The notes under the pieces are model-generated. The model did not search any database. It had not been told where the DNA came from and saw only the letters and a list, made by a program, of their open reading frames with translations. From positions 1 through 64,000 of the forward strand of contig CAIUTB010000143.1 of the NCBI GenBank assembly GCA_903901975.1: 64,000 bases of DNA, written 5' to 3'. The stretch is from an uncultured Bacteroidales bacterium (lineage in GTDB: Bacteria; Bacteroidota; Bacteroidia; Bacteroidales; Paludibacteraceae). The position numbers and the translations under genes were made by a program. Positions 1-64,000 of this stretch are shown here, in pieces (position 1 is the stretch's first letter; every line of letters starts with the position of its first letter).

Positions 1-276
1 ATGAGTACCACTTTAGGTACAATAGACGCTCAAATATGGAGACAATCTTCGATTTACTCATAAGAAAGATGGTTTTAAAAGAACCTATACGGTTATAATC
101 AATACATTAACTAGGGCGGTCTAAGCGCCTATACCAATAAACTAATTCTTGTCGAAAAATCAGTGTTTAAGACATTTGAGAGGTTTTTGTAGAGTTAAAT
201 CTTTGCACTTTAAGAAAGTTTAACTCTTGTAGTTGGCTAAATAGGCAGAATATGCGATACTGAAGAGGAATTATTG
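1..276. other. No gene recognised at the left edge
   Basis: I see no convincing gene here. The only ATG-led frame, at 1-63, has 20 codons and no recognisable sequence. A 9-bp inverted repeat (AGAGTTAAA at 191-199 with TTTAACTCT at 219-227, 19-nt loop) could form a weak hairpin downstream of rsmD on the minus strand, but it has no T-run and I do not call it a terminator. No tRNA-like cloverleaf was seen. Confidence 0.5.
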
Positions 277-813
277 TCAGTTGTTTTCGAAAAAGCTGAA
301 ATTCACATTGCCATAATGCCGATGGTCCACAAAATTTGGATGATGCTGGAAAGTGGATTTGGATGAATGTTCGAGTACGAAAAGTCCATCAACTTTAAGT
401 AATTTATGCTTGAAAATTAAATCGGGAATAGTGGAAATTTGATCCAGTTCGTAGGGTGGATCAGCAAAAATCATATCGAATTGAGTACGACAAGAATCTA
501 TGAACTTAAATGCGTCTGTTTTCATTAAGGTCAGATTGCTAATTTTCAATTCGTTACATACTTTACGTATAAAGTTGCAATGTCGGTCATTTTGCTCAAT
601 GCTTATTACAGTTTTGCAATCGCGCGACACAAATTCAATGCTGATACCGCCAGTTCCGGCAAACAAATCGAGCACATCAATATCTTCGAAATCAATGCGG
701 TTATTCAGCAGATTAAACAGCCCTTCTTTCGCAAAATCGGTTGTTGGGCGTGCTGTTATATTGGCTGGTGCTGATATCCGTCGACCTTTGTATTTTCCGC
801 TGATGATTCGCAT
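277..813 (-). CDS. rsmD: 16S rRNA (guanine(966)-N(2))-methyltransferase RsmD
   Basis: Predicted to methylate N2 of G966 in 16S rRNA in the assembled small subunit, using S-adenosylmethionine. The 178-aa protein is of normal family length and starts with the typical MRIISGKYKGR. The SAM-binding motif I is DLFAGTGG (residues 49-56) and the catalytic N6/N2 motif is DPPY (118-121). The start is a clear ATG 28 nt after the stop of the DUF3822 gene, so the two genes are probably one minus-strand operon. This pairing is, to my knowledge, recurrent in Bacteroidales. Nothing unusual in the sequence. Confidence 0.93.
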   Translation of the reverse strand: MRIISGKYKGRRISAPANITARPTTDFAKEGLFNLLNNRIDFEDIDVLDLFAGTGGISIEFVSRDCKTVISIEQNDRHCNFIRKVCNELKISNLTLMKTDAFKFIDSCRTQFDMIFADPPYELDQISTIPDLIFKHKLLKVDGLFVLEHSSKSTFQHHPNFVDHRHYGNVNFSFFENN

Positions 814-841
814 GCTTTATATTGATATGTTGAAATTTTTA

Positions 842-1540
842 CTATTTATTATTCACTTTCAGATATTTCTCCAAAATTTCTCTCAATTCGGGTTTTTCTC
901 GGGCATTCAATAAGATTAGCGGACATTTATGCATATCAAGTTCCAGTTTATCATATACATTCAAAACAAAATAAGCGAAATCCTCTGAGGTTTGATACGT
1001 GAAACTATTGATTAGTTGCAATTTAGCTTCTTTAAATACCATAATATCGAGCCTTTTATTTCGTGTCCAGCAATAAACAGAGTGTTCAGTCTTTGATTTA
1101 ATATTCTCAGTAATAAAATAACTGATATGTTGCTCAATAGCTGTATTTGGAAACAATTGGCTCATCGCTTCATGCACAATTCCCGGCACAGAAAAAATAT
1201 TTACGATACCTAATTCTGGAATTTTATTGAAAAGTATACTATCTGTTTGATTTGGCTTATGTTCCAGTAATAAGAAATCAGCAGCCTCTTCAACCTTGAA
1301 TAATGCGAGTGGAATAATAACGTAGGATTCAGATTCAAAAATGATTCTGGCTTTATTGAAATTGAGCTGTGTCTCCGAATTAATTAAGGTCATTAATTCT
1401 GGCAAGGACAATGTATGCAGCGTTTCAACTATTCTTTTCGTTGAGAGTAATGAATTAGATTGATCGAAAACGGACAAAGAAAATCCATCCGAATCAATTC
1501 GAATGGATAGCTCGTAAGAATTTGCCGTACTTTTTTCCAT
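842..1540 (-). CDS. DUF3822 family protein
   Basis: A 232-aa soluble protein of a Bacteroidota-specific family (DUF3822) usually found beside rsmD. Its function is not known. The sequence shows alternating beta strands, such as ELSIRIDSDGFSLSVFD and YVIIPLALF, which resemble an actin/ASKHA-like ATPase fold, but I see no clear phosphate-binding motif and do not assign activity. No signal peptide or membrane segment. It is divergent from the relA-like gene, with a 175-bp gap. A -7-like TAAATTTG lies on the minus strand at 1565-1558, about 20 bp before the ATG. The family call rests on recognition of the sequence and the neighbour. Confidence 0.72.
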   Translation of the reverse strand: MEKSTANSYELSIRIDSDGFSLSVFDQSNSLLSTKRIVETLHTLSLPELMTLINSETQLNFNKARIIFESESYVIIPLALFKVEEAADFLLLEHKPNQTDSILFNKIPELGIVNIFSVPGIVHEAMSQLFPNTAIEQHISYFITENIKSKTEHSVYCWTRNKRLDIMVFKEAKLQLINSFTYQTSEDFAYFVLNVYDKLELDMHKCPLILLNAREKPELREILEKYLKVNNK

Positions 1541-1649
1541 GTTTTGCTTAAGTTTTGCAAATTTAGAAAAGAAAATTCAATACTGCCCTATTTGGATTCT
1601 TTTTTCTTATATTTTCGGGTTCAGCTTAAAAGTTCTTGAATTTGTGTCG

Positions 1650-1657
1650 TATCTTTG
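1650..1657 (+). promoter_or_regulatory. Probable -7 element for the relA-like gene
   Basis: TATCTTTG fits the Bacteroidota -7 consensus TAnnTTTG. No good -33 TTTG lies 19 bp upstream. The predicted start of transcription, near 1663, lies upstream of the ATG at 1716 but inside the longer open frame. This favours 1716 as the start codon. Confidence 0.35.
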
Positions 1658-1715
1658 TACTTTGATTCAGAAAAAAATATCGGAAACCAAGAATTTTAGA
1701 TTGTTTACACTTAAA

Positions 1716-3890
1716 ATGAGCATTTCATTTCGAACACAATATAATAAACTGATTCATTTATATCCAACGCTCTTCAACTATGGTGAGCGGAAGGAAATCA
1801 GAGCGATATTAGCCAAGTATTTTGTTAAATACCCCTTAGAAGGCACTTTGCCGGGACATACTATTTTAGATAAAATCGAAATTAGTGAAATTGTCCTGAA
1901 TGAAATCGGTTTGGGTAAAGCGGCTGTTCTTAGTGTGCTATTTCACGAACTAGTAGAAAAAAAAGCTCTTACTGTTGCTGAAATTGAAAAAAAATTCAAC
2001 ACGCAGGTTTCTTCCATCATAAACGGGATGATGCGGGTGGAAGAACTTTATGCCCGCAATGCTTCACTGGAAACCGAGAATTTTAGAAAACTATTCCTGA
2101 CTTTTGCAGAGGATGTTCGAGTGATCCTGATTATAATTGCTGAGCATTTGCAAATTATGCGAAAGCTGGATGTTTATCCCGAAGATAAGCGTCAGAATAT
2201 AGCCCGTGAAGCATCATTTTTGTATGCACCTTTGGCACATCGAATGGGTTTGTATGTGGTAAAAACGGAACTTGAAGATTTGTCACTAAAGCATACCAAC
2301 CGAGAAATCTACCGTGAAATTGCTCATAAACTTAATGACACCAAGCGTTCACGTGATCAGTTTATCTCCGATTTCATAACACCATTAAAGGAAAAATTGA
2401 AAGACATAGGTTGCGAATTTTCAATTAAAGGTAGAACAAAATCGATAAATTCTATTTATTCAAAAATAAAAAAACAAAACACAGCGTTCGAAAATATATA
2501 TGACCTTTTTGCTATTCGGATTATTTTTGATGTGCCACTCGAAAAAGAAAAAGCAGCTTGCTGGCAGGCATATTCTATCGTTGCCGATATGTATCAACCG
2601 AATCCAAAACGCCTGCGTGACTGGCTTTCCATTCCGAAAACGAACGGATATGAAAGTCTGCACACCACAGTGTTAGGACCTGAAGGCAAATGGGTGGAAG
2701 TACAAATTCGTAGCGTCCGTATGGACGAAGTAGCTGAAAAAGGACTGGCAGCTCACTGGAAATATAAAGGTATTAAAAGTGAATCGGGGATGGACGAATG
2801 GTTGAAAAGTATTCGTGAGATTCTTGAAAATCCCGAATTGAATGCAGTAGACTTCATGGATGAATTCAAACTGAATTTATACGATAAAGAAGTATTTGTA
2901 TTCACACCTAACGGTGATTTGCACAAATTACCAAAAGGAGCTACTGCACTTGATTTTGCATTTTCCATTCACTCAGGGCTAGGCAGCAAGTGTGTTGGAG
3001 CAAAGGTGAATGGCAAAAATATGCCAATAAAATATGTGCTGAACAATGGAGATCAGGTGGAAGTGCTCACATCACCCACCCAAAAGCCAAATCCGGCGTG
3101 GCTGAATGTGGTGACGACTTCAAGAGCCAAAACAAAGATTCGTCAGGCACTGAAAGAAGTCGAATTCAAAGATGCCGAAATTGGTCGGGAAACGATTATT
3201 CGTCGGTTCAAAAACTGGAAAATAGACCTGGACGATGGTAAAATTTCCCGTTTGGCTAAGAAAAAGGGATATAAGACTGTGAGCGACTTCTACCAGGAAA
3301 TTGCTCATGAAAAGCTTGATATGCACGTGGTTCGCGACTTATACGTCGATCTGGACAAACCAACTGTTATTGAGCAAACTGATATACGCCGCGCTGACTC
3401 CTTTTCGAAGGATTTACAACAGGCCGATTCCGTGGGCAAATCTGATGCACTGGTTATTGGAGAAGACTTAAAAGGTGTTGATTTCAAACTCGCCAAATGT
3501 TGTAATCCAATTTTTGGGGATGATGTCTTTGGGTTCGTTTCGGTTGTTGGTGGAATCAAAATACACAAAACTGATTGTTCCAATGCTCCACAAATGATTG
3601 CTCGCTTTGGCTATCGCATTGTGAAAGCTCGTTGGTCAGGCAAATCAGTTGGTTCGCAATATCCAATCACCTTACGCATAGTTGGACACGACGATATAGG
3701 GATTGTGACAAATATTACTTCGCTCATCTCAAAGGAAAAAAACATATCGCTACGTTCTATTTCAATTGACTCTAATGCCGGTCTGTTTCAGGGAAATCTG
3801 ACCATTATGGTAAACGATACAAATGAGCTGGAAGGCATTGTTAAAAAATTGAGGTTGGTGAAAGGAGTGAAAAGTGTCACAAGGAATTGA
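1716..3890 (+). CDS. RelA/SpoT family (p)ppGpp synthetase with degraded hydrolase site
   Basis: Long RelA/SpoT homologue (724 aa from this ATG) that should make (p)ppGpp from ATP and GDP/GTP in the cytoplasm. Order: HD region (about 20-155), synthetase (about 236-350, with GRTKSINSIYSK, RLRD at 299-302 and GYESLHTTV), TGS (about 392-453), CCNP Cys-containing region, C-terminal ACT. The synthetase motifs look intact. The hydrolase site does not: the usual HDxxED reads HELVEK (H77, E78, E81, K82), and the LADRLHNMR segment reads IAEHLQIMR, losing the metal/nucleotide Asp and Asn. It is therefore probably synthetase-only (RelA-like). The open frame extends back to 1539, but the promoter and homology favour 1716. 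Confidence 0.88.
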   Translation: MSISFRTQYNKLIHLYPTLFNYGERKEIRAILAKYFVKYPLEGTLPGHTILDKIEISEIVLNEIGLGKAAVLSVLFHELVEKKALTVAEIEKKFNTQVSSIINGMMRVEELYARNASLETENFRKLFLTFAEDVRVILIIIAEHLQIMRKLDVYPEDKRQNIAREASFLYAPLAHRMGLYVVKTELEDLSLKHTNREIYREIAHKLNDTKRSRDQFISDFITPLKEKLKDIGCEFSIKGRTKSINSIYSKIKKQNTAFENIYDLFAIRIIFDVPLEKEKAACWQAYSIVADMYQPNPKRLRDWLSIPKTNGYESLHTTVLGPEGKWVEVQIRSVRMDEVAEKGLAAHWKYKGIKSESGMDEWLKSIREILENPELNAVDFMDEFKLNLYDKEVFVFTPNGDLHKLPKGATALDFAFSIHSGLGSKCVGAKVNGKNMPIKYVLNNGDQVEVLTSPTQKPNPAWLNVVTTSRAKTKIRQALKEVEFKDAEIGRETIIRRFKNWKIDLDDGKISRLAKKKGYKTVSDFYQEIAHEKLDMHVVRDLYVDLDKPTVIEQTDIRRADSFSKDLQQADSVGKSDALVIGEDLKGVDFKLAKCCNPIFGDDVFGFVSVVGGIKIHKTDCSNAPQMIARFGYRIVKARWSGKSVGSQYPITLRIVGHDDIGIVTNITSLISKEKNISLRSISIDSNAGLFQGNLTIMVNDTNELEGIVKKLRLVKGVKSVTRN

Positions 3891-3994
3891 CAATTTATTC
3901 ATTTACGATTTACAATTTGAAAGCCAATGCTGTGAATCGAAAAATGAATTATTGAAACTGAAATTGTAAATAATTAAATTGTAAATTAAAAGAT
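3891..3994. repeat. Intergenic TTTAC/GTAAA-word repeat with inverted halves
   Basis: The gap between the relA-like gene and ribE contains a 27-bp sequence (3895-3921) that recurs exactly at 14199-14225. It is followed by inverted TTGTAAAT words (3963-3985), so the gap could fold into a loose hairpin. No FMN riboswitch is visible before ribE. Confidence 0.6.
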
Positions 3995-4594
3995 ATGTTT
4001 TCAGGAATAATTGAAGAAGCAGCTCAAGTGGTTGCATTACAGAAGGATCAGGAGAATTTACACCTTAGCATGTCCTGTAGTTTTACGAATGAGTTGAAAA
4101 TAGACCAAAGTGTGGCACATAATGGAGTTTGCCTCACTGTGGTTTCAAAAACAGCAGATACCTACACGGTAACAGCTATTAAAGAAACACTTGATCGTAC
4201 TAATTTAGGACTGTTGGTAGTTGGAAGCAAAGTGAATCTCGAACGGAGTATGAAGATGAATGGCCGCTTGGATGGACATATTGTTCAGGGACATGTGGAT
4301 CAGACAGCACTGTGTACTGAAGTTAAAGAGGCAGATGGAAGCTGGTATTTTAGGTTTGAATATCCATTCGATAAGGAAATGACAAAGCGTGGCTATATGA
4401 CAGTGGATAAAGGCTCAGTTACTGTAAATGGCGTTAGTCTGACAGTTTGCAACCCAACAGATAACAGCTTTCAGGTGGCTATTATTCCTTACACCTACGA
4501 ACATACTAATTTTCAAGAGATTAAAGCTGGCACTGTCGTGAATCTTGAATTTGATATTATCGGCAAATATGTTAGCCGAATGATGTCTTTTTAG
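3995..4594 (+). CDS. ribE: Riboflavin synthase alpha chain
   Basis: Catalyses the last step of riboflavin synthesis, dismutation of two 6,7-dimethyl-8-ribityllumazine molecules to riboflavin and a pyrimidine product, as a cytoplasmic trimer. The 199-aa protein begins MFSGIIEE, the family signature, and carries two lumazine-binding repeats: residues 1 to about 85, and from about 88 with GHIVQGHVD. Each repeat has an NGVCLTV / NGVSLTV motif. Length is normal. It stands alone on the plus strand. I see no FMN riboswitch in the 104-bp leader, which is instead made of intergenic repeat words, and no other rib gene in the window. Confidence 0.95.
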   Translation: MFSGIIEEAAQVVALQKDQENLHLSMSCSFTNELKIDQSVAHNGVCLTVVSKTADTYTVTAIKETLDRTNLGLLVVGSKVNLERSMKMNGRLDGHIVQGHVDQTALCTEVKEADGSWYFRFEYPFDKEMTKRGYMTVDKGSVTVNGVSLTVCNPTDNSFQVAIIPYTYEHTNFQEIKAGTVVNLEFDIIGKYVSRMMSF

Positions 4595-4675
4595 ACAAAA
4601 TTATATTTATTCAGTCATAAATCAAACTATAATCATTGAATTTTGTTAGTATTTCGATGATTATAGTTTTACGAC

Positions 4676-5836
4676 ATGGATAAACTCCGGAAACACATAA
4701 AGGAATCTTTCTTTAATCCCATACTCCACTTTCTGCCACTGCTCCTATTTGTAGTGCTGGACGATTATTATGGAATACTTCTTGCCTGGGAGGTTTCCTT
4801 TCCATTCGCCTTGGTATTGCTGATATATATATATTTTGTCTTCAATGGTATTTTTACCTGGCATCTTATCGGTACTCTAATTTTTGTGTTAGCAAGTCTC
4901 ATAGTTGCTGTAGAAACCTTCTTGCCAGTTTCTTTTATTAGCCACCAAATTGTATGTGAAACTGTTGTTCTATCATTTTTTATTGTTTTCATATTGTTTC
5001 GAAAACGGATTCAGAGACTGGTATCCAGGGTGATGTCTAACCTGATTCCAATGACAAACAATTTTGAAGAATTATACCGGGTAATTTGGTCGTTCGCATT
5101 AGTCTTATTTATATATATTACCGGGTTTCTGATAGTACAGATTGTAGGCCAAAACGTAGATACTTATCAAGAATTATTGCAATCATTGAGTGTTGCTGTT
5201 TTGTTTTTCCTTTCTGTATATGAAATCCTCAGAGTACAAATTATCCGGTCAAAATTAATCAGGGAAGAATGGTTGCCCATTGTCAATAACCAGGGCAAAA
5301 TCGTTGGCAGTATACAACTTCACACCAGCTTGAATGATGAAAAAAAATATCAGCATCCAGTAATTCGTATACTTTTTGTAGATAAAGGAATGATACTGTT
5401 GACTAAGAAACAGGATGAAAATAATCCATCATCAGAAGTATGGGACAGCACTATTTCTAATCATGTTGTAATGGAAGAAACGATTGAACAGTGTGTTGAC
5501 AGGACTGTTAAGTATAAACTTGATATAGATAATTTTAAATATATGCATCTTTCAACCTATTCGGTTGAATGCAAAAATGAAATTCAACATGCATTTTTGT
5601 TTGTAAGTTGCATGCAGTCTGAATATAAAGCTACTGATCTGTTTATTGAACAAGCAAAGTGGTGGACTCAATCCCAAATTGAAGAAAATATGGAATCCGG
5701 TATTTTCACGGACAATTTTAAAATTGAATATGATTTACTTAAACGCGGTGGTCTGCTTGAAACGGGAAAATGTGAATGCAATTGCAGGTTAAAGCAAGTC
5801 ATTTATAATCAATCTAATGGCACAAAAAAAGAGTAA
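4676..5836 (+). CDS. Polytopic membrane protein with C-terminal Nudix-like domain
   Basis: 386 aa. The first 200 residues hold about six or seven hydrophobic segments (for example around 13-30, 40-55, 62-82, 90-105, 136-160 and 168-185), so the protein is anchored in the inner membrane. From about 214 the sequence WLPIVNNQGKIVGSI, then HPVIRILFVDKGMILLTKK, is typical of a Nudix fold facing the cytoplasm. The Nudix box GX5EX7REUXEEXGU is not preserved: where it should lie I read EETIEQCVDRTVKYKL. It is probably not a hydrolase and may sense a nucleotide-like ligand. The substrate is unknown. The stop codon lies inside the left arm of a perfect terminator hairpin. Monocistronic by appearance. 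Confidence 0.65.
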   Translation: MDKLRKHIKESFFNPILHFLPLLLFVVLDDYYGILLAWEVSFPFALVLLIYIYFVFNGIFTWHLIGTLIFVLASLIVAVETFLPVSFISHQIVCETVVLSFFIVFILFRKRIQRLVSRVMSNLIPMTNNFEELYRVIWSFALVLFIYITGFLIVQIVGQNVDTYQELLQSLSVAVLFFLSVYEILRVQIIRSKLIREEWLPIVNNQGKIVGSIQLHTSLNDEKKYQHPVIRILFVDKGMILLTKKQDENNPSSEVWDSTISNHVVMEETIEQCVDRTVKYKLDIDNFKYMHLSTYSVECKNEIQHAFLFVSCMQSEYKATDLFIEQAKWWTQSQIEENMESGIFTDNFKIEYDLLKRGGLLETGKCECNCRLKQVIYNQSNGTKKE

Positions 5837-5864
5837 TATCAATCGAATTACTCTTTTTTTGTGC
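5820..5864 (+). terminator. Perfect 18-bp terminator hairpin overlapping a stop codon
   Basis: An inverted repeat pairs 5820-5837 with 5847-5864 without mismatch around a 9-nt loop. Its A7 and T7 tracts make it work in either direction. The left arm contains the TAA stop (5834-5836) of the Nudix-like membrane protein gene. Confidence 0.85.
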
Positions 5865-6002
5865 TTTAGACTACCGCCTATAAACTACCAACGATTCTTC
5901 ACTTTTTCATTTCATTATTATTATTCATTAAAAAAAAGTGTTGTTAGTCAATGAGTATAAGATTATTTCTATTTGGAAATCAATAGATTATAATTTTGGA
6001 CG

Positions 6003-6575
6003 TCATTTCTTTTTAATTCCCTGAAATACAAACTCGACAATCGTATTTTTATTTTTTTCAAATTCAGAATTGATATTCTGACGGATGTATGGTACTTCGA
6101 GTCCCTTAATTGCATAAAAAATAATGGTGGAAGCTAAATCAGGGTCCATACGTTTGAAGATATTTTTCTCAATTCCTTCAACAATGATGGAACGAATCAA
6201 TGCAATTTCATTAACGTCAATCTTTCTGCGTTTACGCTCCACTTCGTAAATATCGTGAAAGAAATCGGCTCGAAGTGAACCATTGCAGTTTACTACATCT
6301 TTAACAGCATCTAAATGAGTCAGGATATGATTGGTAAGTTTTATATCGGGTTCAGTTTTTAGAGCAGATACAATAGCTAATCGATCGATAATAGTACCCA
6401 ACTCTTTGTCAATTACCGCTTTGTATATTTCCTCTTTGTTGTTGAAGTAGGTATATAATGTTCGACGGCCTTTTTTAGAGGCTTCGGCAATATCATTCAT
6501 TGTCACATCTTTTTTGCCATTTTTTGCAAAAAGCTGACGAGCAACTTCAATTAGCATTTTTCGGGTATTTGACAT
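6003..6575 (-). CDS. TetR/AcrR family transcriptional regulator
   Basis: A 190-aa one-component regulator. The N-terminal helix-turn-helix spans about residues 8-55, with TMNDIAEASKKGRRTLYTYF as the DNA-reading part; the rest is a variable all-helical ligand/dimer domain. The ligand and targets cannot be told from sequence. It is alone on the minus strand. The upstream gap before the divergent membrane protein gene at 6902 is a candidate operator region, but I found no strong palindrome there. A promoter with TACTTTTG as -7 lies 40 bp before the ATG, which supports this start. Confidence 0.88.
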   Translation of the reverse strand: MSNTRKMLIEVARQLFAKNGKKDVTMNDIAEASKKGRRTLYTYFNNKEEIYKAVIDKELGTIIDRLAIVSALKTEPDIKLTNHILTHLDAVKDVVNCNGSLRADFFHDIYEVERKRRKIDVNEIALIRSIIVEGIEKNIFKRMDPDLASTIIFYAIKGLEVPYIRQNINSEFEKNKNTIVEFVFQGIKKK

Positions 6576-6901
6576 AAATTAGATGTTTAAATATAATAAA
6601 AACAAGTTTGAAATGCAAAAGTAATGAAATGTTTAAAACTTCAATGTGATTTTATTCAAATAATAAATATTATACTGATTTGGACAAATCAAAACTACCA
6701 ATTATGTTACGTAGAATAGATATTGGTCGATCATTGAATTCGATTATTCAGTTGCTCATGCAATAAATTTATGTTCATCACACAAGCTCAATCTGTAAGT
6801 TCAATATTGTAGTTTATTAGCCAAAATACAGGCAAAAGTTCTAGAAATTTAAGCTATTTCTTCAAAATAAATGTCGTAATTTTACAGCTCAAAGAAATTC
6901 A
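6576..6901. other. Divergent intergenic region between tetR-like gene and membrane protein gene
   Basis: 326 bp without a gene. It contains the tetR-like promoter at 6616-6645 (minus strand) and, just before 6902, a weak plus-strand TAATTTTA. AT-rich otherwise. No perfect operator palindrome was found. Confidence 0.4.
6616..6645 (-). promoter_or_regulatory. Promoter of the TetR-family gene
   Basis: On the minus strand ATTG (6645-6642) and TACTTTTG (6623-6616) are separated by 18 bp, close to the Bacteroidota consensus TTTG-N19-TAnnTTTG. It lies 40 bp before the ATG. Confidence 0.45.
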
Positions 6902-7360
6902 ATGAACCGACTCAATTCTATATTAAATAATTTAAAACCCTCTGTACCGAAACAGTATTTGCTTTTTGTAGCTGCATTGGTATGGACTTTTGCTGGTGGT
7001 ATGCTTCTTTTTAGGGGTTTCTCTGTGCTGAAATTCAATTCCAAGGGCATTTTGCTGGAAGAAGGAATCAGTATCGTTTTTGGGGTAATATTTTACATTT
7101 TCATGTTTTCACGTATTTCTTTGAAACATATAATTCGAATTCAGAATAATCCCATTGAACGTCCCTGTATTTTTTCATTTTTCAACTGGCGCAGTTATTT
7201 TCTGATGTCCGTAATGATAAGTGTTGGCGTTTTCGTACGGATATCAGGACTAATACCCATTGGATATCTTTCTGTTTTCTATATTGTAATGGGAACGCCT
7301 CTATTTCTTTCATCTTTGAGGTTTTATGCGTATGGTATAAAAAAACTGAAAAGGTCTTAG
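6902..7360 (+). CDS. Hypothetical four-helix membrane protein
   Basis: 152 aa with about four membrane segments: near residues 20-40, 55-75, 98-115 and 118-138. The loops are short and basic (RISLKHIIRIQNN, the C-terminal KKLKRS), so it is probably an inner membrane protein. I recognise no catalytic or transport motif, though similar small membrane proteins are frequent in Bacteroidota. It is divergent from the TetR-family regulator, which makes it a candidate target of that regulator (inference from position only). The ATG follows AAAGAAATTCA, with no Shine-Dalgarno, as usual in this phylum. Confidence 0.6.
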   Translation: MNRLNSILNNLKPSVPKQYLLFVAALVWTFAGGMLLFRGFSVLKFNSKGILLEEGISIVFGVIFYIFMFSRISLKHIIRIQNNPIERPCIFSFFNWRSYFLMSVMISVGVFVRISGLIPIGYLSVFYIVMGTPLFLSSLRFYAYGIKKLKRS

Positions 7361-7745
7361 TATGTATTTCCGAAACTAGATATCCTACCGAACAATCCTT
7401 CCTTCATTTTTTTCAACTTCATTTCGTTAGCATATGTTTCCCAAATATCTAATTTAAACGTTAACTGATTGACTATAAAGCATGACAAAATAATAAAAAA
7501 AATTTGCTGAGAATAAAAATAATCGATCCAACATTGCAGGTATTCACACAGGAATTCTACAAATTACTTTAAATACAAAAAATGAATTTGAAAAAATCAA
7601 ATTTTTAAGCTTTTACTGGACGGGATAAACAATAAAAATCGTATTTTTGTAGCTAAGCCCCAATGTAATTAACAATTCATATTCATAATTCATACTAAAG
7701 GCTTAAATTGCTAGCTTAATTTACGTTTAATACAACTCTAAATAA
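7361..7745. other. 385-bp AT-rich intergenic region upstream of dut
   Basis: No gene or structured RNA recognised. A TATTTTTG at 7642-7649 fits the Bacteroidota -7 consensus and is the likely dut promoter, about 100 bp before the ATG, though no good -33 box lies 19 bp upstream. Short direct words (ATTCATATTCATAATTCATAC, 7673-7693) occur nearer the gene. Confidence 0.35.
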
Positions 7746-8180
7746 ATGAATATCAAGATTGTAAATCATTCCAACCATTCACTTCCCGAATATGCTACCC
7801 CCCTGTCGGCAGGGATGGATTTACGTGCAAATATTGCCGAACCAATTATTCTGAAATCATTGGAACGAAAATTGATTCCAACAGGTCTGTTCATAGAATT
7901 ACCCGAAGGTTATGAAGCACAAATTCGTCCACGTAGCGGGTTAGCAATAAAAAAAGGGATAACTGTGCTGAATTCGCCTGGTACGATTGATGCGGATTAC
8001 CGGGGGGAAATTTGCATTATATTGGTTAACCTTTCATCAGAAGATTTTGTAATAACTGATGGAGAACGTATTTGCCAAATGATTATTGCAAAACATAGTC
8101 AGGCTAAATGGATTGAAGTGGATGAACTTAACGAAACAGACCGTGGCGCAGGTGGGTTTGGCCACACCGGGAAACATTAA
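7746..8180 (+). CDS. dut: Deoxyuridine 5'-triphosphate nucleotidohydrolase (dUTPase)
   Basis: Hydrolyses dUTP to dUMP and pyrophosphate, which keeps uracil out of DNA and supplies dUMP for thymidylate synthesis. Trimeric cytoplasmic enzyme. The 144-aa sequence shows all five family motifs in order: [24 protein letters not shown] (with the catalytic Asp), ERICQMI and the flexible C-terminal [10 protein letters not shown] that closes over the active site. Normal length. It heads a plus-strand run with the TPR protein, DUF4292 lipoprotein and EnvC-like genes, an order I recall from other Bacteroidales. Confidence 0.96.
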
Positions 8181-8231
8181 TCAGTTAACAGTGTACAGAT
8201 TTCTGGCTTGATTATTCTGACTATCAAATTT

Positions 8232-9971
8232 ATGTATATAATTCAATTTCTGTTTTTAGTTCTAGTATTTCCTCTTTTTTCGAACGCTGCAACCAAAAGA
8301 CCGGTTGATAAGAGTCCGAAAATCATTCATTTATCTGAATCGGAACAACGCCGATTTGATTATTATGTATACGAAGGATTAAAGCAAAAGGAAAACAGAC
8401 AATACGATCAGGCAATAGAAACATTTCTGCTTTGTTCGGCACTTGATTCGGTGGATTCAGGTGTGCAATCGGAGCTTGGATTACTTTACGCTGCAATTGG
8501 ATTTAATGCTAATGCCATCGCATTTATGGAAAAGGCAATCAAAACTGACCCTTCGAACTGGTGGTATAATCTGCAGTTAATCAGTATGTATGCAGAATTT
8601 AAAAACTGGAAACGTTCAATCGAAATAACAGTAAATCTTCAAAAATTGTATCCAAACAAGGAAGAAGTATATACTATGCTTGCTAATTTTTACAAGGAAG
8701 TTAAGCAATATGATAAGGCAATTGCGGCTTATGAGCGACTTGAAAGTCTGGCGGGGATTAATCAGGCACTCTCGCTCGAAAAATTTCAATTGTATCTGCA
8801 ACTAAACAATCAAAAAAAAGGAATTGCAGAAATTGACAAATTAGTCAACAAATATCCTGCTGAATCGCGTTATAAGGTTTTTCGAGGTGATATATACTTA
8901 GGTCAGAAAATGCCACAAAAAGCATTTGAAATTTATCAGCAGGTTATGAAGGATGACCCACAAAATGCCATTGTTTATGTTTCTCTTTCGAATTACTACA
9001 AAGCTGAAAATCAACCGGAAAAAGCAATGCAATCCATCGTAAGTGCGTTGAAAAACGAACAGTTGGATGCTGAGACTAAAGTGCAGATTCTGGGGCAATA
9101 TGTTGAAAAACTGGTTCGTGACTCAACGAAACTGAGCGAAACGGAAAGTTTGTTCAAGCTGCTTGTAGACCGATATCCAATGGAAGAGCAGGTACATGGC
9201 TATTATGCCGTTTTCTTACAGGTTCAGAAACGTAATGCTGAAGCCATTTCGGAATTGGAATCGATGCTTAATATCAATTCAAAAAATGATCAAACCTGGA
9301 TGCGGTTAATCCAGATTTACATGGGCGAAAAGAATTTTAGGCAAACTGTTATTGTAACCGAACGTGCTATTGAGAATTTACCAAAATTGCCGGCATGGTA
9401 TTTTTACCGGGGCATTGCTGAGTTTCAACTTGAAAAATATCCCGAGGCGCTTATTTCATATAAAACCGGGCTACCGTTAATTGCTGCTGATCAATTGGAT
9501 TTAAAAAGTGATTTTTATGCTCAAATTGCAGATACTTATTTTAAAGTAAGTAAAAAAGATTCAGCCTTTGCTAATTATGAGAAGTCTTTAGCCTCAAATC
9601 CAAAAAACATAATGGTAATGAATAATTACGCCTATTATCTTTCACTTGGTAAAAATGATTTAAAAAAAGCAGAACGAATGAGTGCAAAAACAGTGGAACT
9701 AGAGCCGAAGAATAGCACCTATTTGGATACCTATGCCTGGATTTTGTATCAACAAGCCAATTTTTCATTAGCCAAATATTATATCGAACGGGCGATAGAC
9801 AACATGAAAAAAGAAGAAGAATCGAGCGTGATTTTAGAACATTATGGCGACATTCTGTGGATGACAAAAAATGACGATAAAGCATTGAAAATGTGGCAAA
9901 AATCGTTTGATACTGGAAATAAAACTGACGATTTGAAAAAGAAAATCGAAAATAAAGGCTGGAAGAGATGA
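8232..9971 (+). CDS. Tetratricopeptide repeat protein, exported
   Basis: About 579 aa. The hydrophobic N-terminus (MYIIQFLFLVLVFPLFSNA) looks like a cleaved signal peptide, so the protein acts in the periplasm or on a membrane. The rest is helical TPR units from about residue 50 to the end, for example KQYDKAIAAYERLESLAG and EKYPEALISYKTGLP. It probably scaffolds envelope assembly; no catalytic motif. I chose the ATG at 8232; the frame opens at a TTG 24 nt earlier, which would put charged and polar residues before the signal peptide. The end overlaps the earliest possible DUF4292 frame by 4 nt, but see that entry. Partner unknown. Confidence 0.85.
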   Translation: MYIIQFLFLVLVFPLFSNAATKRPVDKSPKIIHLSESEQRRFDYYVYEGLKQKENRQYDQAIETFLLCSALDSVDSGVQSELGLLYAAIGFNANAIAFMEKAIKTDPSNWWYNLQLISMYAEFKNWKRSIEITVNLQKLYPNKEEVYTMLANFYKEVKQYDKAIAAYERLESLAGINQALSLEKFQLYLQLNNQKKGIAEIDKLVNKYPAESRYKVFRGDIYLGQKMPQKAFEIYQQVMKDDPQNAIVYVSLSNYYKAENQPEKAMQSIVSALKNEQLDAETKVQILGQYVEKLVRDSTKLSETESLFKLLVDRYPMEEQVHGYYAVFLQVQKRNAEAISELESMLNINSKNDQTWMRLIQIYMGEKNFRQTVIVTERAIENLPKLPAWYFYRGIAEFQLEKYPEALISYKTGLPLIAADQLDLKSDFYAQIADTYFKVSKKDSAFANYEKSLASNPKNIMVMNNYAYYLSLGKNDLKKAERMSAKTVELEPKNSTYLDTYAWILYQQANFSLAKYYIERAIDNMKKEEESSVILEHYGDILWMTKNDDKALKMWQKSFDTGNKTDDLKKKIENKGWKR

Positions 9972-9981
9972 AAGAATTAGT

Positions 9982-10021
9982 AGTCAGCAGTCGGCAGTCA
10001 GCAGTTTGCAGTTTGCAGTTT
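9982..10021. repeat. Heptamer tandem repeat in an intercistronic spacer
   Basis: Five 7-bp units, AGTCAGC, AGTCGGC, AGTCAGC, AGTTTGC and AGTTTGC (9982-10016), followed by a partial sixth. They fill the 50-bp gap between the TPR gene and the DUF4292 start at 10022. Similar 7-8 bp tandem spacers occur at 28877, 32652 and 62144. Confidence 0.8.
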
Positions 10022-10834
10022 ATGTTTAAAATATATTCTTTTGCAATTGTAGTTTTAGCAATTATTTTTTCGGGTTGTAAAACTGTGAAAAATATTTCGA
10101 AACCTGTGGTTGACAAAATACCAAATCCGGTTGTTCAGGTTATCGAACAGATTCAAAATAATCAACCACAGTTCAAAACGGCTAGCGTTAGCAAAATGGC
10201 ATTGGAGCTGCAACTTGGTGAGCGCAAATTGAATGTTTCAGCTACCTGTAAAATAAAAAATGATTCGGCTCTATTTCTTTCAATTCAACCATTTTTAGGA
10301 ATTGAAATGTTCAAAGCTGAATTTACAACCGACAGTATTAAGGTCTTTGATAAAATGAATATGCGTTATTATGCCACCAATTATTCGTATTTTCGTAACC
10401 GTTTTGGAGTGTCTGTTGATTTTCAAGGCTTGCAATCGCTTCTTACTGCACGTTTTTTCTGTGTAGAGCATAAAAATATTTCCAGCGATAGCTGCACGTT
10501 AATCGCATCAATGCCAACAGGAAACAATATTATCAATTTCGAAACCAAAAACATGATTCAGAAAACTGAAATTGATCAAAAAAATAGTATTCAGCAAATT
10601 ACGTTAACAACAAGAAAAAGCAATTATCAATTACAAACAACATATTCCGATTATTTGCTTGAAAATGGATTCAATTTTCCACAGAAAATCAGTTTGAAAA
10701 TCAGGAGTCAGAAAACCACAGCAAGTTGCGATTTCTCTATTTTGAAAGTGATTTTTAATACAGATATTAAGTTTATTCCTACAAGTTCGGAGCGTTTCAC
10801 CCATGCCGATTTAGACCAATTGTTTAAAAAATAA
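10022..10834 (+). CDS. DUF4292 family lipoprotein
   Basis: 270-aa lipoprotein: signal peptide then lipobox FSGC, with Cys at residue about 20, so it is anchored by lipid in an envelope membrane. The body is beta-rich with repeated short strands (SALFLSIQPFLGIEMFKAEF, SIKVFDKMNMRYYAT). It resembles LolA/LolB-type lipid-binding half-barrels, and I recognise it as DUF4292. A longer frame from an ATG at 9968 exists, but its 18 extra residues are encoded by a heptamer tandem repeat and would bury the signal peptide, so 10022 is the better start. Neighbours (TPR protein before, EnvC-like factor 4 nt after) suggest an envelope role; lipid carriage is inference. Confidence 0.78.
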   Translation: MFKIYSFAIVVLAIIFSGCKTVKNISKPVVDKIPNPVVQVIEQIQNNQPQFKTASVSKMALELQLGERKLNVSATCKIKNDSALFLSIQPFLGIEMFKAEFTTDSIKVFDKMNMRYYATNYSYFRNRFGVSVDFQGLQSLLTARFFCVEHKNISSDSCTLIASMPTGNNIINFETKNMIQKTEIDQKNSIQQITLTTRKSNYQLQTTYSDYLLENGFNFPQKISLKIRSQKTTASCDFSILKVIFNTDIKFIPTSSERFTHADLDQLFKK

Positions 10835-10838
10835 CACG

Positions 10839-12185
10839 ATGATAAAACAAAGATTGAACCGATTCCTGATACTGGCAGTTTCTTTGATATTGGCTATTTG
10901 TAGCCTGACAGCACAATCAGTGAAAGAGTTGGAAATACAGCGCAAACAAGCACTTCAAAGGCTTGAAATAACAAGTAAAATGCTTACTGAAACCAAAAAA
11001 TCACAGAAAAGTTCGTTGAATAAACTCAGTATTATTTCAAAAAATATCAATGATCGAAAAACGTTGATTAAAAATATTGGTACTGAAATTGGAAAACTCG
11101 ATCAACAAATTGGACAATTAAATCAGGAAAAAGTCAGATTGGAAGGCAATCTCAAAGCATTAAAAGCCGATTATGCCCGCTTGGTTCAGGAAGCACATAT
11201 CAATCGTAGTTTATATAGCAAAATTATGTTTGTACTATCTGCAAAATCTTTCGACCAATCGTACCGGCGGCTTCGTTATTTGCAGGAATACAGCGACTAT
11301 CGGAAAGAACAAGTTCGCAAAATTGAAGGCGTTAAAATTCAGATCGAACAAAAAAATGACAGTCTGCAAGTACATAAAGTCACTAAAGTACAGGTAGTGA
11401 AACAAAAAGTAACTGAGACTCAAAACCTGTCAAAAGACCAACAAAAGGAAAAAGTATTATTGACAGATTTACAAAAGAAAGAGAAAAAACTTCGTGACGA
11501 CTTGAAAGTTCAACAGAAAAAAGCGGCCGAACTCAATAATAAAATTGAACGTTTGATAGCCGAAGAAATCCGGAAGGCAGAAGCTAAACGTGCTGCGGCT
11601 GAGAAAAAAAGATTGGCTGAAGAACATGCAACTGAGAAAAAACAAACTGCCGAAGAAGTGAAAACACCAAAATTAAGTTCAAAAAAAGAGCAAAAGATCA
11701 GTGTTGAAGCTTCAAAATCAGTCACAAATTCGTCCGTTTCACTTTTAACTAAAGAGGAAACCTTACTTTCAGGCAATTTTGAAAAAAATCAGGGACGTTT
11801 ACCATGGCCAACTTCAAATGGTTTTATCAGTGGCCATTTTGGAATTCACGAACATCCGGTTTTGAAACACGTAACTACCAACAACAAGGGAATTTACGTA
11901 CAAACCCCGGTTGGTAGTTCTGCCCGTGCAGTGTTCGAAGGTATAGTTACGCAACGTTTTTCCATTCCGGGAAGCAATAATGCGGTTATTATTCAGCATG
12001 GGAATTACCGAACTGTATATGCTAATCTGACTCAAATTTTCGTTCGAGAAGGTGATCATGTTTCTGCGAAACAAGCCATTGGTAAAATTTATACTGACGA
12101 CGAACGCGACAATAAAACAGAATTATATTTTCAGGTTTGGTATGGAAAAACGCTTCAAAATCCTGAAAGCTGGATAGCGAGGTAA
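10839..12185 (+). CDS. EnvC-like murein hydrolase activator (degenerate M23/LytM domain)
   Basis: 448 aa: signal peptide (1 to about 25), a long coiled coil (about 25-275, rich in K, E, Q), then a C-terminal LytM/M23 fold (about 310-448). The catalytic residues of active LytM enzymes are missing. The HxxxD region reads HPVLKHVTTNNKG, the usual YxHL reads YANLTQ, and the final HxH reads ELYFQV. This matches EnvC, a non-catalytic activator that releases autoinhibition of cell-wall amidases at division. It starts 4 nt after the DUF4292 gene, so they are co-transcribed. A cell-separation role is inferred from the architecture. The stop codon is followed at once by the 115-bp CCCCTAAAGGGG element. 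Confidence 0.85.
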   Translation: MIKQRLNRFLILAVSLILAICSLTAQSVKELEIQRKQALQRLEITSKMLTETKKSQKSSLNKLSIISKNINDRKTLIKNIGTEIGKLDQQIGQLNQEKVRLEGNLKALKADYARLVQEAHINRSLYSKIMFVLSAKSFDQSYRRLRYLQEYSDYRKEQVRKIEGVKIQIEQKNDSLQVHKVTKVQVVKQKVTETQNLSKDQQKEKVLLTDLQKKEKKLRDDLKVQQKKAAELNNKIERLIAEEIRKAEAKRAAAEKKRLAEEHATEKKQTAEEVKTPKLSSKKEQKISVEASKSVTNSSVSLLTKEETLLSGNFEKNQGRLPWPTSNGFISGHFGIHEHPVLKHVTTNNKGIYVQTPVGSSARAVFEGIVTQRFSIPGSNNAVIIQHGNYRTVYANLTQIFVREGDHVSAKQAIGKIYTDDERDNKTELYFQVWYGKTLQNPESWIAR

Positions 12186-12190
12186 GGCTG

Positions 12191-12305
12191 ACCCCCAACC
12201 CCCTAAAGGGGGGCTTTTTGCGTAAGCAATAATTTTATACTTTGAGAAAAAAAAGAATATTTTTAATTCAAAACTAACTAAATATTCCCCTTTAGGGGTT
12301 AGGGC
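12191..12305. repeat. 115-bp element with CCCCTAAAGGGG-type inverted ends (copy 1)
   Basis: The left end (12191-12214, ACCCCCAACCCCCTAAAGGG..) and the right end (12285-12305, TTCCCCTTTAGGGGTTAGGG..) are near-inverted copies. The A/T-rich centre contains GAGAAAAAAAAGAAT. A second element of the same length and ends lies at 31271-31385. The left end also forms a C5/G5 hairpin with a TAAA loop followed by C and T5 (12200-12219), so here it can serve as terminator of the EnvC-like gene. There is no coding capacity. It behaves like a MITE or REP-type intergenic repeat. Confidence 0.7.
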
Positions 12306-12314
12306 TAGATTTTT

Positions 12315-14186
12315 ATGGATGAAATAGAAATTACACAGCAGGTTGATTATGGTGATAGCAATATTATCACCCTTGAAGGTCTCGAACACGTTCGTCGTCG
12401 CCCGGGTATGTACATTGGCAAACTTGGCGATGGATCTCATGTTGACGATGGTATATATGTGCTTTTGAAAGAAGTATTGGACAACTGTATTGACGAATAC
12501 CGCATGGGCGCTGGAAAGAATATTGATGTCCGGGTAAATATGGGTCAGGTTGAAGTACGTGATTACGGACGGGGCATACCGCTGGGCAAAATGATTGAAG
12601 CCGTTTCAATAATGAATACCGGCGGGAAATACGATTCGAAAGCATTTAAAAAATCTGTTGGGCTCAATGGGGTGGGAACTAAAGCAGTAAACGCACTTTC
12701 CAGTAAATTTTGGGTACAAAGTTTTCGGGAAGGACAAAGCCGTAAAGCAGAATTTGAAAAGGGAAAGCTGGTTGGCAATTCAGAGATATTTGCAGACAAT
12801 TCTGAGCGTGGTACCTATATCTATTTCGAACCGGATGATACTTTATTTGAAAACTATGTTTACAAAGACGAGTATATCGAAACCATGTTGCGGAACTATG
12901 CCTATTTAAATACGGGTTTGACAATAAACTTCAACGGAAAAAAAATCCTGTCGAAGAATGGATTAACCGATTTGTTGAATGAAAATATTACTGCTCAGGC
13001 TCTTTATCCGATTATCCACCTGAAAGGCGAAGATATTGAAATTGCATTTACGCATAGCGATCAGTACGGAGAAGAGTATTATTCTTTTGTCAATGGTCAG
13101 CATACCACACAAGGAGGTACTCATCAAAGTGCTTTCCGTGAAGCAGTGGCACGTACCATCAAAGAGTTCTATTCCAAAAATCAGGAATTGGCAGATATCC
13201 GCAATGGAATAATTGCTGCAGTTGCTATCAGCGTGGAAGAACCAATTTTTGAATCACAAACCAAAACCAAACTTGGTTCACGTGATATGGCTAAAGATGG
13301 TATCTCTGTAAATAAATTCATTTCAGATTTTCTAAAAAAAGAACTGGATAATTATCTTCATCGTAACAGTGAAACTGCCAATATATTACTCCAGAAAATT
13401 CAGGACTCTGAAAAAGAACGTAAAGCCATTGCCGGAGTTACAAAACTGGCACGTGAACGTGCAAAAAAAGTAAACCTACACAACAAAAAACTTAGGGATT
13501 GTCGGTGTCATTTCAACGATACACTTACGAAAGACGAGGCAAAAAATCTTGCAATCGAGAATTCCTGTATTTTTATTACTGAGGGTGATTCGGCAAGTGG
13601 TTCGATTACAAAAAGCCGGGATGTAAATACACAAGCTGTATTTAGTTTAAAGGGTAAACCGCTGAACAGCTACGGTTTGACAAAAAAAATAGTGTATGAA
13701 AATGAGGAATTCAATTTGCTTCAGGCAGCATTGAATATTGAAGATGGAATAGATAATTTGCGTTATAACAAAGTAATCGTTGCCACCGATGCCGACGTGG
13801 ACGGAATGCATATCCGGCTATTACTCATCACCTTTTTTCTGCAATTTTTCCCAGATTTGATAAAAAAAGGGCATGTTCATATTCTACAAACGCCACTTTT
13901 TAGGGTGCGAAGCAAAAAAGAAACTTTTTATTGTTACTCGGAAGAAGAACGTTTGTCGGCCATGGTAAAAGTAGGAGCAAATCCTGAAATTACCCGATTT
14001 AAAGGACTGGGTGAAATATCGCCTGACGAATTCAAACACTTTATCGGGAAAGACATGCGACTGGATCAGGTTTCATTAAAGAAAGAAGATGCAGTTGTGG
14101 ATTTACTTTCGTTCTATATGGGTAAAAATACGCCTGAACGCCAAAACTTTATTATAGATAATTTAGTGGTGGAAGAGGATGTATAA
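12315..14186 (+). CDS. parE: DNA topoisomerase IV subunit B
   Basis: ATPase subunit of the type IIA topoisomerase that decatenates daughter chromosomes, acting with ParC. The 623-aa protein has the GHKL ATPase domain ([18 protein letters not shown] with the catalytic Glu, [19 protein letters not shown]), the transducer, and the C-terminal Toprim domain (EGDSASG and the metal-binding [11 protein letters not shown]). The length lacks the insert found in Gram-negative GyrB, and I read it as ParE. GyrB is the alternative, less likely in view of the [11 protein letters not shown] start and size. The ATG is only 9 bp from the end of the 115-bp intergenic element. No parC follows; an orphan methyltransferase does. 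Confidence 0.88.
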
Positions 14187-14198
14187 AGAATTTACGAA

Positions 14199-14225
14199 TT
14201 ATTCATTTACGATTTACAATTTGAA
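14199..14225. repeat. 27-bp exact repeat running into a start codon
   Basis: This 27-bp sequence is identical to 3895-3921. It ends on the A of the ATG of the adenine methyltransferase gene, so the leader of that gene is made wholly of intergenic repeat sequence. A related run of TTTACAATTTACAA words is at 63595-63610. Confidence 0.8.
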
Positions 14226-15307
14226 TGCATTTTGATAAAATTAGCACTCAGGGAATAAAATATGCTGGTTCGAAATTAAAAATCATACCCTACATCAGTC
14301 AGATTCTTTCGGAATTGGACGATGTAAAGACAGTTTTAGACGGCTTTAGTGGTTCAACCCGTGTTTCTCAGGCTTTCGCCAAATTGGGATATGATACTAC
14401 AGCGAATGACATCTCGGTTTGGTCAGAAGTATTTGCAACCTGTTATCTTAAATCGACAAAACCGGACCAATATTACAAGGATATTTTGGACCATTTGAAT
14501 GGTATGAAAGCTTATTCCGGTTGGTTTACAGAAAATTATGGTGGTGAAATTGCCGATATTAAACGACCATTTCAAGCTAAAAATACCAGAAAACTCGATG
14601 CTATTCGGGAGGAAATTGAGATTCTGGCGCTGCCCTGGGAAGATAAATGTGTATTGTTGACGAGTTTAATTTATGCTTTAGATTCAGTTGATAGTACTCT
14701 AGGTCATTACGTAGCGTATTTATCAGACTGGTCTCCAAGATCACATAAAGATTTAAACTTAAAATTGCCAAAACGATTTCCTATCACTAGTGAAAATCAC
14801 GTTATAAAAGGAGATATTTTTGATACGATTTCCAAAAATGAATTTGATTTCGTTTATTATGATCCACCATATGGTTCTAACAACGAAAAAATGCCTCCAA
14901 GTCGGGTTCGTTATAATTCATATTACCATATTTGGACAACCATAATTCAAAACGACAAACCAGAGATTTTTGGTAAAGCTAATCGCCGTGAAGATTCAAG
15001 AGACAAAAATAGCAGTTCTGTTTTTGAGGAATTTAGAAAGGATAGCGATGGACATTTTCTGGCAATGAAAGGATTAGGAAAACTAATTAGAGAAACAAAA
15101 TCACATTATATTTTATTATCCTATAGCTCCGGAGGAAGAGCCACTAAGGCCGAATTAAATGATATAATTTCTGAATCAGGAAAATTGCTTCGGGCAATTG
15201 AAATTGATTACAAAAAAAATGTGATGGGAAATATGCGCTGGACGAATGAATGGATTAATAGTGATGCTAAATATCATGAATATCTTTTTTTAATGGAAAA
15301 ATTCTAA
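14225..15307 (+). CDS. D12-class DNA adenine-N6 methyltransferase, orphan
   Basis: 360 aa. Motifs: KYAGSK near the N-terminus (SAM-binding FxGxK type), FSGSTRVSQAF and NDIS (SAM pocket), and DPPYG as the catalytic (D/N)PP(Y/F) motif around residue 215. This order is that of the D12/alpha class, including Dam and the FokI-type methylases. It should methylate adenine N6 in a specific DNA sequence that cannot be read from the protein. No endonuclease gene lies within many kilobases, so it is an orphan or a remnant of a restriction-modification system. It sits between parE and tadA, housekeeping genes, with tadA starting 3 nt after its stop. Likely acquired; composition looks similar to the neighbours. 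Confidence 0.85.
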   Translation: MHFDKISTQGIKYAGSKLKIIPYISQILSELDDVKTVLDGFSGSTRVSQAFAKLGYDTTANDISVWSEVFATCYLKSTKPDQYYKDILDHLNGMKAYSGWFTENYGGEIADIKRPFQAKNTRKLDAIREEIEILALPWEDKCVLLTSLIYALDSVDSTLGHYVAYLSDWSPRSHKDLNLKLPKRFPITSENHVIKGDIFDTISKNEFDFVYYDPPYGSNNEKMPPSRVRYNSYYHIWTTIIQNDKPEIFGKANRREDSRDKNSSSVFEEFRKDSDGHFLAMKGLGKLIRETKSHYILLSYSSGGRATKAELNDIISESGKLLRAIEIDYKKNVMGNMRWTNEWINSDAKYHEYLFLMEKF

Positions 15308-15310
15308 TCT

Positions 15311-15787
15311 ATGTCAATTCCCTATTATTCCGAAGATGACTCGAAAGAAGTCAATCCTGACCTTTTTTTTATGAAACAAGCTCTTGTTGAAGCACAACGA
15401 GCAGGTGAGCGTGATGAAGTTCCTATTGGTGCTGTGGTGGTTTGTCAGGGACGGATTATTGCGCGTGGTCACAATCTTACCGAAACACTTACCGATGTTA
15501 CTGCTCATGCCGAAATGCAGGCAATAACAGCTGCCGCTCAGTTTTTGGGAGGAAAATACCTGACCGATTGCACACTTTATGTCACCTTAGAACCTTGTGT
15601 GATGTGTGCCGGAGCATTGGGTTGGTCACAAATAAGTCGTATTGTGTATGGTGCAGAAGATGTAAAACGCGGTTTCAGACGATTTGCACCAGCTGCGCTT
15701 CACCCCAAAACCGAAGTAGTTTGGGGAGTGTTGGAAGAAGAATGCAGTAAGTTGGTGACAGAGTTTTTTAAACTGAAAAGAGGATAA
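15311..15787 (+). CDS. tadA: tRNA-specific adenosine deaminase
   Basis: Deaminates A34 to inosine in the anticodon of tRNA-Arg(ACG), allowing wobble decoding. Cytoplasmic zinc dimer. The 158-aa sequence has the zinc/catalytic HAE (in TAHAEMQAI) and PCxxC (EPCVMCAGA). The N-terminus is slightly longer than in E. coli TadA before the FMKQALVEAQRAG helix. It starts 3 nt downstream of the adenine methyltransferase stop, so translation may be coupled although the functions are unrelated. Cytosine or guanine deaminases share the fold, but FFKLKR at the C-terminus and the PIGAVVV segment fit TadA. It ends before a hairpin shared with the convergent gene. Confidence 0.93.
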   Translation: MSIPYYSEDDSKEVNPDLFFMKQALVEAQRAGERDEVPIGAVVVCQGRIIARGHNLTETLTDVTAHAEMQAITAAAQFLGGKYLTDCTLYVTLEPCVMCAGALGWSQISRIVYGAEDVKRGFRRFAPAALHPKTEVVWGVLEEECSKLVTEFFKLKRG

Positions 15788-15809
15788 TGTGCTAATAAAA
15801 TAATATGCT

Positions 15810-15852
15810 AATGTGCCAATGAAAGTAAGAATGAGGCTTTCATTGGCACATT
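15810..15852. terminator. Bidirectional hairpin between convergent tadA and metallophosphoesterase gene
   Basis: A perfect 16-bp inverted repeat pairs 15810-15825 with 15837-15852 (11-nt loop), flanked by A-rich and T-rich tracts. It lies between the two convergent stop codons and probably terminates both transcripts. Confidence 0.7.
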
Positions 15853-15882
15853 ATTTATTTTTTGCATATTGGCAAATTGATT

Positions 15883-16998
15883 TCAATATTTAAGATTTAT
15901 CACCACAATTTCCGATTGCGTACCAATACGGTATTGCGGTCCCCAAAGTCCAAGTCCTGAAGAGACATAGTAATGTGTTTTACCTTTTTTCAAATAGCCA
16001 TAACCCAATTCGTACATTCGTTTCACGAAATACTGACCCGGGAAAAACTGTCCGTTGTGTGTGTGTCCTGAAATTTGCAAATCAACATCATTTTCTTCAG
16101 CTTCGTGAAGATTATACGGCTGATGATCAAGCAAAATCCGGGGTTTTACAGTATCCAATCCTTTAACTATATTATTTAACCCTTTTCGGTTTAAGTTACT
16201 TCGATCATCACGTCCAATTACATAAAAACTGTTGTCTACTAAACTCACTTCATCCCGTAATACAGTAATTCCTGCACTTTTAAGATATTCGGCAGTAGCA
16301 TTGAATGTTTCGGCATAATGCTCGTGATTTCCGTTAATAGCAAAAACACCCAGGGGAGCTTTTATACTTCGAAGTTCTTCATCCATACGTTGATTTATAA
16401 CTGGAATCATAGAACGGTCAGATACATCACCGGCAAGTAAAACAATATCGGGATGCTGTTCATTAATGAGCTGAACGTATTGTTGCAGCGTGGTTTTATC
16501 AATTGTTATCCCCAAATGAATATCGCTGACAGCTACAATTTTCAGCATTTTATTTTGCAATGGCTTTTCAGAACTTAGATTAAGTGTAACGATTTCGGGA
16601 TGTTTAAATTTGTAGTTTCCATAAACCAACGCAACAAAACTAACTGAAAGTGTGACAATTAAGGACCATAATCGAAAAGAAGCCATTCCAACAGGTGCGA
16701 AGCCAATAAAATAGTTCGCAATCCGAATAAGGTCAACAGCCAGAAAGCTGAGAAAAAGATAGGTGACAAGGATAATATAAGTAAACCCGCTCAGACTAAT
16801 CACTTTTGCAATACTGTGGGGCAATAAATGACCGAAAATCATTCCACCCATCATACACAAAAACAAAATGATTGATAGAATCAGAAAGTATAATCGTGCT
16901 GTAGCTATTACGGAAAATGCCTGCCAACCACGTAATACGACGTAGCCATTTAATAAAGTAATTATTGAAAAAGCAATCAGTGCAAAACCTAATTTCAT
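15883..16998 (-). CDS. Membrane-anchored metallophosphoesterase (YkuE-like)
   Basis: 371 aa. Four hydrophobic segments (about 3-22, 34-54, 60-80, 105-125) are followed by a calcineurin-like phosphoesterase domain. The metal-ligand motifs are seen in order: SDIHLG, LLAGDVSD, NGNHEHY and SGHTHNGQFFP. The catalytic domain follows the last membrane segment. Relatives include YkuE, a phosphoesterase of envelope lipids (UDP-diacylglucosamine or related), but the substrate here is not determined. The start ATG is well placed before the hydrophobic segment. Upstream lies a 224-bp AT-rich gap after the GH3 gene; it is probably monocistronic and converges with tadA. Confidence 0.85.
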   Translation of the reverse strand: MKLGFALIAFSIITLLNGYVVLRGWQAFSVIATARLYFLILSIILFLCMMGGMIFGHLLPHSIAKVISLSGFTYIILVTYLFLSFLAVDLIRIANYFIGFAPVGMASFRLWSLIVTLSVSFVALVYGNYKFKHPEIVTLNLSSEKPLQNKMLKIVAVSDIHLGITIDKTTLQQYVQLINEQHPDIVLLAGDVSDRSMIPVINQRMDEELRSIKAPLGVFAINGNHEHYAETFNATAEYLKSAGITVLRDEVSLVDNSFYVIGRDDRSNLNRKGLNNIVKGLDTVKPRILLDHQPYNLHEAEENDVDLQISGHTHNGQFFPGQYFVKRMYELGYGYLKKGKTHYYVSSGLGLWGPQYRIGTQSEIVVINLKY

Positions 16999-17222
16999 AT
17001 TTTATTGATATTATTGAAAATTTGAATTTGTTATCGGAAATGTAAACACTCTCTGTTTAATAATGTTTAAAATAAATCTACATAAAGTGATCCTAATCAA
17101 AAATAATTCATTTTAACATAATCAATTTAAATATGAAGATTCATCAAATTAGGTAGATTTAAGTAATATAATTGCTGAAAACTTCTTATCCTAAATGATG
17201 GTATTTTTCTTCTTCTGTAGTC

Positions 17223-19442
17223 TTAATTCAACCTGAAATTTGTCTCTTTCAGGTCTCTCGAATTTGTTCCTATAAACAGTTTATAGTTCCCCGGTTCAGT
17301 CCCATAGCTCATATCGGCACGATGAAATGCCAGCATATCTGGAGTAATTGTAAATGTAACCACCTTACTCTCGCCCATTTTTAGAGTAATTTTCTCAAAA
17401 CCTTTCAATTCTTTCACCGGTCGGGTAACACTTCCAACCAAATCGCGCACATAACACTGAACCACTTCTTCTCCTGCTACATTTCCGGTGTTGCTAACTC
17501 TTACCGAAGCTTTCAACTCGCCTTTTTCAGCCAGCTCTTTGCCGGAAAGTTTGATATCAGAATAAGCAAATGTGGTGTAACTCAACCCAAAACCAAATGG
17601 ATACAGTGGATCGTTCGGACAATCGATATAGCGTGATTTATATTTCGGATTGGAAAGATAGTTAGGCCGTCCAGTATTTTTCTCATAATAATAAATCGGC
17701 ACTTGTCCCAGGTTTCGGGGGAAAGTCATAGTAAGTTTACCGGAAGGATTGTATTTGCCAAAAAGAACCTGAGTGATGGCTTTTCCACCCATTGTTCCCG
17801 GAAACCATGCTTCCAGAATGCCATCTGCGAGTTCACTTTCTTTGGATAAATCAAGCGGACGACCGTTCATCAATACCAGCACGATGGGTTTATTCAGTGC
17901 TTTCAGTTTTTCGAGTAATTCGGTTTGAACTCCTGGAATATTGATGCTGGTACGACTGGTTGCTTCGCCACTCCATTCGCAGCTTTCGCCCAATACATAT
18001 ACTATTTTTGAAGCGCCACGGGCAGAAGATATGGCAGTAGCAAATCCACTGCGGTCGTCGCCTTGTACTTTGCAGCCTTCGGCATACGTTACATTTGCGT
18101 CACCATTATAAGCTTTAAGTTCATCTAATACAGATTTCATAAAGTTCCAGTCGCCGGCTGCTTTCCACGAACCCAATAAATCTCGGGTTGACGTGGCCAA
18201 TTGACCAATAACGGCTATCTTTTCATCTTTTTTCAGAGGAAGGGTATTGTTTGAATTCTTGAGCAATACCATCGACTTTTTAGCCACATCCAACGATGCT
18301 TCGAGGTGAGCAGGCGAATAAACTTCACGTTTCTCACGGGCTTCGTTACAATAGCGGTAGGGATCGTCGAATAAACCAAGCAGAAATTTCACTTTCAGAA
18401 TACGATGAACAGCCTCGTTTACAGCCTGTAAGGGCACTTCACCACTTTCAACCTGTTTTTTCAGGTATTTGTAGTACACTTCACCCTGCATATCCATATC
18501 AACACCGGCTTTGGCAGCCATTTTTCCGGCTTCAGCTTCGTTGGCCACCACACCGTGATTCAGCATTTCGTTGATGGAAGTATAATCGGTCACTACAAAA
18601 CCTTTGAAATGAAGATGTTTGCGCAGAATATCTTTGAGCAGGTAAACACTTCCTGAAGCAGGAATGCCATTCAGTTCGTTGAAGGACGACATGACACTCA
18701 TAGCTCCGGCATCGATAGCGGCTTTGTAAGGTGGCAAATAGGTGTCCAGAAAAACACGTTCTGACATATCGACCGTGTTATAATCACGACCGGCCAGCGG
18801 TGCGCCGTATCCTGCAAAGTGTTTTACACATGCAAGAACAGTAAGCGTGTCGGCCAGACTTTTTCCCTGAAAACCATGAACACGTGCTGCGGCAATTTTA
18901 GAACCAAGGTATGGATCTTCACCGGCACCTTCCGAAACTCGTCCCCAACGAGGTTCTACCGATATATCGCACATGGGAGCAAATGTCCAGTTGATACCTG
19001 ATGCCGCAGCTTCGGCAGCCGAAACGCATGCAGATTTTTCAATGGCTTCCATATCCCACGATGCCGATTCACCGAGCGAAATGGGGAATATGGTTTTATG
19101 CCCGTGAATCACATCGTAACCAAATAATAATGGGATGTGCAACCTTGATTCTTCTACGGCAATTTTCTGAAGTTTGTGAGTGAAGGCCGCAGTGTGAGCA
19201 TTGAATATATTTCCACAATTCCCTTTACGGATTTCGTCCATATATCCTTTTTTGAGTGATGGTCCGGTCACATCCCAGTCACTGCTATAAAGAACCATCT
19301 GACCAATTTCTTCGTCGAGCGTCATTAGACGCATCACCGAATCAACTTTAAAATCAATTTTCTTATCTTCTGCTGTTTGAGAATATTGACAGGAACTCAT
19401 AATAATCACTGAAAATAAAATCGGAAGAAAAATATATTTCAT
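17223..19442 (-). CDS. bglX: Glycoside hydrolase family 3 beta-glucosidase, lipoprotein
   Basis: 739 aa. The lipobox MSSC (Cys18) predicts an envelope lipoprotein. The GH3 N-terminal barrel (about 40-350) contains KHF (207-209) and the nucleophile Asp286 in GFVVTDYTSI. The GH3 C-terminal domain (about 390-600) and a fibronectin type III-like domain (about 640-735) follow. This is the BglX/BglB architecture, acting on beta-linked gluco-oligosaccharides by retaining hydrolysis. It is not inside a SusCD-type locus: neighbours are a phosphoesterase and ribosomal protein L19. The exact linkage specificity (beta-1,3, beta-1,4 or xyloside) is not readable. Normal length, no damage seen. Confidence 0.9.
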   Translation of the reverse strand: MKYIFLPILFSVIIMSSCQYSQTAEDKKIDFKVDSVMRLMTLDEEIGQMVLYSSDWDVTGPSLKKGYMDEIRKGNCGNIFNAHTAAFTHKLQKIAVEESRLHIPLLFGYDVIHGHKTIFPISLGESASWDMEAIEKSACVSAAEAAASGINWTFAPMCDISVEPRWGRVSEGAGEDPYLGSKIAAARVHGFQGKSLADTLTVLACVKHFAGYGAPLAGRDYNTVDMSERVFLDTYLPPYKAAIDAGAMSVMSSFNELNGIPASGSVYLLKDILRKHLHFKGFVVTDYTSINEMLNHGVVANEAEAGKMAAKAGVDMDMQGEVYYKYLKKQVESGEVPLQAVNEAVHRILKVKFLLGLFDDPYRYCNEAREKREVYSPAHLEASLDVAKKSMVLLKNSNNTLPLKKDEKIAVIGQLATSTRDLLGSWKAAGDWNFMKSVLDELKAYNGDANVTYAEGCKVQGDDRSGFATAISSARGASKIVYVLGESCEWSGEATSRTSINIPGVQTELLEKLKALNKPIVLVLMNGRPLDLSKESELADGILEAWFPGTMGGKAITQVLFGKYNPSGKLTMTFPRNLGQVPIYYYEKNTGRPNYLSNPKYKSRYIDCPNDPLYPFGFGLSYTTFAYSDIKLSGKELAEKGELKASVRVSNTGNVAGEEVVQCYVRDLVGSVTRPVKELKGFEKITLKMGESKVVTFTITPDMLAFHRADMSYGTEPGNYKLFIGTNSRDLKETNFRLN

Positions 19443-19598
19443 TTATATATACTTTTGAATAACATTAAAGATTGAGATAAAATTACTCTTATAACAAAAT
19501 AATTGCCCATTAAATATATTAATTAATCGAAAAATTAATTTTTAATCAGTAAAAATAATTATGAGCTTTTAAAATGTTCTCTCCAAAATACTATAAAC

Positions 19599-19637
19599 AA
19601 AGAAAGAGAAATCCGTTTATCGAATTTCTCTTTCTTT
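19599..19637 (-). terminator. Terminator of rplS
   Basis: A perfect 14-bp inverted repeat (19599-19612 with 19624-19637, 11-nt loop) lies 23 bp after the rplS stop on the minus strand and is rich in AAAG/CTTT. It is followed by a T-containing tail. Confidence 0.65.
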
Positions 19638-19659
19638 ATTTCTTTGAAGAATATCGTTA

Positions 19660-20007
19660 TTATACACGTCTTTCCTTGATTCTTGCCTTTTTACCGGTAA
19701 GCGCACGTAAGTAATACAATTTAGCACGACGAACTTTACCACGTTTGTTGACGGTAATGCTTTCGATAAATGGTGAATCCATTGGGAAAATACGTTCCAC
19801 TCCTATGTTTCCTGAAATTTTACGAACAGTAAAACGTTTTTTACCTTCGTGTCCAACAATTTTGATAACATCACCACGATATTCCTGAATACGTTCCTTG
19901 CTACCCTCAATAATACGGTAAGCAACGGTTACAGTGTCACCTGCTTTGAATTCAGGGTGTGATGTTTCGACCAAAAATGCTTGTTCTGCAACTTTAATTA
20001 AGTCCAT
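19660..20007 (-). CDS. rplS: 50S ribosomal protein L19
   Basis: Structural protein of the large ribosomal subunit at the 30S-50S interface. The 115-aa sequence has the family core: [40 protein letters not shown] and the basic [11 protein letters not shown]. Length normal. It stands alone on the minus strand between its own promoter and terminator, rather than in the rpsP-rimM-trmD-rplS operon of Proteobacteria. A Bacteroidota promoter (CTTG, 19 bp, TAATTTTG) precedes it by about 85 bp, leaving a leader of about 80 nt. Confidence 0.97.
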
Positions 20008-20092
20008 TATAGCTCTGTGTTTAAATGAATAATATGCGCAATATTCACAGACCTTACTTATTCTGTCAGAGATTACGCTAAAATTTGGACTG

Positions 20093-20123
20093 CAAAATTA
20101 GTTCTTTTTTTTGAATTGACAAG
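20093..20123 (-). promoter_or_regulatory. Promoter of rplS
   Basis: Minus-strand CTTG (20123-20120), 19-bp spacer, TAATTTTG (20100-20093); one mismatch to TTTG-N19-TAnnTTTG. Located about 86 bp before the rplS ATG. Confidence 0.5.
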
Positions 20124-20159
20124 GCATTTTTATAATTCAGATTGAAATAATTTCGATTT

Positions 20160-21221
20160 TCAGATAATTTCGCCACTCCCGATACATATCTTTGAATTAG
20201 CATCGTAAATCACACCAAATTGACCCGGTGCAATTCCCTGTAGTTTTTGAGTTGAAATCAGATGATATCCTTCCGGAGTTTTCATAATCTTTCCTTTGCT
20301 GAATTCAGGTGTATGGCGAATTTTGAATCTAATGTCAATTTCCGTTTGAGAATTGTGCCAAACATTTTCAGTAATAAAATGAAAATCACGCATCGTGAAT
20401 TCATTTCCGTATTGCGTATCTACCTCAAATCCTTTTGAAGCATAAATAATATTAGCGGGGACATCTTTCTTAATGACATACCATGGACCACCTGAAAGAC
20501 CAAGTCCCTTACGCTGCCCAACTGTGTGAAACCAATACCCTTTGTGTTTTCCTAATATTTTTCCGGTTTCCAGTTCGACAATTGGACCTTCCTTTTCACC
20601 CAAATAACGGCGTATAAAATCATTATAATTGACCTTTCCCAAAAAACAAATTCCCTGGCTGTCCTGACGCTTGGCACTTGGCAAATTAGCTGAATCGGCT
20701 ATAGTACGTACTTCAGTTTTCATTAAATGACCAATGGGAAACATGAGCTTGGAAACCTGCAGATAATTGATCTGTGCCAAAAAATCGGTCTGGTCTTTCA
20801 CCGGATCGTTGGCCGTTCCAAGATATATTTTCCCATCTTGCTCAACAGTCGTAGCATAATGGCCGGTTGCCGTTTTATCAAAATCCTTCCCAACTCGCTC
20901 CTCAAACACTCCAAATTTAATTAGTTTGTTGCACATTACATCGGGATTAGGCGTCAAACCAAGCTTAATTTTATCAATCGTGTACGAAACCACATTTTGC
21001 CAGTAATCCGCGTGCAAATCAACCACCTCGAGCTTACAGCCATATTTACGTGCAACCAGCGAAGCCATTTCGATATCTTCTTCTGAAGTACAATGCAACA
21101 ATTCATCGTCATCCATCCCAATTTTGATGTAAAACAAAGTGGGTGTGTACCCTGCCTCTTTCAACAGATGAACCACCACTGAGCTATCAACACCTCCTGA
21201 TAATAATGCTGCTATATTCAC
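20160..21221 (-). CDS. mnmA: tRNA-specific 2-thiouridylase MnmA
   Basis: Inserts sulfur at position 2 of wobble uridine 34 in tRNA-Lys, -Glu and -Gln. The 353-aa protein has the PP-loop SGGVDSS near residue 8, the conserved NPDVMCNK with the first catalytic Cys, TGHYA, and the second catalytic Cys in GICFLGKV. The C-terminal domain has the GLSGGPWYV and KIRHTP motifs. The start codon is GTG (21219-21221): no ATG is available upstream before the preceding stop, and the SGGVDSS loop needs this start. It follows the LuxR-type regulator gene by 28 nt and may be co-transcribed with it. Confidence 0.94.
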
Positions 21222-21249
21222 TCTTTAATTGGAATTAATAAACTGGAAA

Positions 21250-21903
21250 TTAAATATAGTATTCAGCCATATCCACAATGCCGGCACGCATGGCGTACTT
21301 TGTGGCTTCGTGAACATTATTTACTTCAATTTTACGAAATATATTTTTTCGGTGTGTCATGATGGTATGTATACTAACAAAGCGTTTAACGGCAATTTCT
21401 TTAGTAGTTTTACCTAATGCCATATCTTTCAGAATTTCCTGTTCCGTGATAGTCAAAATTTGTTTCGGATTCAGATTATTATGAGATTTATTTGTATTAA
21501 TCAGCATATTACTCACATAATTACAGATATACCGAATACCCTTCAAAGCATCTTTGAATGCCCTGAAAATTTCTTCTTTAGCCGAATCCTTCATTAATAT
21601 GCTAAACGAGTGAGTATTATAAAGTACCGAACGTAAAAAGTCATCACTTAATTCAGCTGAAAACAAAATCCAATCAACACGTTCAAATCGTGCCTGCATG
21701 ATAACCAAATCGTTTGCACTTTCAAAATCGAATAAGGTATAATCGAGAATTACCAGAGAGTCAGGAAACTCGGTAAGCAAGTCAATCAATTGGGCTTTTT
21801 CACAAGCCTCAATAATATCAAATACCTCTGGTTGGCCTTGAAACAGATAATACCAACCTGCTTTGGAAATATCCTGATTATCTGATATAATTATTTTTCT
21901 CAT
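21250..21903 (-). CDS. LuxR/NarL-type response regulator
   Basis: 217 aa: an N-terminal receiver domain (1 to about 120) with phosphoacceptor Asp54 in VILDYTL and conserved Lys105, then a LuxR helix-turn-helix (about 150-210; TITEQEILKDMALGKTTKEI). It should bind DNA when phosphorylated, but the acidic pair near the start is only ISDNQD. No histidine kinase is adjacent. Its gene lies just after the porPKLMN operon but behind a terminator, so it is probably transcribed separately; a link to T9SS control is inference. It is not PorX, which has a different output domain. A TAATTTTG -7-like sequence is at 21947-21940. Confidence 0.85.
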   Translation of the reverse strand: MRKIIISDNQDISKAGWYYLFQGQPEVFDIIEACEKAQLIDLLTEFPDSLVILDYTLFDFESANDLVIMQARFERVDWILFSAELSDDFLRSVLYNTHSFSILMKDSAKEEIFRAFKDALKGIRYICNYVSNMLINTNKSHNNLNPKQILTITEQEILKDMALGKTTKEIAVKRFVSIHTIMTHRKNIFRKIEVNNVHEATKYAMRAGIVDMAEYYI

Positions 21904-21980
21904 TTGCCACTTTCATTTGGAATCATCATATTTGGTTTGCAAAATTACGGAATATCTGAGCTTTTTCAGCATAAAAAAAA

Positions 21981-22008
21981 AAAAAAGACGACAAAAGTCG
22001 TCTTTTTT
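21981..22008 (-). terminator. Terminator of the porPKLMN operon
   Basis: A perfect 12-bp hairpin (21981-21992 with 21997-22008, AAAA loop on the plus strand) ends in T-runs on the minus strand, 21 bp after the porN stop. An A14 run precedes the GACGAC on the plus strand, giving a long U-tail. Confidence 0.85.
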
Positions 22009-22029
22009 AATAGTTCTATGTTCTGAGAT

Positions 22030-22938
22030 TTAATACTCCCACAAGTCTTCTTCAAAATTTAGCAACTCAGTTTCAATACGGTTTTGTTCTTTATGAATGC
22101 GGTCATAAGTCAATTCCGATTCTAATAACATACGGTTAAACATATTGCTATCACCCATAATATAGCTTGCATACAATTTCTGAGCAAAGTACTCATCGTA
22201 TGTCAAACGAGCAGTTTCATTACCATTTGGAATCAGATACTGTCGGGCTAAATAGGGACGAAGTTCATCAAATGCAAACCAACAAAGTACTGACTCCTGA
22301 AAGAATTTCATAGGATTCTTTGATAGTGAATTGTCGGGGTGTAATGCATAAATCGGAGCAATAGCTATAATTTTCGAATACATACGTGAAGTATGTTTAT
22401 CAAAAAATATAATTTCCTGAATCATAAATTTAAACTGATTCTTTACATAATTATAATACTGGTCACCAACAATTTTTGCCTGTTTGGTAATCGGATTAAT
22501 CTGAATCAGATTATTATCCATATTATTATCATAGGCAAAAACCTTTGATAACTCATCACCCTCTAAACGCGCACTATCATTAAAAGATGGAACAATTTCC
22601 CTCGCGTTTCGCCGGTATACCGGAACGCCCTTACAAATTGCATCCAGCATAGTACGAAACAAGCTTTTGTACTGATCATTAGAGCGCATAGGAAAATAAA
22701 GCTGATAATTTTGCTTATCACGCAAATCAACAATACGGTAAACTTTCCTTGACCATACTATATCGTCCCACCGGTGATTTACATTTGCAATAGTGTCAAC
22801 TAAAGCATCCATTTCTGTGGTAAGAATTCTTACATTTCCCTTTTTGTCGAAGAAAGACACCTGTTTTTCCTGAGCTAAAAGGATTCGGGGAAAAAGAGTT
22901 GTTATCAGAACCAACGAAACAATACAATATTTTTTCAT
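22030..22938 (-). CDS. porN: Type IX secretion system protein PorN/GldN
   Basis: 302-aa exported protein with signal peptide MKKYCIVSLVLITTLFPRILLA. In the PorK/PorN ring, PorN is the periplasmic partner of the lipoprotein PorK under the outer membrane. The sequence has the family core (DIVWSRKVYRIVDLRDKQN, QYYNYVKNQFKFMIQEI, CWFAFDELRPYL). Last gene of the porP-K-L-M-N operon, 33 nt after porM, followed by a strong terminator. Length fits the family. Required in other species for export of proteins carrying the T9SS C-terminal domain, such as those at 35720 and 47159 here. Confidence 0.92.
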   Translation of the reverse strand: MKKYCIVSLVLITTLFPRILLAQEKQVSFFDKKGNVRILTTEMDALVDTIANVNHRWDDIVWSRKVYRIVDLRDKQNYQLYFPMRSNDQYKSLFRTMLDAICKGVPVYRRNAREIVPSFNDSARLEGDELSKVFAYDNNMDNNLIQINPITKQAKIVGDQYYNYVKNQFKFMIQEIIFFDKHTSRMYSKIIAIAPIYALHPDNSLSKNPMKFFQESVLCWFAFDELRPYLARQYLIPNGNETARLTYDEYFAQKLYASYIMGDSNMFNRMLLESELTYDRIHKEQNRIETELLNFEEDLWEY

Positions 22939-22971
22939 ATTAACAAATTTTTATTTGTATAATTTTAAATT

Positions 22972-24504
22972 CTAAATCTGGACCTGAATCAAGCCAAGGC
23001 TTCTTTGTTTACCATCAGGTCCCACAGCTTTAATATTTTTAAGAGTTAGAATATCACCACCTTCCAGTTTATCGATATCAGATAACATTCTGGAACTTAA
23101 GCGTGAACCGGTTGTGTTTACCGAACCGAATATAGTTACCATCGTAAATGATGTTACAGTAAAGTTCGCTTTAATAAGCTCATCCTGACCGTAACTGGCA
23201 ATAACTGACACTCCTGATTTCAGTGTTCTTTTAGTCAGAACACCATCCTGAATTACCCTTGGAATATTTCCTGCATCATTATACTGAAGGAATGATTTGG
23301 GATCGGGAATATATTTTACACGATACGATCCACCTCCCATAGCTAAATCTTTTCCGTCAATTTTAGCATAAACAGAAATATTAATCTCACCATCTTGTGT
23401 TGGGCGAATGATATATTTTCCTCCTACTTTATTCATAGTTCCACCTGCGATTCGTACCGAAACATTTTCGGAGGCAACTCCGGGAACAGAAATGCTGAAT
23501 TTGTTATCAATACCACGGTACACAACATTCAAATCTTCATTCGAAAGGGTTGCGGATGGATCACCAACAATATAATCACTTTTAAAAGGATATGATTTTG
23601 TATTTCCATCATTTCCCTTAATTTTGATAAAGCCTGTATAATTAAACGAACCTGATTTCGAGCAATTAACTTCATATAATCCTTTTCTTACAGACGAACC
23701 TCCGACAAAATATTCAGGAGTCAGGGTTGAATCTTTTGCAGATAAAACAACCTGTGCAGAGTACTTTCCACCTCTGATAACATATCTTGAATTAGGAACT
23801 ACAAATGCTGAGATTTGATTCACTCGAAAATCCTTCATATCAGTCTGTGCTTTCAGATACTGAACAATCTCGGCTTCAGACGTACGGACATCACTTTGGT
23901 ATTTAGTCAGAATCGTTACAACCGCAGAAACAGGCATCATTTCAAACATAGCATCTTCCCATGATATACCATGGGCATCGTTTGTGGAAAAAATAGTCCG
24001 ATACATTTTTTGTTTACGCTCGTTTCCGTCCGAGAGTTTTACCAGATAGTCACGGTATTGATCAATTTTCTCTTTAAGTTCTTTTCCATGTCCACCTATC
24101 AAGCCATATTCTCCGGCTTTATCCAGATTGTCTTTTGCCTTTATCTGCTCAACATAAGCGCTGTCATTGGCCTCATTTTTATCAGCCAGACGAATAATTT
24201 TCCGCTTAAAATCTTCAATATATTTATAGGTTTCATCCGATTTAAGCCTTACCTGATTAGCCAGTTTAAGCCAGTCACCTACCTTAGTTGGATTTTTAGT
24301 ATTCATATCCTGAAAATCAGCGTAAAGATCTTTATTTCTGGCTTCAGACGATTCAATTGTTTTATGCAAACTATTATCCACCATCGTAAATCCATTCAAA
24401 ATTTCGCTCGATACATTTAATGCCAGCATAGCTGTCAGCACTAAATACATCATACCTATCATTCGTTGCCTGGGCGTTTCGGGACAATTCTTGGCTCCAC
24501 TCAT
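22972..24504 (-). CDS. porM: Type IX secretion system motor protein PorM/GldM
   Basis: 510 aa. The N-terminus SGAKNCPETPRQRMIG is cytoplasmic. A single membrane helix follows at about 17-35 (GMMYLVLTAMLALNV), then a long periplasmic shaft of four domains: a helical bundle (about 40-220) and Ig-like beta domains. With PorL it forms the proton-driven rotary motor that powers T9SS and, in gliders, movement; the periplasmic tip meets the PorKN ring. The E in the membrane helix region used for torque in PorL is not here. Third from the end of the operon, 50 nt after porL. Family length is matched. Confidence 0.94.
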   Translation of the reverse strand: MSGAKNCPETPRQRMIGMMYLVLTAMLALNVSSEILNGFTMVDNSLHKTIESSEARNKDLYADFQDMNTKNPTKVGDWLKLANQVRLKSDETYKYIEDFKRKIIRLADKNEANDSAYVEQIKAKDNLDKAGEYGLIGGHGKELKEKIDQYRDYLVKLSDGNERKQKMYRTIFSTNDAHGISWEDAMFEMMPVSAVVTILTKYQSDVRTSEAEIVQYLKAQTDMKDFRVNQISAFVVPNSRYVIRGGKYSAQVVLSAKDSTLTPEYFVGGSSVRKGLYEVNCSKSGSFNYTGFIKIKGNDGNTKSYPFKSDYIVGDPSATLSNEDLNVVYRGIDNKFSISVPGVASENVSVRIAGGTMNKVGGKYIIRPTQDGEINISVYAKIDGKDLAMGGGSYRVKYIPDPKSFLQYNDAGNIPRVIQDGVLTKRTLKSGVSVIASYGQDELIKANFTVTSFTMVTIFGSVNTTGSRLSSRMLSDIDKLEGGDILTLKNIKAVGPDGKQRSLGLIQVQI

Positions 24505-24554
24505 TGAAATTCTTCTCTTTTATTATTTCCTTTAGTTCTAAAATTTCCGTTTGC

Positions 24555-25421
24555 CTAGCTTAATGCATTTAACATATTACCATACACCTGATTTAAATCT
24601 GCAACCTGTTGAGCTAATTTAGTGGTACCTGTTTTGAATTTATCTGCTTCAGCTGCTGCAACCGTCGTAGCTGTTTTCATTTTCTGTACATCACCAACAA
24701 TAACAGCTAATTCGTCGTTTACCGAGCGTAAACGTTCATTCTGTTGAGTCAGACCTTCTGTTTGAGCTTGTATGTTTTTCAACTGAATTTCATAAATAGA
24801 ATTGATAGAAGACAGATTCTTATTAATTTCTTCTACTTTTCCAGCATACATTTTTGTATTTTTCTCTACAGCTTCCATTCCATCTGAAATACCTTTATAT
24901 GAAGAGGATAACTGAGAAGTAGAACCGTTTAGTTCATCCTGAGTTTTAGCAAACTTACTTGTTGCCTGCGTTGCATTATCCATAGTCTTCACAAATTGAT
25001 CTGTCGCTCCTACTACATTCGATAGTCCGCTAAACTGTTGTGCTGTTGTTGTCAGATTTTTAATGCCTTCCGACAGTTTTTTCACATCATCATCGTTGAT
25101 AGTTTCAGTGTAATTCAAACCCACTGCACGCGAAACTACTCCGCTATTTTGAGTCGTTTCCTTAGCATTACCTTCTTCGAAATCATATATCTTATCCCAA
25201 TCGTAATTTTTATGAGGTTTATCGAGAATGCCCAATGCAAATAAAAATGCTTCTACCGACATACCAATCCCAAGCATAAGACTGGCACCGTTAAGGTGCA
25301 AAATTTTAAACATGGCACCAATAATTACGACAGATGCTCCTAAGCTATATGCTTTAGCTAAAATGGATTGTACATCAGGTGAGTTCCACCAGAGATCAAA
25401 TTTAGATTCTTTTACTGACAT
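24555..25421 (-). CDS. porL: Type IX secretion system motor protein PorL/GldL
   Basis: 288 aa. Two N-terminal membrane helices (about 22-42 and 46-66; GASVVIIGAMFKIL, LGIGMSVEAFLFALGI) are followed by a cytoplasmic, coiled-coil-rich tail of about 200 residues. The second helix has the conserved Glu in SVEAFLF that in GldL carries protons for the motor. The tail has repeated heptads (AQQFSGLSNVV, EKNTKMYAGKVEEI). PorL surrounds the PorM dimer as a pentamer in solved relatives. Between porK and porM in the canonical order. Confidence 0.94.
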   Translation of the reverse strand: MSVKESKFDLWWNSPDVQSILAKAYSLGASVVIIGAMFKILHLNGASLMLGIGMSVEAFLFALGILDKPHKNYDWDKIYDFEEGNAKETTQNSGVVSRAVGLNYTETINDDDVKKLSEGIKNLTTTAQQFSGLSNVVGATDQFVKTMDNATQATSKFAKTQDELNGSTSQLSSSYKGISDGMEAVEKNTKMYAGKVEEINKNLSSINSIYEIQLKNIQAQTEGLTQQNERLRSVNDELAVIVGDVQKMKTATTVAAAEADKFKTGTTKLAQQVADLNQVYGNMLNALS

Positions 25422-25446
25422 TTTTTCTGTTCTTTAAATTTCTTAA

Positions 25447-26811
25447 TTATTCACCATTATATGAACGCACGCATCTAAATCCAATATATGGACGACTTTC
25501 GTTCTGATATTCGTAGGTTTTTACTCCACATTGAAGATAATAAGCTATATCTTTCCAAGAGCCACCTTTTACAACTTTGCGTTTCAATAAATCTGAATCT
25601 TCTGTTTTTGCGTTATATTGAAAACTAGGGTTCATGTCAGAAACCAAGGTGGAACTTGATTCGTTATAGGCTGTTGAAGTCCATTCTGCGACATTTCCAG
25701 CCATATCGTACAATCCATAATCATTTGGAGAGAATGATGCTACTTTCATTGTTGTAGCTCCCATATCGTCGGTATAACTACCACGCATTGGTTTAAAATT
25801 AGCCATATAACAGCCTTTGTTATCTCTTATGTAATTCCCTCCCCAAGGATACAATCCTAATTTACGACCACCTCGTGCAGCATATTCCCACTCGGCTTCA
25901 GTTGGTAAACGGTAGTCCTGAACTCCAATCTGATTTTGACTGTTATATAACTTAGTTCTCCATTGACAAAAAGCTTGTGCCTGTTCCCAGGTTACACCTA
26001 CAACCGGATAGTTTGAGAATCCCGGATGCGAGAAATACATTCTCATTTTTGGATCGTTGTACGCAAACTGGAAGTCACGTAACCACATAATGGTATCAGG
26101 ATAAACGTTTACGATTCTGGTAGAAATTAAATCCCTACGACTTATCAACTTTCTTTTGATCGTTGTATTTTTTATAACTCCATTCTCAACATAAGAAGTA
26201 TCGATTCTAACCTCTGCATTTTTAGGATAGGCACCGGTATTTACATTGTATCGGTTTTGAGCTAAAGCTGCCTGATCATAATTTATCCATTCATACTTGT
26301 ACTGAAGTTTACCCGGATTAATTTGTTTTTTTATTCCCAATGAATTATTATCTGTAAAAAAGAGTTGTTCTAAAACATTTCGGACCTCTTCGTCTTTAGA
26401 ATTCCATGGAATACGCGATTTCCAGTTTAGACGAGCCACTTCTGGTACAGCTTCATCGGTTTGATTTCTCACTTTCTGACGGAACTCATCTTTTCCAGCA
26501 ATAACTAACATACGTAAAGCGATTGAATCACGAACCCAATATACAAATTGTTTATATTTATCATTGGTTATTTCTGTCTCATCCATCCAAAATGCTTCCA
26601 CTGTGACATTAATGGATTTATCATTGAAAGTTCCGATAGCTGACTGGTCATTTGCTCCCATTAAAAAAGAACCCCTCTTTACGAAAACCATACCATAAGG
26701 TTGAGCTTCATAAAAACTGTAATTTCCACCAAGGCCTGTTAATTCTCCGGCAGGTTTATTACAGGAAGCAATCAGGAGCGCCAGTACAATAATTATCAGA
26801 TATTTTTTCAT
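25447..26811 (-). CDS. porK: Type IX secretion system ring lipoprotein PorK/GldK
   Basis: 454-aa lipoprotein: signal peptide and lipobox IASC (Cys17). The body is a formylglycine-generating-enzyme (SUMF1) fold with FVKRGSFLMGA, VEAFWMDETEITNDKYKQFV, GVTWEQAQAFCQWR, LPTEAEWEYAARGG, NVAEWT and YIGFRCVR. The fold has a structural role here: PorK forms a large ring with PorN at the inner face of the outer membrane. Second gene of the operon. A second SUMF1-type lipoprotein, GldJ-like, is encoded at 53544-55037. Confidence 0.93.
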   Translation of the reverse strand: MKKYLIIIVLALLIASCNKPAGELTGLGGNYSFYEAQPYGMVFVKRGSFLMGANDQSAIGTFNDKSINVTVEAFWMDETEITNDKYKQFVYWVRDSIALRMLVIAGKDEFRQKVRNQTDEAVPEVARLNWKSRIPWNSKDEEVRNVLEQLFFTDNNSLGIKKQINPGKLQYKYEWINYDQAALAQNRYNVNTGAYPKNAEVRIDTSYVENGVIKNTTIKRKLISRRDLISTRIVNVYPDTIMWLRDFQFAYNDPKMRMYFSHPGFSNYPVVGVTWEQAQAFCQWRTKLYNSQNQIGVQDYRLPTEAEWEYAARGGRKLGLYPWGGNYIRDNKGCYMANFKPMRGSYTDDMGATTMKVASFSPNDYGLYDMAGNVAEWTSTAYNESSSTLVSDMNPSFQYNAKTEDSDLLKRKVVKGGSWKDIAYYLQCGVKTYEYQNESRPYIGFRCVRSYNGE

Positions 26812-26878
26812 ATTCGTACTATTTTATTATGTTGAAATAAAAAACGTTGGTATTAATTATTTATCAATTACTTGATTA

Positions 26879-27832
26879 CTACAATATGCGTATGCTTTTA
26901 TATTTGCTGTTACGATTTCCGAAAACATATTCGAAACTATACGACAGCATGAACTCAAAGGATCCTCCACTTACACTTAGTATCTGAGAAGTAGGCAAAT
27001 CATACGAACAGCCAATCGACAAACCTTCCGAAATATTTAATCCGGCTAATATGACAACTGCATCTTCAAGTCTATATGTTAACCCACCCCAGTATTTCGA
27101 ATCATATTCAGCCAGGGCACTTAAATCCCATTGCAGTGAACTGAAATCGGTTTTAATCAGTGTACTGGGTTTGATTACAAACTTTGTATCAGCTAAACTC
27201 CAGTTATATCCTCCGGTCAAAAACATTGAACCGGTTTGTTTAAATTTAGATCGGTCTCCCCAATCGACAGTCGGATTATTCAAATGCTGGTATGATAGAC
27301 CGGCATAATATTTCGGGGTTGAATAATAAAGCCCTACATTCATATCGAAAGCCATACCCACCACAGCACTTTTAGGTATCTCCGGGTCGGCAGTCATATC
27401 ATGATATTCACCAATAGAAATGGTATGAACACTGTCACCATGAAAGCCCAAACTCACATAACCCAATTCAATTCCGGCACTTAACACTCCCTGACCAAGC
27501 TTCCTTTTGTATGCATACTGCAAATGTAATGCCTGATTTGTAAACTGTCCTACCTTATCATCCAGAAAGATAACGCCTAAGCCTCCATAATTAACCCCTT
27601 CAATTTTCAAGGGTGAATCAATACTGAGATTAAAAGTACTACCTCCATTGGGCATTCCCAGCCACTGTATGCGCTGTTGCCCTGTTATCTGAATCATATC
27701 GCTCTCTCCCACCGCTGCAGGGTTGAATGACGAGGCATGAAACATATACTGACTCATCTGTGGATCAAACTGTGAAACTGCAGAACCTACGCAAACTAGT
27801 AATAACAATAAACTTAAAACTACTTTTTTCAT
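26879..27832 (-). CDS. porP: Type IX secretion system membrane protein PorP/SprF
   Basis: About 317 aa: signal peptide (MKKVVLSLLLLLVCVGSAVS) then an outer-membrane beta-barrel with the family start QFDPQMSQYMFHASSFNPAAVG, glycine/aromatic strands (LSAGIELGYVSLGF, YYAGLSYQHLNNP), ending in MLSYSFEYVF. PorP-type proteins attach T9SS components or adhesins at the outer membrane. I chose the ATG at 27832; the frame opens 27 nt earlier but would precede the signal peptide with MNDLLLTVP. First gene of porPKLMN, 67 nt before porK. No clean promoter match was found upstream. Confidence 0.92.
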   Translation of the reverse strand: MKKVVLSLLLLLVCVGSAVSQFDPQMSQYMFHASSFNPAAVGESDMIQITGQQRIQWLGMPNGGSTFNLSIDSPLKIEGVNYGGLGVIFLDDKVGQFTNQALHLQYAYKRKLGQGVLSAGIELGYVSLGFHGDSVHTISIGEYHDMTADPEIPKSAVVGMAFDMNVGLYYSTPKYYAGLSYQHLNNPTVDWGDRSKFKQTGSMFLTGGYNWSLADTKFVIKPSTLIKTDFSSLQWDLSALAEYDSKYWGGLTYRLEDAVVILAGLNISEGLSIGCSYDLPTSQILSVSGGSFEFMLSYSFEYVFGNRNSKYKSIRIL

Positions 27833-28015
27833 AGGAACTGTTAGTAATAAATCGTTCACAACCTAAGCATTTTCAACTATTTTTCAGATTGTGTCATTAA
27901 TCAAACTAAAAATTATTCAAAAAATTGTTTTAATTCTCAATTTAGTTTCTAATTCTTCACAACAGGATTCAGGCAAATTCGGTCCGATTTGTTCTTGATT
28001 CTTGATTTTCAGGCA

Positions 28016-28237
28016 TTAATACTCTTCTTCATTGAAAAAGAAGTCTTCCTTGCTCGGATAATCAGGCCATATATCTTCTATGCTTTCATATATTTCACCT
28101 TCATCTTCAATTTCCTGCAGATTTTCAATTACCTCCAGAGGTGATCCCGAACGCATTGCATAATCAATTAACTCATCCTTGGTAGCTGGCCAAGGTGCAT
28201 CCTCAATTTTTGAAGCTAATTCCAACGTCCAATACAT
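28016..28237 (-). CDS. DUF2795-type small acidic protein
   Basis: 73-aa acidic protein, without signal peptide or membrane segment. The sequence WPATKDELIDYAMRSGSP, then EVIENLQEIEDEGEIYESI, resembles DUF2795, a small helical family of unknown role found beside varied housekeeping genes in Bacteroidota. The C-terminus is rich in E and D. It is 77 nt from the PduO gene stop on the same strand, so they may share a transcript. Confidence 0.7.
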   Translation of the reverse strand: MYWTLELASKIEDAPWPATKDELIDYAMRSGSPLEVIENLQEIEDEGEIYESIEDIWPDYPSKEDFFFNEEEY

Positions 28238-28314
28238 AATTTAGCTATAATTTTTAAAATAATAAGTAAGTATAAAATTTTTCTAATTTCGTGCAAAAAT
28301 AGGAATTTTTTTTA

Positions 28315-28866
28315 TTAATCATGCGATTTCCAGCAAATTTCTTCAGCACCCGAATTGTAGGTAAAATAGCGTGATAGGGCAAAAAAATAATCAGAAAGCC
28401 TGTTAAAGTAAATAAGTATCTGAATTTCAATCAAATAAACATCATTCATATCAAAAAGACGACGTTCGGCACGCCGTGAAATTGTTCGGCAAACATGGGC
28501 CAAAGCTCCGGTTTGTGAGCCACCCGGAAGAATAAAAGAACTTAATTCAGGTAGATTTGCATCAATGCGATCAATTTCCTGCTCTATTTGGTCAATGCTA
28601 TCGGGTTTTAAAATCGATTCCCTTCGCAATTCAATTTTGGTGGTATCGGTTGCCAAATAGGATCCTATGGTAAATAAATTATGTTGAATGCTTCGTAAAA
28701 AAGCAACAACTTCTATTGAAACTTCATAGGTGGTAAGGAGTCCGATAAATGAATTCAGTTCATCTACCGTACCATAAGCCTCAATTCTTAAATCATTCTT
28801 GGCGACGCGTGTTCCGCCAATTAATCCGGTTTGGCCTCCATCTCCGGTTTTAGTATATAATTTCAT
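28315..28866 (-). CDS. Cob(I)yrinic acid a,c-diamide adenosyltransferase, PduO type
   Basis: 183 aa. Transfers adenosyl from ATP to cob(I)alamin, giving adenosylcobalamin, cofactor of methylmalonyl-CoA mutase and other enzymes. Family marks: the ATP-binding TKTGDGGQTGLIGG at the N-terminus, GTVDELNSFIG, and CRTISRRAERRLF in the third helix of the bundle. Cytoplasmic trimer. No cobalamin riboswitch is visible in the short leader, which is mostly an 8-bp tandem repeat. The presence of a B12-modifying enzyme fits propionate metabolism but does not prove it. Next gene upstream is an O-methyltransferase, separated by 45 nt. Confidence 0.93.
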   Translation of the reverse strand: MKLYTKTGDGGQTGLIGGTRVAKNDLRIEAYGTVDELNSFIGLLTTYEVSIEVVAFLRSIQHNLFTIGSYLATDTTKIELRRESILKPDSIDQIEQEIDRIDANLPELSSFILPGGSQTGALAHVCRTISRRAERRLFDMNDVYLIEIQILIYFNRLSDYFFALSRYFTYNSGAEEICWKSHD

Positions 28867-28876
28867 TGTGTTTTGC

Positions 28877-28908
28877 GTTTACTTGTCTACTTGTTTACTT
28901 GTTTACTT
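28877..28908. repeat. Octamer tandem repeat in an intercistronic spacer
   Basis: Four 8-bp units: GTTTACTT, GTCTACTT, GTTTACTT, GTTTACTT. They occupy nearly all of the 45-bp gap between the PduO gene start and the end of the methyltransferase gene. Confidence 0.85.
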
Positions 28909-28911
28909 TAC

Positions 28912-29691
28912 TCAATAACGCATTTTATAGTGGTTTTTGTTTAAATCTTTATTAAAAAAAACGATTCCCAGTTGAAATAAGTCGATGGTAGAAGTAACTT
29001 TCGGATGATTTTTTATCATTCCCCAGGCTTTTTCCATTTCCGACGACCAATAAATATCATCAACCACAATAAGTGTTTTATCGTGAATTTTGGTCATGCA
29101 CTGTTCAAAATAATCGTAAATTGCAGGTAAACGGTGATTGGCATCTATAAACACAAAATCTAATCGGTCAAAACCATCAAGAACATTGGTCAATGTTTCG
29201 TCAATACTGCCGGTTTCTATCTGTATATTTTTTAAATTTAGCTTTTCGAAATTGGATTGTGCAGCGGCAGCAATTTCTAAACTTCCCTCAAGGGTCACGC
29301 ATCGAATTTCCTTCGATGCTGAAGCCAAGTATGCCGTTGTTAAGCCCAATGAAGTGCCAAATTCAAGAACCCGTAGCGAATTACTGTGAAGTACCAGTTT
29401 AAAAAGCAACTGTGCATATTTAGTTGATTTGAGAGAATGTGCAGCAATAGTTGATATTTTTCGGTATTGGCTTTTCCCTGTTCCAAAATCATCAATATGT
29501 AGCAACTGATTATTCTCTCTCAATGTTTTTCTTATTTTCTCAATTTTAGGGAATATATAATACTGACTTTTATCGTATATCACAAAGCGAACCAGTTGAA
29601 ATAAAAAAGGCGAATGAATGCCAAAACCTTTGGTATTTCGGGCTGTAAGTGTGTGTATAATATACTTGTATATAAAACTGATTTGCTTCAT
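28912..29691 (-). CDS. SAM-dependent O-methyltransferase-like protein
   Basis: About 259 aa, Rossmann methyltransferase. Motif I reads VLEFGTSLGLTTAYLA, followed by CVTLEGS (motif II) and FVFIDANHRLPAIYDYFE, with VVDDIYWS in the later core. This is the O-methyltransferase/class I family (DUF-type relatives in Bacteroidales). The substrate is unknown. I start at the ATG 29691 (MKQISFIYKYII); the frame extends 41 codons further upstream, but those residues are hydrophobic and mixed, unlike the family. The gap to the PduO gene is an octamer tandem repeat. Confidence 0.75.
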   Translation of the reverse strand: MKQISFIYKYIIHTLTARNTKGFGIHSPFLFQLVRFVIYDKSQYYIFPKIEKIRKTLRENNQLLHIDDFGTGKSQYRKISTIAAHSLKSTKYAQLLFKLVLHSNSLRVLEFGTSLGLTTAYLASASKEIRCVTLEGSLEIAAAAQSNFEKLNLKNIQIETGSIDETLTNVLDGFDRLDFVFIDANHRLPAIYDYFEQCMTKIHDKTLIVVDDIYWSSEMEKAWGMIKNHPKVTSTIDLFQLGIVFFNKDLNKNHYKMRY

Positions 29692-29897
29692 AAAGTTACA
29701 AATATATACAAAAGGATTAACCGATGCAAGACTAAAGTATCGGATTCGGAAAAATAAATACGAAAACAGTTGAAGTGTTATATATTTTAAATGTAAATTT
29801 CCTAAACAGAACAATGAATTTAGCGATTGATATCTGAAATTATATACATAATCAAATTCAAAGAAAAACTGACATCTTAAGAATAAGTCCTATAGTA

Positions 29898-30758
29898 TTA
29901 GGATTGAAAGTGCTTCTTTAGCTGAAAAAAACCAAAAATAGTCAAGGCTCCGCTGGCAATGCCTAACCAAAGGGTATTCCCTGTTCCAATAGTATCAATA
30001 TCGGGTAAATGATAGCCATTGTATTTTAAATAGTAAAAAATTATGGCAAGTACATTATTGACAAAATGTGCAGCAATTGGCAGCCATATATTGTTGCTCC
30101 AAAAAAGCAGATAACCGAAAAATGCCCCCATCAACATACGGGGCACAAAACCATAGAATTGCAGGTGAATGGCACTAAAAACGATAGCCGTTATCCAGAT
30201 AGCTAATTTTACTCCTTTCCAGTCTCTTAGAATGCCTTGCAAAGCTCCACGGAAAAATAATTCTTCACTAAAAGCAGGCAATATGGCAATCAGAAATATA
30301 TTAAATAGTAACCCGCTGATGGTACGAACCTGAACTAATTTCTCAGTTAGTCGGGCAGCTTCCTGCTCAGCAGTTTTCATCCAGGCTTCCATACCGGCAA
30401 AAGCTTTTGGAAGAATCAACCGTTGGTTCAGTTCGCCCAACAGATTGATAAATGGTATTAGCAAAATCATGAACAAGAAAACGAATGCAAAGTCAGTGAA
30501 TTTATTTTTTTTAGTCAACCCCAGAAAAATCAAGGGCCTTTCATTCATAAAATAAGCCATTACGAATGATGGTAAGATGAAAATTCCAATGGTCGTGATA
30601 AGTTGAACCACCTTAATCATTTCAATATTTTCAGTTTTCGAGGAACTTAGGATTGCAAGCGGAGAAATAAAAAAAATAGAAAATACAATTACAGCTAAAA
30701 ACACAAAAAGTTTAGTTGAAATCCGGGAATTCAGTAGACTGGCTTTGAAATAAAACAT
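29898..30758 (-). CDS. CPBP family intramembrane glutamic endopeptidase
   Basis: 286 aa, about eight membrane segments. The CPBP/Abi motifs are all present: motif 1 EELFFRG (after LPAFS), motif 2 FSAIHLQ (catalytic His), motif 3 HFVNN. These are the catalytic Glu pair and His of the Rce1-like intramembrane proteases. Substrate unknown: such proteins process peptides, give immunity to bacteriocins, or act in prenylated protein processing in eukaryotes. Single gene on the minus strand. Confidence 0.88.
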   Translation of the reverse strand: MFYFKASLLNSRISTKLFVFLAVIVFSIFFISPLAILSSSKTENIEMIKVVQLITTIGIFILPSFVMAYFMNERPLIFLGLTKKNKFTDFAFVFLFMILLIPFINLLGELNQRLILPKAFAGMEAWMKTAEQEAARLTEKLVQVRTISGLLFNIFLIAILPAFSEELFFRGALQGILRDWKGVKLAIWITAIVFSAIHLQFYGFVPRMLMGAFFGYLLFWSNNIWLPIAAHFVNNVLAIIFYYLKYNGYHLPDIDTIGTGNTLWLGIASGALTIFGFFQLKKHFQS

Positions 30759-30773
30759 CTTTACAGTGTGTTT

Positions 30774-30810
30774 ACAAAAAAACTCCTGCTATCTTTCGAT
30801 AACAGAAGTT
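30774..30810 (-). terminator. Terminator of the RRM gene
   Basis: On the minus strand AACTTCTGTTATC, GAAA tetraloop, GATAGCAGGAGTT, then T-run. The 13-bp stem (30781-30793 with 30798-30810) has two G-U type pairs. It lies 25 bp after the RRM gene stop. Confidence 0.8.
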
Positions 30811-30835
30811 CTTTTTGTGTGATTGAAATAAAATC

Positions 30836-31081
30836 TTAGTTTCTTGGGCGAGCTTCTTTAACAACCATTGAGCGGCCATCAAATTCAGCACCGTTTAATT
30901 CTTCGATTACTTTTGCAGCAGCTGCATCGTCAGCCATTTCTACAAATGCAAATCCTTTTGATTTTCCTGTTTCGCGATCTTTGATGATTTTGCAAGATTC
31001 TACTGCACCATACTCTTCAATAACGCCCTGAAGGTCGTTTTCGCGCACTTTGTAACTTAAGTTACCTACGTAAATGTTCAT
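30836..31081 (-). CDS. RRM-type RNA-binding protein
   Basis: An 81-aa single RNA recognition motif. RNP2 is IYVGNL at residues 3-8, and RNP1 is KGFAFVEM around 42-49, which carries the RNA-contacting aromatics. Small RRM proteins of this length occur in cyanobacteria and Bacteroidota and are often cold-induced. The gene has its own promoter and terminator. A leader of about 120 nt separates the promoter from the ATG, long for this phylum and suggestive of leader-based or autogenous control (inference). No neighbour function is evident. Confidence 0.92.
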   Translation of the reverse strand: MNIYVGNLSYKVRENDLQGVIEEYGAVESCKIIKDRETGKSKGFAFVEMADDAAAAKVIEELNGAEFDGRSMVVKEARPRN

Positions 31082-31270
31082 AAAATAAAAATAAAAAAAT
31101 TGAATAAATTGTTTTCAAGAACAGTATAGAAAACGAGGTTAAAGCAATTTCGGTCCTTGAAAAGGTGAGACGAGAATAACCATTCGAAAAAATACACTTT
31201 CTTTTCGGTACAAAGGAAAGCATTTATTTTTGATAATCAAACATTTGCTGTCAAATATTTTAAAAATTAT
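31082..31270. other. Leader of the RRM gene and upstream AT-rich DNA
   Basis: About 120 nt of untranslated leader run from the promoter to the ATG, then the promoter itself (31211-31241). The stretch has A-runs and no clear hairpin. The 115-bp element begins at its right edge. Confidence 0.45.
31211..31241 (-). promoter_or_regulatory. Promoter of the RRM gene
   Basis: Minus-strand TTTG (31241-31238), 19-bp spacer, TTCCTTTG (31218-31211). This matches TTTG-N19-TAnnTTTG except one base in the -7 box. Confidence 0.55.
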
Positions 31271-31385
31271 GCACCCCTAACCCCTAAAGGGGAACTTAGT
31301 TAGTGTTATCAGTTTCAAAAAAAAAGAATTTTCAACCCAAGTTGTAAAGTAGTTATTTCTAACTCCCCTTTAGTGGTTGGGGGCT
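31271..31385. repeat. 115-bp element with CCCCTAAAGGGG-type inverted ends (copy 2)
   Basis: Same length and end words as the copy at 12191-12305: left end ACCCCTAACCCCTAAAGGGG, right end CTCCCCTTTAGTGGTTGGGG, and centre CAAAAAAAAAGAAT. It stops 1 bp before the proA stop codon. Its ends are inverted copies of each other and of copy 1, while the centre is poorly conserved. Non-coding. Confidence 0.7.
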
Positions 31386-31386
31386 A

Positions 31387-32631
31387 TTATCTAATTTGTC
31401 CGTCACCTTTAATTATCCATTTGTACGAACAAAGCTCTTCCAATGCCATTGGACCACGGGCATGCAATTTTTGCGTGCTGATTCCGATTTCTGCTCCCAA
31501 TCCGAATTGTGCTCCATCGGTAAAAGCAGAGGAAACATTGCTGTAGACACAGGCTGCGTCCACTGTTTTTTCAAAAAGATTGATCTGAGCCTGATTTTCG
31601 CTGACAATACATTCGCTGTGTTTGGAACTGTATTTACTGATATGATCGACAGCACTTTCTATACTGTCAACTGTCTTAACAGACATTTTATAGTCGAGGA
31701 ATTCAATGCCGAAACTTTCATCGCTGGCTTTTTCTAGTAAATGTGCCGGATAATTCCCATTTAATGAATTAAATGCTTTTTCATCAGCATAAATAATTAC
31801 CTCTTTTTCTGCCAGTTTTTGACAAAGAGCCGCTATGTCGGTCAATCGTTTTTCGTTTATCACTAAACAGTCCAATGCATTACAAACACTTACACGGCGG
31901 GTTTTGGCATTGAAAACAATCGCTTTGCCATTTTCCAAATCGCCAAATTCATCAAAATAGGTGTGACAAATGCCCGCGCCGGTTTCAATTACCGGAATGC
32001 GTGAATTATCACGTACAAAATCAATCAGACCCTTACCACCGCGAGGAATAATCACATCCACATAGCCTACGGCATTCATCAGTTCGGCTGTGGCTTCTCT
32101 TCCGGCAGGCAAAAGTGTAACTATATTCTTATCCAACCCGAATTTTTCAAGTACAGACTGTATTACTTTTACAATGGCAGAATTGGAATTATGTGCATCT
32201 GTTCCGCCTTTCAACACACAGGCGTTTCCCGATTTCAGACAAAGCGAAAAAACATCGAAACTTACGTTGGGACGGGCTTCATAAATAATACCAACCACCC
32301 CAAACGGAACGGTTATTTTACTGATTTTCATTCCGTTCGGACGTTCGGTTGCCATCAGTTGTTTGCCCAGTGGTGAGGGCAAAGTAGCCACGTTACGGAT
32401 ATCGGCTGCAATTCCGGCAATACGTTCCTTACTGAGCAAAAGTCGGTCGTACATGGGATTTGCTTTATCCATAGCAGCCAGGTCTTTAGCATTTTCAACT
32501 AAAATAGATTCAGTTTGTGCGATTGCGTTATTGGCTAAAGCCAACAAAACCTGATTAATCGTTTCGTCGTTAATCAGGTTTAATGTTCGGGAAGCTTTTA
32601 CAGCGTCTTCTTTCCAACTAATATCATTCAT
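31387..32631 (-). CDS. proA: Glutamate-5-semialdehyde dehydrogenase (gamma-glutamyl phosphate reductase)
   Basis: Second enzyme of proline synthesis: NADPH-dependent reduction of gamma-glutamyl phosphate to glutamate semialdehyde. The 414-aa protein has the aldehyde dehydrogenase fold with [35 protein letters not shown] and the catalytic Cys in VCNALDCL. Normal length. No proB next to it. It is 50 nt after exbD on the same strand, with an octamer tandem spacer between, so transcription may continue from exbBD. The 3' end abuts the 115-bp repeat. Confidence 0.95.
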
Positions 32632-32651
32632 TTCTTCTGTATCTTATGGTT

Positions 32652-32675
32652 CCTCGTCTCCTTGTTTCCTTTTTT
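32652..32675. repeat. Octamer-like tandem repeat between exbD and proA
   Basis: Three 8-bp units, CCTCGTCT, CCTTGTTT and CCTTTTTT, in the 50-bp spacer between the two genes. Less regular than the ones at 28877 and 62144. Confidence 0.55.
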
Positions 32676-32681
32676 CCTGAA

Positions 32682-33095
32682 TTACTTTTTCTCTTTCTGA
32701 GTGAACAATACCATTTTCACTTTGAGTTTATTCCCTATGTCAATAACACTTACCACATCCTGAAGGTTCAGGGTTTTATCGGCATGAAGTAAGACAATTA
32801 GCTCTTCGCCCTTCGATTTTTTGTGAATAAGTTGTGATAGTTGTGGTTCGATGGTTTCGAATGTAACTTCTTTTTTATCAACATAATAGCGGTGTTCTGC
32901 CGTAATCGTCAGATTGATTTGTTTTTTAACCACCTGGTTCTCAGAGGTTTTCGATTTTGGAAGCAACACACTGATAGTTGCCGGTGTAACCAACGTAGAT
33001 ATGATTAAGAAAAATAACAACAGGAAAAACATAATGTCGTTCAACGAAGCGGTATACACTTCGGCTGTTCTTAATTTTCGGCGTTCTATTTTCAT
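32682..33095 (-). CDS. exbD: ExbD/TolR family biopolymer transporter
   Basis: 137 aa: one membrane helix near the N-terminus (about 22-42; LNDIMFFLLLFFLIISTLV, with the conserved Asp of the proton channel), then a periplasmic domain of about 90 residues. It works with ExbB to use the proton gradient to energise TonB or Tol-like partners. I chose the ATG at 33095 (MKIERRKLRTAEV); the open frame starts 48 nt upstream inside the exbB stop region. Its start is 13 nt after exbB. Whether it drives TonB or Tol is not clear, since no tonB is beside it. Confidence 0.88.
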   Translation of the reverse strand: MKIERRKLRTAEVYTASLNDIMFFLLLFFLIISTLVTPATISVLLPKSKTSENQVVKKQINLTITAEHRYYVDKKEVTFETIEPQLSQLIHKKSKGEELIVLLHADKTLNLQDVVSVIDIGNKLKVKMVLFTQKEKK

Positions 33096-33108
33096 GATTA
33101 TAAACGAA

Positions 33109-33816
33109 TTATGCTTTAGCTGCTCTTTTTTGGTTGCGAACATCTTTCAACAGATTATTCGAGTATTTATCGATATTTACGACCACTTTATCAATTCGTC
33201 CGTTGAGAATGTAATAGCCAGAGTATGCTATAATTCCAACAAAAAGTCCTGCTCCTGAGCAAATCATTTTTTGATAAAGTCCATCGGAAATGTTGGCAAT
33301 GTTCAGGTCGTTTGTAACCGAAATGTTATAAAATATCTTGATAACTCCGAAAATGGTTCCTAAAAATCCAAGCATGGGAGCAATGGAAGCAGTAATTCCC
33401 AGATAATTCATTCCACGTTCCAACAGCGAAATTTGTTGACGGGCTTCACTTTGAAGCGCATCCTGAATTTCAGCATCTTCATGTCCGGCCGATTCCAGTC
33501 CGGCTGCTAATACTTTAGCATAAGCCGTTGGTTTCTCGTTACAAAATTTGATAGCTTTATCAACTTTATTGTCAGCAATCATCTCGCTGATGCGCGTAAA
33601 CCAGATTGAATCAGCTTTGCCAAGTTCGTTAATTGTTATCCAGCGTTCAATAAACATATAAATGGAAAGGAAAAACAGCATAAAAAGCGGGACTAAAATC
33701 CATCCACCTTTCATCAATAGCTGAAAATAATTTTCGTTGGAAACGACTACGGCAGTTGCTGCAGAATCAGTCGGCAAGTTGGACGCAACCTGAAGTAAAA
33801 CAGTTAATAAGTTCAT
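33109..33816 (-). CDS. exbB: ExbB/TolQ family proton channel protein
   Basis: 235 aa, three membrane segments (about 35-55, 135-160, 185-205) with the MotA/TolQ/ExbB core: LLERGMNYLGITASIAPMLGF and GTIFGVIKIF. Partner of ExbD; about five ExbB surround the ExbD helices. First gene of an exbB-exbD(-proA) unit. A promoter with TACTTTTG at -7 and TTTT as -33 lies 82 bp before the ATG. Tol-Pal or TonB use cannot be separated from sequence. Confidence 0.9.
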   Translation of the reverse strand: MNLLTVLLQVASNLPTDSAATAVVVSNENYFQLLMKGGWILVPLFMLFFLSIYMFIERWITINELGKADSIWFTRISEMIADNKVDKAIKFCNEKPTAYAKVLAAGLESAGHEDAEIQDALQSEARQQISLLERGMNYLGITASIAPMLGFLGTIFGVIKIFYNISVTNDLNIANISDGLYQKMICSGAGLFVGIIAYSGYYILNGRIDKVVVNIDKYSNNLLKDVRNQKRAAKA

Positions 33817-33897
33817 TTTTAATTGATTTTATAGATAGTCAGTAATTTCGGATTTGTATTAAAAAATCAGAATTTTGTATCTGATTCATTTTGAACG

Positions 33898-33928
33898 CAA
33901 AAGTAGTTCAATTATTGAACATGAAAAA
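33898..33928 (-). promoter_or_regulatory. Promoter of exbBD
   Basis: Minus-strand TTTT (33928-33925), 19-bp spacer, TACTTTTG (33905-33898). One mismatch to the Bacteroidota consensus. Confidence 0.45.
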
Positions 33929-34056
33929 TTATTGTTAGTAATAATTAACGTCGGCAATTTACAGTACAGCTGAAAATTATTCATTTTCTTACATTACAAC
34001 AGTTGTGCCAAAAAATGAAATATCAAATTCGGACACAGATAATTAACTTCTTTGGC

Positions 34057-34578
34057 TTATTTTCCGATTCGTTTCATCCACTGATAGATTTCAGCGGCTT
34101 CGGGTGAGTTATTTTCACTCATCAAATCTCCATACAACTTGATTAGCACTTCTTTGTATCGATTTGTTTTTTCATCGTAAATAAATGCTGAATAGCGAAT
34201 ATCTCCAAAATCAGCCATTTGCATTTGCGGTTTTGTGATTGTTCCTTTGGAGGCAGTATAGATTTTATTGACGTAATACTTTAAAGTATCGGGAGGAATA
34301 TGAGTAGTTGGAGTCTGACAAAAAGAAATATTCTTATCCATATTTATTGAGCTGATATAACCCGTCGAATCAGGTTCATACCACTCATGAAACACTTCCA
34401 CCCATTTGAAAGGAAGTACATTTCCGAGTGAATCAATTAAATAACCGGAACTTTGAGGTAGCCAGGCATAGTTCAGGTAATGCATTTCGAAATAGATTTT
34501 TTGTTTCAGGGTCGGAATTTCTTCTTTGCACGAAATGAAACATAAAACTGTAAATAAAACCAGTACGTTTGTTTTCAT
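34057..34578 (-). CDS. Hypothetical lipoprotein, 173 aa
   Basis: Signal peptide and lipobox (FISC, Cys17) followed by EEIPTLKQK, so it is probably lipid-anchored in the envelope. The body is beta-rich with many aromatics (YFEMHYLNYAWLP, KWVEVFHEWYEPD). I recognise no family. It sits alone between exbB and the divergent fabI. No catalytic motif is seen. Confidence 0.7.
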   Translation of the reverse strand: MKTNVLVLFTVLCFISCKEEIPTLKQKIYFEMHYLNYAWLPQSSGYLIDSLGNVLPFKWVEVFHEWYEPDSTGYISSINMDKNISFCQTPTTHIPPDTLKYYVNKIYTASKGTITKPQMQMADFGDIRYSAFIYDEKTNRYKEVLIKLYGDLMSENNSPEAAEIYQWMKRIGK

Positions 34579-34677
34579 CTTCTGTTTTTGATTAAAAAAT
34601 TGCCAAAAAAATATATTTCACATGCTGCTATATATCAATAGTTTACATTCTATTTTCCGATTTGGTTTAGCAATAAA

Positions 34678-34708
34678 TTTTCCAGTATTGCACATTTTGT
34701 CTATCTTT
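34678..34708 (+). promoter_or_regulatory. Promoter of fabI
   Basis: TTTC (34678-34681), 19-bp spacer, TATCTTTG (34701-34708). One mismatch to TTTG-N19-TAnnTTTG; about 78 bp before the ATG. Confidence 0.5.
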
Positions 34709-34786
34709 GTGCAGAAATTCAGTTTTAGAATCAGAACATTTTACTTTTAGCTGTGTTCTATTCTTACAACTATTAACTAATAAAAC

Positions 34787-35644
34787 ATGGGTAATAATTT
34801 ATTAAAAGGAAAAAGAGGTATTGTATTTGGTGCGTTGAACGATATGTCCATCGCATGGAAAGTGGCTGAACGCGTTGTGGAAGAAGGTGCTATTATCACC
34901 TTGTCGAACACTCCACTAGCTGTACGAATGGGCACAACCAACGATTTGGCTGAAAAACTAAACGCTAAACTGATTCCTGCCGACGCTACCAGCGTGGAAG
35001 ATTTGGAAACAGTTTTCAAAGAATCAATCGAAGCTTTGGGCGGAAAAATTGACTTTGTTCTTCACTCTATTGGTATGTCGCCAAACGTTCGAAAAAAACG
35101 TACCTACGATGACCTTGATTACGATATGCTGACCACCACGCTTGATATTTCAGCAATTTCATTCCACAAAATGTTACAGGTTGCCAAGAAAATGAATGCA
35201 ATTAACGATTATGGTTCAGTGGTTGCACTTTCGTATATGGCTGCCCAGCGTACTGTTTTCGGTTACAACGATATGGCTGATGCCAAATCAATTCTCGAAT
35301 CGATTGCACGCAGTTTTGGTTATATTTATGGTCGCGAACACAGTGTACGCGTAAATACTATTTCTCAGTCGCCAACCCCAACCACTGCCGGTAGCGGTGT
35401 AAAAGGTATGGAAGGCTTGCTCGACTTTTCAGAACGTATGTCGCCACTGGGCAATGCCACTGCAGCCGATTGCGCGGACTATTGCGTGGTTATGTTCAGC
35501 GATCTGACTCGCAAAGTGACTATGCAAAACCTTTACCACGATGGTGGATTCTCAAGCATGGCCATGAGTTACCGCGCTATGGAGCAATACAACAAGGGTT
35601 TCGACGAATTTAAAGACGAAAACGGTAAAGTTATCTACGGATAA
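34787..35644 (+). CDS. fabI: Enoyl-[acyl-carrier-protein] reductase FabI
   Basis: Reduces trans-2-enoyl-ACP to acyl-ACP in the last step of fatty acid elongation, with NADH/NADPH. A short-chain dehydrogenase: 285 aa, cofactor region KRGIVFGALNDMSIAWKVA, and the catalytic Tyr and Lys in GYNDMADAK, the Tyr-(Xaa)6-Lys spacing of FabI. An extra ALSYMAAQRTVFG precedes it, as in the Bacteroidota type. Single gene with its own promoter and a strong terminator. Confidence 0.94.
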   Translation: MGNNLLKGKRGIVFGALNDMSIAWKVAERVVEEGAIITLSNTPLAVRMGTTNDLAEKLNAKLIPADATSVEDLETVFKESIEALGGKIDFVLHSIGMSPNVRKKRTYDDLDYDMLTTTLDISAISFHKMLQVAKKMNAINDYGSVVALSYMAAQRTVFGYNDMADAKSILESIARSFGYIYGREHSVRVNTISQSPTPTTAGSGVKGMEGLLDFSERMSPLGNATAADCADYCVVMFSDLTRKVTMQNLYHDGGFSSMAMSYRAMEQYNKGFDEFKDENGKVIYG

Positions 35645-35666
35645 TCAAATCACTTGAATTATATGA

Positions 35667-35706
35667 CAAGTCCTAAAAACTCAATGGTTTTTAGGACTTG
35701 TTTTTT
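35667..35706 (+). terminator. Terminator of fabI
   Basis: A perfect 14-bp inverted repeat (35667-35680 with 35687-35700) with a 6-nt loop, followed by T6. It lies 22 bp after the fabI stop, before the convergent T9SS cargo gene. Confidence 0.9.
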
Positions 35707-35719
35707 AGGACTATCTTGT

Positions 35720-37966
35720 TTAGTTCCTGACAATTCGGACTGTATTATTAGCTATTCTGGCAATGTAAATACCTTTATCCAGTGTGCTAATATCTAAGGT
35801 ATTTATTCCCGATTTCAAATTTTCACTGAACAATAACTTACCCAGCATCGTGTACATTTTTAGGGTTGTTGGATCATTTACTTCAATGTTCAGATTATTA
35901 GCCACCGGATTTGGAAATAGGGCTATCACATTATTTTCAATATTGTTTATGCCGGTTTTGTCTAATTGACTTTTGAGTGTTAAGTCGGCATTGGAGGCTG
36001 AGTTGTTATCAGTCAACACCACAACCGACTCGGCTAATGCTGAAGCTGTTTCAGCAACCACTTTGTAAGTATCCAGGGCAATGTTATCAAAAACATAATA
36101 TCCGGCCATATCCGTAACTGTCCATGCTACTGGTTCATTGTTATTGTTGAATAAAACAACCGGCGTGTTCATGGCAATATTAGTTATCAAATTCAAGCTT
36201 GTTGAACCACTTTTAGCAAACACACTGTCCTGCAAGCTATAAGTTTCGAAGAAAATATTGCCTGAAATTTTGCCGTTTCCTTTGGCTCTAACAAATTCTC
36301 TCAAATTTATGACAATGTTTTTATTACTATCATTCAGGCTAAAATAATCAGCATTTTTAAATTTTAATTTATTAATATAGAATGTTGGCAGGAAATTTTT
36401 GTAAACTGAAAAATCAGGAATGGCATATATCGTGTATTCAGCTTTTGCTAAATTTGCAAATTTGAATAAACCGGCATTAATTGCCCCTGATGCAACCGCC
36501 TTGTAATAGCCTTTCCTGAATAATACGGCATAACCTGATTTTATCAATTCGGTTCCGGCAAGTACAGAACCAGTTAATGTAGAGGTATTATCGGCATTTA
36601 ATACTTCATAACAAGTAGCAACTCCAACAGTATAACAAAGAACGGACATGGAGGAATCATTCTTTGTCAGATATCCGCCAAACCGGACTTTATCACCCGC
36701 TTTTAATTCAATTGGATAAATTGCAGTGCCCGTTGAAACAGTCCCTGAACCAGTCGTACTACCTGTGACGACAATATTGTTTTGAATTGTATACAACTGA
36801 CGAATCATACTCATACCCGGATATGATATATCTTCAATGTATAATTGACCTGAACAGCCATCAATTCCTTCAACAACAACGCCGGTTTTATTCATTAAGC
36901 AGGGTGATGGAGGAGTTTGAACAATTTCGTAACAATTCACTAAATTATAACAGGGTGTGGTGAAACATTGAATATTCACTCCGTTGAATTTAACAGTAGT
37001 GCCAATCGACAGTTGTATATTATTCAGTGCATAAATATCACCCGTTGAGCTGTCTTTTATAAGTGTAGAACCATCTTTTAGTGCAAAAACAGTTCCTAAT
37101 TTATCCTTATTGCAATCGGCTGGTTCTACTTCGTAACAGTTTGCTACTCCAATGGTACGACATTGGATATTTACATTAGAATCATTCTTTATCAAATATC
37201 CACCAAAGCGGACTTTAGCGCCCACGGTCAATGAAGTTGAAACTGTTCCATTGCTGTTAATAATGTTTCCTTTGATAACATATAACTGGCGGGATGAACT
37301 AATCGGAGATAGTTCCTGAATGAATAGTTGATCGGCACAACCGGCAATTCCGGAAACAACAAAACCAATTTTGTCCAACACACAGGGTGGAGGCGGAGTT
37401 TGTATAATTTCGTAACAAATCACCAAATTGTAACATGGTGTCGTCTTGCAAATTGCTTTGGCTCCACTGAATTTTATCATTGTGCCTATCGCCAGTTTTA
37501 AATTATAAATGGCATAAATGTCAGCACTTAGACTGTCTTTAATAAGCGTAGAACTATCTTTTACTGCAACCACAACACCAAGTTTATCCATAACACAAGC
37601 CGAATGGATTGTTTTAAGTAAAATACCATTGTAATAAATCTGAGTGTTTTCTTTAAGTAAACTTAAGTTCAATCTTGCCGTAAAATAGCTAACCATAGCG
37701 GTGCAAATCCGGTTCGAATTGTCGATTTTTCGCTTGCTGACATAGATTCGGCCATCAATTACAGAGTCTTTTATAAGCACAAAATCGGGACAACCATCGT
37801 TTGAGATGTAACTATAAGCTACATATACGCTATCCTTTGGAGAAGGATTTGCCGGATAAACAGCAATTGTATCCTGCACAGGTGGCATAATCTGACCATT
37901 AGCTGTTGTGAAGCTAAATATACAGACTAAAAAAAACAGCAGGATATTGAAAATACGTTTTTTCAT
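35720..37966 (-). CDS. T9SS type A sorting domain surface protein with duplicated modules
   Basis: 748 aa, signal peptide (1 to about 25). Two module types alternate: A (about 127-195 and 288-356, each with DKLG..V, STLIKDS, TTPCYNLV, QTPP.PC) and B (about 198-279 and 359-454, each with RQLY, VRFGGYL, CYEV), giving A-B-A-B. Each module has paired Cys residues. Residues about 460-660 hold two carboxypeptidase regulatory-like/CNA-B-like beta domains (GYYKAVASG..AGLFKFANL; MAGYYVFDNIAL). The C-terminus (about 670-748; LFPNPVANNLNIEV .. GIYIARI) is a T9SS type A sorting domain. Probably exported and anchored at the cell surface. Function unknown. Confidence 0.82.
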   Translation of the reverse strand: MKKRIFNILLFFLVCIFSFTTANGQIMPPVQDTIAVYPANPSPKDSVYVAYSYISNDGCPDFVLIKDSVIDGRIYVSKRKIDNSNRICTAMVSYFTARLNLSLLKENTQIYYNGILLKTIHSACVMDKLGVVVAVKDSSTLIKDSLSADIYAIYNLKLAIGTMIKFSGAKAICKTTPCYNLVICYEIIQTPPPPCVLDKIGFVVSGIAGCADQLFIQELSPISSSRQLYVIKGNIINSNGTVSTSLTVGAKVRFGGYLIKNDSNVNIQCRTIGVANCYEVEPADCNKDKLGTVFALKDGSTLIKDSSTGDIYALNNIQLSIGTTVKFNGVNIQCFTTPCYNLVNCYEIVQTPPSPCLMNKTGVVVEGIDGCSGQLYIEDISYPGMSMIRQLYTIQNNIVVTGSTTGSGTVSTGTAIYPIELKAGDKVRFGGYLTKNDSSMSVLCYTVGVATCYEVLNADNTSTLTGSVLAGTELIKSGYAVLFRKGYYKAVASGAINAGLFKFANLAKAEYTIYAIPDFSVYKNFLPTFYINKLKFKNADYFSLNDSNKNIVINLREFVRAKGNGKISGNIFFETYSLQDSVFAKSGSTSLNLITNIAMNTPVVLFNNNNEPVAWTVTDMAGYYVFDNIALDTYKVVAETASALAESVVVLTDNNSASNADLTLKSQLDKTGINNIENNVIALFPNPVANNLNIEVNDPTTLKMYTMLGKLLFSENLKSGINTLDISTLDKGIYIARIANNTVRIVRN

Positions 37967-38074
37967 AATTGTAATTTGTTTAGAAAAATTCTTATATAGA
38001 AAAGGAGTATAATACTGCTTTTAGTATCTATTTATCAATCTTTTACCCAAATACATATCCGACAAATCACGAAG

Positions 38075-38108
38075 CAAAGATAGCACATGAAATTTCGAAT
38101 TGTTCAAA
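38075..38108 (-). promoter_or_regulatory. Possible promoter of the T9SS cargo gene
   Basis: Minus-strand TTTG (38108-38105), 22-bp spacer, TATCTTTG (38082-38075). The -7 box fits well but the spacer is longer than usual. Confidence 0.35.
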
Positions 38109-38154
38109 TTTTAATATATATTTTCGTTGTCATTGTGTTAAATATTATTACTTC

Positions 38155-38300
38155 CCAATTGTTATTTTGCTGATTTGATGAATATTATTCATGTCAGAAT
38201 AATCGTACTGATACAAACCGACCATGGGCAATTATCAGTTCGTAGGTCGAATGGCCGCAGCGATTACCCGCATGAGTGGGTAAGATAAGCAAGGCTATGA
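38155..38300 (-). pseudogene. Decayed 3' fragment of an LVIVD-repeat lipoprotein gene
   Basis: Bases 38167-38220 are identical over 54 bp to 39647-39700, the 3' coding end of the intact LVIVD gene. Bases 38229-38278 match 39930-39979 at 41 of 50 positions. About 229 bp between these blocks in the intact gene is missing here, and the rest of the gene is absent. It carries no usable frame. Read as a remnant of a former tandem copy, on the same strand as the intact gene. Confidence 0.8.
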
Positions 38301-38387
38301 GCAACAGCACAGTAAAATACCCTACTTCGATAAAATAACTTCCATCCTCGTTATTCTATATTAGTTTCTTAAAAGCCAATAGTTCAT

Positions 38388-38417
38388 AAAAAAGATTGGA
38401 TTTTTTCAATCTTTTTT
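38388..38417 (-). terminator. Terminator of the sigma-factor-led cassette
   Basis: Stem AAAAAAGATTG (38388-38398) with CAATCTTTTTT (38407-38417), 8-nt loop, 1 bp after the last stop codon of the cassette on the minus strand. The T6 run serves as tail in that direction. Confidence 0.75.
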
Positions 38418-38418
38418 A

Positions 38419-39243
38419 TTATGAAATTATTGTTGGGTAACTGCCAACAATTTGTCCGGTTATCACATCAACCAATAATACATAAAAGACATCGGGTACG
38501 TAGATATTCCAAACCACATGCAATTCAATTTTATCATTTTGTTGAAGTGGATAAATCATTTTTTTAGATTGAGCACTCTTCAGATTACTTTCTGTTATTT
38601 TAAATGAAGATAATTCACCGCCAATGGAATAATGAGTAACTATTTGATTTAAAAGCTGGTTTTTTGCTGATATAGAATCAAATTTGTCAACTATTGGAAT
38701 ATTAATTTGAGGAAACCAATTTCCAATACACCATGTCACTTTTCCATTGATAAGCATGATTGTTAAGCCTGTGCTATTGACTTCCAATCCTTTGTAAATT
38801 TGACTAGAGATTACGAAATGCCACGAAATGCTTCCATCAGATACTTTAGAAGAATCAAGACTTATAAAATTAATTTCAGAGGGGTTTTTTATTCCGGCGT
38901 ATTTTGAATTTAAAGTAATAAAGGACTTTACAACCTGATATGCACTATCTTTGCTTAGATTCGGTAACTTTGATGGCCATATTCCTGAAGGATTAAAATC
39001 TGAAAAGCCAAAAAAGCCAAATGCATTCAGAGAAGAGTTTAGATTTGGGTTGTCAATCGTAAATTGAGATTGCAAATTGTTGAGCATATTCATGTCTAAC
39101 TTTGAATATGTTGTCGGGTAATCGTCATTTATATAGGGACTATTTTGTTCCAAATCGCAGTTTGTAAACAAAAACGAACAAAAAAACAAATTAGCAATTA
39201 ATATAATGTGCCTGATTTTCAAAGTCACTGAATTATTGTCCAT
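38419..39243 (-). CDS. Lipoprotein resembling a metalloprotease propeptide (FTP/PepSY-like)
   Basis: 274 aa. A hydrophobic stretch ends in a lipobox-like FTNC (Cys29), so it is probably a lipoprotein. The middle (about 95-190) reads like the fungalysin/thermolysin propeptide (FTP) motif: helix DSAYQVVKSFI, ISWHFVISSQIYKGLEVNSTG, then LMINGKVTW-type strand and a Pro-rich IPI. The end (about 225-274; ELHVVWNIYV .. VLLVDVITGQIVG) resembles PepSY. No peptidase domain follows, unlike true pro-enzymes, so it may be a free-standing inhibitor or chaperone. The fold call is from pattern recognition only. Overlaps the previous gene by 11 nt. Last gene of the cassette. Confidence 0.6.
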   Translation of the reverse strand: MDNNSVTLKIRHIILIANLFFCSFLFTNCDLEQNSPYINDDYPTTYSKLDMNMLNNLQSQFTIDNPNLNSSLNAFGFFGFSDFNPSGIWPSKLPNLSKDSAYQVVKSFITLNSKYAGIKNPSEINFISLDSSKVSDGSISWHFVISSQIYKGLEVNSTGLTIMLINGKVTWCIGNWFPQINIPIVDKFDSISAKNQLLNQIVTHYSIGGELSSFKITESNLKSAQSKKMIYPLQQNDKIELHVVWNIYVPDVFYVLLVDVITGQIVGSYPTIIS

Positions 39244-39622
39244 TTTGTGTGATGGTTAGATGTCCGAAATAATCTCCAGACTCCAGTGTAATCAACAGTT
39301 GTCTCTGAGTTTTGTAATTATTTTTTGTGGCTTTAACAAACAGGGTATTTTTATCTCTGCGTTCAATCCTGAAGCTGTCTAGTTCAACTTTAAACATATC
39401 ATTAAACCAATTCCTTTGTAAACTGTCCCGAATATACTCATTATTTATTGATACCTCGGCCATCCACCACGAGCTACCTCCGGTCTTTATGATAATCGAA
39501 TCTCCGTTTGATTTAAAACTTGCTGATTTTGTGGAAAGCTGAATGTTATCAAACCACAATCCTATTGGAAATTCACAGGAACTAAGAAATACTACAAATA
39601 TTATAATAATTGATTTCCTCAT
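39233..39622 (-). CDS. Small BACON-like lipoprotein
   Basis: 129 aa. Lipobox LSSC (Cys16) after a short signal peptide, then an all-beta domain ending in YFGHLTITQNGQ, the usual end of a BACON (Bacteroidetes-associated carbohydrate-binding, Ig-like) domain. Pattern features: STKSASFKSNGDSIIIKT and SSWWMAEVSINN. Binding of glycans or mucin is known for some BACON relatives, but here it is inference. It follows the LVIVD gene by 5 nt and overlaps the next gene. Confidence 0.6.
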   Translation of the reverse strand: MRKSIIIIFVVFLSSCEFPIGLWFDNIQLSTKSASFKSNGDSIIIKTGGSSWWMAEVSINNEYIRDSLQRNWFNDMFKVELDSFRIERRDKNTLFVKATKNNYKTQRQLLITLESGDYFGHLTITQNGQ

Positions 39623-39627
39623 AATCT

Positions 39628-40905
39628 TTATTTGACAATTGCCAACTTGCTGATTTGATGAATATTATTCATGTCAGAATAATCGTACTGATACAAACCG
39701 TCATCGGCTATCATCATCAACGTATTGTTGAAAGGAATGACATCAAATCCATTCATACAGCTGTATTGGGCCAGCTTGTTTGCCAAGAGAGTTTCTGGTG
39801 CCGTAATTTTGTATATTTTGAGCCCATCGTCACACAAAAATAGTTTCCCTGCATCAATTCCCAGTCCTTTGGGTTCTGTCATACCGTATGAAACCAGCAT
39901 TTTTGGACTCTTCACATCTTTTACGTCAACAATCATTAGTTCGTTGGTCGACTGCCCGCAGCGGTTACCCGAATGAATAGTTACATAAGCCAGATCGTTA
40001 TCCACCACCACCGGATCACATCCAAAAGCATGTGAGATAGCCGATTGATATACAGGTTTTAGTGGGTCAACAACTGAATATATAAGCATTCCTGTGCTGG
40101 TGCCAAAATATAAATTGCTTTTATTACTAAAAATTGTTTCCACATTCCAACCTACATACATATTATCGGTTGCTTTTTGAGGCTTCTCACCCGTTAAGTC
40201 AAATATATTCAAATTGTTGTTGATAACGGTATATAATTTATTATCGTAAATAGTAAAACTTGCCATCGAACCGTTGATACCGGTTGTGGCGGTTCCACTA
40301 TTTGTTGATGTAGGAGTTGCAAGGTCATACATCATTTCTGGCCAACCGCCTTTGAGCCAACCACCCCGATACTGACTTACCGCTTCAGTTTTTTCTTTAA
40401 GCTCCCATCCTACTATAATCCCGTTACTTCCACCTGAGTATGTTGTGTTATAATCTATTGAATATTGATTTGGAATGGTTGGCAATGCAGTCGTGAAAAT
40501 CGAATCAAGTCGTCCTTTTAGCAAAGGATTCGATGGATCGCTCACGTCGAACCACACTAAATCAATATATGAATCGGCATACAGCAAACCATTTCGTATA
40601 GCCAGATCGGCATTACCCAATAATTCAATAAATCCAACCGATTGAGGATTAGCCGGATCAGTATTGTTGATAATGTGAATACCTTTCTGTGGTTCAGAGA
40701 TGTACAGATAATTATTATAAAAGCACATTTTACCAATTCCACCAAGAGTGTGAAGTGTTTTACTAACCTTTACCGAGTTACGGAATGTTTCAGTAGCCAT
40801 AAATATAGGTTCATTGACTTTGTAAGTCACCATTTCAGTAACTATATCATTACATGCTGTAAGGGCAAGCAATGAAATGCTGAAAAGAAAAAATAGTTTT
40901 TTCAT
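39628..40905 (-). CDS. LVIVD-repeat beta-propeller lipoprotein
   Basis: 425 aa. Signal peptide with lipobox LTAC (Cys18). The body consists of LVIVD-type propeller blades: YISEPQKGIHIINNTDPANP, LVWFDVSDPSNPLLKG, NELMIVDVKDVKSPKML and LFLCDDGLKIYKI. The fold is a beta-propeller for binding, with unknown ligand; no catalytic residues are evident. The 3' end of this gene is duplicated as a decayed fragment at 38155-38300. Fifth gene of the sigma-led cassette, 22 nt after the serpin gene. Confidence 0.83.
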   Translation of the reverse strand: MKKLFFLFSISLLALTACNDIVTEMVTYKVNEPIFMATETFRNSVKVSKTLHTLGGIGKMCFYNNYLYISEPQKGIHIINNTDPANPQSVGFIELLGNADLAIRNGLLYADSYIDLVWFDVSDPSNPLLKGRLDSIFTTALPTIPNQYSIDYNTTYSGGSNGIIVGWELKEKTEAVSQYRGGWLKGGWPEMMYDLATPTSTNSGTATTGINGSMASFTIYDNKLYTVINNNLNIFDLTGEKPQKATDNMYVGWNVETIFSNKSNLYFGTSTGMLIYSVVDPLKPVYQSAISHAFGCDPVVVDNDLAYVTIHSGNRCGQSTNELMIVDVKDVKSPKMLVSYGMTEPKGLGIDAGKLFLCDDGLKIYKITAPETLLANKLAQYSCMNGFDVIPFNNTLMMIADDGLYQYDYSDMNNIHQISKLAIVK

Positions 40906-40927
40906 ATTGTACGTGTATTTAAGTTGT

Positions 40928-42166
40928 TTAGAATTTATCTACTGTTCCCATTTTACCAACAAACAGAATCACACCTGTACTTTTTTCGCGGATTACAAAC
41001 AGGAAGGGTTTATTGACTTTGAATACCGGGGTTGGAGGATCAACAGGCATGGATGTAAGTCCTACACCAATAATAGTAACAGCAGCAGCTTCAGTTCCTT
41101 CTTCAGTAACTTCAATGTTGGTAATATGTTGAATTGATGATATTAATAACTGGATATCAGCTATTTTTGAAAAATCTGCCCTATCACTAAAAGCCAGATT
41201 CATGCCCATGTTTTGCAACGGATTGATTAAACTGAGATTATTTTTGTTGTTGAAGCGGGGAAGGTAAACTTCCACCTTTGTTGTTGGCATGTAACCGATA
41301 ATAGAATTCCATTTGTCAACAGTCAGGTAATTCAATACATCAGCTGTTGTTTTTCCATCGCTTGGCAAAATCACTGTCATGCTGAAGGCTTTATTGCCAT
41401 AAGGCATATCAAGGTACTGAGCATACGAATCGGCATTGTACGAGAAGGTGTCTTTCTGATACATCATGTTTACTTTCACAGAATTACCCAATTCATTTGT
41501 GAAGTTGGCTTCATTTGTATTGACTTTAGCAAATTTCTTGCGCCAGATACCTTTGAAATACACAGCATTAACAAGATACATAACAATATCATTTGGGATT
41601 TTGGTCAAAACCTGTGGAATCATTTTATTGGTTTTCTTTGAACACCAGTTATTTATCGTATCCACTGCCCATGCTTGTGTAAAATCGAGTTCTTTGACAT
41701 AAGCTCCGAAATAATCGGTATTCACTTTCAAAAAGTCCGGTTTTACAACAAATCCGGTGCGATACCACAACGAATTGGCAATAGAGAGTTTGGTGGTTGG
41801 GTCAATGCCTGGCAGTGTTGATTGCATAATTTTGTAATAATCATTTATATCGGCAACCGACATGCCGCTCATTTTCAATGCGGTTTCCATTTCGGTTTTG
41901 GTATCGCCATTAGCACCATTCCAGGCCATTCCCAAAGCGATACTTACGCTTAATGGCGATACGAAAACATTGGTTTGGTCGGAGCTGGCAATGGTATTTT
42001 TCAGCAAATCGAATGCAAAGCTATTATCCTGACTTACCCGCTTTTGTTGTGAAGCTGAAAGTGCGATAGGCGTTGCATCTTTCGGAATCTGATAAATCGG
42101 ATCGTTTTGTCCGGTGCAGGCCGGAATCAATAAGACGATGATTGATAATTTGAATAACATTTTCAT
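40928..42166 (-). CDS. Serpin family protease inhibitor, lipoprotein
   Basis: 412 aa. Lipobox IPAC (Cys17) anchors it in the envelope. The serpin core is complete: NVFVSPLSVSIALGMAWNGA near the N-terminus, YLVNAVYFKGIW, the hinge EEGTEAAAVT of the reactive centre loop (about 360), and the C-terminal NKPFLFVIREKSTG. The hinge has small residues at P12-P9, as in inhibitory serpins. Counted from the hinge, P1 would be Thr with P1' Ser in GLTSMP, but the loop before VNKPF is about 5 residues longer than in alpha-1-antitrypsin, so the scissile bond is uncertain. It traps serine or cysteine proteases by suicide inhibition. Fourth gene of the cassette. Confidence 0.9.
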   Translation of the reverse strand: MKMLFKLSIIVLLIPACTGQNDPIYQIPKDATPIALSASQQKRVSQDNSFAFDLLKNTIASSDQTNVFVSPLSVSIALGMAWNGANGDTKTEMETALKMSGMSVADINDYYKIMQSTLPGIDPTTKLSIANSLWYRTGFVVKPDFLKVNTDYFGAYVKELDFTQAWAVDTINNWCSKKTNKMIPQVLTKIPNDIVMYLVNAVYFKGIWRKKFAKVNTNEANFTNELGNSVKVNMMYQKDTFSYNADSYAQYLDMPYGNKAFSMTVILPSDGKTTADVLNYLTVDKWNSIIGYMPTTKVEVYLPRFNNKNNLSLINPLQNMGMNLAFSDRADFSKIADIQLLISSIQHITNIEVTEEGTEAAAVTIIGVGLTSMPVDPPTPVFKVNKPFLFVIREKSTGVILFVGKMGTVDKF

Positions 42167-42193
42167 GGCTTTTATAATTTAATGTGTTTGAAT

Positions 42194-42655
42194 TTAATAT
42201 GCTTGCTGACAGGTATTTTTGTCTAAAATCTGTTTGCATTTGTTTATGTAATCTTTAATAATGGTCGGGCTGTTTCCGTATTCATAGCTTACTTTGTGTG
42301 TTTCGCCATTGTTCAAAATTAGTTCGAGCCACTCGGCACCACCGTCGGCACAGTCGGGACAACCAATTACTGCCGGAAGTGCAAAAAAAGAACTTGTGGC
42401 AATATTTGTTCTGATAGAGTCCCAGGTAGTTGACTTAGTTCTTTCGGAAAAATCTTTTTGTGGAAGTATGTTCCCGTTAGAAATGCAAGAATACTTCACG
42501 GAATCGACAGTAATTGACACTTGATGTTTGCAATAACCTATACATTCACCAAACGAAGTTCCGTAGTTTAGCTGAATTATACGTTTATCCAGCTCATTGG
42601 TACAAGCCATACTCGATATCAGGATCAAAAATATCAGTGTATTTTTAGTTTTCAT
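42194..42655 (-). CDS. Cys-rich hypothetical lipoprotein
   Basis: 153 aa. Lipobox SMAC (Cys18), then FGECIGYCKHQVSI, YSCISNG, GCPDCADGGAEWLELIL, YINKCKQILDKNTC. Eight further Cys residues could form several disulfides outside the cytoplasm. Resembles small proteins annotated DUF6438-like in Bacteroidota, but I do not claim the family. Overlaps the barrel gene by 4 nt (ATGA) and precedes the serpin gene by 27 nt, so it is translationally coupled in the cassette. Function unknown; a disulfide-rich inhibitor or sensor are options. Confidence 0.7.
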   Translation of the reverse strand: MKTKNTLIFLILISSMACTNELDKRIIQLNYGTSFGECIGYCKHQVSITVDSVKYSCISNGNILPQKDFSERTKSTTWDSIRTNIATSSFFALPAVIGCPDCADGGAEWLELILNNGETHKVSYEYGNSPTIIKDYINKCKQILDKNTCQQAY

Positions 42656-43899
42656 TTTTTTGCTGAATTTAAATCGTATCGTACTCCAAGTTCCAAACTG
42701 AACACATCCGGCTGTTTGGAACGAATGCTAACCGGCTGATCGTTATTGAAATAGTACGAGAAATTGGGTTCAAAGAAAATGCCCAGATTGGGTCTGATAT
42801 TATAACTCACACCTGCTGCCGAATTTAAAGAAAGTTGAATTCCGGTAATACTAGTTACGGCTGTTGTAACCATAGTTTGAAAACTGCTGGTTTGATTTTG
42901 TTGATAAACTGAGCGTAGCCCTTTCTCAACTGTTCCACCTCCCGAAACATACACTTCCCATTGCTTTTTATTCCACAATTTTACAATTAATTTCAGCGGA
43001 ATACCCAGATAATGAAGACCTAATCGGGCATCGGTGGTTACAAATCCGCTGTTCGAAAAATCGGTTTGAAGATAGGTGTAAACCAATCCGGTTTCAAGAC
43101 TCAGATTTTTAGAGAAATTGTCCCTTACCTTCAATCCTACTGAAAGTGGCAGGCTGTAATGAACACTTGAGAAATTTTCAGGGGCCATAATGGCTGTATA
43201 AGTGGTCCCTGTTTTCACAATGTCATTCGAAAGTGTTGCCGGAGAAAGATTGTCCAACCCGGAAGAAGTATTGCTCCCCGAGCCCAACGAAGCGGCTAAA
43301 AGCCATCTGTTTTTAAATTTCTTCTTGATTTCTGGTTTACTTTCAGAATTTATTGTCCAAATGTCAGTCCGGTTACTGGCAATTTGTTTTTTTGAAATCG
43401 TATCGGATTTTAGCAATGAAATATCAGCAATAGCTGTATCTTTAACTTCAGCTTTCTCAGCAAGTTTTTGACTATTTAAACTTGTATCCGCTGATTGACT
43501 GACAAAATTTAGGGTGTTCGGCTGGATTGTATTTGTGTAATTATCAACTGAGGCTGAATATTTTATTTTCCCTTTTTGTGTTCTGTAGGTTGATTTTGCA
43601 GGTTTGTTAATTTCCTGAGCCACTGGTTTTGCCGGTGCAAATTGAGTTCGTTTCGATTTTGAGATTAAAGTTGTGTTATCTGAAACCGGGCGAAATGTAA
43701 ACAGCAAGGCAATAACAGCCGCGGAACTTATTGGAATCCACAACCAAAGAGGCATATGGCGGCGTTTCTTCTTTTCAACTCTAACTTGAATAGCGTTCCA
43801 CAAATCAGTATCAAGCGTTAACCCGTGATTTTCCAGTTTGCTCTTAACCTTCTCACTGAAAGCATCCAATTCGTTTTTGTTTTTACTGTCGATATTCAT
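42652..43899 (-). CDS. Membrane-anchored protein with C-terminal beta-barrel-like domain (possible anti-sigma)
   Basis: 415 aa. Residues 1-48 are hydrophilic helices (ENHGLTLDTDLWNAIQVRVE) with a basic KKKRRH end. A single membrane helix follows at about 52-70 (LWLWIPISSAAVIALLFTF), then a polar linker to about 190, and from about 210 a PorT-like barrel (SLPLSVGLKVRDNF, LEPNFSYYFN-type strands, ending in LELGVRYDL). This arrangement recurs beside ECF sigma genes in Bacteroidota. The cytoplasmic head plus helix could hold the sigma factor, with the envelope part as sensor. That role is inference. 42 nt after the sigma gene. Confidence 0.72.
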   Translation of the reverse strand: MNIDSKNKNELDAFSEKVKSKLENHGLTLDTDLWNAIQVRVEKKKRRHMPLWLWIPISSAAVIALLFTFRPVSDNTTLISKSKRTQFAPAKPVAQEINKPAKSTYRTQKGKIKYSASVDNYTNTIQPNTLNFVSQSADTSLNSQKLAEKAEVKDTAIADISLLKSDTISKKQIASNRTDIWTINSESKPEIKKKFKNRWLLAASLGSGSNTSSGLDNLSPATLSNDIVKTGTTYTAIMAPENFSSVHYSLPLSVGLKVRDNFSKNLSLETGLVYTYLQTDFSNSGFVTTDARLGLHYLGIPLKLIVKLWNKKQWEVYVSGGGTVEKGLRSVYQQNQTSSFQTMVTTAVTSITGIQLSLNSAAGVSYNIRPNLGIFFEPNFSYYFNNDQPVSIRSKQPDVFSLELGVRYDLNSAKK

Positions 43900-43941
43900 C
43901 TTTTTGAAACTAACTATTTTATTACTGCCAACTGCTACTGC

Positions 43942-44496
43942 CTACTTTCCTAATACCCTGACTTTTTCCTGCAAAATCTTCCTCGCTCTCATAAACTGAC
44001 TTCGGGATGTATTTTCACTAATATTGAGCATTTCAGCAATTTCTGCATGGCTGTAACCTTCAAGTGCATATAGGTTAAAAACTGTTCGATATCCATTTGG
44101 CAAATTGCTTACACAGTTCATTAAGTCATCTGATGAGATTTTGTCAAGTACCGAAACATCTTCATTTTCAATCAAATAGTCCACATCATCCAGCGAGGAA
44201 CTTTCCAATAATGCTTTATTCTGTCGGAGGTATTCGAGAGCCGTTGTAACAAAAATTCGCCTTATCCAACCTGCAAATGAACCGATTTCAGAAAATGTAT
44301 CCGCTTTTGTAAAGATTTTAATGAAACCATCCTGCAGCAAATCCCGGGCAGTTTCACGGTCGCTCACATACCGGACGCATACACTGAACATAGCCGATGC
44401 GTATAGCTCATAGACCTGTTTTTGTGCCCAGGTTTCGCCTTTTTTGCATCCGGTAATCAGTTTTTGTTCGTCTGGATTTGCTGCTTTAATTTCCAT
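43942..44496 (-). CDS. ECF-type RNA polymerase sigma factor
   Basis: 184 aa, sigma-70 group 4. Region 2 (about 20-90; VSDRETARDLLQDGFIKIF, then GSFAGWIRRI), region 4 (about 125-180; LPNGYRTVFNLYALEGYSHA, MLNISENTSRSQFMRARKIL). No region 1.1 or 3. It should direct core RNA polymerase to a small set of promoters, probably including its own cassette. First gene of the seven-gene unit; upstream, on the minus strand, a TAATTTTG (44581-44574) could be a -7 box of the housekeeping type. The likely regulator is the next gene, a membrane-anchored protein. Confidence 0.92.
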   Translation of the reverse strand: MEIKAANPDEQKLITGCKKGETWAQKQVYELYASAMFSVCVRYVSDRETARDLLQDGFIKIFTKADTFSEIGSFAGWIRRIFVTTALEYLRQNKALLESSSLDDVDYLIENEDVSVLDKISSDDLMNCVSNLPNGYRTVFNLYALEGYSHAEIAEMLNISENTSRSQFMRARKILQEKVRVLGK

Positions 44497-44616
44497 ACTT
44501 TAACTTATAGATGAAATGTTCATCCGTTTCGTTGCTTTGGTTGAAAAAGAAATTTGATATTTAACGTAAAATGCAAAATTATGAATTTTATGGCAGAGTT
44601 ATGCATGAAATAAAAA

Positions 44617-44656
44617 GAAACGCAAAGTATTGAAAATTAATTCAACTTTGCGTTTC
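44617..44656 (-). terminator. Terminator of the S9 peptidase gene
   Basis: Stem GAAACGCAAAGT (44617-44628) with ACTTTGCGTTTC (44645-44656), extended by inner TTGAA/TTCAA pairing, followed on the minus strand by T5. It lies 32 bp after the S9 peptidase stop. Confidence 0.75.
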
Positions 44657-44687
44657 AAATAACGAAATTACAAGTTAACTGTTCAAC

Positions 44688-46793
44688 TTATTTCTCCCCT
44701 TTAGGGGTCGGGGGTTTGAGCCATTTATCCAACCATTCATAAAACGTTCGTTGCCACAAAATTCCGTTTTGTGGTTTCAATACCCAATGATTTTCATCCG
44801 GGAAAATCAGCATTTCAGCCGGAACTCCACGCAACACCGCTGCGTTGAATGCCGCCATACCCTGCGAAGCCAGAATGCGATAATCTTTTTCACCGTGAAT
44901 AACCAAAATCGGTGTATCCCATTTGTCTACGAATAAGTGTGGTGAATTGGCATACGATTTTTGAGCTATGGCATTGGCTTTATCCCAGTATGGACCACCC
45001 AAATCCCAATTTACAAACCACATTTCTTCTGTTTCCAGGTATTGTTGAGGCAGGTTGAACATGCCATCGTGAGCCAGAAATGCTTTGAAGCGTTTTTGGT
45101 GATGACCAGCCAGCCAGTACACCGAAAATCCACCGTAACTTGCACCCACACAGCCCAGTTTGTCCTTGTTTACATACGGTTCTTTTGCCAATGCATCGAT
45201 GGCCGAGAAATAATCGAGCATATTTTGTCCACCATAATCGCCACTGATTTGTTCCAACCATTCCATTCCGAAACTTGGCAATCCGCGCCTGTTTGGTGCA
45301 ACGACGATATAGCCATTCGCCGCCATTAATTGCAAATTCCAGCGATACGACCAAAACTGACTAACAGTAGATTGCGGTCCGCCTTCACAGAAAAGTAATG
45401 TCGGGTATTTTTTTGTTTTGTCGAATTTAGGCGGATAAATCACCCAGGTAAGCATTTGTTTGTGGTCGGTGGTTTCAATCCATCGTTCTTCCACTTTACC
45501 CATTTTCAGTTTAGCCAGAATATCTTTATTTTCAAATGAAAGTTCAGTTTCTGTGCCGGTTTTCGGGTCGATGGAGTATATCTCGTCCGGTTTACTCATC
45601 GAATGTTTTACTCCGATAAGTTTAGCTTTTGCTTCGGCCACATAGGAATAATCGTGAATACCTTTGGTTATTTGAGTGATTTTTTTGTCAGCAATATCAG
45701 CACGATAAATATCAGTTACAGCATGCCAGCAGCTTACAAAAAGAATCGATTTGCTATCGGCAGTCCAGGTTAGTCCTGTTGAATTTTGGTCGAAACCAAC
45801 TGACAGGTCAATTTTCTCACCGCTTTGAAGATTTATAATGAATAAACGGTTTTTGTCCGCTTCATACCCATCGCGTTCCATACTTTCCCAAGCCAGCCAT
45901 TTACCGTCGGGCGAGAAAGTCGGATTTTGGTCGTATCCCATCATGCCTTCGGTTTTGTTCTCCGTTTTTCCGGTCTCTAAATTATAAAAGTAAATGTCCG
46001 AATTCGTGGAAAGTGCATACTCTTTTCCTGTTTTTTTGCGGCAAGTGTAAGCTATCGTTTTTCCGTCGGCACTCCAGGCTAATTGTTCAATTCCACCCCA
46101 GGGTTTCATTGGACTCTCATAAGGTTCGCCTTTCAAAATATCTTTTTCGTTTTCAATTTTTCCGTCATTAAAATCGGCTAAAAACGGATGAGGAACAGTT
46201 TGCACCCATTCATCCCAATGCTTGTACATTAGGTCATTCACTATCAATCCACTTGCTTTAGGCAGGTCGGGATATTTATCCACAGTACGTTCACCGTATT
46301 TTACATCAGTAACGAACAACAATTTTGTTTCGTCGGGTGAGAAAACGAAATCGTTGATTTCGCCATCGCGTTTCGTGATTTGATTGCGGTCTGTGCCATC
46401 AGCTTTCATAGTCCAGAGCTGCATTGAGCCTGTTTCTGAAGACAAGAAAGCGATATGTTCACCGTCTTTCATCCACTTGGCAGCAGCCTCACGGGTGGCG
46501 GTTTTGGTAATTTGTTTTTTGTCCGAACCGTCCGCATTCATTACGAAAATCTCCGAATTCCCTTTATTTTCGGGAATGCTGTAGTACGAAACGCTATACA
46601 GAACCTGTGTGCCGTCGGGCGATACCTGTGTGCCGGCTACCCGTCCAAACGACCATAAAACTTCGGGCGTCATACGTCCATTTTCAATTTTCGGTTTTTG
46701 TTTACCAATAATAGTGCTGTCCTCCTTCGGACTGCACGATCCTGCTGCAACGGCCATTGCCATAAGCGTAATTTTAATTAAATATTTGTTCAT
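44688..46793 (-). CDS. S9 family (prolyl oligopeptidase-type) peptidase, DPP5-like lipoprotein
   Basis: 701 aa. Signal peptide and lipobox AGSC (Cys20). The first two thirds form a beta-propeller with WD/PD40-type blades (EAAAKWMKDGEHIAFLSSE, FSPDETKLLF). The last third is an alpha/beta-hydrolase with catalytic Ser in GASYGG, Asp in GEKDYR and His in DENHW. Similar to periplasmic dipeptidyl peptidase 5 of Porphyromonas, which removes dipeptides from peptides and supports amino-acid catabolism. The last residues KPPTPKGEK are encoded by the end of the CCCCTTTAGGGG repeat (44694-44720). Own promoter and terminator. Confidence 0.9.
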   Translation of the reverse strand: MNKYLIKITLMAMAVAAGSCSPKEDSTIIGKQKPKIENGRMTPEVLWSFGRVAGTQVSPDGTQVLYSVSYYSIPENKGNSEIFVMNADGSDKKQITKTATREAAAKWMKDGEHIAFLSSETGSMQLWTMKADGTDRNQITKRDGEINDFVFSPDETKLLFVTDVKYGERTVDKYPDLPKASGLIVNDLMYKHWDEWVQTVPHPFLADFNDGKIENEKDILKGEPYESPMKPWGGIEQLAWSADGKTIAYTCRKKTGKEYALSTNSDIYFYNLETGKTENKTEGMMGYDQNPTFSPDGKWLAWESMERDGYEADKNRLFIINLQSGEKIDLSVGFDQNSTGLTWTADSKSILFVSCWHAVTDIYRADIADKKITQITKGIHDYSYVAEAKAKLIGVKHSMSKPDEIYSIDPKTGTETELSFENKDILAKLKMGKVEERWIETTDHKQMLTWVIYPPKFDKTKKYPTLLFCEGGPQSTVSQFWSYRWNLQLMAANGYIVVAPNRRGLPSFGMEWLEQISGDYGGQNMLDYFSAIDALAKEPYVNKDKLGCVGASYGGFSVYWLAGHHQKRFKAFLAHDGMFNLPQQYLETEEMWFVNWDLGGPYWDKANAIAQKSYANSPHLFVDKWDTPILVIHGEKDYRILASQGMAAFNAAVLRGVPAEMLIFPDENHWVLKPQNGILWQRTFYEWLDKWLKPPTPKGEK
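44694..44716. repeat. Solo end of the CCCCTTTAGGGG element inside a coding 3' end
   Basis: CTCCCCTTTAGGGGTCGGGG matches the right end of the 115-bp elements at 12285-12305 and 31363-31385. Here only one end is present and it is translated (minus strand) into the C-terminal PPTPKGE of the S9 peptidase. Confidence 0.7.
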
Positions 46794-47158
46794 TTTGTTT
46801 TCAGTTTATAAACGAAGCAAAAGTAGCTTATTTGAATGAAAATACAAAAACAATATTATTTTAACTCAATATATTAATATATGTTTTGTTGTGTTGTATT
46901 TTGTTTTTATCTTTACGCACTAATATTCTATTTCCATCCAAAATCAGCATAAAATTTCAACGTTCTTATTTACAGATAGATACATAAGCAAATCCTTATA
47001 TGTCCTATCTGATTATTGTATTAAAAACTTAAAGAATATCGGGGTTTTCATTATTTTATGAAAATATCTGATATGATTTCTGGTTCATATTTATAAACTG
47101 AATTTGTTCGTTATTAAAATATAGAATTCAACACATTAAATTTTAAAACTAAAAGAAC
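46794..47158. other. 365-bp AT-rich divergent intergenic region
   Basis: Between divergent S9 peptidase and T9SS genes. It contains the well-matched promoter of the peptidase gene; no other gene, RNA or palindrome recognised. The part near 47159 is very AT-rich and could carry the promoter of the T9SS gene. Confidence 0.4.
46818..46848 (-). promoter_or_regulatory. Promoter of the S9 peptidase gene
   Basis: Minus-strand TTTG (46848-46845), 19-bp spacer, TACTTTTG (46825-46818). A perfect match to the Bacteroidota consensus, 24 bp before the ATG. Confidence 0.65.
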
Positions 47159-47662
47159 ATGAAAAAGTTTAATTTAATCTTTCTTTATCTGATTTTTTTT
47201 CAGATTGGGCATACACAAAACATGTATGTTTTTGAAAAAGCTGGAGTTCAAAGTAATTTTACTTTGAGCAACATTCAAAAACTGACATTTTCAGTCGGCA
47301 GTATGGCTGTTAATTCAACAGCAGGGAATTCAAAGGTTTATGCACTTTCGAACATTCAAAAAGTAATTTTCAAAAGTTCCTTTTTGAACTTAAACCGGAT
47401 TGGAACCGAATCGGAAAAATTATCGTTGTTCCCGAATCCAGTTAGTAATATTTTACATATCAATGATCTTCCTGAATTTGATAAAACAATTCAAATTGAA
47501 ATTATTAGCATTGATGGGAAAATAATTTATCAAAACAAAATCAACAATATGTTGGATCAATTCCCTTTTGCAATTGATGTTACTTCTATTCAAAAAGGGC
47601 TTTATTTCTGTCGTTTATTTGACAATAAAATCATTGTTACAAACAAATTCATTAAAAACTAA
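47159..47662 (+). CDS. Small T9SS type A sorting domain protein
   Basis: 167 aa. Signal peptide (MKKFNLIFLYLIFFQIGHTQ), a short region with two repeated motifs (FTLSNIQKLTFS and YALSNIQKVIFK), then a type A sorting domain (about 88-167; LSLFPNPVSNILHI, QKGLYFCRLFDNK). It should cross the outer membrane through T9SS. Such short proteins are mostly tag with little cargo; the LSNIQK-type motif is common in Bacteroidota proteins with this tag. Function unknown. Followed by a FISUMP protein after 17 nt. Confidence 0.8.
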   Translation: MKKFNLIFLYLIFFQIGHTQNMYVFEKAGVQSNFTLSNIQKLTFSVGSMAVNSTAGNSKVYALSNIQKVIFKSSFLNLNRIGTESEKLSLFPNPVSNILHINDLPEFDKTIQIEIISIDGKIIYQNKINNMLDQFPFAIDVTSIQKGLYFCRLFDNKIIVTNKFIKN

Positions 47663-47665
47663 AAT

Positions 47666-47671
47666 AGGAGG
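47666..47671 (+). promoter_or_regulatory. Perfect Shine-Dalgarno AGGAGG before the FISUMP gene
   Basis: AGGAGG sits 8 nt before the ATG at 47680. Most genes in this window, as in Bacteroidota generally, show A-rich leaders in place of a Shine-Dalgarno sequence, so this one stands out. Confidence 0.7.
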
Positions 47672-47679
47672 AATTTATT

Positions 47680-48378
47680 ATGAAAAAAGTATTTTTTCTG
47701 TTATTTACAATTTCATTGTTTTTGAAAACAATTGAAGCTCAGGACACATTGTATATTCATCAAAATGGCAACCTAGTTAAATTCGCAACTGCGAAAATTG
47801 ATAGTATAACTTTTAAAACTAATGCTACAACTGACATAGATGGAAATATATATCACTACTTAATTGTTGGGACTCAAACTTGGATGGTTGAAAACCTGAG
47901 AACTACTAAATATCGGAATGGAGATCCGATTCCCGATGAAAGTGCCAACATTCATTTTGGTCAATTAATTTCTGGAGCATTCTGTAACGATGGATTATAT
48001 GGAAATCTGTATAACTGGTATGCGGTAGCTGATAGTCGTAAGATAGCACCGGTAGGTTGGCATGTTGCAACTCATGAGGAATGGGATCTATTAAGAACAT
48101 ATCTCGGAGATAATTTTGGCCTACAATTAAAATCACAAACAGGATGGCTTCAGGATGGAAATGGAACAAACTCGAGTGGATTGAATGTTTTACCCGGAGG
48201 TTTTCGGACAGGTGAATCCAGTATCGGAAATCTTACACAAAGTGCTGACTTTTGGACAGCTACCGAATATTCGACCACTGAAGCATGGTCAAGGAAGTTT
48301 TATTATTATAGTAATGGATCAACCCGGGTTACCGATTTAAAAGCATTTGGGTTTTCTGTTCGTTGTGTGAAAGATTGA
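47680..48378 (+). CDS. FISUMP domain exported protein
   Basis: 232 aa, signal peptide (1 to about 20), short linker with TAKIDSITFKT, then the Fibrobacter succinogenes major paralogous domain (about 52-232): IDGNIYHYLIVGTQTWMVEN, GLYGNLYNWYAV, APVGWHVATHEEWDLL, LNVLPGGFR, SADFWTATE and FGFSVRCVKD. The domain belongs to the SUMF1-like/C-lectin fold group; its function is not settled, and it is probably surface binding. It has no T9SS tag of its own. Likely co-transcribed with the T9SS protein before it. Strong Shine-Dalgarno. Confidence 0.85.
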   Translation: MKKVFFLLFTISLFLKTIEAQDTLYIHQNGNLVKFATAKIDSITFKTNATTDIDGNIYHYLIVGTQTWMVENLRTTKYRNGDPIPDESANIHFGQLISGAFCNDGLYGNLYNWYAVADSRKIAPVGWHVATHEEWDLLRTYLGDNFGLQLKSQTGWLQDGNGTNSSGLNVLPGGFRTGESSIGNLTQSADFWTATEYSTTEAWSRKFYYYSNGSTRVTDLKAFGFSVRCVKD

Positions 48379-48393
48379 AATATAAAATAAACT

Positions 48394-48909
48394 ATGAATT
48401 TTCTTGAAATTATTAATCGACGCGAAAGCATTCGAAGTTATGACCCGACAAAGCAAATTCCGGAGGATGTGCTTTTGTATATTCTCGAAGCCGGGCGCTT
48501 AGCACCATCGGCAGCTAATTTTCAACCCTGGCAGTTTGTGGTGGTTTCGTCGCCCGAAAAACTGGCAGCGGTTCGCTCCACTTATCCACGGGCTTGGTTT
48601 GCAGAAGCACCGCAGGTGCTTATTGTAACTGGCAATAAAGAAAAAGCATGGAAACGTGCTGATGGTTATAACAGCATTGAAACTGACCTGACTATTGCCA
48701 TGGATCATTTGATTCTGGCTGCTGAAAGTCAAGGCTTGGGTACCTGTTGGATTGCTAATTTTGATTATCCCGCACTTCGTTCCGTACTTCAACTTACTGA
48801 AAATGAAGTAATTTTTGCTATGACTCCCCTTGGTTATCCGAAAACAGGTTTTGTGAAGAAAAGCCATAAACTTCGCAAACCCATTGATGATGTTGTGAAA
48901 TTTATCTGA
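48394..48909 (+). CDS. Nitroreductase family protein
   Basis: 171-aa FMN-dependent oxidoreductase of the nitroreductase fold. FMN-binding RRESIRSYDPTKQIPE at the N-terminus, LAPSAANFQPWQFVVV, later GLGTCWIANFD and TPLGYPKTG. Reduces nitro, quinone or flavin substrates with NAD(P)H; the natural substrate is unknown. Shorter than NfsB types, as in many anaerobes. It starts 15 nt after the FISUMP gene but is functionally unrelated. Confidence 0.9.
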   Translation: MNFLEIINRRESIRSYDPTKQIPEDVLLYILEAGRLAPSAANFQPWQFVVVSSPEKLAAVRSTYPRAWFAEAPQVLIVTGNKEKAWKRADGYNSIETDLTIAMDHLILAAESQGLGTCWIANFDYPALRSVLQLTENEVIFAMTPLGYPKTGFVKKSHKLRKPIDDVVKFI

Positions 48910-49309
48910 CTAATCTATTTTCCAAATTTAGCCAAAAGCCCGATCAACAGTCGGGTTTTTTAATCTGAATGAATGAAATGAAAAGATTTAGCTCTTAATT
49001 AATAAATTTATGTTAATTTTTAGGATCATTTCAAACATATTTTAATATATTTGCACTGTATTCAGATTATATTTTAGACTATAACAATATATACGTTAAT
49101 TTTATTTGACATATTCTTAATATTTTTGAATATATCAAAATACTCATTTTTTGTTAACTATATTTTTAGTGTTATATTGAGCTTAGTACAATTATTTGTA
49201 TAATTTCATATATAACAAATCGTAAATATAATTATATTTAGTAAATTTCAGCATGAAGTTATATAACTCATATAATAAAAGACTACTTTTACCGTATATT
49301 TCACAGTAT
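48910..49309. other. AT-rich region between nitroreductase and sensor kinase genes
   Basis: 400 bp up to the preferred kinase start. After the terminator (48934-48961) the sequence is extremely AT-rich. TATATTTG (49046-49053) and TATTTTTG (49121-49128) fit the -7 consensus, but neither has a proper -33 box 19 bp upstream. No gene or RNA recognised. Confidence 0.4.
48934..48961 (+). terminator. Terminator after the nitroreductase gene
   Basis: A short stem CCCGA (48939-48943) with TCGGG (48951-48955), flanked by AAAAG and T6. The stem is only 5 bp plus A-T pairs. Confidence 0.6.
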
Positions 49310-50839
49310 ATGAAAAGAAGGACTATATGGATTTTAATCATTTTGATGCTGCTCACTTTTGTGGGGCTGATTGCATTACAAACCCGTTATGTCAGGATAA
49401 ATGCTGAAATGATTGAAAATCAGTTCAATGAGAACGTTCAACGGAGTTTATTTCAAACGGTTAGTTTAGTAGAGGAAAATGAAGCTCTTGAATATCTAAG
49501 TCAGACATTACAAGGAATTGATTATAATGAAAACAATAATAAAGTATTGAGTCTTGAGGCGCAAAATATACGGTTGAAAAGTAATATTGACAGTATGGCG
49601 AAAAATCTGAAACTAACTTCAGAACAAAAGAACAGACCATCAATCAGATTATCAACCAGCCATGGGAAAGCTACAATTCAGGAAACTTCTCAGTATTTAC
49701 AAGACAGATTCAAGCAAAATTTTTCGCGTTCTAAAACTATACTTGATCAGGCCGTTTTCAGATGGATAAAAGAAATTGATGAAAAAGAAATTAGCGAACG
49801 GGTAAATTTCGAAGAGCTGAATGGAATTTTAGAAAAGGTGTTGGTAAATAATGGAGTGACACTACCCTTCAGTTATTCGGTGGTAGACAAACAAGGCAAA
49901 GTTATTTATCAATGTCACAAAGACATTCACGAAAAAACACTGGGCAACAAGAGTAATATTTACACACAACGTTTCTTTCCATTAGAAGAGTCTAATAAGA
50001 TTGCGTATTTGCAGGTAAATTTTCCCACAAAACAAAATTACATTTTAAATTCAATGAATTTGTTACTGCCTTCAATTGGATTAATTGCGCTGGTATTAGG
50101 AGTTTTCATTGTTGCAATCATTATTATTTTCAGGCAAAAACAGCTTAGTAACATGAAAAATGACTTTGTGAACAATATGACGCATGAGTTTAAAACGCCC
50201 ATTTCGTCGATATCGTTGGCATCACAAATGCTACAGGATTCGAGCGTTGGTAAAACTCCCGAAACGTTGAAGCATATTTCAAATGTAATTCGTGACGAAA
50301 CTAAGCGGTTAAGCTTTCAGGTAGAAAAGGTGCTCCAAATGGCGATTTTCGAGAAAGATAAATCGATGCTGAATTTGAATGAAATGAGGATTAACTCACT
50401 TATTTCAGACATAATAAGTAATTTCTCGCTAAAAGTTACGAGTAAAGGTGGAAAAATCACTTCAAAACTTAAAGCCGGTTACGATGTGGCATTAATAGAT
50501 GAAGTACATTTCACCAACGTGATTTTCAACTTAATGGATAATGCGCTGAAATACAGCGACAAGCCATTACTTTTGACCATTGAAACATGGAATGATAAAA
50601 ACAATTTAATGATTAGCATTGAAGATAACGGCATTGGCATAAATAAGGATGATTTGAAACGTATTTTTGAAAAGTTTTATCGGGTCTCAACTGGAAATCT
50701 GCATAATGTGAAGGGTTTCGGACTAGGATTAGCTTACGTAAAAAAAATAATAGTCGAGCATAAGGGAACAATCAAAGTAGAAAGTGAACTCATGATCGGT
50801 ACAAAATTTACAATTACAATACCAACTTTAAAAAATTAA
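49310..50839 (+). CDS. Sensor histidine kinase, RprX-like
   Basis: About 509 aa. Membrane helix 1 at about 5-25, periplasmic sensor (about 30-265), helix 2 at about 262-285 (IGLIALVLGVFIVAIIIIF), then HisKA with H in MTHEFKTPISS, and the ATPase domain with N-box NLMDNALKYS, G1 EDNGIGI and G2 GFGLGLAYV. It is like RprX of Bacteroides. I start at the ATG 49310 (MKRRTIWILI), which fits RprX homologues; the frame opens 57 nt earlier. The response regulator follows 5 nt later. Confidence 0.88.
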   Translation: MKRRTIWILIILMLLTFVGLIALQTRYVRINAEMIENQFNENVQRSLFQTVSLVEENEALEYLSQTLQGIDYNENNNKVLSLEAQNIRLKSNIDSMAKNLKLTSEQKNRPSIRLSTSHGKATIQETSQYLQDRFKQNFSRSKTILDQAVFRWIKEIDEKEISERVNFEELNGILEKVLVNNGVTLPFSYSVVDKQGKVIYQCHKDIHEKTLGNKSNIYTQRFFPLEESNKIAYLQVNFPTKQNYILNSMNLLLPSIGLIALVLGVFIVAIIIIFRQKQLSNMKNDFVNNMTHEFKTPISSISLASQMLQDSSVGKTPETLKHISNVIRDETKRLSFQVEKVLQMAIFEKDKSMLNLNEMRINSLISDIISNFSLKVTSKGGKITSKLKAGYDVALIDEVHFTNVIFNLMDNALKYSDKPLLLTIETWNDKNNLMISIEDNGIGINKDDLKRIFEKFYRVSTGNLHNVKGFGLGLAYVKKIIVEHKGTIKVESELMIGTKFTITIPTLKN

Positions 50840-50844
50840 CGATT

Positions 50845-51552
50845 ATGACAGACGAAAAAGTGAAAATTTTGTTGTGCGAAGATGATGAAAATCTTGGCAT
50901 GCTTCTCAGAGAGTATTTGCAGACTAAAGGGTATGATGCAGATTTGCAACCCGATGGTGAAGCTGGTTACAAAGCTTTTTCACGTAACAAATACGACTTA
51001 TGTGTATTGGACGTGATGATGCCGAAAAAGGATGGTTTTGCTTTAGCAGCCGATATCCGATCTATGAATTCCGAAGTGCCAATTGTTTTCTTGACCGCAA
51101 AATCAATGAAAGAAGACATTTTACAGGGATTCAAATTGGGTGCTGACGATTATTTGTCAAAGCCTTTCAGCATGGAAGAATTATTGTATCGCATTGAATC
51201 AATTTTGCGACGAGTGAAAGGCAAACGGGCAAAAGATGTGGTTGTTTACCAAATCGGTGCATTCACCTTTGATGCTCAGAAACAAATTCTTATTTTCGAA
51301 GGAGAATCGAAAAAACTTACTACTAAAGAATCTGAATTACTTAATTTGTTAGCAGCAAATGCTAATAACATTCTGGAACGTAACTTTGCGTTGAAAACGA
51401 TTTGGGTGGACGATAATTATTTTAATGCTCGTAGCATGGACGTGTATATCACTAAACTACGTAAATTATTGAAAGACGATCAAAATGTGGCCATTATCAA
51501 TATTCATGGTAAAGGGTACAAACTGATTACTCCACAAATAAAAGAGGATTAA
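50845..51552 (+). CDS. Response regulator, OmpR/PhoB type, RprY-like
   Basis: 235 aa: receiver domain (1 to about 120) with the acidic pair in CEDDEN, phosphoacceptor Asp in CVLDVMMPKKDG, conserved Thr (FLTAKS) and Lys (LSKPFS); then winged-helix Trans_reg_C (about 135-232; SKKLTTKESELLNLL, SMDVYITKLRKLL, IHGKGYKL). Partner of the preceding kinase. In Porphyromonas, RprY is linked to oxidative and envelope stress, but that role here is inference. Confidence 0.92.
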   Translation: MTDEKVKILLCEDDENLGMLLREYLQTKGYDADLQPDGEAGYKAFSRNKYDLCVLDVMMPKKDGFALAADIRSMNSEVPIVFLTAKSMKEDILQGFKLGADDYLSKPFSMEELLYRIESILRRVKGKRAKDVVVYQIGAFTFDAQKQILIFEGESKKLTTKESELLNLLAANANNILERNFALKTIWVDDNYFNARSMDVYITKLRKLLKDDQNVAIINIHGKGYKLITPQIKED

Positions 51553-51560
51553 TTATAAAA

Positions 51561-51599
51561 GTCCCGGGAAACTTAAACAGTTTTTCGGGATTTTTTTTT
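51561..51599. terminator. Terminator between rprY-like and cdaA genes
   Basis: Stem CCCGGGAAACT / AGTTTTTCGGG with two non-Watson-Crick positions, loop TAAAC, then T9. It ends transcription of the two-component genes; the convergent cdaA stop is 9 bp further. Confidence 0.75.
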
Positions 51600-51607
51600 A
51601 AGAGAAA

Positions 51608-52387
51608 TCAAACCATTTCATCCGACAGAAAATGTTCAAGTTGTTCAGGTTTCAGATTCACCGTTAATTGACCATTATGAGCATAGGAAATATGTCCGGT
51701 TTCCTCAGAAACAACTATTGCAATGGCATCCGAGTTTTCAGTAACACCCAATGCAGCACGGTGACGCAAACCCATTCGTTTAGGGATGGATTGATTTTTT
51801 GAAACAGGCAAAATACAGGCAGCAGCTTTTAGCTTACGGTTTGAAATGATCAAAGCACCATCATGTAAAGGACTGTTTTTGAAGAATATACTTTCAATAA
51901 GCCGTGAATTAATATTCGCATTCAGTTGTTCGCCTGAATGAGCATAAAAGTCGAGACTGTTATTACGGGTTAGAATAATCAACGCTCCCGTCGAACTTTT
52001 AGAAAGATTACGACAAGCCAACACCACCTGAACCAAATCAAAATCTATTTTTTCTTTTTCATTATTGCTGTTTCCAAAAAAACGTTTGAGCGAATAAAAA
52101 ATGCTTCCTCTCCTTCGAGAACCAATTTTGGAAAAAAACCGTCGAATTTCATCCTGAAAAAGAACTATCAAAGCAAAAGCACCTACGCTGATAACCCGAT
52201 CGAAAATTCCACCCAAAAGTTCCATTTTAAAAACATATGAAACAAGAAACCAGCATATTATAAAAGTCAAAATACCGACAAAGATATTGACAGCCCCGGT
52301 ACGTTTCAAGAGTTGAAAGGTCTGATAAAGCAATATTGCTACCAGAAAAATATCAACTACATCTTTAAATCCTATTTGAAAGCCCAT
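51608..52387 (-). CDS. cdaA: Diadenylate cyclase CdaA
   Basis: Makes cyclic di-AMP from two ATP. 259 aa: three N-terminal membrane helices (about 10-75), then the DAC domain with catalytic DGALII (in HDGALIIS) and GLRHRAALG. The membrane part is like CdaA/DacA of Firmicutes. c-di-AMP controls potassium, osmolyte and envelope balance in other bacteria. No cdaR partner gene; it follows folP by 27 nt. This pairing is, as I recall, common in Bacteroidales. Confidence 0.93.
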   Translation of the reverse strand: MGFQIGFKDVVDIFLVAILLYQTFQLLKRTGAVNIFVGILTFIICWFLVSYVFKMELLGGIFDRVISVGAFALIVLFQDEIRRFFSKIGSRRRGSIFYSLKRFFGNSNNEKEKIDFDLVQVVLACRNLSKSSTGALIILTRNNSLDFYAHSGEQLNANINSRLIESIFFKNSPLHDGALIISNRKLKAAACILPVSKNQSIPKRMGLRHRAALGVTENSDAIAIVVSEETGHISYAHNGQLTVNLKPEQLEHFLSDEMV

Positions 52388-52414
52388 AATTTAGATTTTA
52401 TCTTGTCAATTTTA

Positions 52415-53275
52415 CTAATTGCAATTTACTTCCTGATTCCTAAATTCCATAAAAATTGAGACAGCTTGTTTTGCCTCCTTCACATCGTGAACACGAAGGA
52501 TAGAGGCACCACCCATCAAGGCAAGCATATTCGCTCCAACTGTTGCATTCAAAGCTCCTGTAGCATCAGTCTGAAGCAGATTATACAACATCGATTTTCG
52601 GGAGAGACCTGCCAATATCGGAACTTGCAATTCCTTTAAATAATGAAGTTTATTCAAAAGTTGATAGTTTTGTTCCTGAGTTTTAGCAAATCCGAAGCCA
52701 GGATCAATAACCACATCTTTTACACCAAGTAAATGCAGCTGAGCAAGCCTTTTTTCAAGGAAAAGCAACACTTCCGAAACAAGGTTTTCATATTGTGTAT
52801 TCGACTGCATTAACTGAGGACTCCCTTTTGTATGCATTAGAATATAAGCTAGCTCTAAATTGGCAATAGTTTCAAACATTAAATCGTCCAACGTGCCACC
52901 ACCAATATCATTTATCATGGCAATTTTAAACTCTTTAACCACATGTCGGACTACTGCCGAACGAAAAGTATCCACTGAAATAATAGCTTCAGGATATTTC
53001 TTTAAAATTACTTCTATGCCTTCCGAAACTCTTTTAATTTCCTCATCCTGCGAAATAAAGTTAGCTCCAGGGCGCGTTGAGTAACCACCAATATCAATAA
53101 TATCAACGTTTTCGGCCATCATCTTTTCAACAGCACTTAATACTGACCTGTCAGTCATAAAGCGGTTTCCTTTGTAAAAAGAATCAGGTGTGACATTTAC
53201 AATACCCATAACTAAGGGAGTTGATAAATCAAACAAACGATTATTTAATTTTAATTGCAAAGATTTAAAAATCAT
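52415..53275 (-). CDS. folP: Dihydropteroate synthase
   Basis: Joins 6-hydroxymethyl-dihydropterin pyrophosphate to p-aminobenzoate in folate synthesis; the target of sulfonamides. TIM barrel of 286 aa: MGIVNVTPDSFYKGN, IIDIGGYSTRPGA, the DPGFGFAKT loop and SRKSML. First gene of folP-cdaA. A TACTTTTG -7-like box lies on the minus strand at 53329-53322, with no -33 box at 19 bp. Confidence 0.95.
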   Translation of the reverse strand: MIFKSLQLKLNNRLFDLSTPLVMGIVNVTPDSFYKGNRFMTDRSVLSAVEKMMAENVDIIDIGGYSTRPGANFISQDEEIKRVSEGIEVILKKYPEAIISVDTFRSAVVRHVVKEFKIAMINDIGGGTLDDLMFETIANLELAYILMHTKGSPQLMQSNTQYENLVSEVLLFLEKRLAQLHLLGVKDVVIDPGFGFAKTQEQNYQLLNKLHYLKELQVPILAGLSRKSMLYNLLQTDATGALNATVGANMLALMGGASILRVHDVKEAKQAVSIFMEFRNQEVNCN

Positions 53276-53460
53276 AACATTGAACGTTTTTCAAACGCAA
53301 TTGCTTGTTAATTACCTACTGCAAAAGTAAGAAAATATAGCGACAGACAGTCGAGTTTAAGAAAATATTGAAGAATTTAAGCGAAACTATACGTTTTTGA
53401 TAAAAAATCTGTTATATATGCGGTATTATTTTTTTTGATTTGCCAAAAAAACATTCTGAA

Positions 53461-53493
53461 TTGACTTTTTAAAGGAAAAAAGTACTATTTTTG
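53461..53493 (+). promoter_or_regulatory. Probable promoter of the gldJ-like gene
   Basis: TTGAC (53461) and TATTTTTG (53486-53493), with a spacer of about 22 bp. The -7 box fits; spacing is 2-3 bp long. Confidence 0.4.
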
Positions 53494-53543
53494 CAAAGTT
53501 GTTTTTAATGCATTTTATATTTTTATATTTATTCATGCTTATT

Positions 53544-55037
53544 ATGAAATTGGAAACTATAGCTAAATTAGCGACGATAACTTTATCGATAACCATGTTT
53601 GCCTGTGTTGGCAATTCAGACGAAGGTTATTCCCGTTTAACCGGTTGGAAATACAATGATAAGAATGGGGCTGGTTATACTGTTAAGAAAAGCTTTATAA
53701 CAAGACTACCTCCCGGAATGGTAGCCATTGAAGGTGGTTCATTTACCATTGGTGAGAAAGGTGAATATATTACGAATGCACCCCGTAACAATGCTCCCCG
53801 TAGAATAACTGTCAGTTCATTTTATATGGATGAATGGGAAATTAGAAATAAAGATTGGAATGAATATGTAAACTGGATGAAAGTGGTATTTGGAAAAGCA
53901 GCTCCAAAACTGGTTCAAAAAGCATTACCTAACGTGAGCGTATGGCGTGAAGATTTGGCTTATAACGAACCTTATCTTCAAAACTACTTTACACATCCTG
54001 CCTATAATGAATATCCGGTTGTTGGAATTACATGGGAACAGGCTGTAGATTTTTGTCAATGGCGTACTGACCGTGCAAATGAACTGTCTTTGATTCAATC
54101 AGGCGTAATTCTACCGCCAGACTACTCAAAACTTGATCAACTGACTGATTTAGATTCTATTGCTAACAACTTTGTTTTCAACACTCAGAAATACTTATTG
54201 CAAGCAAACTATCAACCAGCTATTGGAAAAAATCCCAAAAAAGATTTATACGGACACAACCGAAAAGTGGATATGTCGGAAGGTATTCTTTATTCAAATT
54301 TCAGACTGCCTACTGAAGCCGAATGGGAATATGCTGCATATGCTTTGAGTCCTGATGAAAATGGAATGGTTCCCGAGGGGAAAATTTATCCATGGTCGGG
54401 CAATCAACTACGAAATTCCTCGAAAAAAAATCAAGGACGAATGATGGCTAATTACGTAAGAGGCCGTGGTGACATGATGGGAACATCTGGTAATTTAAGT
54501 ATAATTGCCCAAGTCAATTCATTCTTCCCGAACGATTTTGGGTTGTATAATATGGCTGGCAACGTAAATGAGTGGGTGTTAGACGTGTACCGTGCAACTT
54601 CTTACTCCGATGTAGCCGAATACAACTCATTCAGGGGTAATGTATATTTAACTCCGGTTGTTTCTGAAACAGATGAATTGGGTAATAAAACCTTTAAAGT
54701 GGACTCGCTCGGACGTATTGCGACTGAAGTGGCTAAAGGTGACGATGTTAGAAATTTTAAGGATGGTGATGCTTCTTCACAAATTGATTTTCTGGTAAAT
54801 GACTCAACAGGTTTGGCCAATTTAAAATCGAATAAAAATGATCCGACCGATATTCTACGTCCCAGAGTTACTGACAAAACCAGGGTGTATAAAGGCGGTT
54901 CATGGAAAGACCGTGCATACTGGCTAAATCCTTCTGCACGCCGCTATTTGGATCAGAATAAATCAACTAACGATATTGGTTTCCGTTGTGCTATGAGTAT
55001 GACAGGTACCATGGAAAAATCGAGAAGAAGAAAATAA
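53544..55037 (+). CDS. GldJ-like SUMF1-fold lipoprotein
   Basis: About 497 aa. Lipobox MFAC (Cys about 19) after the signal peptide. The body is a formylglycine-generating-enzyme fold: MVAIEGGSFTIGEKGEY, VSSFYMDEWEIRNKDWNEYV, GITWEQAVDFCQWR, LPTEAEWEYAAYA, GNVNEWV and DIGFRCAMSM. Related to PorK (25447-26811) and, by layout and motifs, to GldJ of gliding Bacteroidota, where it supports T9SS and gliding. A T9SS accessory role is inference, since it lies 26 kb from porPKLMN. The ATG at 53544 is the best of three near starts because it begins the signal peptide with MKLETIAK. Own promoter and terminator. Confidence 0.8.
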   Translation: MKLETIAKLATITLSITMFACVGNSDEGYSRLTGWKYNDKNGAGYTVKKSFITRLPPGMVAIEGGSFTIGEKGEYITNAPRNNAPRRITVSSFYMDEWEIRNKDWNEYVNWMKVVFGKAAPKLVQKALPNVSVWREDLAYNEPYLQNYFTHPAYNEYPVVGITWEQAVDFCQWRTDRANELSLIQSGVILPPDYSKLDQLTDLDSIANNFVFNTQKYLLQANYQPAIGKNPKKDLYGHNRKVDMSEGILYSNFRLPTEAEWEYAAYALSPDENGMVPEGKIYPWSGNQLRNSSKKNQGRMMANYVRGRGDMMGTSGNLSIIAQVNSFFPNDFGLYNMAGNVNEWVLDVYRATSYSDVAEYNSFRGNVYLTPVVSETDELGNKTFKVDSLGRIATEVAKGDDVRNFKDGDASSQIDFLVNDSTGLANLKSNKNDPTDILRPRVTDKTRVYKGGSWKDRAYWLNPSARRYLDQNKSTNDIGFRCAMSMTGTMEKSRRRK

Positions 55038-55055
55038 AACATTTATGTACAACAC

Positions 55056-55092
55056 ACAAAAGCACCTGTTTGAATCAAACAGGTGCTTTTGT
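55056..55092 (+). terminator. Terminator of the gldJ-like gene
   Basis: A perfect 16-bp inverted repeat (55056-55071 with 55077-55092), 5-nt loop, T-rich tail. Located 18 bp after the stop codon. Confidence 0.85.
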
Positions 55093-55174
55093 ATATTTTT
55101 ATTACAGAATTTCTCGTTGAAAATTTGTACTTTTGTGGTCTTAAAATTAGAATCCGTATAATTAATAAAACTGT

Positions 55175-56572
55175 ATGAATAGAACGATTATTGTTGATGC
55201 ATTAAAAAGGAAAGATTTTGGTGCTGAAGTGAACATAAAAGGTTGGGTAAGAACCCGCCGTGGGAATAAAAATGTAAGTTTTATTGCACTGAATGATGGT
55301 TCGACAATTCATAATATTCAGGTAGTTGCCGATAACTCAAGCTTTGGAGATGAATTCCTAAAACCTATCACTACCGGGGCTTGTATAAGTGTCATCGGAA
55401 AACTGGTTGAATCACTCGGACAAGGCCAGGCGGTAGAAATTCAGGCCGATAAAATAGAGATTTACGGTATTGCTGATCCTGAAACTTATCCTTTGCAGAA
55501 AAAAGGCCATACTATGGAGTTTCTGCGTGAAATTGCTCATTTACGCCCGCGCACAAATACTTTTGGTGCCGTTTTCCGCATTCGACATCATATGGCTATG
55601 GCTATTCACCGCTTTTTCCACGAACGGGGATTTTTCTATTTCCATACACCCATTATTACTGCTTCTGATTGCGAGGGTGCCGGACAAATGTTTCAGGTAA
55701 CAACTTTGAACTTGTACGACCTGAAGAAAGATGAAAGCGGACAGATTGATTATAGTGGCGATTTCTTTGGAAAACAAGCTAGTCTCACCGTTTCAGGCCA
55801 GCTCGAAGGCGAGTTGGCTGCCATGTCGATGGGTGCAATTTATACTTTTGGACCCACTTTTCGGGCTGAAAATTCAAATACACCACGTCATCTTTCGGAA
55901 TTCTGGATGATTGAGCCGGAAGTTGCCTTCAACGAAATTGAAGAGAATATGCAACTGGCTCAGGATTTTATTCAATACTGCGTTCGTTGGGCATTGGAAA
56001 ACTGTAAAGATGATTTAGAGTTTCTTACGAACATGTACGACAAAGAATTACAAGATCGACTGAACTTTGTAGTGAATAACGATTTCAAACGACTTACATA
56101 TACTGAAGGAGTTAAAATTTTGGAAGAAGCTGTGGCTAAAGGACATAAATTTGAATTTCCGATTGGTTGGGGAACTGATCTACAATCGGAGCACGAACGT
56201 TACCTGGTGGAACAACATTTCAAGAAACCGGTAATTCTGACCGATTATCCAAAGGAAATTAAATCGTTCTATATGAAACAAAACGATGACGGTAAAACAG
56301 TTCGTGCTATGGATGTTTTATTCCCGAAAATTGGAGAAATCATTGGCGGTTCGCAACGAGAAGAAGATTACGATAAACTGAAAAACCGGGCAGACGAAAT
56401 GGGTGTACCTACAAAAGATATTTGGTGGTATCTCGAAACCCGTAAATTCGGTACTGCACCCCATGCCGGTTTTGGACTTGGATTTGAGCGATTACTGCTT
56501 TTCGTAACCGGTATGTCAAATATACGTGACGTAATTCCATTTCCACGTACACCAAACAATGCAGACTTCTGA
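55175..56572 (+). CDS. asnS: Asparaginyl-tRNA synthetase
   Basis: Charges tRNA-Asn with asparagine. 465-aa class IIb enzyme: N-terminal OB-fold anticodon-binding domain (about 15-110), then the catalytic core with motif 2 [19 protein letters not shown] and motif 3 [10 protein letters not shown]. The specific segment [10 protein letters not shown] identifies AsnRS over AspRS. Normal length. A -7-like TACTTTTG lies at 55128-55135, 40 bp before the ATG. Confidence 0.96.
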
Positions 56573-56657
56573 TTTATTAATATTCAACATATATTTTGAA
56601 TTTAAATTAATTACTGCTCATTTGTTGATAAATTGTGCATTTTTAGCTTAACATAAT

Positions 56658-56687
56658 TTTGTGTCAAAAGATATTTCACTATTTTTG
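56658..56687 (+). promoter_or_regulatory. Promoter of korAB
   Basis: TTTG (56658-56661), 18-bp spacer, TATTTTTG (56680-56687). It lies 41 bp before the ATG at 56728 and within the longer open frame, which supports that start. Confidence 0.55.
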
Positions 56688-56727
56688 CCATCTCAACATT
56701 ACAAATAACCCTTTTTTCAATATTATA

Positions 56728-58575
56728 ATGGATAATATAACAAAAACCGAATTGGACAATGTAGTTGTTCGCTTCTCCGGCGATTCTGGTGACGGAATGC
56801 AGCTGACCGGAACGCTTTTTTCCAATCTTTCGGCCATACTCGGAAATGAGATTTCCACTTTTCCTGATTTTCCATCTGAGATACGTGCTCCACAAGGCAC
56901 ATTAGGAGGCGTATCAGGTTTTCAGGTACATTTAGGTTCAAGCAAAATATACACTCCCGGTGATGATCCGGATGTTTTGGTGGTAATGAATCCGGCAGCT
57001 TTGAAAGTAAATGCGAAATTTATAAAAAAAGGCGGGGTAATTATTTTCGATGCTGATACCTTTGATAAATCGGGTTATGACAAAGCTGGTTTTACAACTG
57101 AAAATCCATTCGAAGAACTGGCGATTTCTGACACTATTCAATTGATTCCAGCTCCACTTTCAACGCTTACTCAAAGCAGTCTGGAAGGTTTTGGATTTGA
57201 CAATAAAACGGTTCTACGGAGTAAGAATATGTTTGCCCTTGGTTTGATTTGCTGGTTATTTAACCGCCCAATAGACCAGGCCATTCATTTTCTGCAAAAT
57301 AAATTCGGAAAAAAGCCGACAATCTTGCAAGCCAATATAAAAGTACTTACAGATGGCTTCAATTTTGGTAACAATTTACATCTAACTGTTTCGACCTATT
57401 TTGTAGAAAAATCGCACGAAACTCCGAAAGGAAAATATGCAAGCATTAGTGGGAACAAGGCAACAGCCTGGGGTTTAATTGCAGCAGCTCAAAAAGCCGG
57501 ATTGCAACTTTTCCTTGGAAGTTATCCGATTACACCTGCCACAGACATTATGCATGAGCTTACTGCCCGTAAGGATATGGGTGTAAAAGTGGTTCAGGCG
57601 GAAGACGAAATTGCCGGAATAACATCAGCTATTGGTGCCGCATTTGCCGGAAGTCTGGCTGCTACAAATACTTCTGGTCCAGGTTTAGCTCTAAAATCAG
57701 AAGCCATTGGTCTGGCTGTTATGGCTGAATTACCTTTAGTGGTGATTGACGTGATGCGTGGTGGTCCTTCAACAGGCTTACCAACCAAGACAGAACAAAC
57801 TGACTTATTACAGGCACTTTACGGTCGTAACGGTGAAAGCCCCGCTGTGGTTATGGCTGCAGGAACACCCGACAACTGTTTCCATTATGCCTTTATGGCA
57901 AGTAAAATTGCATTGGAACATATGACTCCGGTTATATTACTTACCGATGCATTTATCGGAAATGGAACTTCCTTGTGGAAATTACCAAAACTAGCTGAAT
58001 TGCCCGATATTAAGCCTCATTATGTAAAACCTGATATGGAAAACTACAAAGTGACCAGTCGGGATGAAAAAACAAAGGTACGATATTGGAGTGTTCCCGG
58101 AATGGAGGGTTTTGGACACAGGAATGGTGGATTAGAAAAAGATTATTATAGCGGTGCCATTTCTACCGATCCTGAAAATCATCAAAAAATGGTGGACACG
58201 CGTGAAGAAAAAATCAACAATATCAGTCAGTATATTCCTGAATTAAAAATTGAGGGTAGTACTGATGCTGATTTATTGGTTATTGGTTGGGGTGGAACTC
58301 AGGGACACCTTATGAGTGCAGTTAATTCAATGAACAAGAAAGGTAAAAAGCTGGCTTTAGCACATTTCAATTACATAAATCCACTGCCAAAAAATACGAT
58401 AGAAATTATTCAAGCTTACAAAAAAGTAATCGTTTGTGAATTGAATAGTGGTCAGTTTGCGACATTCCTTCGATCGAAAGTACCTGCAGTTGAGTTCTTA
58501 CAATATAATAAAGTGCAGGGACAACCATTTACCGTATCAGAATTAGAAGAACACTTCACTTCATTATTAAAATAG
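56728..58575 (+). CDS. korA: 2-oxoacid:ferredoxin oxidoreductase subunit alpha
   Basis: About 615 aa, a fusion of the gamma and alpha domains: gamma (about 8-190; VVRFSGDSGDGMQL, PDFPSEIRAPQGT) then alpha pyrimidine-binding and transketolase C-terminal-like domains (about 210-610; FLGSYPITPATDIMHEL, VQAEDEIAG, GPGLALKSEAIG). With KorB it converts 2-oxoglutarate (or a related 2-oxoacid) and CoA to acyl-CoA, CO2 and reduced ferredoxin, typical for anaerobes. I start at 56728 (MDNITKTE); the frame opens 69 nt upstream, inside the promoter. 22 nt before korB. Confidence 0.93.
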   Translation: MDNITKTELDNVVVRFSGDSGDGMQLTGTLFSNLSAILGNEISTFPDFPSEIRAPQGTLGGVSGFQVHLGSSKIYTPGDDPDVLVVMNPAALKVNAKFIKKGGVIIFDADTFDKSGYDKAGFTTENPFEELAISDTIQLIPAPLSTLTQSSLEGFGFDNKTVLRSKNMFALGLICWLFNRPIDQAIHFLQNKFGKKPTILQANIKVLTDGFNFGNNLHLTVSTYFVEKSHETPKGKYASISGNKATAWGLIAAAQKAGLQLFLGSYPITPATDIMHELTARKDMGVKVVQAEDEIAGITSAIGAAFAGSLAATNTSGPGLALKSEAIGLAVMAELPLVVIDVMRGGPSTGLPTKTEQTDLLQALYGRNGESPAVVMAAGTPDNCFHYAFMASKIALEHMTPVILLTDAFIGNGTSLWKLPKLAELPDIKPHYVKPDMENYKVTSRDEKTKVRYWSVPGMEGFGHRNGGLEKDYYSGAISTDPENHQKMVDTREEKINNISQYIPELKIEGSTDADLLVIGWGGTQGHLMSAVNSMNKKGKKLALAHFNYINPLPKNTIEIIQAYKKVIVCELNSGQFATFLRSKVPAVEFLQYNKVQGQPFTVSELEEHFTSLLK

Positions 58576-58597
58576 AACATTATTTTTACGACATATC

Positions 58598-59623
58598 ATG
58601 GAAACTACCGAAAAAATAAGAAATCAATATACAGCCAAAGATTTTAAAAGTGATCAATATGTGCGTTGGTGTCCCGGTTGTGGCGATTTCGCCGTACTTA
58701 GTTCATTACAAAAAGTGATGGCTGACCTGGGAATTGATCCACATCAAACTGCCGTCATTTCAGGAATTGGATGTTCATCACGTTTACCATATTATATCAG
58801 CAGTTATGGTTTCCATACCATTCACGGGCGTGGAGCTGCAGTTGCTACCGGTGTAAAAGTAGCTAATCCGGAGTTGACCGTTTGGCAAATTACCGGTGAC
58901 GGTGACTGTCTGGCCATTGGTGGAAATCATTTTATTCATAGTGTGCGTCGTAATGTGGATATAAATGTGTTGCTTTTTAATAATCAGATTTACGGATTGA
59001 CCAAAGGACAATATTCACCAACAACAAAGAAAGGCTACGTAACCAAATCATCACCATTTGGAACAGTAGAACGTCCATTCCGTCCTGCTGAGTTGACTAT
59101 GGGAGCTCGGGGAACTTTCTTCGGTCGTTTACTCGATGTGGATTTAAAGACTGCACAAATGACCATTCTTGCCGGAGCAAAACACAAAGGCACTTCCATT
59201 ATCGAATGCCTTGTAAACTGCGTTATTTTCAATGATGGAGCACACGGTTGGTTAGCCGAAAGGGAATTTCGTGCCGACAGAACCATAGCATTGGAACATG
59301 GCAAACGGATGATTTTCGGTAAAGAAGGAAACAAAGGCTTAGTATTAGCTGGAATGAACCTGAAAGTAGTGACTATAGGCGAAAATGGCATTACTGAAAA
59401 TGATATTTTAGTTCACGATGCCAGTTGCGAAGATACAACACTGCATATGAAACTGGCATTGATGGAAGGTCCTGAAATGCCAATCGCATTGGGAGTTATC
59501 CGCGATGTGGCTGAAGAATCGTATGATGCAGCAGTAGAAACTCAAATTGCTGAAGTTCAGGTAAAATCAAAAATAAAGACTTTCGATGAACTCATCGAAA
59601 GCCTTGAACAATGGGAAATGTAG
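58598..59623 (+). CDS. korB: 2-oxoacid:ferredoxin oxidoreductase subunit beta
   Basis: 341 aa. Thiamine pyrophosphate-binding subunit: GDGDCLAIGGNHF with NNQIYGLTKGQ as the TPP/Mg motif. The N-terminal CPGCGDFAVL has the Cys pair for a [4Fe-4S] cluster, with further Cys downstream in GIGCSSRLP. Forms the KorAB complex with the fused alpha-gamma protein. Followed by a terminator. 2-oxoglutarate is the likely substrate by family; pyruvate or branched 2-oxoacids are alternatives. Confidence 0.93.
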   Translation: METTEKIRNQYTAKDFKSDQYVRWCPGCGDFAVLSSLQKVMADLGIDPHQTAVISGIGCSSRLPYYISSYGFHTIHGRGAAVATGVKVANPELTVWQITGDGDCLAIGGNHFIHSVRRNVDINVLLFNNQIYGLTKGQYSPTTKKGYVTKSSPFGTVERPFRPAELTMGARGTFFGRLLDVDLKTAQMTILAGAKHKGTSIIECLVNCVIFNDGAHGWLAEREFRADRTIALEHGKRMIFGKEGNKGLVLAGMNLKVVTIGENGITENDILVHDASCEDTTLHMKLALMEGPEMPIALGVIRDVAEESYDAAVETQIAEVQVKSKIKTFDELIESLEQWEM

Positions 59624-59677
59624 TTAGTCGGAAGAAGCCACTAACCATTAAAGGAGAATTGATATAATTTCTATAAC

Positions 59678-59718
59678 AAAACAACCGATACAAGCCAAGG
59701 CGAGTATCGGTTGTTTTT
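59678..59718 (+). terminator. Terminator of korAB
   Basis: A perfect 13-bp inverted repeat (59678-59690 with 59705-59717), 14-nt loop, T5. It lies 54 bp after the korB stop and before the start of the thioredoxin gene. Confidence 0.8.
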
Positions 59719-59731
59719 AAATCAATCAAGT

Positions 59732-60250
59732 ATGAACAAACTAATTGTATTTATTGCACTCACTATGTCACTCATGAGTTATGCACAAACTACTGACGAC
59801 CGTGCTTACCTGGTAAAAGTGGGCGATAGGGCTCCGGATTTCAGTATGAAACTGACCAATGGAAAAACCACGAAACTTTCTGACCTAAAAGGGAAAGTTG
59901 TTATGTTGCAGTTTACGGCAAGCTGGTGTAGCGTGTGTCGTAAAGAAATGCCTTTTATTGAACGGGATATCTGGCAAAAACATAAAGCCAACCCAAACTT
60001 TACATTGATGGCGATCGACCGTGACGAACCGCTTGAAACAGTTCTAAAATTTACAAAATCAATCCCAATAACTTATCCGATTGGTTTAGACCCAAAAGCT
60101 GATATTTTTGCCCTGTATGCTCAGCGCGAAGCAGGAATAACGCGCAATGTGATTATTGACAAGAATGGCAAAATCGTTATCCTCACCCGGTTGTATGATG
60201 AAGCTGAATTTAAGAAAATGACTGAAGAGATTGATGGATTATTGAAATAA
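59732..60250 (+). CDS. TlpA-like thioredoxin family protein
   Basis: About 172 aa: signal peptide (MNKLIVFIALTMSLMSYAQ), then a thioredoxin/AhpC-TSA fold with KVGDRAPDFSM, active site WCSVC (the CxxC pair), and the cis-Pro segment GITRNVIIDKNGK. A periplasmic disulfide reductant or thiol oxidoreductase. I chose the ATG 59732; an upstream TTG start at 59711 falls inside the korAB terminator. The stop codon begins the left arm of the next hairpin. Confidence 0.88.
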   Translation: MNKLIVFIALTMSLMSYAQTTDDRAYLVKVGDRAPDFSMKLTNGKTTKLSDLKGKVVMLQFTASWCSVCRKEMPFIERDIWQKHKANPNFTLMAIDRDEPLETVLKFTKSIPITYPIGLDPKADIFALYAQREAGITRNVIIDKNGKIVILTRLYDEAEFKKMTEEIDGLLK

Positions 60251-60289
60251 AAAAAGTAGAGACGCAATTCATTGCGTCTCTACTTTTTT
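60250..60289. terminator. Bidirectional hairpin between convergent thioredoxin and ABC transporter genes
   Basis: A perfect 19-bp inverted repeat, 60250-60268 with 60271-60289. Only 2 nt lie between the arms, so the innermost pairs must open. A-run on the left and T-run on the right; it serves both genes, the next stop being at 60298. Confidence 0.85.
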
Positions 60290-60297
60290 ATGGGAGT

Positions 60298-62136
60298 TTA
60301 AAACGACTGCATATCACACAAGCGTTTGTAATAGCCGTCGAGGACTATTAAATCGTCGTGTTTGCCACGTTCTACAATCAGTCCTTCATGGAGTACACAA
60401 ATTTCATCGGCACGTTTAATGGTAGACAGACGGTGAGCAACAACCAGCGTTGTTCGGTTCTTCATTAAATTTTCAAGGGCTTCCTGAACCATTTTTTCCG
60501 ATTCAGTATCGAGTGCCGAAGTAGCTTCGTCCAAAATCAATATAGGTGGGTTTTTAAGTATGGCGCGTGCAATGCTCACACGCTGACGCTGACCGCCCGA
60601 AAGTTTACTTCCACGGTCACCAATCGTTGATTCATAGCCGTTTTCAGTAGCCATAATAAATTCGTGTGCATTGGCTATTTTGGCAGCCTCTATAACTTGT
60701 TCCAGTGTTGCACTTTCTACTCCAAAAGCAATATTATTGTAGAATGTATCGTTAAACAAAATAGCTTCCTGATTTACATTTCCCATTTGAGAACGAATAT
60801 CGTGGGTTTTGTACTTTTTAATATTCACACCATCTATCAAAATTTCACCTTTAATGGGATCATAATAACGTGGCAATAAATCAACCAATGTTGACTTTCC
60901 TGACCCCGATTGACCTACCAGTGCAACTGTTTTACCTTTGGGAACAACCAAATTTATATCGCGCAACACCCATTCATTCTCATATTTAAAGCTCAGGTTT
61001 TTATATTCTATTTTATCGGCAAAAGTATGAATGGTTTGTGGATTTTTGGGTTCTTTTATGCTAAGTTCAGTCATAAGTATTTTGTCAACTCGGTCAAGTG
61101 AAGCCAGTCCTTTCTGAATACTGTAGGATGCTCTTGAAAGATCTTTGGAAGGTGCAATAATGCTGTAAAAAATTAGAATATAATAAATAAATTCCGGAGC
61201 ACCAATGCTACTTTTATGACTTAATATTAATACTCCTCCAAACCATAGTAGTACTGCAATAACAATGGTTCCTATTAATTCGCTTACTGGATGCGCCAGA
61301 TTGTAACGACGGTTGATTCGGTTGAAAGTGCGGCGAAGTTTATCATTAATTATCGCGAACCGTTTTTCCAACTTAATCTCTGCATTAAAGGCTTTTACCA
61401 CCCGTAAACCTCCCAATGTTTCCTCAATTTGTGAAAGCAATTCACCATTTTGTTCCTGACCGGTAGTAGATTGTTTTTTAAGTGACTTTCCAATTTTCCC
61501 AATCAACCAACCACTAAATGGCAATAGTAACAAAACGAAAAGGGTTAGCTCCCAGCTCATCGTAAACATAACACCCAGATAAATCAATATCATGATTGGG
61601 TTTTTGAAAATCAAATCAAGTGAGCTCATAATAGAAGCCTCTACTTCGCCAACATCACCTGTCATACGCGACATAATGTCACCTTTACGCTCAGTAGTGA
61701 AGAATCCGATTGGTAAACTAATAATTTTATGATAAAGCTGAGTGCGTAAATCGCGTAATACTCCGGTGCGAATAGGAATCATAAAATAGGACCCGAGATA
61801 AGCCGTACCGACTTTCAAAGTGGTGGTAAAAATCAGGAACAATCCCATGTAAAGCAGCGCATTACCACCTCCAACACTATGAATGGTTTGATCGACCCAA
61901 AAGTAAAGATTATTTTTCAGCGCAGAAATGACTTCCTTCATTCCATCGCCCCACGACCAAACCTGATAGGTTTTTTCAACCGATTGTAATCCAAAGAGGA
62001 TTTGCAAAACCGGTATTACTGCTGCAAATGAAAAGAGACTGAATACGGTGGTAAGCAGATTGAAAAACAGGCTTAAAAAAACATATTTTTTGTAGGGCGG
62101 AATAAACCGCTTGAGAAGTGTTACGAATTTGAACAT
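60298..62136 (-). CDS. ABC transporter, MsbA-like permease/ATPase
   Basis: 612 aa. Six membrane helices in the N-terminal half (type IV exporter fold, to about 340), then the nucleotide-binding domain with Walker A GQSGSGKST, Q-loop, signature LSGGQRQR, Walker B ILILDEATSAL and the H-loop AHRLSTI. Homologues flip lipid A core or other lipids; the substrate is not readable. Single gene; the upstream gap has four GTTACAA-type heptamers. Drug exporters of the same type are an alternative. Confidence 0.85.
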   Translation of the reverse strand: MFKFVTLLKRFIPPYKKYVFLSLFFNLLTTVFSLFSFAAVIPVLQILFGLQSVEKTYQVWSWGDGMKEVISALKNNLYFWVDQTIHSVGGGNALLYMGLFLIFTTTLKVGTAYLGSYFMIPIRTGVLRDLRTQLYHKIISLPIGFFTTERKGDIMSRMTGDVGEVEASIMSSLDLIFKNPIMILIYLGVMFTMSWELTLFVLLLLPFSGWLIGKIGKSLKKQSTTGQEQNGELLSQIEETLGGLRVVKAFNAEIKLEKRFAIINDKLRRTFNRINRRYNLAHPVSELIGTIVIAVLLWFGGVLILSHKSSIGAPEFIYYILIFYSIIAPSKDLSRASYSIQKGLASLDRVDKILMTELSIKEPKNPQTIHTFADKIEYKNLSFKYENEWVLRDINLVVPKGKTVALVGQSGSGKSTLVDLLPRYYDPIKGEILIDGVNIKKYKTHDIRSQMGNVNQEAILFNDTFYNNIAFGVESATLEQVIEAAKIANAHEFIMATENGYESTIGDRGSKLSGGQRQRVSIARAILKNPPILILDEATSALDTESEKMVQEALENLMKNRTTLVVAHRLSTIKRADEICVLHEGLIVERGKHDDLIVLDGYYKRLCDMQSF

Positions 62137-62143
62137 TTTTTTA

Positions 62144-62171
62144 GTTACAAGTTACGAGTTACAAGTTACAA
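62144..62171. repeat. Heptamer tandem repeat upstream of the msbA-like gene
   Basis: Four 7-bp units: GTTACAA, GTTACGA, GTTACAA, GTTACAA, starting 8 bp before the gene. Confidence 0.85.
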
Positions 62172-62232
62172 AACAGAACGTGAAACAAATAACAATTAAT
62201 ATCACCGAAGGCAAATATCTATTAATATCTTT

Positions 62233-63576
62233 TTAAACTCCCGTATAATTCCGTGGTGTTATGCGTCTCAATTCTTCTTTTACCGATTGGCTTACGTCAA
62301 GTGTTTCGATAAAGTCACGAATCGATTTTTCGTTTATTCCCTCGTTGGTACGGGTCAGTGCTTTTAAGGCTTCATAAGGCGAAGGATAAGCTTCACGGCG
62401 TAAAATAGTTTGAATTCCTTCGGCAACCACCGCCCAGGTATTATCCAAATCACGGTAAATAGCGGTTTCGTTCAACAAAAGTTTGCTCAGTCCTTTCAAA
62501 ATACTTTGAGTAGCAATAATAGTATGAGCAAATGGCACTCCCACATTTCGTAAAACAGTGCTATCGGTCAAATCGCGCTGCAAACGCGAAATTGGCAATT
62601 TGCCGGATAAGAATTCGAAGGACGCATTGGCAATAGCCAAATTTCCTTCAGCATTTTCAAAATCAATCGGATTTACCTTGTGTGGCATGGCCGATGAACC
62701 AACTTCACCTTCTTTAATCCGTTGTTTAAAGTATTCCATCGACACATAAGTCCATATATCGCGACAAAAATCAATTAAAATCGTATTGATACGTTTCATA
62801 GCATCAAATTGGGATGCCATATTATCATAATTCGAAATTTGTGTTGTCCATTGTTCGCGCTCCAAACCAAGTTTTTCAGACAGAAATTTATTCCCGAATT
62901 CTTTCCATTTGATAGCAGGATATGCCACAGCATGAGCATTGAAATTGCCTGTTGCACCTCCAAATTTAGCCGAATTAGGTATTTGTTTTAACACGCTAAG
63001 TTGTTGGTTCATGCGATTTGCAAAAACCATAATTTCTTTTCCCAAACGGGTTGGCGATGCCGGTTGTCCGTGCGTTTTGGCAAGCATCGACACATCACGC
63101 CATTCGTCTACCATGTGAGTCAGGGCCTTCAACACTTCTTCCATTTCGGGATAATAAACATCATTCAACGCATCTTTGATGGAATATGGAATTGCTGTAT
63201 TATTAATGTCCTGAGAAGTCAATCCAAAATGAATAAATTCTTTGAAAGCTTGTAAGCCCAGTGTATCAAATTTTTCTTTGATAAAATACTCAATCGCTTT
63301 TACATCATGATTGGTAACTCGCTCGATTTCTTTAACTTTCAACCCATCAGCTTCTGAGAATGCAGTATAAATTTCACGTAATTTGGAGAATACTGACGAT
63401 GGAACCTGCTCTAGTTGTTTCAACGGAATTTCGCATAAGGCGATAAAATATTCAATTTCAACCAAAACCCGATAACGCATCAACGCATATTCCGAAAAAT
63501 ATACAGCGTATTGTTGAGTTTTAGTGCGGTACCGTCCATCAATAGGTGAAATAGCAGATAGAAGAGATAAATTCAT
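62233..63576 (-). CDS. purB: Adenylosuccinate lyase
   Basis: Two reactions in purine synthesis: SAICAR to AICAR, and adenylosuccinate to AMP, each releasing fumarate. 447 aa. Aspartase/fumarase superfamily: signature GSSAMPHKVNP with the catalytic Ser, early HGQPASP-type segment (KTHGQPASPTR) and FIHFGLTSQDINNT. The SAMPHKVNPIDFE variant fits the Gram-negative-type PurB. Single gene, divergent from psd. Promoter TAACTTTG upstream. Confidence 0.95.
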   Translation of the reverse strand: MNLSLLSAISPIDGRYRTKTQQYAVYFSEYALMRYRVLVEIEYFIALCEIPLKQLEQVPSSVFSKLREIYTAFSEADGLKVKEIERVTNHDVKAIEYFIKEKFDTLGLQAFKEFIHFGLTSQDINNTAIPYSIKDALNDVYYPEMEEVLKALTHMVDEWRDVSMLAKTHGQPASPTRLGKEIMVFANRMNQQLSVLKQIPNSAKFGGATGNFNAHAVAYPAIKWKEFGNKFLSEKLGLEREQWTTQISNYDNMASQFDAMKRINTILIDFCRDIWTYVSMEYFKQRIKEGEVGSSAMPHKVNPIDFENAEGNLAIANASFEFLSGKLPISRLQRDLTDSTVLRNVGVPFAHTIIATQSILKGLSKLLLNETAIYRDLDNTWAVVAEGIQTILRREAYPSPYEALKALTRTNEGINEKSIRDFIETLDVSQSVKEELRRITPRNYTGV

Positions 63577-63666
63577 TTTAGTTGATAATTTATAATTTAC
63601 AATTTACAATTCTGCTCAATAATATAATTATTATTATCAGAATGTTGTTGTAAAAAATTTGAACTG

Positions 63667-63697
63667 CAAAGTTAATCATTTCTGTCGGATTAGAAAA
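63667..63697 (-). promoter_or_regulatory. Promoter of purB
   Basis: Minus-strand TTTT (63697-63694), 19-bp spacer, TAACTTTG (63674-63667). One mismatch to the consensus; 91 bp before the ATG. Confidence 0.5.
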
Positions 63698-63712
63698 GTT
63701 TGTGTTTGCTAC

Positions 63713-63743
63713 TTGCAACACTGATTCTTTTTCTTTACTTTTG
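63713..63743 (+). promoter_or_regulatory. Promoter of psd
   Basis: TTGC (63713-63716), 19-bp spacer, TACTTTTG (63736-63743). It lies 78 bp before the psd ATG, back-to-back with the purB promoter. Confidence 0.45.
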
Positions 63744-63820
63744 TTTCACAATTAAAAACGAAATCAATTTTTCTGTTTTGAAGCACAAAAGAGAATCCAT
63801 TGGTATAAAACATTTTAGAA

Positions 63821-64000
63821 ATGAGATACGTCAGAATTCACAAAGAAGGCAGGTTTATTTTAGCGTCGCTGGCTTTAATCTTGTTGTTTATTAATTTATA
63901 CATTTATACCCACTTCCAATTCGGAATCTTAGCCATGCTAAACATAGTAATATCGGCATTATTATTGTTTTTCTTCGCTTATTTTTTCCGCAATCCGCCT
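63821..64000 (+). CDS. psd: Phosphatidylserine decarboxylase precursor (5' part, cut by window end)
   Basis: The first 60 codons are present, open to the end of the window. The translation starts MRYVRIHKEGRFI, then a hydrophobic double helix and ends FAYFFRNPP, the usual start of the short Bacteroidota Psd (about 220-230 aa). The enzyme decarboxylates phosphatidylserine to phosphatidylethanolamine in the inner membrane after self-cleavage at a C-terminal GS motif, which lies outside this window. The call rests on the N-terminal pattern only. Confidence 0.85.
   Translation, partial: MRYVRIHKEGRFILASLALILLFINLYIYTHFQFGILAMLNIVISALLLFFFAYFFRNPP

Follow-up and report, generated by a model that had tools for sequence, protein, structure and literature searches.

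Envelope-spanning anti-sigma factors partnered with ECF sigma factors have been described in Bacteroides thetaiotaomicron (Dma/Das) and in Phocaeicola vulgatus and Bacteroides fragilis (EcfO-Reo). The statements on Dma1 (PNAS 2024) and EcfO (2013) used here come through passages of later papers (PMC9308784, PMC13114119, PMC12596196, PMC13088901), in which Dma1 is reported to drive vesicles through NigD1 (PMC13088901), EcfO is put forward as a responder to outer-membrane stress (PMC13114119), and NigD-like lipoproteins appear both as the EcfO regulon and as a Dma1 target (PMC13114119, PMC13088901). The outputs given in these passages are NigD lipoproteins, vesicles, a lengthened O-antigen and shifts in genes for polysaccharide use (PMC9308784, PMC13088901, PMC13114119). 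The word 'serpin' is absent from the text of the paper on Dma/Das of B. thetaiotaomicron, from the text of PMC9308784 on EcfO-Reo, and from the passages of PMC13114119.

Two kinds of Bacteroidales inhibitor are also relevant. In passages of PMC7296668 miropin is described as an inhibitor of host proteases, with no link to a sigma factor in those passages, and the Tannerella potempins are described as small lipoprotein inhibitors adjoining the KLIKK proteases that they inhibit. The open-licence literature, as partial texts and listings, yielded no paper on a link between serpins and sigma or anti-sigma factors, for Paludibacter either, and none, by title and opening of the abstract, on the LVIVD repeat in such a unit.

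Here, we analyse a 64,000-nucleotide stretch of DNA from an uncultured Bacteroidales bacterium (the window), and propose that one of its loci is probably an operon of the Das/Dma (EcfO-Reo) type that activates itself under envelope stress and, as part of a regulon for outer-membrane stress, deploys a miropin-like serpin. The locus has the following features:

44509-44535 (-), sigma promoter GCAAC-N17-CATCT, 12 nt before the start codon of the sigma gene
43942-44496 (-), sigma gene, ECF sigma factor of 184 aa, Das/EcfO-like by its partner
42652-43899 (-), barrel gene, putative Dma-like anti-sigma of 415 aa
42194-42655 (-), CYS gene, Cys-rich lipoprotein of 153 aa, optional cargo
40928-42166 (-), serpin gene, miropin-like lipoprotein of 412 aa
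39628-40905 (-), LVIVD gene, beta-propeller lipoprotein of 425 aa, third core gene
39233-39622 (-), BACON-like gene, lipoprotein of 129 aa, optional cargo
38419-39243 (-), FTP-like gene, FTP/PepSY propeptide-like lipoprotein of 274 aa without a catalytic domain, optional cargo
about 38375-38420 (-), terminator-like A+T-rich 13-bp hairpin with T run
38148-38293 (-), LVIVD 3'-end remnant (second copy, internally deleted)
35720-37966 (-), neighbour gene, T9SS-sorted modular protein of 748 aa

An earlier sequence-only reading had proposed one unit of seven minus-strand genes ending in one terminator, with lipoboxes in its last five proteins, and this layout stands. All seven genes (sigma and six others) are present, with spacings from sigma to FTP-like of 42, -4, 27, 22, 5 and -11 nt; a lipobox precedes Cys in each of the last five proteins (by eye, from the translations), the weakest being FTNC of the FTP-like protein; and the hairpin has a z of -3.67, with 0/200 shuffles equally stable, and is missing from a terminator scan that requires G-C pairs. 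Three features add to that reading: the sigma promoter (44509-44535), the LVIVD remnant (38148-38293) and a predicted barrel-protein topology that spans both membranes. The remnant consists of two pieces with 87% and 80% identity to the intact LVIVD gene, and 38237-37972 aligns in one piece (74%) to the LVIVD 3' end and following intergenic stretch of a related locus, L108. The BACON-like/FTP-like pair is, judging by alignment, a recent insertion.

The sigma protein matches PF08281 (2.4e-17), PF04542 (4.7e-13) and TIGR02937 (7e-28, above its cut-off), and reaches 91 bits against TIGR02985, under the cut-off of 126.4. The barrel protein matches PF13568 (2.2e-9, residues 228-384) and has the predicted layout of an N-terminal stretch, one hydrophobic helix (about 50-70, with a hydropathy peak of 2.01 at residue 51), a variable tether and a C-terminal outer-membrane barrel; both ends are conserved in the family alignment and the tether is not. 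A Dma-like profile has a single match in the window's genome. As for a Dma protein, the gene adjoins an ECF sigma gene (42 nt gap), and the sequence predicts an N-terminal domain, one TM helix, a long variable tether and a C-terminal barrel. The regulatory head thus fits the described Dma / EcfO-Reo kind, which amends the earlier statement that no named system of this composition was known.

GCAAC-N17-CATCT at 44509-44535 is the sole match in the window, where 0.39 are expected by chance. Its conservation was scored in 66 distinct upstream regions, drawn from loci in which the sigma gene adjoins a barrel gene and has 150 nt or more of sequence upstream, with exact duplicates removed, though one contig present in both collections with different ends might count twice. 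The relaxed pattern, GCAAC-N17-CATC[AT], precedes the sigma gene in 57/66 regions and the strict pattern in 50/66, both at spacer 17; any other spacer from 8 to 30 gives at most 2, and control regions give 0/66 at spacer 17. From this conserved promoter (57/66) and the fused anti-sigma layout, the predicted inducibility of the unit is likely.

Copies of the promoter at single genes were counted in the 150 nt before each gene, for genes that encode 100 aa or more and have 200 nt or more of upstream sequence. Own copies were found at 2/37 in-cassette serpins and at none of 30 LVIVD, 29 barrel, three BACON-like and three FTP-like genes; extra copies inside cassettes, before serpin or CYS, occur in L082, L079, L084 and L075. 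This scarcity fits one operon without proving it. Across the window's own genome the relaxed motif has 29 matches, against 8 in the control, and 24/29 lie inside genes. The best-placed unlinked site among the five intergenic ones precedes an SRCP lipoprotein gene, of a family that is also inside the cassettes of L039 and L040. NigD-like lipoprotein genes are putative promoter targets in four congener genomes; in the own genome, none lies at any of the five intergenic sites. An assignment of the SRCP lipoproteins as I36 metalloprotease inhibitors (PF03995) was dropped, since one cassette member scores 20.4 bits, short of the cut-off of 21.1, and neither another cassette member nor the own-genome member has a match.

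In the operon that we propose, the 415-aa protein would retain sigma at the inner membrane, and its loose tether would reach its own barrel in the outer membrane. Disturbance of the outer membrane would free the sigma factor, which would transcribe its own operon from GCAAC-N17-CATC together with some unlinked genes that have the same promoter. The main effector would be the miropin-like serpin lipoprotein, predicted to trap proteases and to be made together with the propeller lipoprotein and exchangeable small lipoproteins. Beside the computed parts of this reading – gene order, promoter, domain layout, serpin hinge, and sigma-serpin recurrence in cis and in trans – we infer the outer-membrane signal, regulation of the genes by sigma, the surface location and the protection from proteases.

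In inhibitory serpins the reactive loop is preceded by a mobile hinge that contains small residues. The serpin here has a full-length domain (PF00079, 1.2e-106, 357.5 bits against a cut-off of 27, residues 47-406), its best PDB match is miropin (5ncs, 5e-106), and its hinge, EEGTEAAAVT, is as in miropin, so that the inhibitory type recognised earlier is supported. P1-P1' is read as Thr-Ser, and T-S occupies these positions in 40/50 close relatives with a readable hinge (three further relatives have none). Because of the regulation and the serpin hinge, an anti-protease defence is the putative role of the unit, which seems to couple a regulator of known type to an inducible response against proteases.

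The link between sigma and serpin extends outside the cassette. There are 16 stand-alone close serpins, two of them second genes of tandem pairs, and one falls to the length rule; of the 15 left, ten have the promoter within 150 nt upstream, against 0/23 distant serpins and 1/438 unclassified other genes (Fisher about 4e-16 for 10/15 against 1/438, uncorrected for kinship). Among the 13 examined genomes with a stand-alone close serpin, the promoter lies at a serpin in 9/11 with a Dma-like gene and in 0/2 without one. For the rest of the order we took the best serpin loci of 29 genomes, the most similar ones, in five of which no serpin frame was recognised by the script; the promoter is upstream in 9/24 scorable serpins. 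A sigma gene of the same family lies beside the serpin in 9/29 loci, or 10/29 with a longer stretch, and these ten span eight families. The rate is 10/29, and 10 of 20 larger regions is not a rate since adjacent ones were chosen first; L333, whose serpin has a weak sigma match (3e-19) at a distance of four genes, was left out of the count. Both divergent genes carry the promoter in four order-level loci, and the reverse strand of the upstream windows has the motif in 3/24, all three facing a divergent sigma gene. By these counts the sigma-serpin link is more than mere neighbourhood, and its occurrence across several families, both in cis and in trans, strengthens the central idea of the sequence-only reading, an inducible surface defence against proteases. 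It is not a link of all serpins, because 15/24 order-level, 5/15 close and 23/23 distant serpins are without the exact motif.

Gene order was compared at the best 80 of 520 LVIVD relatives. Sigma, barrel and LVIVD are kept in 60 of these 80 loci; they are directly joined in 40 of the 60, including L169 with its serpin after LVIVD, and the serpin lies between barrel and LVIVD in 18 of the 60. The remainder of the 80 comprises ten incomplete or other loci and ten in which no sigma gene is visible, several at the end of a contig. As far as gene order tells, the wide core is sigma-barrel-LVIVD and the small lipoproteins are exchangeable cargo, and the order in relatives is conserved in part, without a fixed seven-gene set. 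The cargo varies between close relatives: CYS is present in part of the cassettes, and the BACON-like and FTP-like genes were seen in three loci each, with BACON-like homologues after LVIVD in L107 and L117, and FTP-like relatives in two congeners (directly after the serpin) plus one weak match (E 7e-4).

The LVIVD propeller call is supported, with one repeat over the cut-off (PF08309, 6.6e-6, 25.8 bits against 20.2) and a predicted propeller fold (AlphaFold pLDDT 84). Its Foldseek matches are propellers, the top ones at TM about 0.35 and BamB, BtuG2 and PorZ (about 0.42-0.48) further down, and the predicted fold points to no specific partner. The CYS protein has nothing over the cut-off in Pfam (14.3 bits against 15 for a 13-residue repeat), an eight-row family alignment, one chance-level match only in a sequence search of the PDB, and a predicted alpha/beta fold (pLDDT 79) with Magoh nearest in Foldseek (TM about 0.5); with no inhibitor among the Foldseek matches listed, it is not claimed as a protease inhibitor. 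The BACON-like call has 14 bits to PF13004 in its favour, below the cut-off of 25; a second member reaches 16.1 bits and a third has no match.

The 274-aa FTP-like protein has no Pfam match; PF07504 in particular is missing from it, its two relatives and the own genome, and a sequence search of the PDB gave no match. Residues 100-272 match the N-terminal region of the M36 model NF038113 (E 1.9e-5, far below the model cut-off; 1.5e-5 in another member, no match in the third), and hhalign of the three-row FTP-like alignment with 13 N-terminal regions of order proteins that have the Pfam FTP domain gives a probability of 95.6 and E 1.2e-8 over 106-272. It thus resembles, in the wider sense, a homologue of M4/M36-type propeptides, as had been recognised, and is a putative inhibitor at most. 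Of the 'two protease inhibitors' first proposed, the serpin makes a good case and the FTP-like protein shows homology without function. A genomic M36 peptidase served by the FTP-like protein was also rejected, with 61/61 of the matches listed in the C-terminal part of the M36 model (positions 722-869, mostly T9SS tail).

The 748-aa T9SS-sorted neighbour (PF18962, 5.9e-10) has homologues in six relatives, where they adjoin LVIVD or serpin and share about 37-48% identity with it in the longest aligned pieces. It was considered as a co-transcribed member and is not counted in the unit because its gene follows the hairpin and shows no sigma motif (0/8 genes so labelled); it is probably its own transcript. 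On the other side, the gene directly upstream of the unit encodes a Dpp5 peptidase. This gene bears on a somewhat unlikely alternative to our reading, in which the locus is a general envelope-repair/vesiculation regulon and the serpin keeps in check proteases that the cell itself secretes or holds in its periplasm, not foreign ones. Dpp5 is in the same place in 9 of the best 80 of 520 LVIVD loci, the vesicles driven by Dma1 through NigD1 (passages of PMC13088901) and the outer-membrane stress proposed for EcfO (passages of PMC13114119) agree with such a role, and potempins adjoin the proteases that they inhibit (passages of PMC7296668). However, Dpp5 is missing beside most of those 80 cassettes and has no sigma motif upstream (0/8), and P1-P1' Thr-Ser is common to miropin, described as a host-protease inhibitor in the same passages.

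That the conserved unit is sigma-Dma-LVIVD alone, with serpin and lipoproteins as passengers on a strong promoter and no common function, we regard as improbable. The core is directly joined in 40 of the best 80 of 520 loci, the cargo varies between close relatives, and the BACON-like/FTP-like pair was apparently inserted recently, but serpins outside the cassette carry the sigma promoter, and in other families serpins adjoin sigma-barrel pairs without a recognised LVIVD gene. Chance neighbourhood without a regulon, which seven same-strand genes alone would not rule out, is hardly credible given the strict promoter spacing (0/66 control regions at spacer 17) and the counts for sigma-barrel-LVIVD and serpin, which do not cover the BACON-like and FTP-like genes (three loci each).

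Within the preferred reading of an envelope-stress operon that deploys a serpin, it is doubtful that the anti-sigma is itself a protease sensor, whose exposed loops or tether would be cut by an external protease, freeing sigma so that the serpin traps that protease. If true, the locus would encode a bacterial circuit that senses attack and answers with a serpin, by a logic like that of protease-serpin control in animal immunity; protease attack as one signal becomes directly testable. To our knowledge, the switches of bacterial serpins are hardly known. Through the link between sigma and serpin seen in eight further families, and the defined promoter, a bacterial serpin is tied to regulators of the Dma/EcfO type; the Bacteroidales outer-membrane alarm may include an anti-protease weapon, and the promoter allows regulon candidates to be listed in other genomes.

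The regulator is of a kind already described. In common with Dma/Das of B. thetaiotaomicron, the locus has a sigma gene and a partner with a predicted anti-sigma end, TM helix, tether and outer-membrane barrel, with the own operon as main target and NigD-like lipoproteins among the targets (here putative). Unlike that of Dma/Das, the operon here includes an LVIVD propeller, a serpin and small lipoproteins, and the genes described around Dma2 (BT_1555-1557) are of other families. The cognate sigma group of Dma is ECF21; the sigma factor here is Das/EcfO-like by its partner. EcfO-Reo shares the envelope-spanning anti-sigma, there stress-induced with a nigD regulon; its reported induction is by antibacterial toxins and in the mouse gut. 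The FTP-PepSY propeptides of M4/M36-type peptidases resemble the 274-aa protein by profile over 106-272, although this is a free-standing lipoprotein without a catalytic domain or Pfam FTP match. Potempins are likewise small Bacteroidales lipoproteins tied to proteolysis, a likeness by description, and no KLIKK protease lies beside the cassette lipoproteins here. Miropin of Tannerella forsythia is the closest solved structure, with the same hinge and Thr-Ser at the aligned P1-P1'; the stretch ending in these residues is VKTS in miropin and GLTS here, and therefore specificity may differ.

The ECF sigma factor gene opens a minus-strand unit of seven genes (44496-38419) that are spaced 42, −4, 27, 22, 5, and −11 nt apart, with an A+T-rich hairpin at its 3′ end, so that the closely packed, terminated unit described in the sequence-only reading holds. 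The features referred to below are:

44688-46793, same strand as the sigma gene and directly upstream of it: dipeptidyl-peptidase 5 (Dpp5) gene
44509-44535, minus strand: copy of the sigma promoter, ending 12 nt before the sigma start codon
44496-38419, minus strand: the cassette, comprising sigma factor, 415-aa barrel protein, 153-aa Cys-rich lipoprotein (CYS), serpin, LVIVD protein, 129-aa BACON-like protein, and 274-aa FTP-like lipoprotein
38148-38293, downstream of the hairpin: broken LVIVD 3′ end

Pfam supports the earlier family calls for the sigma factor, the outer-membrane barrel portion of the 415-aa protein, the serpin, and one repeat of the LVIVD protein, which is modelled as a propeller. 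The BACON-like call survives as a similarity that stays under the Pfam cut-off, and neither CYS nor the 274-aa protein has a Pfam family over a cut-off. The FTP/PepSY-like call is supported by NCBIfam (residues 100-272) and by profile comparison (residues 106-272), both placing the C-terminal two thirds on FTP-PepSY-kind propeptides. The predicted fold of CYS (42194-42655) resembles eukaryotic Magoh (TM about 0.5).

The motif GCAAC-N17-CATC[AT] is common to the upstream regions of sigma genes that have a barrel gene next to them. Among 66 distinct upstream regions, the 17-nt spacer is found in 57 with a slightly relaxed pattern and in 50 with the strict one, other spacers from 8 to 30 nt give at most two matches each, and control regions lying 700-960 nt past the sigma start give none at spacer 17 (0/66). 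The window holds no copy besides the one before our sigma gene; the chance expectation is 0.39. The distance from the end of the promoter to the start codon is just 9-28 nt or so in most loci compared, and a very short leader is therefore expected on the sigma message.

Four kinds of observation tie the serpin to the sigma factor: loci linking them in cis, promoters in trans, co-occurrence by genome, and adjacency across the order. In the family regions, with a motif zone that starts 150 nt upstream of the gene and reaches 60 nt into it, the promoter is present at 10 of 15 close serpins (phmmer E below 1e-90 to the window serpin) lying outside a cassette, at 24 of 28 sigma genes, and at 1 of 438 unclassified other genes (Fisher's test for 10/15 versus 1/438, about 4e-16, not corrected for the relatedness of the genomes); distant serpins in the same regions have none (0/23). 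Serpins inside cassettes rarely have their own copy (2/37), as is so for CYS (1/9), and none was found at LVIVD (0/30), barrel (0/29), Dpp5 (0/8), T9SS-labelled (0/8), BACON-like (0/3), or FTP-like (0/3) genes. Thirteen genomes, each with a stand-alone close serpin, were also compared by genome: a serpin has the promoter in nine of the 11 with a Dma-like gene and in neither of the two without, and the promoter precedes the Dma-like pair in 10 of the 11, the eleventh contig being too short to tell. A seven-serpin array in a related genus (L052; G027:C38:100000-119000), distant from the cassette serpin, shows a single motif match of chance-like quality, 142 nt ahead of one of its serpins, and none within 150 nt by the motif-zone rule.

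Serpins occur in 167 of 393 genomes of the order. When the best-matching serpin loci from 29 genomes, our own excluded, are compared, nine have a sigma gene of the cassette family no more than about 1.5 kb from the serpin (E 4e-46 or better for the sigma gene); a longer stretch adds a tenth, and the ten fall in eight families. Arrangements vary from serpin-sigma-barrel to a serpin divergent from a sigma-barrel pair, with the promoter on both divergent genes in four loci (L318, L321, L323, and L330). The promoter lies within 350 nt upstream of 9 of 24 scorable serpins and inside none of the 24 genes; the reverse strand of the same upstream windows matches in three of 24, all facing a divergent sigma gene. 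A barrel partner is recognised by profile in nine of the ten sigma-adjacent loci – the partner in L324 is not recognised at all – and Pfam confirmed the barrel in six of eight recognised partners tested. Locus L330 (G423:C17:18000-36000) has two serpins beside its divergent pair, followed by a lipoprotein resembling NigD that scores 20.0 bits with NigD_C, slightly short of the 22.6 cut-off.

The gene order seen in the window is conserved in part, the sigma-barrel-LVIVD series recurring in relatives and the full cargo set varying. Among the best 80 of 520 LVIVD loci, which include Parabacteroides, Proteiniphilum, Tannerella, Dysgonomonas, and Petrimonas, sigma, barrel, and LVIVD are directly joined in 40, and a serpin, with or without other genes, lies between barrel and LVIVD in 18; two have another insert, in 10 no sigma gene is visible beside barrel and LVIVD, and 10 are truncated or otherwise arranged. 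Because LVIVD persists in many loci that lack a serpin, it may be part of the sensing core. Nine of these 80 loci have a Dpp5 gene placed as in the window, lacking the sigma motif. In two loci (L166 and L169) the serpin follows LVIVD, and the cargo of Paludibacter and its kin varies at three positions, namely the barrel-serpin interval, the serpin-LVIVD interval, and the stretch beyond LVIVD. The FTP-like protein is found in four of 250 family genomes, including our own (the fourth is a weak match); in two congeners it directly follows the serpin, and that cassette has no LVIVD gene. Two other loci have a BACON-like protein after LVIVD. The small lipoproteins are swapped often, as would be expected if their putative role lay in meeting changing enemies.

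A probable recent insertion has left a trace in the window. A single alignment (74%) joins window positions 38237 to 37972 with the LVIVD 3′ end and the intergenic DNA after it in a related locus, L108, where the T9SS protein comes next, and homologues of this protein, differing in length, adjoin an LVIVD or serpin gene in six relatives. Given these and the broken LVIVD end, the likeliest course is that the BACON-like/FTP-like pair was inserted between LVIVD and the gene once next to it, leaving the old LVIVD end behind. The T9SS-sorted protein (748 aa, 35720-37966) has repeated Cys-containing modules ending CYEV or CYEI, and TTTG-N-TATCTTTG upstream of its gene is presumably a promoter of the usual Bacteroidetes kind.

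Other putative targets include lipoproteins. The relaxed motif has 29 matches in our draft genome (3.97 Mb, 170 contigs), five of them intergenic by script: at the cassette, 20 nt before an SRCP lipoprotein gene (contig 118, L198:1061-1480), 44 nt before a gene for a 112-aa lipoprotein, and two with no convincing gene close by. The SRCP lipoprotein matches (4e-21) an accessory gene inside another genus's cassette; its family is cargo there, and one of the members in that genus narrowly misses the cut-off for I36, a metalloprotease inhibitor family. In eight congeners a stricter motif gives 30 sites versus two in the control. Intergenic sites in this set precede the sigma gene of the cassette, several small lipoproteins, the majority of which lack a Pfam family, and, in four genomes, lipoproteins that are NigD-like by Pfam (NigD_N, NigD_C); the remaining intergenic sites have a different type of gene after them, or no gene. 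Cis examples of NigD-like genes come from L132, where they stand after LVIVD, and from L135, where the NigD_N-like model picks them out next to a second sigma-barrel pair. In the latter (L135:8185-16113, Parabacteroides sp. PM6-13) the nearby first pair has LVIVD, and it is possible that one type arose from the other by duplication.

The hinge of the window serpin, EEGTEAAAVT, has the small residues typical of inhibitory serpins. Read from the alignment, its predicted reactive bond is Thr-Ser; 40 of the 50 close relatives whose hinge is readable have this P1-P1′ pair, as does miropin of Tannerella forsythia. Most likely, the barrel or tether would feel a disturbance of the outer membrane, the sigma factor would be freed and switch on the operon and unlinked genes, and the serpin would end up at the cell surface or beyond it. 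The role that best fits the cassette would be protection against proteases.

The sequence-only reading knew of no named system of this composition; the regulatory head of the cassette fits a known kind. The 415-aa protein has about 50 conserved N-end residues, a single hydrophobic helix at about residues 50-70, a tether not alignable between relatives, and a conserved C-terminal barrel; its profile has one match in our genome. As judged from its sequence, it matches the layout described for Dma: an anti-sigma end, a transmembrane helix, a long disordered tether, and a barrel (PMC13088901). EcfO-Reo of Phocaeicola is similarly described, being induced by antibacterial toxins and driving three nigD genes (PMC9308784, PMC13114119). 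In the open-licence papers searched, no coupling of this kind of regulator to serpins with a GCAAC-N17-CATC promoter appears, and the element that seems new is therefore that coupling, placed on a known regulator. NigD would be an output in common with EcfO and Dma1.
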